Shown here piece by piece: positions 1 through 22,164 of a stretch of DNA of 22,164 nucleotides; the stretch's first letter is position 1; every line of letters starts with the position of its first letter. The notes below the pieces were generated by a model that was given only the letters and a program-made list of their open reading frames with translations, made no database searches and was not told the DNA's origin. The translations under genes and the position numbers were made by a program. The stretch is from a virus: the IMG/VR virus record IMGVR_UViG_3300031951_001322, positions 1 through 22,164 of that record; one strand, written 5' to 3'.

Positions 1-1821
1 GTTGGACGATGCGTTTTGAGTACCGGGGAAGGCGATGCCAGTGCCAGTCGGTGTACCCGTGCCGTTCAAGAGAACAAGTGAGCCTGTCTCCGCCACGCGC
101 AATGGCGTATTGCCAAAACCTTCGGAGTAGACATTAAGCGCATAGCCGTCGCTTGCGCCAATACCCCCCCAGCCTGCGGCAGTTCCCGTGCGCTGAAGAA
201 TGAGTTGAACATCTGCGCCGTTTGTAGATATGGTGCTGTAGTAGTTTGATCCAGAAGGGTCAGATGTCGTCGGCCCCACGAAGAAGTAACTGCCATAACC
301 GGGGTTTTGGCGAACGACAATTCCGGGGTTCCCATCCCCATCAGACAGCACGATGATGTTGTTGGAAGTGCGGATGTCGAGGCCACCTTGGTTGCCTGTG
401 TAACCGCCGATAATGGTGTTCTTGGAACCCGTAGTGACCGCAAATCCAGAACCGTTTGTGCTGTCATTTACACCAATAAACGTGTTGCCTGTCCCGGTAG
501 TTGCAGACCCGCCAGCACTTGTACCTACAAACGTATTGTTGCCCCCGGTTGTTTTTGATGCACCTGCACCTTGGCCGATAAATGTTTGCCCGTTACTTGT
601 CGTAACTGCCAAACCAGCCTGATACCCTAAAAATGTGTTGCCAGTACCTGTGGTGTTGTTAAACCCAGCCTGATACCCAACAGCAGTGTTGTTTGAGGCG
701 GTGGTATTGGAAAGGAGGGCTTGCCAACCGAGGGCGGTATTATTTGCCCCAGTTGTATTGGCCTCCATTGCGTCACGGCCAACGGCAGTATTGAAAGAAG
801 CAGTGGTGTTTGATTGAAGTGCCCCCTCTCCAACCGCAGTGTTCTGATTACCTGTGGTATTGGAATATAACGCTACACCTCCAATTGCCACATTTACCGT
901 TCCAGTCGTATTGCTATACCCGGCCTGATAACCCACAGCGGTGTTGTTAGAAGCGGTGGTGTTGTTGCCCAGAGAGCCATTGCCAAGAGCAGTGTTGTTT
1001 GCGCCAGTGGTGTTTGACTGAAGCGCTGCTGCAAAAGTACCGGGAACGCCGCTACCAACAGCGGTGTTGTATGCGCCGGATGAGTTGCTTCTTAGAGAAG
1101 ATGACCCAACGGCCACATTGCCGTCGCCCGTATTAGTATTTGCAAAACCAAGCGCAAGGTTACCTACCGCTGTGTTGTTTGTGCCTGTGCTGTTTGTAGA
1201 CAACGCACTAGCACCCACCGCAGTGTTGGTGGACACAGCACCTGCACCACGGCCTACGGTGATGCCGTAAACAGTCAGGTCAGTGCCGCTGTACAGCAAG
1301 TTGGCAGAGTCCACCAGCGCACCGCCAGTGGTGGAGTACACCACGCGACCCGAGGTCAAGCCGGAATCAGCAAGGTCAGCAACCGTCAGGCGTGTGCCGT
1401 TGAAGGTCATGTTGGCAGAATCAACCAGCAAGCCGCCTGTCGAGGCGTATGGCACGCGACCAGAGGTCAAGGAAGACAGCGTGACGTTGCCAGACGATGT
1501 CAGGCCAGTCAGGCCAGTCAAAACGCCTGCATCGCTCAGGATGGCGACGGAGTTCTGAATCAGTTTGCCCGTGGTGGTGTCGAACCGTGCCAGCGCGTTG
1601 TCTGTGGCCGATGCTGGGCCAACCACGTCACCAGAAGCGCCTGCGGCAGAAGCCAGCAACGTGACCACGCCAGAACTGTTCTTGTAGTACAGCTTGCCGT
1701 CGGCATAGTTCAATCCCAATTCAGCGCCCGATGCACTGCTCGTCAGGTTTGCCGCCGAGGGCACGTTTGAAGCTGTGCCGCTTGCGTAGATCAGGATCGG
1801 GGTGTATCCGGTTTGTGCCAT
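1..1821 (-). CDS. Tail fibre protein with NTAVG repeats, C-terminus cut by window edge
   Basis: The frame is open from ATG 1821 to base 1 (607 codons) with no stop, so the C-terminus lies outside the window. AAGGA stands seven bases upstream of the ATG. Residues 1-107 contain GDVVGPASATDNALARFD, a segment I know from phage tail fibres. Residues 118-147 and 155-184 are a tandem repeat (TSGRV..Y...GG.LVDSAN). Residues about 197-487 are some fifteen units of about 17 residues with consensus NTAVGxxALxxNTTGxx, like the beta-roll head repeats of trimeric adhesins. A glycine-rich segment follows with IVLSDGDGNPG and later GTGTPTGTGIAFP. It probably forms a trimeric fibre or receptor-binding shaft at the virion surface. 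It directly follows another fibre gene. The adhesin tip or chaperone domain would lie beyond the window. Fibre assignment is confident; receptor and exact position on the tail are unknown. Confidence 0.88.
   Translation of the reverse strand, partial: MAQTGYTPILIYASGTASNVPSAANLTSSASGAELGLNYADGKLYYKNSSGVVTLLASAAGASGDVVGPASATDNALARFDTTTGKLIQNSVAILSDAGVLTGLTGLTSSGNVTLSSLTSGRVPYASTGGLLVDSANMTFNGTRLTVADLADSGLTSGRVVYSTTGGALVDSANLLYSGTDLTVYGITVGRGAGAVSTNTAVGASALSTNSTGTNNTAVGNLALGFANTNTGDGNVAVGSSSLRSNSSGAYNTAVGSGVPGTFAAALQSNTTGANNTALGNGSLGNNTTASNNTAVGYQAGYSNTTGTVNVAIGGVALYSNTTGNQNTAVGEGALQSNTTASFNTAVGRDAMEANTTGANNTALGWQALLSNTTASNNTAVGYQAGFNNTTGTGNTFLGYQAGLAVTTSNGQTFIGQGAGASKTTGGNNTFVGTSAGGSATTGTGNTFIGVNDSTNGSGFAVTTGSKNTIIGGYTGNQGGLDIRTSNNIIVLSDGDGNPGIVVRQNPGYGSYFFVGPTTSDPSGSNYYSTISTNGADVQLILQRTGTAAGWGGIGASDGYALNVYSEGFGNTPLRVAETGSLVLLNGTGTPTGTGIAFPGTQNASSN
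361..1233 (-). repeat. About 51-bp coding repeats (17-residue NTAVG units)
   Basis: About fifteen consecutive units encode NTAVG or a variant (NTALG, NVAIG, NTFLG, NTFIG, NTIIG) followed by a spacer ending in NTTG, NTTA or TTG. Most units are 17 residues; several are longer through small insertions. Codon use differs between units, so the repeat is better kept in protein than in DNA. The units lie within the incomplete tail fibre gene. Confidence 0.85.
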
Positions 1822-1830
1822 TTTTTTTCC

Positions 1831-4233
1831 TTAGAAAGCGCCGCCAGCAATACCGCCAGTCATTTGGCCTGTTGATGGGTTGCAGGTTATCGAAGAGTTT
1901 ACCAATTGCGGGAGATTCCCGGAAGTCGCGGAAACGAAAGTCAGGTAGTTTGTCGCATTGGTCGAGTCGGCTGTGACGGCCGTATTTGTTGCGTTCGTTG
2001 CGTTCGTCGCGTTGGTCACGGCCGTCGAGCCAATGACCGCCACCACCTGCGCCGCTGAAGCTGCTGTGAATGCGCTCGTTCCATTGCCGTAGGCCAAGCC
2101 TGTCAGCGTGGTCACGCCAGTGCCGCCCAAGGGTACGGTGACGGGAGCGGTGATGCTGAACTGCGTGCCAGTCAGGGTCAGGCCAGCGCCAGCAGAGTAA
2201 ATCTGCGTCGCGCTGATCTGCGCGAAGGTGATGTTGGTGGTGCCAAACGTGATGACGCCAGAAGTGTTGCAGGTGTATGTCTCGCCAGCGCCAGTCGTGC
2301 CCTGCTGAACGAAAACGGTAGAGCCTTCACTCAAGCCGTTGGCGTTGTTGATGACGTAAGTGTCGGCATCAGACGAACGGGTCAAGACCCAGTTGGTCGA
2401 TCCAGAGCCCACGTTTGTCACCACATAGATGCCGTTTTGCGTTGCGTTGGTCTGGGTGTAAATCAGCACACGGTCATTGACTGCAACAGTCACACCATCG
2501 ATCACCAGTGCGGCCTGCGTGCCTGCATTGGTCAGCGTAGCCCCAACACCAGCGGTGCCGTTGTTGTAGGTCGCATTCAGCGGAGTTGGAGACTCAACGC
2601 GAACTGGCTGGTGGTAATGGACGCCTGAAGCCACCAAGGTGTCAACGTACTGCTTGGTTGTCAGTTGCAAGGCCGATACGGGGTCTTGCGTGACCGCAAC
2701 AGAGGTCAGGCCACCCAAGGTCAGGCTCGTGGCTCCCAGCGCGATATTGGTCGTTCCAATGGTCAACGACGAGTTGGTCAGGCTTGCGTTGCCGATGTTG
2801 GACAGCGTGTTTGTCGATCCAGAGATCGATGTGCCAGCAAAGGTTGTGATCGAGCCACCCAGACTGACCGCCGTGGAGCCAATGGTGATCGAACTGTTGG
2901 TCAGCGATGAGTTGCCGATGTTGCTGAATGTGTTGTTCGCGCCAGACATCACCTTGTTGGTCAAGGTCTGGCTTCCGGTCAGTGTGGCCACGGTCGAGTC
3001 AATGCTGATCGTGCGTGCGGCCGATCCATCGAACGTGGTGCCTGTGTTGAGTTGCAGGCCAGTGCCGACCGTCAAAGCAGCCGTGGTGGTGGCTGTGATC
3101 GTGCCTGACGCGCCCAGCGCCACGGTGACGCCGTTGTAGGTCACCGATGAGTTGGTCAAAGACGAATTGCCGATGTTGCTGAAGGTGTTGCTGGCACCGG
3201 ACATCGTCTTGTTGGTGAGCGTCTCGGAGCCAGACAATGTGGCCAAGGTTCCCGAGTTGGGAAACGTGACGTTGGTGACGCCCGTGGCGTTCAGCGTCAT
3301 GGCGAACGCACCAGCGGTTGTGAAGTTTGCGGCCGTGGTGAACGTGCCTGCGGTCGTGAACGTGCCACCAGTGGAGACGTTGCCGCCCAGCGTGATGGTG
3401 TACGTGTTGTTGTTCACGCCCGTGCCGCCACTGGCCGGGTTCAGAATGCCGCTAAGGGTCACAGCACCAGTGGTGTCAGTGTTGGGGCTGAAGCCTGTCG
3501 TGCCTGCGCTGAACGATGTCACGCCACCAGTCAGCGAGAACTGGTTCCAGCCAGTGTTGGTGAAGCCCTCGAACTGCTGAAGGCTGGTGTTGTAGCGGAA
3601 TGCGCCAAAACTGCCGCTGCGCTGGACTGACGTGCCGTTGGGCACAGTGACACTTCCCGTGCCGGGAATGATCGGGTTGTTGGCCAGCGAAACAATTGGG
3701 TTTGCAGCCCCGTTGCCGTTGGCAATACTAATCTGATTAGCAGTGCCTTCAATTTCAACTTTTGCAGGGGTGCCTGATTGCAGCACCAAGAATCCGGTGC
3801 CAGTCTGGGAGACCAGTTGTTGCAGGAACGTGCCAAGGGCTACTGTGGGGTTGCCAGAGACGCCATCGGCGTTGGTGACACCCAACCCTGTACCGACTGC
3901 AATTTCACGCGCTGCGACGGTATTTGGGGCCGTCTTGACCTGTATTCCGTTGCCGCTCGAGTTCAGCGACATCGCCGCACCGATCAAGTTGACTTGCAGG
4001 GTGCCTTGAGCGCCGTTGTCGGTCAAAGACAGGCCACTGTTGGTCGAGATGTAGCGCGACTGAGTCAGGCCAGCAGTCTGGCCAACTGTCAGGAACGGGA
4101 AATTCAGTGCGCCTGCGCCAGCAATTGCAGAAGTTGTTGTCTGAACCGTCTGGCCATTCTGGACAATTGGCACTGACTCAGCGCCTGTTAAAGCACCAGC
4201 CTGAGGTAGTTGTGTAATCGTTACTTGTGCCAT
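1831..4233 (-). CDS. Tail fibre / receptor-binding-like structural protein (800 aa)
   Basis: I place the start at ATG 4233 (MAQVTITQLPQAG), one base after the preceding gene's stop. An ATG 60 bases upstream would overlap that gene and add a low-complexity leader. The N-terminus resembles N-termini of other phage fibre proteins and probably attaches to the virion. Residues 207-232 carry a GAFRYNTSLQQFEGF block typical of tail proteins. Residues about 332-500 hold repeats of TLTNK..SGA.NTFSNIGNSSLTNSS. Residues about 575-645 hold a DGVTVAVNDRVLI...NGIYVV...LTRSSDADT module common in fibres. Residues 702-730 read PLGGTGVTTLTGLAYGNG, and residues 741-760 an NATNATNATN linker. The protein is rich in Thr, Ser, Gly and Asn with only two cysteines, as expected for a beta-structured trimeric fibre. 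Its role in host binding is inferred from composition, modules and its place beside a second fibre. Confidence 0.85.
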   Translation of the reverse strand: MAQVTITQLPQAGALTGAESVPIVQNGQTVQTTTSAIAGAGALNFPFLTVGQTAGLTQSRYISTNSGLSLTDNGAQGTLQVNLIGAAMSLNSSGNGIQVKTAPNTVAAREIAVGTGLGVTNADGVSGNPTVALGTFLQQLVSQTGTGFLVLQSGTPAKVEIEGTANQISIANGNGAANPIVSLANNPIIPGTGSVTVPNGTSVQRSGSFGAFRYNTSLQQFEGFTNTGWNQFSLTGGVTSFSAGTTGFSPNTDTTGAVTLSGILNPASGGTGVNNNTYTITLGGNVSTGGTFTTAGTFTTAANFTTAGAFAMTLNATGVTNVTFPNSGTLATLSGSETLTNKTMSGASNTFSNIGNSSLTNSSVTYNGVTVALGASGTITATTTAALTVGTGLQLNTGTTFDGSAARTISIDSTVATLTGSQTLTNKVMSGANNTFSNIGNSSLTNSSITIGSTAVSLGGSITTFAGTSISGSTNTLSNIGNASLTNSSLTIGTTNIALGATSLTLGGLTSVAVTQDPVSALQLTTKQYVDTLVASGVHYHQPVRVESPTPLNATYNNGTAGVGATLTNAGTQAALVIDGVTVAVNDRVLIYTQTNATQNGIYVVTNVGSGSTNWVLTRSSDADTYVINNANGLSEGSTVFVQQGTTGAGETYTCNTSGVITFGTTNITFAQISATQIYSAGAGLTLTGTQFSITAPVTVPLGGTGVTTLTGLAYGNGTSAFTAASAAQVVAVIGSTAVTNATNATNATNTAVTADSTNATNYLTFVSATSGNLPQLVNSSITCNPSTGQMTGGIAGGAF
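2734..3240 (-). repeat. Diverged coding repeats in the 800-aa fibre
   Basis: Two long copies encode GS.TLTNK.MSGA.NTFSNIGNSSLTNSS (residues about 334-363 and 419-448). A third, shorter copy encodes STNTLSNIGNASLTNSS (residues about 473-489). Each is followed by a short strand segment of the type ITIGSTAVSLGG or LTIGTTNIALGA. The copies are recognisable in DNA too, but with many synonymous differences. Confidence 0.75.
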
Positions 4234-4234
4234 A

Positions 4235-4603
4235 TCAGTTACTCGGTGTGATGATGTTGGTGTTGCCGTTTTCTTGCGGTGTGGTGTCACCATTTTCAGT
4301 GCTGATATACACCTCGCTCGGATTACCGCCGGGGATATTTGTGCCTGTGGGTGTCGTTACCAAACCGTCATCGTTTGTCGCAACGCTAACATCGGGTCGA
4401 GGAAATTGCAAAGCAATGCGCTCTGTCTTGCGTGCAGGCAAACGGTACGGGTCTTTCTGATCCGCGCAGCCTTGTTGGCACACCTTGAGGCCGGGAAAGT
4501 TGGGGTCGGGCATCGCCTCCACGATTGCGCGCTTCATGCGGCAGCGGTCGCAAATGAAGATTGCGATTACTGCATTGCCTTGAGTATTTAAAAATCTTGG
4601 CAT
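4235..4603 (-). CDS. Small phage protein with an N-terminal zinc-ribbon-like site
   Basis: The product has 122 residues. Cys18 and Cys21 (ICDRC) and Cys42 and Cys46 (VCQQGC) form a likely four-cysteine metal site. It is followed by DQKDPYRLPARKTERIALQFPRPD at residues 48-71, where aromatic and proline residues dominate. From residue 72 the tail is Asn, Thr, Gly and Pro rich and probably disordered. I recognise the CDRC...PGL.VC..GC.DQ.DP.RLPAR pattern as a recurring protein of tailed phages near tail or connector genes, but no function is known to me. The gene begins inside the 3' end of the HNH gene (16-base overlap) and stops one base before the fibre start. AGGA lies upstream of its ATG. 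Structural protein or nucleic-acid binding are both possible. Confidence 0.75.
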   Translation of the reverse strand: MPRFLNTQGNAVIAIFICDRCRMKRAIVEAMPDPNFPGLKVCQQGCADQKDPYRLPARKTERIALQFPRPDVSVATNDDGLVTTPTGTNIPGGNPSEVYISTENGDTTPQENGNTNIITPSN

Positions 4604-5112
4604 TGTTCCATCCTGTTGTTCTTGGACAGATTTTCAGATGCCTTGATCACCTGAAGGTTCCATGGCACATGAAAGCCAGACACGCCCTCGCCTCGCATTG
4701 GAATGATGTGATCTACATGGTAATCAAGCCCAATGTTTCTGAGCGCAGAACAATACCTGTAAATGCAATCGATCTCAAATTTTTGCCCAGCGTTGAGCCA
4801 CAACGGAGTTCTTTGAATTTTTGAGGCTTCTCTTTGCTTTCTATTGGCCACGTGTTTGTGGCGGTTGTTCTTCAGCCAAAGTCTTGAATTCTCTTTAATT
4901 CGCTCTTTGTTGTTGTCTCGCCATTTTTTTTGACGGGTTAACTGAGCCTCTCTGTTTTTTTCAATCCTAGCCGCGCCTTCAATGTTGCTACATTGAATGC
5001 AAGTCCTTGTCTTGGTGTATCGTTCCGAGACATGGCCATGTTTACAAACCTTGCCGGTAAAGTATCTGGCAAGGTTCATTTCAACAGCTTCGGAATACGA
5101 CGAGGCTTGCAT
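4588..5112 (-). CDS. HNH endonuclease, probable free-standing homing type
   Basis: The product has 174 residues. The C-terminal HNH site is clear: YHVDHIIP (Asp134-His135), then FHVPWNLQV (Asn152) and ENLSKNNR (Asn161 to Arg167), as in phage HNH nucleases. The N-terminus has FTGKVCKHGH and RTCIQC (Cys23, His27, Cys38, Cys41), a zinc-finger-like module often found fused to such nucleases. Between them lies a basic, asparagine-rich region (about 50-100), plausibly helical and DNA-binding. GAGGT lies before the ATG and the gene starts three bases after the adaptor gene stops. Base composition is visibly richer in A+T than neighbours: two sampled 60-base lines give 27 and 25 G+C, against 38 in a sampled line of the portal gene. 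That suggests a recently acquired selfish gene rather than a morphogenesis component. Confidence 0.88.
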   Translation of the reverse strand: MQASSYSEAVEMNLARYFTGKVCKHGHVSERYTKTRTCIQCSNIEGAARIEKNREAQLTRQKKWRDNNKERIKENSRLWLKNNRHKHVANRKQREASKIQRTPLWLNAGQKFEIDCIYRYCSALRNIGLDYHVDHIIPMRGEGVSGFHVPWNLQVIKASENLSKNNRMEQCQDF

Positions 5113-5115
5113 GCG

Positions 5116-6174
5116 TTACCTCGTGTAGACGGAAATGTTGGGTGCGTAGTAGATCGGCGATTTGTCGCGGTTCTCGTTCTCGGCCATCGTGAAGTACTTG
5201 TCGGCTTGGCCTTCAAGGTACGTGATGCGCCCCAAATCAACACCGGGCAGGATCAGGCTCATCTGGTGAGCCAGCATGCACTGGATCGCCTGATAGAAGT
5301 ACTGAGGGATTTCCAACTCGTCGTACAGGTCGCCCACGTCCATCACTTGGCGCGAGTACCAAATTGTCATCTGCACGAAAGGATCGGACGGGGCTGGCCA
5401 CAGCACGATCTTTGACTGCGGCAGCGTGCGGTTGAACCAGTACTGGTACGGCTGGTTGGCCGTGAAATTCTTGTTGGGCAGGTTCGTGTAGTCGTCACGG
5501 TTCAAACGAGCCATGGTGACTTCGGTTGAGTTGTTGCCGACGAAGAACTCACGCACCGACAATGTGTTGCCACCTGTCTCGCGCATGCGGTAGTACTGCA
5601 CGTTTGCACCGGGATCGATGTCGTACCACAGCCACTCGTTGTCAACCCATGTCTCGACGCCCGTGTCTTCGAGCAGCTTCCATGTTGCGCCATCGGTCGA
5701 GTACTCGAGCAGGATGTGGAACGAGCCACTGGTGCCCGGCAAGATGCCAATCGATCCAGCGTAAATCGGATTGTTGGTGCCGTAGTTGATCGAAATGTTG
5801 CCGTTGGGCGATGTCTGCACATCAATCGTGTCGATGTTGCCGTCGGTCGCGTTTGCGGCTATGCCAGACGAGGCCGAGACAGCGCCAGAGGGGCGATTCA
5901 GCGTGCGATACAGCGCGTTCAGAACGTCGTTGCCACCCAAGGGCAGCAAGTACTCGTACTGGTCAGCCTTGAGGCCGTAGACCTTCTTGCTGATGCACCA
6001 GTAGTTGATGCCTTGGTTGATCAGGTTGGAGAGGATGAAAAACAGGGCCTGCTTGGAGCCTTGAACCTGCTCGACAGTCAACTCCTCGGCCAATTTACCC
6101 GCCATACGGGCACCTTGGTCGATGAATTTCTGTACCGAGACTACTGTTTGTCCAACGGTTCCGCTATATGCCAT
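5116..6174 (-). CDS. Head-tail adaptor/connector-like protein with inserted discoidin-like domain
   Basis: The product has 352 residues. Residues 1-98 look helical. Residues 215-352 contain RLNRDDYTNLPNKNF, YQYWFNRT and IVLWPAP, then a helical tail, a pattern I associate with podovirus adaptor or tail-completion proteins (P22 gp4 or tubular A type). Between them, residues about 100-214 carry a separate beta-rich segment: NATDGNIDT, INYG, LEYSTDGATWKLLED, DNEWLWYDI, YYRMRETGG and LSVREFFVGN. That order of motifs matches galactose-binding/discoidin (F5/8 type C) beta-sandwiches. AAGGA precedes the ATG. The protein probably sits at the head-tail junction, stabilising packaged DNA, with the insert exposed. 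The adaptor role is an inference from family memory and gene position; a minor tail protein is the alternative. Confidence 0.72.
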   Translation of the reverse strand: MAYSGTVGQTVVSVQKFIDQGARMAGKLAEELTVEQVQGSKQALFFILSNLINQGINYWCISKKVYGLKADQYEYLLPLGGNDVLNALYRTLNRPSGAVSASSGIAANATDGNIDTIDVQTSPNGNISINYGTNNPIYAGSIGILPGTSGSFHILLEYSTDGATWKLLEDTGVETWVDNEWLWYDIDPGANVQYYRMRETGGNTLSVREFFVGNNSTEVTMARLNRDDYTNLPNKNFTANQPYQYWFNRTLPQSKIVLWPAPSDPFVQMTIWYSRQVMDVGDLYDELEIPQYFYQAIQCMLAHQMSLILPGVDLGRITYLEGQADKYFTMAENENRDKSPIYYAPNISVYTR

Positions 6175-6183
6175 GTCAGTCCT

Positions 6184-6576
6184 TTACCAGCCGGGGCAAT
6201 TCCACCGCTTGAGCGATGCTTTGGCGCGTGGAGCGTCCCCTTTTGAATGTTCTACAACACCGGACATGCGCGCACAAAAAGAGTCTTTCCGAGCGCCACC
6301 TTGGGGCTGAGGAGCCTTCAGATTCGATCCAGTTTCACGGTTGTATTTTGCCCGACCTTTGGCGGTTAATCCAGCGCCCTTGGACTCTGGAAGTTTCTCG
6401 CCACGGCCAACTGCAAGCGACACGCCGCCTTCTTTCATCTTGGCCGTTTTGGCCGACTGCTTGAATGCTTCAGCCGTGGGAGCGCCTTTGGTGCCGGGCT
6501 TGCGCATCTTCTCTTTCGAGCCTTGCGCTATCCGTTCACGTTTGGCATGGATGTTGGCGTAGAGACCGTTTTTCAT
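6184..6576 (-). CDS. Basic KGG-type phage protein, GRAKYNRETGSNLK family
   Basis: The product has 130 residues and is strongly basic. The N-terminus MKNGLYANIHAKRERI...EKMRKPGTKGAPTA.AFKQSAKTAK is a pattern I have seen repeatedly in phage proteins of unknown function. One MKEGGV motif follows at residues 47-52. The C-terminal half has LTAKGRAKYNRETGSNLKAP and RKDSFCARMSG, ending RWNCPGW, which resembles a widespread phage domain of unknown function (DUF6321-like, from memory). The upstream ribosome binding site is weak, so translation may be coupled to the preceding gene, which stops three bases earlier. Position among head-completion genes suggests a virion or assembly component. Nucleic-acid binding is possible from charge but not shown. 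Confidence 0.75.
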   Translation of the reverse strand: MKNGLYANIHAKRERIAQGSKEKMRKPGTKGAPTAEAFKQSAKTAKMKEGGVSLAVGRGEKLPESKGAGLTAKGRAKYNRETGSNLKAPQPQGGARKDSFCARMSGVVEHSKGDAPRAKASLKRWNCPGW

Positions 6577-6579
6577 AAT

Positions 6580-7152
6580 TTACCAGCAAGACTTTGCCTT
6601 GCCGCCTGTTTTGAATGGAGCAGGTTTACCTTTGCCGATCTTTTCAGACCACTCTTTGCGTGCCTTGTCTGCCATCGGAGGCATCTTGGCGTAGCTTTGC
6701 AGCGTCTTGCTGAGTTGGACGCGACTCCAGCGGTCACTGGCCTTTTTGGCTGCTTCATCATCGCCAGATTTTTTGGCTGCGCTCAACTTTTTGGACACCT
6801 TGTCAACAGCCTTGCGATACTGTTTCGAGCGGCGCTCTTCAGCCTTGACCACTCGGCTTGGCGTCTTGTCCTCTTCCTGCTCATCGTCGTCATCATCTTT
6901 GATGCGGCCGACGGCGCGGTAGTAGTCAATGTCGCTGTCGTAGTCCATGGGGTTTGAACTCACGCGAGTGCGACGTGCGCGGGGAGGCGCATCGTAATCA
7001 TCATCGTCCACAGAACCACCGTAGGCCTTCTTGGCCATGGCCTTGGTCTTGTAGGCGATGGCAACGGCCTGCTTTTGAGGCTTGCCTGCGGCCATCTCGG
7101 TTTTGATGTTTTCCTTAAAGGCCTTGGAGGACTTGGATTTGATCAGTGGCAT
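6580..7152 (-). CDS. Basic/acidic phage protein with MPLIKSKS N-terminus and GG motifs
   Basis: The product has 190 residues. The ATG at 7152 overlaps the TGA of the preceding gene (TGATG); a GTG one codon upstream is less likely. GAGGGG lies upstream. The N-terminus MPLIKSKSSKAFKENIKTE, then GKPQKQAVAIAYKTKA, is a recurrent phage motif (QAVAIAY helix) of unknown role. Two acidic runs (DDDDYD at about 50 and DDDDDEQEED at about 87) alternate with basic stretches, and residues about 100-160 are Lys/Ala-rich helix. GG motifs occur at AYGGSV and FKTGGKAK, and the chain ends KAKSCW. It lies between a beta-rich virion protein and the smaller KGG protein. The function is unknown to me; charge patterning suggests a disordered internal or assembly protein. 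Confidence 0.75.
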   Translation of the reverse strand: MPLIKSKSSKAFKENIKTEMAAGKPQKQAVAIAYKTKAMAKKAYGGSVDDDDYDAPPRARRTRVSSNPMDYDSDIDYYRAVGRIKDDDDDEQEEDKTPSRVVKAEERRSKQYRKAVDKVSKKLSAAKKSGDDEAAKKASDRWSRVQLSKTLQSYAKMPPMADKARKEWSEKIGKGKPAPFKTGGKAKSCW

Positions 7153-7931
7153 CACGGCCCCTCTTTAACTAAAAGCAAGATGAACATCGAGGAAACTGCG
7201 TTGTTGTTTGCACTGCCGATTGCAGTTGCCTCAATCGTGGTTTTCTCTGGTATAGCCAGCGGGTACTCGAACACGTAGTTCGCCACGCCGTTATTAAGCG
7301 TGGTGAGCGCCGCAGTCATGCGGATGTTGTTCACGCCACGGGTCAGCAAACGACCTTCAACTTGGGTTGATCCACTGGCCTGACCAGTCGAGAACAGGCC
7401 TTGGGACACGTATGCGGTGTACCCGGCAGGGACGGTGTAACTGCCCGTGGTGGTGGTGTTGTAGTCAAACTTGATGATGTCGTATGTGGTCGCTGGAACT
7501 CCGGCCGTCACGGTGCCAGTGCCGATGTAGATGTCGCCTGCTGCACTGTTGCCAGAGCCTGCTGTGGCCACGTAGGCGTAGTTCACGCGCAAGAGTGCGT
7601 TGGTCATCGTCACGGCCGTTTGGCCGTTCATGGTGACGGTTTCGGTGACCTCGTTGTAGTTGGCGTTCAACCCTTGCACAACGACCGTGCGAGCACCTGT
7701 GCCTGCGCTTGTATCGTTTGCGCTCGACGAACTGACCGTCATCTGAATTGCAGCGGCTGGAAACGTAATCAGACTTGGCAGTGGCCACACGGACACCTGA
7801 GCGGTGTCAACGTCGGGGTTGAAGCCAAAGATGGTCACGTTCCTGTGGCCCTGAATCTGTCCACGGGAGACTTGCAACTCAAAGGGCTCATAGGCCCCTT
7901 GCCGGGTGATCGACGAGATAGTTGTGCTCAT
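7152..7931 (-). CDS. Beta-rich phage virion protein (259 aa)
   Basis: The ATG at 7931 overlaps the stop of the preceding gene by one base (TAATG). The product has no cysteine and is rich in Thr, Val, Ala, Asn and Gly. Motifs include GHRNVTIFGFNPDVDTA, then VWPLPSLITFP, VQGLNANYNEVTETVTMNGQ, VPAGYTAYV and IPEKTTIEA. The GLNANYNEVTETVT.NG block is one I know from structural proteins of many tailed phages. The ending LLLVKEGP is uncharged until the last residues. A head fibre, decoration or tail surface protein would fit the composition and the surrounding virion genes. No enzymatic motif is seen. The block also resembles part of the 323-residue protein at 9477-10448. Confidence 0.75.
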   Translation of the reverse strand: MSTTISSITRQGAYEPFELQVSRGQIQGHRNVTIFGFNPDVDTAQVSVWPLPSLITFPAAAIQMTVSSSSANDTSAGTGARTVVVQGLNANYNEVTETVTMNGQTAVTMTNALLRVNYAYVATAGSGNSAAGDIYIGTGTVTAGVPATTYDIIKFDYNTTTTGSYTVPAGYTAYVSQGLFSTGQASGSTQVEGRLLTRGVNNIRMTAALTTLNNGVANYVFEYPLAIPEKTTIEATAIGSANNNAVSSMFILLLVKEGP

Positions 7932-8236
7932 TACGCGATCCCTGCTTGGATCACGTTCAATGTGACCGTGCCAGTGCCAGAGTTGACCAGCACCTTCATG
8001 GCACTGATCGGGAAATTGATTGAGCCATCTTCGTTGCCAGTTTTGCTGGTGATGCTCACGTCATCAAACCACGTCGTCAGGCCAATTGCCGGATCGTCGT
8101 AGCTGAATTGAATCGAGTAGTTGACGGTGCCACTGACCACAGCCGCAAAACCGATGTTCACGGGTGTGACGTTGGTGTTGATCACCACAGAGTTAGAAGA
8201 CCCGGTGCCCGTTTTTGAAACTGTTTGCACTTTCAT
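7931..8236 (-). CDS. Small beta-rich phage protein (101 aa)
   Basis: I choose ATG 8236 (MKVQTVSKTG) because GGAG stands six bases upstream. A TTG four codons earlier overlaps that ribosome binding site. The product is Val, Thr and Ser rich with alternating hydrophobic pattern: SNSVVINTNVTPVNIGFA, YSIQFSYDDP, TWFDDVSITSKTG, INFPISAMKVLVNSGTGTV. That is typical of a single beta-sandwich domain. The layout, with VNYSIQFSYDDP before W and a late ISAMKVLVN.GTG, resembles small hypothetical proteins in phage structural operons. It starts just after a UUCG terminator and shares one base with the next gene. Minor virion or decoration protein is a guess from context. Confidence 0.72.
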   Translation of the reverse strand: MKVQTVSKTGTGSSNSVVINTNVTPVNIGFAAVVSGTVNYSIQFSYDDPAIGLTTWFDDVSITSKTGNEDGSINFPISAMKVLVNSGTGTVTLNVIQAGIA

Positions 8237-8250
8237 GCTTTTCTCCAATT

Positions 8251-8272
8251 AAAAGCAGGGGCCGAAGCCCCC
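8251..8272 (-). terminator. UUCG-loop hairpin, probable intrinsic terminator
   Basis: On the minus strand the transcript reads GGGGC-UUCG-GCCCC followed by UGCUUUU. This is a five base-pair G/C stem closed by the extra-stable cUUCGg tetraloop, with a short and imperfect U-tract. It lies between the stop of the glycine/lysine-repeat gene (8281) and the ribosome binding site of the next gene. It may terminate partially or protect the 3' end of the upstream message. Confidence 0.65.
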
Positions 8273-8280
8273 ACTTAATT

Positions 8281-9465
8281 TCAGCACATGCCGCCGCGAT
8301 TTTTAGGAGTTACCGTGACTGATTTCTCGGTCTTGGTGACACTACCAGCAGGCTTTGTGGCCATGCCTGTAAGGCTTTTGAAGCCCTCCTTGGCGGTCTC
8401 ATACAGCTTGCGAGGTACGGCACGGATGGATTTCGCCATGTTCATGTCTTCCTCGCTCGGGCCAATCGACTTGTCATAAGCACCCTTGGAGGCGTCGCCG
8501 CCTTCAGAGAACTTGTTGACCTTGCCGCCCTTTTTAAAGGTGCCAGATTGCAAGCTGTTGGCTACGGGACGCGAGACGAAGTGACGGGGCATCTTTTCAG
8601 CTTTCCCATCATCGACGACGTTACCCCCCGTAGCATAGGCTTTTTTTGCTGAACCACCTTTCATAAAGCCGCCAGCATTACCTTTGCGAACTTCACCAGT
8701 GGTGGTGCCCTTTACGCCGGGCTTGGAGGTGTTGGCTGGCTTGTTTTCCCAGCAGCCATCACCCTCAACGGTTGCGTCGGTCAGACCGGGAACGTTGCCG
8801 CCTTTTTTGAAGCCGCCTGCGTTGCCCATCTTCACGCCAACGTTGCCGCCAGACTTGTAGCCACCGGGCTTGCCCTCTTTGACTTCACCAGTGCTACCAG
8901 TGGTCGCGCCTTTTTTGGCGGTGTCCATCTTGGTCTTTCCGGTTTTGCTCATGATGATGCCGCCGGAGGCCTTGCCGTGTGCTTTGGAGGCAGACATCGA
9001 CTCGTGGTGCTTCAACTCTTTTGCAAGAGCCTTGCACTCAGCAGAGCCGCCGTCCTTCATGCCAGCCATGGCACGCTGCACCATGGCCGCACGCCTAGCG
9101 CGCTGCGCGGGAGCCATGCCAGCCAAGGCTTGACGGCCCATGGCACGCATAGGCGCAGGAGCAGGCGAAGCAGCCCCAGCAAGAGCGCCGGGCATTGCCA
9201 CAGGCATAGCCCCACCCATTTGCTTGTGAGCGACCTTGCCGCCCTTGGCATACATGTTGGGGTTCATCGAGCGACGACGTTCAGCCATGGATGGCTTTTT
9301 GGGGGCCATACCACTTTCAGCTTCGGCAAAAGGATTGGCACCGGACATGGCTTTGTGGCCATCGTCCTTGCCGCCTTTTGCAGCGACCTTACCGCCTTTT
9401 TTGAGTTTCAGAATGACTGAAGGCTCATTGGTCATCATTTTGACCATTGGTTTGAATTGACCCAT
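8281..9465 (-). CDS. Glycine/lysine-rich protein with about ten GG motifs (394 aa)
   Basis: AGGAG stands six bases before ATG 9465. The product has a short hydrophobic-basic N-terminus (MGQFKPMVKMMTNEPSV) followed at once by KKGGKVAAKGGKD. Motifs of the form [FYKM]-x-x-GG-[KNSD]-[VA] recur at about residues 24, 31, 75, 139, 206, 222, 270, 280, 313 and 322. A longer internal repeat is seen at about 184-222 and 249-281 (TTG..GEV..G..GG[YF]..GG). Residues 91-135 are Ala, Met, Pro and Arg rich. Residues 141-165 hold ECKALAKELKHHE, a short helix. The chain ends NRGGMC. It is very basic, with little predicted globular core. I recognise the style from uncharacterised phage proteins near capsid genes. 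It may be an internal DNA-associated virion protein or an assembly factor; neither is shown. Confidence 0.75.
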   Translation of the reverse strand: MGQFKPMVKMMTNEPSVILKLKKGGKVAAKGGKDDGHKAMSGANPFAEAESGMAPKKPSMAERRRSMNPNMYAKGGKVAHKQMGGAMPVAMPGALAGAASPAPAPMRAMGRQALAGMAPAQRARRAAMVQRAMAGMKDGGSAECKALAKELKHHESMSASKAHGKASGGIIMSKTGKTKMDTAKKGATTGSTGEVKEGKPGGYKSGGNVGVKMGNAGGFKKGGNVPGLTDATVEGDGCWENKPANTSKPGVKGTTTGEVRKGNAGGFMKGGSAKKAYATGGNVVDDGKAEKMPRHFVSRPVANSLQSGTFKKGGKVNKFSEGGDASKGAYDKSIGPSEEDMNMAKSIRAVPRKLYETAKEGFKSLTGMATKPAGSVTKTEKSVTVTPKNRGGMC

Positions 9466-9476
9466 GTCGCTCTCCT

Positions 9477-10448
9477 TTAGGCTTGTGTGACGCCGAGAGC
9501 ACCAACGCGAGTTGCATTGGGGCCGACTGCGATGCCGGGCAGCAAAATTCCCATCACTGTGCGAACGATGCCGTTCGATGCAGTGGCAGGGGTGTAGGTA
9601 CCGCGCACGTCACCAGTGGTGGTGGTTGCAGTAGCGGTGTCAGCGGCGACAAAAGTACCAGCGTCTTGCGCCAGTGCGTTGTTGCTCTTCACGCTTGCCA
9701 CGTAGGCCACGTTGAACACGCGAACTGGGATACCAAGGATGTTGGTGGTGCCGAGTGCGGTGGTTGCACCAACTGCGCCAGACACGGTGGCCGAGGTCAC
9801 GATATAGAAGGCCTTCTTACCGTTCACAGTCACGGACTGAGTGGTGCCAGTGGCAATCACTTCGCTCATTGGCTGACCGTAGTAGTCAAAACCGTTGATG
9901 GTCACGTTGCGGTTGGTAATGGTGCCTGTGCCAATGGTCACAGCGACTGCGCGAGGGCAGTCCAGTTGCAGACCAGTTGTACCGTTGTTCAAAACGACAG
10001 ACTTGACGTTTGTGCCAGCGGTCAGCGTGTAAGCGCTTGTTGGCGAAGCAGCGGTTGCAATGTTGTTGGTCACAGCAGCCTGAGGAACGACGTCCCACAC
10101 ATAGATGCGACCCAGAGGGCCGATACCCAGACTCATCGGAGATGGGTTCTCGTATGGAATGTTGCTGTTGGCCGTCATGGTGGTGCTGGACGCAGACACG
10201 GACTGATTGATCGTGTATGTGCCTACGCCGCCACTTCCGGTACCCATCGCAGTGATGAAGGTGCCGTCGGTCACGCTGGTGCCGTCAACGTACATACCAA
10301 CAGTCAGTGGTGCGCCGGACAGCAAAGCGGTAACGGTCAGGGTGGTGCCCGACATCGAACCAGTGAAAGTGGTCGAGTAAGGGCGAACGCCCGTGCCCAT
10401 GAATGTTTGGGCTGGGCCTAAAAACAGATCGTCTGAAAACTGAGGCAT
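9477..10448 (-). CDS. Virion protein with inserted fibre-type beta domain (323 aa)
   Basis: AAGGAG lies seven bases before ATG 10448, downstream of the capsid terminator. The flanking parts form one protein: MPQFSDDLFLGPAQTFMGTG at the start and PMSLGIGPLGRIYVWDVVPQA after residue 103. Between them, residues about 26-94 carry FTGSMSGTTLTVTAL, VGMYVDGTSVTDGTFI and GTGSGGVGTYTINQS. This module is known from many phage fibres and surface proteins. Later, NRNVTINGFDYYGQPMSEVI and SVTVNGKKAFYIV resemble the 259-residue virion protein. The tail GILLPGIAVGPNATRVGALG is hydrophobic. Position next to the major capsid protein and abundant small residues suggest a head surface or decoration protein. The role is inferred; no catalytic motif is present. 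Confidence 0.75.
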   Translation of the reverse strand: MPQFSDDLFLGPAQTFMGTGVRPYSTTFTGSMSGTTLTVTALLSGAPLTVGMYVDGTSVTDGTFITAMGTGSGGVGTYTINQSVSASSTTMTANSNIPYENPSPMSLGIGPLGRIYVWDVVPQAAVTNNIATAASPTSAYTLTAGTNVKSVVLNNGTTGLQLDCPRAVAVTIGTGTITNRNVTINGFDYYGQPMSEVIATGTTQSVTVNGKKAFYIVTSATVSGAVGATTALGTTNILGIPVRVFNVAYVASVKSNNALAQDAGTFVAADTATATTTTGDVRGTYTPATASNGIVRTVMGILLPGIAVGPNATRVGALGVTQA

Positions 10449-10480
10449 CGTCTTTCTCCTTGAAAAGTTTGACGAGATTT

Positions 10481-10510
10481 AAAAAAAGGGCTGGGTTTTT
10501 ACGCCAGCCC
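10481..10510 (-). terminator. Strong intrinsic terminator after the major capsid gene
   Basis: The minus-strand transcript has a perfect seven base-pair stem GGGCUGG / CCAGCCC, a nine-base loop CGUAAAAAC and an immediate run of seven U. It begins eight bases after the capsid stop codon (TAA at 10519-10521). On the plus strand no T-run follows the stem, so it acts for the minus direction only. Genes beyond it need read-through or a promoter I cannot identify. Confidence 0.9.
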
Positions 10511-10518
10511 CTGTCACT

Positions 10519-11433
10519 TTAGACGCCGGGAGTACCGTAGGCGCAACGTGGATCGGTGAAACCGATGTCGTAACGCTCAGTGGCCTTGTAGCGCATTGTG
10601 TCGGTCTCGAAGTCGCCTTCCATGGTCTTCTCCAAACGACGGCGCATGAGCAGCTTGAAGCCCTCAGGAGCGTCGGTTTGAACCCAGAATGCGGTGCTCG
10701 AGGTCAGACGCGACAGAACAGCGGCACCTTCGTCCAGCAAGCCGATGGACTTGACAGGGTTGATGTCGTTGTTTGCGTTGCCTGTACGGAGCACAGACTT
10801 CAACAGAACTTCGGCTTGGAAGATGTTGCCGGGGGCCACGATCAGTTGACGTGGAACCAGACGAATTCTCTTGCCGTTGTTGTCCACAGCCTGACGGATT
10901 TGAATCAGCATCTGCTCCAGAGAAGTCTGGGACAGGTTGGCAGCGGTAGCCAATTGGTTGCTGAAGGTGCCGTTGACGATGGGGTGGGCGGTGTTGATCA
11001 GAGACACACCGTCGCCGCCGGGGAAGGCGTTGTTGAAAGCGGTGTTCAGCACGTTCGCAGCCAACAGTTCTTTGGTTTCCACCAGAGACTGGGCCAGATG
11101 GCGTGCATACACTTGACCGATACGGATGTGGTCGCCGTCTTCCACCAAGACTTTTGTCAGGGCGAAAGCCAGACCGTACACCTTGTACAGGTAGCGCTTC
11201 AAGAAGAGGACGCCACCTTGTTGGTAGGTCACTGGTGTACCGTCAGGCAACTGCGGGGCAGCGCCGAAACCGTACAACACGGGCTCTTCGTGGTAGTTAC
11301 GTGGAATGCCGTCTTCTTCGCGGAACACACGGCTCCACTCGTCGGCACGTTGGTCATAGACTCCGTCGAAGCACTCATTCAAGATGGGTTCAACAATCGA
11401 ACGAAAGTCCGTACTGCGCATTGGTGCGGCCAT
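10519..11433 (-). CDS. Major capsid protein, Mu gpT-like / HK97 fold
   Basis: The product has 304 residues. AGGAG lies six bases before ATG 11433. Residues 1-60 (FRSIVEPILNECFDGVY, WSRVFREED) form an N-arm-like region. The central part has RYLYKVYGLAFALTKVLVEDGD, then long helix VYARHLAQSLVETKELLAANVLN, as in the HK97 spine helix. NTAHPIVNGTFSNQL, then LSQTSLEQMLIQIRQAVDNNGKRI and PRQLIVAPGNIFQAEVLLKS match the conserved second half of Mu gpT-type capsid proteins. AFWVQTDAPEGFKLLMRR leads to the C-terminus. It forms the icosahedral shell. It follows a decoration-type gene and is followed directly by a terminator, as expected for the most abundant protein. No cleavage site or protease gene is visible nearby. 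Confidence 0.88.
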   Translation of the reverse strand: MAAPMRSTDFRSIVEPILNECFDGVYDQRADEWSRVFREEDGIPRNYHEEPVLYGFGAAPQLPDGTPVTYQQGGVLFLKRYLYKVYGLAFALTKVLVEDGDHIRIGQVYARHLAQSLVETKELLAANVLNTAFNNAFPGGDGVSLINTAHPIVNGTFSNQLATAANLSQTSLEQMLIQIRQAVDNNGKRIRLVPRQLIVAPGNIFQAEVLLKSVLRTGNANNDINPVKSIGLLDEGAAVLSRLTSSTAFWVQTDAPEGFKLLMRRRLEKTMEGDFETDTMRYKATERYDIGFTDPRCAYGTPGV

Positions 11434-11451
11434 TTTTTACTCCTTGGCTAT

Positions 11452-12048
11452 TTAAGCAATCGCGGTGACAGCACCGAAGAATTGCGAGTTAGAGTTCACG
11501 ACACGCACGATGGTGAAAGCGTCGCCCCAGTCGTTGCCCGGATAAGGAGCAACATCAACAACACGCATCTGACCTTGTGAGCCATTGCCGACGGCAGTTG
11601 CAGAGCCAAGAGTGGCTTGCGACAGACCAGTCACAGCGGAACCAGCGGTCACGTTGGTGAAGTTGTACTCATTGCCGATGGAGGTTTGAGCCATCGAGCC
11701 GTCAGCTTGGATTTCATAAACGATGTTTTGGTCGTTGTAGAAATAAGCGACGCAAGTACCTGCGGTGTACGCAGTGTTTGCAGGCCAGTAGTTCGACACA
11801 CGGGCGCGGCCAGTGGTGTCAGTCCACTGCACGCCAGCGAAAGCGCCAGACCATGCACCAGTGGTGCCTGCGGGGATGATGGTACCGAGGGTACCGCTGT
11901 TTGCGGTCGTGCCGTACTGGACGGGTTGACCCTTCAGAATGTTCGAGCTATAGCCCGAAACGATGCCGCCAGCCAGCGCCTGAGCGCGATCCAAACCAGA
12001 AGGATGGAACGCAGGACGCAAGCCAAACGGAGCAGAGGTTGCACTCAT
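11452..12048 (-). CDS. Probable capsid decoration/head structural protein (198 aa)
   Basis: AGGAG lies six bases before ATG 12048. The product begins MSATSAPFGLRPAFHPSGLD, a conserved start I recognise from proteins next to phage capsid genes. It continues with LKGQPVQYGTT, FAGVQWTDTTGRARVSNYW, CVAYFYNDQNIVYEIQADG, then a small-residue region and MRVVDVAPYPGNDWGDAFTIV. The profile is beta-rich with one cysteine and no enzymatic motif. It lies 18 bases upstream of the major capsid gene. Decoration or head-stabilising function (like lambda gpD, but not detectably homologous) is inferred from position and composition; a minor capsid protein is the alternative. Confidence 0.8.
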   Translation of the reverse strand: MSATSAPFGLRPAFHPSGLDRAQALAGGIVSGYSSNILKGQPVQYGTTANSGTLGTIIPAGTTGAWSGAFAGVQWTDTTGRARVSNYWPANTAYTAGTCVAYFYNDQNIVYEIQADGSMAQTSIGNEYNFTNVTAGSAVTGLSQATLGSATAVGNGSQGQMRVVDVAPYPGNDWGDAFTIVRVVNSNSQFFGAVTAIA

Positions 12049-12062
12049 AATTAACTCCTTTG

Positions 12063-12608
12063 TTAACCCGAAAATACGGGCGTTCGGTTGGGTTGCTGTT
12101 CAATAGAGCCAATACCTTCACCCTCGACGTTCACAAGCGACCGTCCGTTGCTGTCACGCTGACCTTGGAGGTTCTCCACTTGGACACGAATCTTCTCAGC
12201 CTCTTCACGTGGTTTGTCGTGATGGTGAAAAGCCATGACCTCTTGGTAAATGTCCATGGGCAACTTGAACAGCAACATCTCGTTGCATGAGATGTATCCA
12301 ACATGCTCACCTGACTTCACCTTGAAGTCTTCATAGCCGGGCAACTCATCCGCTTTCACGGGAACGTAGCCCAAGCGAATCCGCTTGTCGATGCTGTCGT
12401 AGCTGTTGGTTGTCGAAAGCCAGCAAAGGTGCCACCCGTCCATGTCGGGCAGTTTTGGCAATGCTGATTGCGTCCATTCCTCACTCCACATCTTGCGACG
12501 TTCCTGATTTGAAATGAACTTATCCTCGGGTGCTCGGCGACTTGCGTCCTCGCTTGCGCGATCATTGCGGCCACCAGCATTGAGAGATTTTTTGAGACGT
12601 GATTCCAT
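12063..12608 (-). CDS. Conserved phage head-module protein of unknown role (181 aa)
   Basis: AAGGGG lies upstream of ATG 12608. The N-terminal 45 residues are charged and probably disordered. A compact core follows with MDGWHLCWLSTTNSYDSIDKR, then IRLGYVPVKADELPGYE, VGYISCNEMLLFKLP and YQEVMAFHHHDKPREEAEKI. I recognise the WLSTTN.YDSI..R...GY.PV and SCNEMLLFK.P pattern from phage head operons, always near scaffold and capsid genes. The last 40 residues are polar again. It lies between the scaffold-like and decoration genes. It may be an assembly cofactor or minor head protein. No catalytic residues can be singled out. Confidence 0.75.
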   Translation of the reverse strand: MESRLKKSLNAGGRNDRASEDASRRAPEDKFISNQERRKMWSEEWTQSALPKLPDMDGWHLCWLSTTNSYDSIDKRIRLGYVPVKADELPGYEDFKVKSGEHVGYISCNEMLLFKLPMDIYQEVMAFHHHDKPREEAEKIRVQVENLQGQRDSNGRSLVNVEGEGIGSIEQQPNRTPVFSG

Positions 12609-12626
12609 GATGTTTTCCCCTTAGAT

Positions 12627-13613
12627 TTAGTTGCGGCGACCGTTTTGACGGTCGAATTCAATAAACTGCTTGACCATTCGTGCTTTGCGCTCAGGATTGT
12701 CCCAAGCACCCACTTCTTTCATCGCCTTCACACGTTCGGGCGACAAAACAAATTGGGTGCGGTTGGAACCACCATAAGCCGCTGAAGCCTCGCGTCCTGC
12801 ACTTCCCACAACATTCCTTGGTCGTCTGACATCACGGGTATCCGTGTCATTGGAATCATTGTAACGGTGTGGCAACTCTCTTTGCAAACGGCTATCTAAC
12901 TCGTCCCAGTAATCGGGATCGGTCGGATTCCAGCCTTGAGTTGACATCACCTCATCGATCTTTTTGGCGATGCGGCTATCGGGGTCTGTAGCCGCCGGGT
13001 TGTACCATTTATTGCGGCGCATCCACTGTGCAGCCAGCTTCTGAACCTGTGGATCAGGCAGGTCAGTGTTGTCCTGTTGAGGACGACGCAATTCTTGGTC
13101 AGCCTGCTGGCGCAGGGTCGTCAAATTGCGTGCTTCTTCTTGTGCGGCCTGCCACATGGTCTGTGCTTCGACCATCGCCTCGCCATCGCCGTTCTGAGTG
13201 GCCTCAGCCAGCTTCATTTTGGCGTATTCAAGGCGCGTTTGAGCGTCTTCAATGCCCTTGTCGATGCGAACCAAGTGCTCGGACTTGGTATTGCGCTCCA
13301 ACTGGCTCAAACGGCGCTTGAATTCCTCGTTTTCACGCTGGAGTTGAGTGAGTCGGGCGTCCTTTTCCTGATTTGTCTTGCGAATCAGGTCTTTTTTTGC
13401 CCGGCGACGGCCACGTTTTGCTGCGCGCAGTTCAGCGTCGTCGTCTGGATGGTCTGCATCTTCGTCATTGACGCTGCCACCATCGGCTTTGGAGCCTTGT
13501 TGGTCGTCATTTGGGACGCCATCAAGCATGTTTTCAGGCAAATCGACCACTGCGGAGCCATCTTGCTCCTCCATGATCGCAATATCGTCCTGTTTGTCGT
13601 TCGGATCAGCCAT
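12627..13613 (-). CDS. Scaffold-like head assembly protein
   Basis: The product has 328 residues. AGGAGGG precedes ATG 13613. Residues 1-60 are acidic and begin with EEQDGSAVVDLP at 15-26, a motif shared with the portal. Residues about 61-175 are charged, heptad-like helix rich in Arg, Lys, Glu and Gln (KDARLTQLQRENEEFKRRL), strongly suggesting coiled coil. Residues 190-245 contain QKLAAQWMRRNKWYNP and DPDYWDELDSRLQ. The end FVLSPERVKAMKEVGAWDNPERKARMVKQF is basic and helical, as expected for a capsid-binding scaffold terminus. Location between portal and capsid genes fits a scaffold that templates the procapsid. There is no protease domain. Confidence 0.8.
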   Translation of the reverse strand: MADPNDKQDDIAIMEEQDGSAVVDLPENMLDGVPNDDQQGSKADGGSVNDEDADHPDDDAELRAAKRGRRRAKKDLIRKTNQEKDARLTQLQRENEEFKRRLSQLERNTKSEHLVRIDKGIEDAQTRLEYAKMKLAEATQNGDGEAMVEAQTMWQAAQEEARNLTTLRQQADQELRRPQQDNTDLPDPQVQKLAAQWMRRNKWYNPAATDPDSRIAKKIDEVMSTQGWNPTDPDYWDELDSRLQRELPHRYNDSNDTDTRDVRRPRNVVGSAGREASAAYGGSNRTQFVLSPERVKAMKEVGAWDNPERKARMVKQFIEFDRQNGRRN

Positions 13614-13625
13614 TGTTCCCTCCTG

Positions 13626-14081
13626 TTAGACGTAGGCTTTGAAAGAAAGTGGGTTGCCCGTGACAGTGGCGATCAACTCGTGATCGTTCAGCGTCATGAA
13701 CAGCACCGGGTCTTCGTTCTCTTCATCGGCTGGGCTCTTGATTTCCCAGCGATCACCGCCCCACTTAGGGACTCGAACGAAATCGCCCACCTGTGCCCAC
13801 GCGCCTTCAGGCCACGAAGCCATGGTGTCACGATTTTTGTACGCCAGTGGGCCAACAGCCACGACCTTGCCGATCATGTTGTTCCACTTCTCGTTCTCTT
13901 TGGTCTCTTCGACCAGAACGATGCGTCCTGTTTTCTTTTTGATGCGCCGCAGTTGCACGATTACTCGTCCACCTAGCGGTGCCATCCCCGGCTTCACGTC
14001 AGGGAAAGCCCACGCCAACTCTTGCGGGTCGGGCGTGTCGTCCGTTGCCTCGAAGGCCACGATCTTTTTCACTTCACTCAT
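13626..14081 (-). CDS. GroES-like co-chaperonin
   Basis: I choose ATG 14081 (MSEVKK), six bases after AGGAG; in-frame ATG 14084 and TTG 14087 lie too close to or in that site. The product has 151 residues. From residue 35 it follows GroES/Cpn10: PLGGRVIVQLRR, a loop with KKTGRIVLVEETKE, GKVVAVGPLA, VGDFVRVPKWGGDRWEI and LFMTLNDHELIATV. The tripeptide Ile54-Val55-Leu56 matches the GroES mobile-loop residues that bind GroEL. A 34-residue N-terminal extension and a longer insert near residue 80-97 distinguish it from the host protein (about 97 residues). Position directly before scaffold and capsid genes suggests it works with host GroEL to fold capsid protein, as T4 gp31 does. The domain call is from motif reading only. 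Confidence 0.85.
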   Translation of the reverse strand: MSEVKKIVAFEATDDTPDPQELAWAFPDVKPGMAPLGGRVIVQLRRIKKKTGRIVLVEETKENEKWNNMIGKVVAVGPLAYKNRDTMASWPEGAWAQVGDFVRVPKWGGDRWEIKSPADEENEDPVLFMTLNDHELIATVTGNPLSFKAYV

Positions 14082-14157
14082 CATCAACTCCTAACACCAT
14101 ATTTCAGGTGCATCGTTATGCGCTTGGTCAGCGCGGTCTCACCCCGGAGTGGGGCTA

Positions 14158-14337
14158 TCAATCTCTGTTTTTATCTTCATCCAACATATTGTCGATCATG
14201 TCCAAGGTAGATTGCAGTCCTTGATACTCGCCGACCATGCGTTGGTAGCCATCCCAAGATGCAGGCACCCCTTGTGCAAGGGACACATGAATCTCGGCTT
14301 GGCGTATTTTGATCCGATGGATCAGTGCTTCAAGCAT
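14158..14337 (-). CDS. Small conserved helical phage protein (59 aa)
   Basis: ATG 14337 is chosen because it overlaps the stop of the preceding small gene (ATGCTTGA). An in-frame ATG at 14418 would extend through that gene and adds sequence unlike the family. The product is MLEALIHRIKIRQAEIHVS, then LAQGVPASWDGYQRMVGEYQGL and LDMIDNMLDED. The pattern, two short helices with W..YQR.VGEY.GL, is one I know from small proteins beside phage portal genes. No function is established as far as I know. An AAGAAG sequence upstream is a weak ribosome binding site; translational coupling is likely. A head-assembly role is inferred from position only. Confidence 0.72.
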   Translation of the reverse strand: MLEALIHRIKIRQAEIHVSLAQGVPASWDGYQRMVGEYQGLQSTLDMIDNMLDEDKNRD

Positions 14338-14494
14338 TTGACTTCTTGGCACCAGACAGGCCACCGCTGCGCTTGGCAGGCTTGCTGTTGCCTCCCTTGC
14401 TTTGCATGGACTGGCCATCTAGCTTCTCACCCATTGCGAGACGCTTGTGCTGAGGCACGTTAATGCCCTTTTGTTCTTGATCAGACGTTGCCAT
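14330..14494 (-). CDS. Very small basic protein between portal and helical protein (54 aa)
   Basis: The frame starts at ATG 14494, inside the last codons of the portal gene, with AAGGAG seven bases upstream, and stops at 14330 overlapping the next start. The product has the features MATSDQEQKGINVPQHKR, then GEKLDG and QSKGGNSKPAKRSGG. It is Lys, Gly and Ser rich and contains one KGGN motif like those in the larger repeat proteins. Good ribosome binding site, tight overlaps on both sides and the recurring motif support expression. The function is unknown. Confidence 0.7.
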   Translation of the reverse strand: MATSDQEQKGINVPQHKRLAMGEKLDGQSMQSKGGNSKPAKRSGGLSGAKKSNA

Positions 14495-16937
14495 TTGGTT
14501 CTCCTTGAGTTGGCATTGAAGGTTCGGCAGGTGCCGATGGTAGTTGAGCAGGAGCCATCTGTTGGATGGTCTGATGCGTCAATTTCGAATTCTCGATTGC
14601 AATCTTGGTTTGATTGTCATCGATGTGCTCTTGCATGTCCTTCTGCAAGCGATCCCTAGCCAACTGGATGTCGGCTTGATCCTTGGCTGTCTTGCGCTGT
14701 GTCTCGGCCATGTTGGTGTCCTTGACCACTTGGGCGTCAGGCGGCAGCACTTGCGGTGCGTTCTTGCGCTGCTGGGCCATCTGGATGAGTTGCGCCAGAG
14801 CCTGCTGGAACTGGCCAAACACCTGCTGGGTGTCGAGCATGACGTGCGCGCCCACGGTGGTGTACACCTTGTCGATGGTGGCCGTGAGTGCTGGATCGTC
14901 GTAGTCGTCCACAGGCTTGCCCACAGAGTCCTCCACGTAGCCGTTCGAGCGGTTGAGGTACCACAGCGTCATGTGCTGCTTCAAGTGCTCGATCAGGTTG
15001 TTGAGGTAGTTCGGGTCTGCGAATGGCGACTGGCCCAAGAACGGGTTGAGCGCGAATTGCAGGTGATCCTGAATGTGCGCGATGTGATCCTGTTGCAGGT
15101 ACGCATAGGCTGGTTGGCCAATGAGCAATGCAGCGTTCTCGTCGGCCGATGTGCGCTGCTCTGGGGCTGGCACGTCCTTCATCAACTCGTTGATGTTTGG
15201 CACCTTCATTTGCTTGAGCATGCGTGAGAGCACGGCGCTCATGTTGAACTGCTCGGGGTGCTTCTCAGCCAGCGCCAGCACGGCTTGGTTCTGAGCCATG
15301 CGCTGGGTCTCACTGAAGATGTGAGGGTCAGACACAGGCACCACGTCGGTGTTCTTCTCGAAGTCGTCGCGTGTGATTTCCAACTCGGCAACCACGTCGC
15401 CCTTCTTCATCTCCTCGAAGTGCCAGCGGTTCAGGCGGCACAGAATCTTCAGCACACGGGCCTGCGAGTCGTGCATGCGTGCGTGGATCGACGAGAACAC
15501 CGCAGCGCCCTGCTCGATCAATGCCTGCGTGGTGCCCACGGGCGCGTTGCTGGTGATGTCGGCGATCTTCTCTTCGCTGGTGGTGACCACGCCCTTGGCT
15601 GCTGTGTCCAGCCAGCCCAGCAATTGGAACAGCACGGGGCTGGGCGGGTTGAATGGCATGGGCATGGCGATCTGGCGAATGTCCTGCACGCCGGGTGCGC
15701 CCTCGATCTCAATGATCTGGGTGACATCGACCTGTTGAGACTGGCCACTGATTTTCGCGCCCTTCAACTTCAGCATGGTGGCCGAGTTGTTGATGTGCGC
15801 AGTGTCCAGCAAGGCACGCAGAGCGCCCGTCAAGGCCGCGCTGAGGCCACCGATGAGGTGAGGTAGGCCAATGGCATATGCGCCCCTCCATGGGATGAAT
15901 TTGAACTCCACGACCCAGTCCAGCTTGGTCATGGTCTTATCTTGCTCTTCCCAGTTGCGGTACAGGCCCACCACTTGGTTGTCGAGTTCATCGACCATCA
16001 AGATGTACGGGGCCATCTCGCCCTTGGTCTTCTTGTCGTCCTCGAGTTCGAGGTAGCAGTAGATGTGGTAGACCTTGCGCAGGCCATCCTTGTTGTCTTC
16101 GAACTGCTTGCCCTCGACCTTGTTGTTGGCCTGCTCGACTTTATTCTGATCCAGCGTGCCCGAGGCTTTGATGTAGTTCACGTCGCGGTACATGCCAGTG
16201 CGGATGCGGCGCTCGAACTCGTACTGGGTGATCTCGTGGACTTCGGCCGCACGCTGGGCCGTGTAGAAGTTGGTGGCGGCGAACGGCAGGATCACACGGT
16301 CGATGGGCAGGAACTCCACGCAAGGGCGCTTCTTCTGCTCGTCGAACCACAGTTTGAAGTACTGCGATCCACCCAGTGGCAACTGCGTGAGCAACTGCTC
16401 TTGCTCGTCCTTGAACTCTTCGATCTGTTCGGTGATCTGCCAATTGAGGTAATCACGCTTGCGCTCTGACTTGGCCGCTTTAAGGTCGTCCATCTTGCCA
16501 AGAATCTTGGTCTTAACGGGGCCGTCAGGCGGGAACATCTCTTTGATGGCGCGGCTGGCAAAGTCCACGCAGCCCTCAGCCATGGCCGGGTGAACCACCT
16601 TGCTGGCACCCATGAACGTGGCACCACCGGGGGCGTCGTTGCCCATGCCAGTGCGACGTATGCCCTCCTCGTACTGCTTGTCGCGCAGTGACCGCGCTTC
16701 CTTGTCAGTCTCGAGCAAGTCAAGGTAGCGGAAAGCCAGATTGGTCAGTTCGCTGGGGTCAATGACGTCTGCGAGGTTGTCGTAGAACTCAGGGTTGAAC
16801 TCGGGGCCGTCCTCGATGGTGACGATGGCCGAGCCATCCGGCTGCTCCTCGGTCTCCAAATCAGGCAGGTCTACAACAGCACTGCCGTCTTCTTGCTCTT
16901 CAATGTCGAAGTCGTTTGGATTTTGTTCGGACATCAT
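14481..16937 (-). CDS. Portal protein, large podovirus/P22-like type
   Basis: The product has 818 residues. ATG 16937 overlaps the preceding stop (ATGA); a second ATG follows directly. Residues 13-25 and 30-42 carry two copies of EEQ.DGSA.V, shared with the scaffold. Residues about 60-140 begin the portal core (LTNLAFRYLDLLETDKEARSL, then PAMAEGCVDFASRAIKEMFPP). Other landmarks are PCVEFLPIDRVILP, the hydrophobic GGLSAALTGALRALLDTAHINNSAT, NPPSPVLFQLLGWLDTAAKGV with TSNAPVGTTQALIEQG, and VVPVSDPHIFSETQRMAQNQA. The C-terminal 150 residues are Gln-rich helix, consistent with a barrel domain. It forms the dodecameric vertex through which terminase pumps DNA. Size and motif order fit the portals of P22-like and related podoviruses. 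Confidence 0.88.
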   Translation of the reverse strand: MMSEQNPNDFDIEEQEDGSAVVDLPDLETEEQPDGSAIVTIEDGPEFNPEFYDNLADVIDPSELTNLAFRYLDLLETDKEARSLRDKQYEEGIRRTGMGNDAPGGATFMGASKVVHPAMAEGCVDFASRAIKEMFPPDGPVKTKILGKMDDLKAAKSERKRDYLNWQITEQIEEFKDEQEQLLTQLPLGGSQYFKLWFDEQKKRPCVEFLPIDRVILPFAATNFYTAQRAAEVHEITQYEFERRIRTGMYRDVNYIKASGTLDQNKVEQANNKVEGKQFEDNKDGLRKVYHIYCYLELEDDKKTKGEMAPYILMVDELDNQVVGLYRNWEEQDKTMTKLDWVVEFKFIPWRGAYAIGLPHLIGGLSAALTGALRALLDTAHINNSATMLKLKGAKISGQSQQVDVTQIIEIEGAPGVQDIRQIAMPMPFNPPSPVLFQLLGWLDTAAKGVVTTSEEKIADITSNAPVGTTQALIEQGAAVFSSIHARMHDSQARVLKILCRLNRWHFEEMKKGDVVAELEITRDDFEKNTDVVPVSDPHIFSETQRMAQNQAVLALAEKHPEQFNMSAVLSRMLKQMKVPNINELMKDVPAPEQRTSADENAALLIGQPAYAYLQQDHIAHIQDHLQFALNPFLGQSPFADPNYLNNLIEHLKQHMTLWYLNRSNGYVEDSVGKPVDDYDDPALTATIDKVYTTVGAHVMLDTQQVFGQFQQALAQLIQMAQQRKNAPQVLPPDAQVVKDTNMAETQRKTAKDQADIQLARDRLQKDMQEHIDDNQTKIAIENSKLTHQTIQQMAPAQLPSAPAEPSMPTQGEPNGNV

Positions 16938-19900
16938 TTAGCCTTTTTGTTCATCATCATTTCGTAGCGCATTGTCCCAGCATTCTTGTGGACGACAACG
17001 GCCTTTTTCGGAGCGACGTGCTTGTGCTCATCGTCACCGTGGCGCATGGTCAGGTGACGCTGGGCCATGCCATTCTGTTCGGGGAATGCATGGAAGTCAT
17101 CATGCCCCATTGCTGGGTGACGGCCAACTTGGCCACCCTCAGCGTAGAACTTGATTGCTTGCGGTGCGCGGTACTCTTTGCCAGCGGCCTTGATCTGATC
17201 TTCTGGCTTGTCAATCTCGTACTCGCCATTGTTCTTTTGCGCGTGCTCGATGTGCTTTTGGTTCACGTTGTGAGTGAACGATGTCTCGTGGCCAATGTTG
17301 CTGGTGGACTCAGTGGGCGTGGTCATCAAGATGTGACCAGCGTCCTTGCCGTTCTTGGTCTTGAAGCGATCCTTGGGCAGGAACTCTGTGTCTTTGAAAC
17401 GTGAGTCGGTCGGGATCATGTGATCCACGGTCTGCATTTCTCCGGTTTTCTTGTTCTTCTTGCGAATGGGCACGTTCACCAAGCGTGGGTGCAGGATGTG
17501 CTGGCGCTGGTAGTCGTAGCGTTTGCCGTCAACGGTCGTGTGGCCGTAGTGGGAGTTTTCCTCGGAGGTCTTGCGGCCGGAGCCGTTGAAGTGGCCTTCT
17601 GGGCCTTCTGCCTTCTCTTCTTCGGTCAACTCGTGTTCGGCACGGCCTGTCGTCCAGTACTTAGCGTGCGTGATGTGCTCCTCCATCTTCTTGGCCATGG
17701 GAGAGCCGCGCTTCACGTCGGTGACCATGTACGAGCCCTTGGGCGGTGTCTTGTTGCCCTGCTCGTTTGTGAAGTCGCCCTTGTTGTCGGCAGCATGGAT
17801 GGTGTTGCGCACACGTGCCTTGTCGCGGCCGATGTTCTCGCTGATCTCCTGACCCTTCTTGACCTTGGGGCCAACGTTGGAGTGAGTCACGTGATAGCCG
17901 TTCTCGGGGTCGTGCAACTCGTTGGTCTTGCCGTATGAGTTGGCAATGATGTCAGGCTTGTCTTCGGCTCTGCGCTGCTCGTTCAAGTGACGGATGGCGT
18001 GGCGTGAGGACACGTCGGTCTCGTCCACCACGTTCGGACGGAACAGCAGGCGCTGGTTGTTCTTGTCTGCCTTCTTGGCTGCTTCGCGCATCGATCCTGT
18101 GTGGGCCAGAATCCAGTCGCGTGTCATGGCTGGGTCGTGTTTGGCCTGCTCGTGTGTTGCGCGGCGCACGGCAGCATGCACGTACTGCGACTCAGCGTTG
18201 GGCGCGAAGCATGTGCCCCTGCTGGTGTCCACAACGCCCTTAGCGTCCTTGCCACCACCGCAGCCCTCGGTCTGGCCGGGGCAGGTGTTGATGACGTGGT
18301 ACTTCATGTTGTCGCCATGGCCAGACGTGTACAGCGCATGGCCTGCTACACCCTTGGATGCAAAGCCCACGTGTGTGCGGCCTTGCTCGTCGGTCTCGTG
18401 GCGCACGGTGTCCAGCTTCTCTGACTCGTCCAGCGTGTTGTTCTTGGCACCCAAGTGCTTGGCGTCACGCAGGCGTTGCGTCGCTTCTTTCTCAGCCGCC
18501 AGTTGCTCTTTGGGTGACTTGGCAAAGTGCTCTGCCAGTGTGTCTTTGTGAATCTTGCCGATTTGGCCAAGGCTCAATGGGTCGCGGTTTTCGGAACCAT
18601 ACACATCGGCACGTGCCTTGTTGATGTCCTTGAGGCCGGGCACCACAACTTTCTTGCCCTTCTTGTTGACCCAGCTACGGCCGTGAAGCATGTGATGAGG
18701 GATCACAATGCCAGTCACACCGCCGGGGCCTTCAGCCTTGATCGTGATGCGCTTGGATGGGGCTGGTGTCGGCTCTTCGTCGTCGTCGCCTGCGTCTGCT
18801 GCTGGCGCTTTCTTTGCAGCCAACTCGGCCTTCATGTCTTCCACCGACTTAGCCGATCCACCCTTGGCCATCCTCTGGCCACCACCCAGAGCGGCCATGG
18901 TCTGCCCTTGGGGCGTCATGGTCAGCATGTTGCCTGCGGGTGGCGTGGGGCCTTGTGGGGCGTTGGGAGGCGCTCCAGCAGGCAGGCCACCGGGCGCGCC
19001 GGGAGCACCGGGTGCTGCACCTTGCGGGGGCTGGGGAAGTGTGGGCATCAGTTGCTGGCCACCTTGCTGTTGGCTCATGTCGATGCCGCCGATGGGCATG
19101 CCACTTGGTGTGGCCACGCCGCCGGGGCTAGGCATGCCGATGTTGCTGGTCTCTGGCGGGAAGAAGTGCTTGGGCGACATGTTCGGTGCCTCGTTCACTC
19201 CCACGTTCTTCAGGTCAACGCTGCTGCTCTTTTGGGCCAGCGCCATTCTCATTTGGGCCAGTGATGGGGTCACATTGCCTCCCTTTGCTTTTTTGATTAC
19301 GTGTGAGTCCTTGCCGTACTTCTCAGCAACGTGATAGCCGTCATGGCCAGCTTGCTTGATGGCGGCTTGGATTCGCGGGTCTTCGATGTGCTTCCAGTTG
19401 CCAGTGGCCAGTGTGTTTGCCAAGTGCTTGGCCACATCGGGAATCTTGCTGAAGTCCTTGTGCTTGGCGGCGATGTCGGCCACCTTCTCGACGTGGTCTT
19501 CGTTCTCGTAGTCAAACGGATTGCTGATCTCTTTGTCTTTGGTGTAGTTCACGTGCTCCTCGGCTTTCCATTCATCCGGGGCCACGGTGCCACCCTTTGC
19601 AAAACCGAACTCCTTCTTCTTGAAGGGCTGGTCGCGGGGCAGGTCGGCCATGCCAGCAGACTTGTTGATGCGGGACACCTCGGCGTCCGACAGCACCTTG
19701 TTGACCTTCATCGATCCACCAATCAGCCAGTTGCCTGTCATGTTGGGGTTCGTCTTGTAGCGGTAGTGGCCACCCTTGGGTATCTGGTCGGTGATGTGAG
19801 CCTTGACGGGCACCACCTTGCCCTGTGCATTGGTGCCGCGCTTGGTGGCCTCTGACTGCCAGTCCACGTCGTCTGGCATCTCCACCTCGGCCCATGCGTG

Positions 19901-20182
19901 GTTGGCAGGGCGGCGGTCGGGCGCGGTCTTCGATGGGTGCGACTTCTCGCCGATGTGGGTGGCGATGGGCAGGTCACCAGCATGCCAGCCGGGACGGTAT
20001 GCAAGGTCGCCGATCTTGGACTTAACCTTGTTGCCACGCATCTCGCCTTCCTTGGCGTCCACCCACTTGTTCATCTCCACAGGCGTGTTGGAGTCCACAA
20101 ACAGCGGGAACAGCTTGCCCGGATGCTCGGGATGCACTCGGAACAATTTGTATGCCTTGACCGTCTTTTTTGGTTCTGCCAT
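16934..20182 (-). CDS. Large multidomain (polyvalent) phage protein, 1082 aa
   Basis: ATG 20182 is preferred to TTG 20194, because GAGGG lies just before it. Residues 1-190 form a domain with YKLFRVHPEHPGKLFPLFVD, YRPGWHAGDLPIATHIG, PVKAHITDQIP and YRYKTNPNMTGNWLIGG, known to me from phage and gut-bacterial proteins without assigned function. Residues about 205-297 hold ISNPFDYENEDHVEKV, GNWKHIEDP and IQAAIKQAGHDGYHVAE, resembling the C-terminal half of ART-PolyVal ADP-ribosyltransferase domains; the N-terminal catalytic half is not seen. Residues 370-425 are Pro/Gly/Gln linker. Residues about 615-780 contain NTCPGQTEGCGGG, GTCFAP and ANSYGKTNE, resembling mycobacteriophage Gp88-type proteins. 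A basic tail ends the chain. GG motifs lie at about 195, 300, 440 and 1016. The protein lies between terminase and portal, so it may be virion-borne and injected. Function is unproven. Confidence 0.78.
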   Translation of the reverse strand: MAEPKKTVKAYKLFRVHPEHPGKLFPLFVDSNTPVEMNKWVDAKEGEMRGNKVKSKIGDLAYRPGWHAGDLPIATHIGEKSHPSKTAPDRRPANHAWAEVEMPDDVDWQSEATKRGTNAQGKVVPVKAHITDQIPKGGHYRYKTNPNMTGNWLIGGSMKVNKVLSDAEVSRINKSAGMADLPRDQPFKKKEFGFAKGGTVAPDEWKAEEHVNYTKDKEISNPFDYENEDHVEKVADIAAKHKDFSKIPDVAKHLANTLATGNWKHIEDPRIQAAIKQAGHDGYHVAEKYGKDSHVIKKAKGGNVTPSLAQMRMALAQKSSSVDLKNVGVNEAPNMSPKHFFPPETSNIGMPSPGGVATPSGMPIGGIDMSQQQGGQQLMPTLPQPPQGAAPGAPGAPGGLPAGAPPNAPQGPTPPAGNMLTMTPQGQTMAALGGGQRMAKGGSAKSVEDMKAELAAKKAPAADAGDDDEEPTPAPSKRITIKAEGPGGVTGIVIPHHMLHGRSWVNKKGKKVVVPGLKDINKARADVYGSENRDPLSLGQIGKIHKDTLAEHFAKSPKEQLAAEKEATQRLRDAKHLGAKNNTLDESEKLDTVRHETDEQGRTHVGFASKGVAGHALYTSGHGDNMKYHVINTCPGQTEGCGGGKDAKGVVDTSRGTCFAPNAESQYVHAAVRRATHEQAKHDPAMTRDWILAHTGSMREAAKKADKNNQRLLFRPNVVDETDVSSRHAIRHLNEQRRAEDKPDIIANSYGKTNELHDPENGYHVTHSNVGPKVKKGQEISENIGRDKARVRNTIHAADNKGDFTNEQGNKTPPKGSYMVTDVKRGSPMAKKMEEHITHAKYWTTGRAEHELTEEEKAEGPEGHFNGSGRKTSEENSHYGHTTVDGKRYDYQRQHILHPRLVNVPIRKKNKKTGEMQTVDHMIPTDSRFKDTEFLPKDRFKTKNGKDAGHILMTTPTESTSNIGHETSFTHNVNQKHIEHAQKNNGEYEIDKPEDQIKAAGKEYRAPQAIKFYAEGGQVGRHPAMGHDDFHAFPEQNGMAQRHLTMRHGDDEHKHVAPKKAVVVHKNAGTMRYEMMMNKKAK

Positions 20183-20250
20183 GTTCGCCCTCAATGAATA
20201 GATGAATTATGCCGTCAGGTCAAGCGTTTGGGCAATCAGGGCAGCGGCCA

Positions 20251-20469
20251 TCACTCTGACACACACCCAGTTCCTTGCATGACCTTGGCGTTGCGCTCTC
20301 TGATCCATTCGCGCAGTTGCTGCACAGCCTGCTGCTCGGAGACCTCGGCCGTGGGGCTGGCGAGGACTTCGTATCGGTTCTTGCACACAGTAGTGCGCAC
20401 ACCGTCCTGTTGGGTGATTCGCTCATAGTCTGGGCCTACCTTGCTGTAATAGAAATTCTCTTCTGACAT
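20251..20469 (-). CDS. Small hypothetical phage protein (72 aa)
   Basis: AGGAG lies six bases before ATG 20469. The product begins MSEENFYYSKVGPDYERITQ, continues with DGVRTTVCKNRYEVLASP and ends with a helix QQAVQQLREWIRERNAKV. It has two cysteines and a single short helix. I do not recognise a family. It lies between the large terminase and the 1082-residue protein, after a 67-base gap that carries a direct repeat. A competing open frame on the same strand lacks a comparable ribosome binding site. Real expression is likely; function is unknown. Confidence 0.68.
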   Translation of the reverse strand: MSEENFYYSKVGPDYERITQQDGVRTTVCKNRYEVLASPTAEVSEQQAVQQLREWIRERNAKVMQGTGCVSE

Positions 20470-20489
20470 GTCTTGCTCCTCTGTTGATG

Positions 20490-20535
20490 CTAATCTGTTT
20501 AGTACGGGTTTCTACTTACTAATCCCTTTAGTATG
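20490..20535 (-). repeat. Pair of 17-bp imperfect direct repeats in intergenic gap
   Basis: On the minus strand, CATACTAAAGGGATTAG (20535-20519) and CGTACTAAACAGATTAG (20506-20490) match at 14 of 17 positions, with starts 29 bases apart. They fill most of the 67-base gap between the large terminase stop and the next ribosome binding site. The spacing, close to three helical turns, would suit a protein or promoter element. No canonical promoter is evident. Confidence 0.55.
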
Positions 20536-20536
20536 G

Positions 20537-21973
20537 TCATGCCCCATACGGATTCTCCCGGCCGCGCATGTTGAATATCTCTGCGTCGGTGATGTCCTCT
20601 TCCTCGATCTCGTCCCTGCGGGAGAAGTCGATGCTGATCCACCCAGCGTCACGCAGGTACCGCAATCCTTGGCTGATGCAGTCCACGAACTCGTCATGCA
20701 CCGTGCCCTCGGGGAACGAGCAGATTTGGCTGATCATGCCCTCTGCCCAGTCCTTGACGTAGCCCTTGCGCACGCTGCTCTCAGGCACCCACACGCGCCC
20801 TGCCTTGATGATGTTGGCAACGATGGACAGGCGCTGCACCTTGTCGGCCCTGCCGGGGTTGTAGGCGATCACGGGAAGGTGGGCCTGCTGTAAGTCTTGG
20901 ATAAGGGAGATGCCAGCGCTCTTGTCCTCCACGAGGATCACGTCCACCAGCTTGCGGGTCTTGCCCTCACCGTAGACCGTCTCGAACTCGTCGATCACCT
21001 TGGGGCGCAGTTGCGGGTACTGAAGGTGGTCTTGCCAGCAGTCCAGCACCATGACGCACATGCCGCCGTCCTCGGGCTTGAACACGCCCAGCGTGATGCA
21101 CCCAGTCGGGTCGTTGATGGTCTTGTCGCTGGTGGCGCAGTCGTAGGACTGGAGCACGTACTCGAGCCGGGGGAAGGCCTTGCCGTCGGGCCAGAGCCGG
21201 AACCACTCGCGCTTGACGATGCCGCCCTCCTCCGGGTCAATGATCTCAGCGTGAATCTCCTGCCGCCCGAGGTTGGTGCCCTCGTACTGCAAAATCTGCT
21301 TCTGGAAGGACTTGGCCAAGTTGGCGATGTTGCTGTACGTGCTGGCGCGGGTGATCACCACGTCGTCGCCCTCACGCTCGATCAACTCCATCACCACGTC
21401 CTTTGGCTTGGGCGTGGTCGAGCAAATCAGCTTGGTGCGGTTGCCCAGACGGATGCCGAACTGGATCATGTCCCACGACTCGCGCAGGTACTCCCATGCG
21501 GCCAACTCGTCCAGCCAGCCCCCATGGAACTGTGGCCCCCGGAAGCGCTCAGGCTCGGACGCCGGGATACCCTTGATCAGGCTCCCATTGATCAGCGTGA
21601 TCTCGTGCAGGCTGCTGTTGTACTTGGCCACCAACTCAGGCGGGATAACCTTCAGCAGGCCTGAGTCGCCCTCGAAACAGGTGCTCTTCAAGTCGCCACT
21701 GGTGGGCGCGGAGACCAGCCAGCGGGTGTTGGGCTGCTCCCATGCCCACCATGCCAGAGTTTCAGCGGCTGCACGGGTCTTTCCGGCCCCTCGGCCAGCC
21801 AGCATGAGCCAGATGCTCCACCAGTCGCCTATGGGCTCGATCTGGTGCTTGTGGGCCTTGACCTCGAGCCACTCCATCTGCCAGTTGGTGACGATCTGGG
21901 CGATGGGCGTGAGTTTGGTGTACTCCTCGTCGAGGTACTCCGTGTCTTCGAGAATGGCGTCGGCCGTGCTCAT
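20537..21973 (-). CDS. terL: Terminase large subunit (packaging ATPase/nuclease)
   Basis: The product has 478 residues and starts four bases inside the small-subunit gene (ATGA overlap). The ATPase domain shows Walker A AGRGAGKT (59-66, Lys65), the Walker B region GGWLDE (151-156, Asp155-Glu156) and the coupling motif CSTTPKP (184-190). The C-terminal RNase H-like nuclease shows YDCATSDKTINDPTG (Asp278), VILVEDKSAG (Glu349/Asp350) and HDEFVDCISQGLRYL (Asp427, Asp431). Motifs match the terminase RNase H-like domain of phages with headful-like or related packaging. Length is usual. It cuts concatemeric DNA and drives it through the portal encoded downstream. The cut mode (pac or cos) cannot be told from this window. 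Confidence 0.95.
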   Translation of the reverse strand: MSTADAILEDTEYLDEEYTKLTPIAQIVTNWQMEWLEVKAHKHQIEPIGDWWSIWLMLAGRGAGKTRAAAETLAWWAWEQPNTRWLVSAPTSGDLKSTCFEGDSGLLKVIPPELVAKYNSSLHEITLINGSLIKGIPASEPERFRGPQFHGGWLDELAAWEYLRESWDMIQFGIRLGNRTKLICSTTPKPKDVVMELIEREGDDVVITRASTYSNIANLAKSFQKQILQYEGTNLGRQEIHAEIIDPEEGGIVKREWFRLWPDGKAFPRLEYVLQSYDCATSDKTINDPTGCITLGVFKPEDGGMCVMVLDCWQDHLQYPQLRPKVIDEFETVYGEGKTRKLVDVILVEDKSAGISLIQDLQQAHLPVIAYNPGRADKVQRLSIVANIIKAGRVWVPESSVRKGYVKDWAEGMISQICSFPEGTVHDEFVDCISQGLRYLRDAGWISIDFSRRDEIEEEDITDAEIFNMRGRENPYGA

Positions 21974-22164
21974 TCTTCGGTCTGGCGCTTCAGCTTGATG
22001 GCCTTGAGCAGGTCACCGAACACATTGAGGTTGTGCTCGACCACCACCGGGGATTCGTCGTCTCCACCATGGGTGACACGGTCGCCGTACTTCTTGGGGC
22101 GCTGCTTGGCTGCATTCCACTTCCGGGCATCGATGCGCTGCTTCTGCCACGCGATGTAGGCGCT
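21970..22164 (-). CDS. terS: Terminase small subunit, C-terminal part only
   Basis: The frame is open from the window edge at 22164 to TGA at 21970 (64 residues visible). The start and the DNA-binding region are outside the window. The visible part reads SAYIAWQKQR, then IDARKWNAAKQRPKKYGDR, a pattern typical of small terminase subunits of the Sf6 gp1-like kind (RKW..A...PKKYGD). EHNLNVFGDLLKAIKLKR forms a short C-terminal helix. It overlaps the large-subunit start by four bases (ATGA), as usual for coupled terminase genes. The small subunit recognises the packaging site and recruits the large subunit. Confidence 0.85.
   Translation of the reverse strand, partial: SAYIAWQKQRIDARKWNAAKQRPKKYGDRVTHGGDDESPVVVEHNLNVFGDLLKAIKLKRQTEE

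Follow-up and report, generated by a model that had tools for sequence, protein, structure and literature searches.

The window analysed here is the whole of a virus record, 22,164 bases long, in which an open reading frame (ORF) flanked by the terminase and portal genes almost certainly encodes a modular polyvalent protein, whose modules meet at seams marked by a short motif with two glycines (GG). The best explanation of the locus as a whole is, on balance, a tailed-phage polyvalent cassette array in which the GG motif may serve as an address. From the position of the gene and from the family to which it belongs, the protein is likely to be virion cargo, as the original prediction suggested.

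The polyvalent gene and its seams

The polyvalent effector ORF (16934..20182, minus strand) comprises 1082 amino acids, with its ATG at 20182 and its stop at 16934; an alternative start, TTG, lies 12 bases upstream of the ATG. The neighbouring genes are those for the terminase (20537-21973; Terminase_6N match, 3.6e-25) and the portal (14481-16937; PHROG portal match, 1.5e-23), and among close relatives the ORF occupies the terminase–portal interval every time. Searches with PADLOC and NCBIfam gave no matches.

There are four seam motifs in the protein, compared with 0.20 expected from composition-preserving shuffles of the same protein. In this protein the pattern can be written as [FKMY]A[KE]GGxV/A, and in its general form as [KYFM]-A-x-G-G-x-[VA]. 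The seams, all on the minus strand, are FAKGGTV (seam 1: residues 194-200, 19583..19603), KAKGGNV (seam 2: residues 298-304, 19271..19291), MAKGGSA (seam 3: residues 438-444, 18851..18871) and YAEGGQV (seam 4: residues 1013-1019, 17126..17146). The original prediction had the ORF and its neighbours right, and its GG motifs at about residues 195, 300, 440 and 1016 coincide with these four. The remaining GG pairs, i.e., those in IPKGGHY and WLIGGSM within the first domain and those of the Pro/Gly linker, are not seams. The seam consensus has K, M, F or Y at position -3, A at -2 (72%), any residue at -1, then GG followed by S, A or T and by V (57%), side-chain preferences that are in part an outcome of the pattern by which the motifs were collected. 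Not every join needs the motif, since it has been lost from some seams: KSKGG of the L002 protein corresponds to TKDKE in the window protein and to KSKGD in L005.

Modules of the protein

The first module, c1 (residues 1-198; 19589..20182, minus strand), is a phrog_30118 domain with the full profile covered (E 5.5e-64). Its AlphaFold2 model is confident (pLDDT 88.5), and when this model was compared with PDB chains, nearly all of the listed matches with Z of at least 2 were ADP-ribosyltransferases (ARTs), i.e., RES, Arr, DarT and toxin catalytic domains, although the best Z was only 4.9 (125 residues, 4.0 A). No sequence relative of module c1 was found in the PDB, Foldseek gave no match to the PDB at E<0.001, and there was no sequence-profile link to ART-PolyVal. 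Module c1 probably has a divergent ART fold.

Module c5 (residues 199-302; 19277..19588, minus strand) aligns with the second, C-terminal half of a domain of the ART-PolyVal type (hhalign 96.5% to the ART module alignment) and is 38% identical to the ART of L081. Pfam gave no ART-PolyVal (PF18760) match in these residues, of which only the C-terminal half of that domain is the counterpart; by alignment, module c5 is without the catalytic N-terminal half of an ART, which has the LYHGT-type strand. Module c0 (residues 303-442; 18857..19276, minus strand) is a Pro/Gly-rich hub containing a GGxVxPSxxQMRxAL helix, a NEAP box and a Pro/Gly-rich linker, and is the commonest module of the locus (47 pieces among 78 non-redundant ORFs). 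Module c2 (residues 443-1017; 17132..18856, minus strand) is GP88-like and has conserved cysteines (Pfam GP88, E 5.5e-5); its score for GP88 (PF17338) is 23.6 bits, below the Pfam cut-off of 24.4, whereas that of its orthologue in L020 is 25.0 bits, just over the cut-off. A link between module c2 and c30, the clear GP88 of L083, was tried with hhalign and gained no support. Module c3 (residues 1018-1082; 16937..17131, minus strand) is a C-terminal tail, which ends in a short helix and NKKAK.

The blocks named in the original prediction stand in part. Its unknown N-terminal domain is indeed a domain, if one no longer without a likely identity; its ART-PolyVal-like segment has the likeness but not the full domain; and its Gp88-like region does have the conserved cysteines, with a sub-threshold GP88 score in the window protein.

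The full-length AlphaFold model has a mean pLDDT of 49. Its confident segments are at residues about 220-285 and about 476-748, with the seams between or beside them, and all four seams (198, 302, 442 and 1017) sit in segments with pLDDT below 50; module c0 is unstructured. Because the full-length model is poor overall, low pLDDT is merely an indirect sign of disorder. The GP88 core of this model had no significant match in the PDB. The model is not a single continuous fold with the GG motifs buried in it, the arrangement that the original prediction had set against its own reading.

Shuffling of modules among relatives

Relatives were collected as 43 loci from a viral-contig search and 54 loci, mostly new, from a portal search. 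About 70 loci have a terminase as well as a portal gene, and in these the gap between the two holds one to three ORFs (counting ORFs of at least 150 amino acids, the longest having 1998 residues), nearly always including at least one with the motif. Cutting the ORFs of the relatives at the motif yielded 34 recurrent module clusters and 39 singletons, among which Pfam recognised ART-PolyVal (1.7e-34), GDSL lipase (3.6e-13), GNAT (1.7e-6), ASCH (2e-5) and PcfJ (8e-8) modules, and also GP88.

The order of these modules varies. The GP88 module is upstream of the Pro/Gly hub in L023 and downstream of it in the window protein; the ASCH module precedes the N-terminal domain in L002 and follows it in L013; and in L040 the hub is ahead of module c1. 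Relatives with a different domain order, of the kind that the original prediction had suggested looking for, exist (L013, L023, L040). The locus is divided into two or three genes in some relatives, with the cut at a seam in L017 and L026, and orthologues with 87-95% identical portals differ in their module sets. The ends of local alignments of at least 75% identity fall within 10 amino acids of the motif in 57% of 249 cases, compared with 10.7% at random (300 random sets, the highest reaching 16%), a result obtained with a wider motif pattern that was chosen after the data had been seen. With the narrower pattern, which came first, and no identity cut, 34% of alignment ends were near the motif, compared with 8.4% at random. 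Comparison among the relatives shows the predicted seams to be the sites of gain, loss and reordering of modules and of their division among separate genes.

The motif in other proteins of the virion block

The window contains 18 motifs, in 5 of its 21 genes, and none in the other 16. Four are in the polyvalent gene, ten in the gene for a KGG-repeat protein, one in that for a scaffold-like protein and three in two small genes (6184-7155). The KGG-repeat protein (394 amino acids; 8281..9465, minus strand) has its ten copies against 0.44 expected, and has them without module junctions; its counterparts are present in all five of the large relatives. The scaffold-like protein (12627-13613, minus strand), so labelled from its position before the capsid gene and its charged helical sequence, without a family match, has KADGGSV at 13470..13490, and the scaffold-like proteins of relatives carry the motif too. 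One small virion-block protein (6580..7155, minus strand) has KAYGGSV and, at its C-terminus, FKTGGKA.

In the five large relatives (54-57 kb), the virion-block and polyvalent genes have 83 motifs versus 6.8 expected from shuffling, and the other genes of the same five have 8 versus 3.3 expected, 5 of these 8 falling in small genes near the KGG-repeat gene. For this count, a gene was taken as structural when it resembled a window gene, a virion-region gene of MW202545.1 or a member of the module set. MW202545.1 has 15 motifs versus 3.4 expected, all of them within its polyvalent gene and virion-region genes, and the more distant phages MW202675.1 and L176 (portals 28% identical) have seam-bearing polyvalent genes as well as a KGG-repeat gene. 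By such comparison, the motif is shown to be confined to the virion-assembly block, and to only some of its proteins.

That KGG seams are a general trait of polyvalent proteins can be rejected, as proteins built of similar modules in Pelagibacter HTVC028P and in a Dolichospermum phage do not have them. The giant polyvalent proteins of other phages with related domains are mostly without the motif (L153, L157, L163, L177-L184), and in giant ORFs bearing module c1 it is nearly absent.

A candidate internal start at the hub seam

The DNA ahead of the hub module in relatives is often GGAGGC-NNN-GTG. In the window, codon statistics across relatives point to a candidate internal translation start at this seam, AAGGGAGGC-AAT-GTG (19271..19285, minus strand, with the GTG at 19271-19273). 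In a set of 33 sequences with reduced redundancy, GTG encodes the seam valine in 28 of 30, compared with 51 of 138 other valines of the module (Fisher p 6e-9), and GGA encodes the first seam glycine in 22 of 33, compared with 82 of 648 (Fisher p 7e-12); these p-values are optimistic, because related sequences are not independent and because a recombination anchor would mimic the signal. What the codon signal marks could be such an anchor and not a start site. Synonymous conservation is raised at the seam, from codon -5 to +7. A separate gene begins with GTG at the position of the c0 seam in L017 and L026, and in L083 the hub module begins its own gene. As the seam has the features of a ribosome-binding site and a start codon, the hub and the GP88 half are probably translated in addition as a shorter protein of their own; a functional internal start at this seam is predicted with a confidence just short of even.

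The seams before modules c1, c2, c3 and c7 are not SD-like (0-5 GGAGG, at, near or below expectation); few of the V codons before c3 are GTG, and most of the seams before c2 have no V. Therefore, the motif is in general a feature at the protein level, and a DNA-level origin of all seams was rejected.

What the motif may do

In the preferred explanation, the polyvalent protein very probably travels in the head and enters the new cell together with the DNA. Its gene is a cassette array, of which the folded effector modules are joined by unstructured linkers, each bearing the motif. Each motif would be a short linear address that docks its own module to a head-assembly partner, for which the candidates are the scaffold-like protein and the KGG-repeat protein, both of which bear the motif. 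If each motif docks its own module, any newly acquired module would be packaged wherever it was inserted. The work of the ART-type and other modules, on host targets, would begin after entry. Guilt by association tentatively suggests that the motif is a docking tag rather than a cleavage site. A fuller version, which is rather doubtful, makes the motif a reusable encapsidation tag on effector modules and on the scaffold-like and KGG-repeat proteins, with selected seams doubling as internal ribosome-binding and start sites, thereby giving both fused and separate effectors.

If the motif were instead a cleavage site, the protein would be a polyprotein, cut at or near GG by a phage or host protease, and its effectors would be freed during head maturation or after entry. 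The motif does lie at exact module boundaries, in disordered linkers; the modules are also found as separate genes and so can act alone; and embedded zincin peptidases have been proposed to process polyvalent proteins in general (PMC5512222). However, Pfam scans of 17 family proteins found no peptidase module (a divergent peptidase could escape such scans), and none of the window genes scanned is recognisably that of a prohead protease. Furthermore, the already split gene of L017 still ends in LYKSGGIVATQ and a stop, and the motif is also present in the scaffold-like and KGG-repeat proteins, where release of an effector has no obvious sense. Proteolytic release is thus unlikely, and where the original prediction had offered linkers or processing points, the linkers are borne out by the shuffling and the low-confidence segments, and the processing is not.

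It is similarly improbable that the motif is a fusion scar or internal start, i.e., that KGGxV is simply the read-through of an SD (AAGGAGG) plus GTG and that, as a stretch of protein, the motif does nothing. This would account for GTG and GGA at the c0 seam being far more frequent than at other V and G codons of the module, for the raised synonymous conservation there and for the separate c0 genes that start at the seam. It does not account for the seams before c1, c2, c3 and c7, nor for the Ala at -2, which is unexplained by an SD, nor for the ten copies in the KGG-repeat protein, away from any module junction.

Perhaps the GG is only a neutral, flexible linker that tolerates insertions, so that shuffling piles up there in the absence of a specific signal. 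The seams are disordered in the model, at some of them the motif has been lost and the fusion kept, and the DNA round the c0 seam is conserved enough for a recombination anchor. Against this are the strong side-chain bias of three positions, namely -3, -2 and +3 (with Ala at 72% and Val at 57%; partly from the collecting pattern), and the limitation of the motif to virion-block proteins, non-modular ones included, which make a neutral linker a poor candidate too.

Relation to known systems

The window protein belongs to a known class, the phage polyvalent proteins. It combines disparate predicted activities, of which the class has two or more (here a probable ART-fold domain, an ART fragment and a GP88-like domain), and its gene is near virion or late genes, both in the window and in about 70 related loci. 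The genes of phage polyvalent proteins typically have late virion genes as neighbours, as would suit packaging, and delivery with the DNA has been proposed for these proteins in general (Iyer et al. 2017, PMC5512222); the original prediction was mistaken in setting the window protein apart from typical polyvalent proteins on this account. In common with that class are the unrelated predicted effector domains, the ART and GNAT modules, the proposed role as virion cargo, and a gene next to terminase, portal and virion genes (PMC5512222). In contrast to it, no zincin peptidase module was found here (such modules are common but optional there), the seam motif is shared with virion-block proteins, and shuffling is very fast and at one locus; neither "linker" nor "glycine" appears as a word in the paper (PMC5512222).

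Effectors fused to MuF similarly have a variable effector on a constant virion part and a gene beside terminase and portal, whereas the recurrent parts here are c0 (the Pro/Gly hub) and c4 (an N-terminal leader), and neither Pfam nor PHROGs matched a MuF domain in the polypeptide. In phage T4, the capsid targeting sequence is removed by the prohead protease. This short, linear, N-terminal sequence addresses the T4 internal proteins as head cargo (PMC9024508); the motif in the window protein is internal, and no prohead protease was recognised. DarB of phage P1 is a very large antirestriction protein in the head, believed to be delivered, for the packaging of which a short peptide is needed; this signal is single and N-terminal, with 30 residues being sufficient (PMC9024508). 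The candidate signal here is not a single N-terminal packaging peptide of the T4 or P1 type: it is internal and repeated, at every module, and is shared with other virion-block proteins. A separate N-terminal packaging signal may be present in the window protein as well. In the literature available to search, nothing relevant came up on KGG motifs of phage virions or on such domain shuffling. The sharing of one seam motif among proteins of the virion-assembly block, together with strong combinatorial shuffling, is unusual and apparently undescribed.

Contigs binned with genomes of betaproteobacteria, Rubrivivax among them (binning being weak evidence of host), have relatives of module c1 with 75-88% identity, and two of these contigs carry the same terminase–polyvalent–portal block.

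Few systems are known in which phages load large effectors into their heads, and those of T4 and P1 use one N-terminal signal each. If the explanation preferred here is true, a repeated, shared motif would be a general loading rule, and virion cargo would be predictable from sequence. The question of packaging becomes testable through mutation of one short motif, and the locus is a natural record of how fast phages exchange their anti-host modules.

The motif found at the module joins of the polyvalent ORF, [KYFM]AxGGx[VA] (the KGG seam), is present in ten copies in a 394-residue protein encoded on the minus strand (8281-9465), for which there was no family match in PHROG or Pfam and which has a counterpart in all five large relatives. 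Two other genes on this strand lie among the structural genes: a GroES-like co-chaperonin gene within the head block (13626-14087), the counterpart of which in the related phage record MW202545.1 is annotated as chaperonin 10, and a probable HNH endonuclease gene (4588-5112), judged by eye from its sequence (HVDHIIPMRG...NLQVIKASENLSKNNR) and inserted there. MW202545.1 also encodes two predicted virion-region proteins of extreme cysteine content (L048:18832-20070 and L048:20074-21993), with cysteine runs, e.g., CSCCCSCCC; such richness is unusual for proteins of this kind.

The N-terminal module c1 also occurs in other phage lineages, within giant ORFs of roughly 1400-4060 residues (L157, L163, L177-L184), in which KGG seams are few or absent. 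At the tail of the ADP-ribosyltransferase (ART)-dominated structural list for c1 is a pre-ejectosome protein of cyanophage A4 (PDB 9k3a chain B, Z 2.4). Perhaps this known ejection protein contains an ART-like domain.

When the locus is divided between two genes, the upstream one often closes with a conserved tail, GGxxTHAHHLDIEERPL (L032:4050-4105, L033:2105-2160, L038:8729-8784), after which its stop codon overlaps the downstream start codon as ATGA. This overlap suggests that the two genes of a split locus are translationally coupled.
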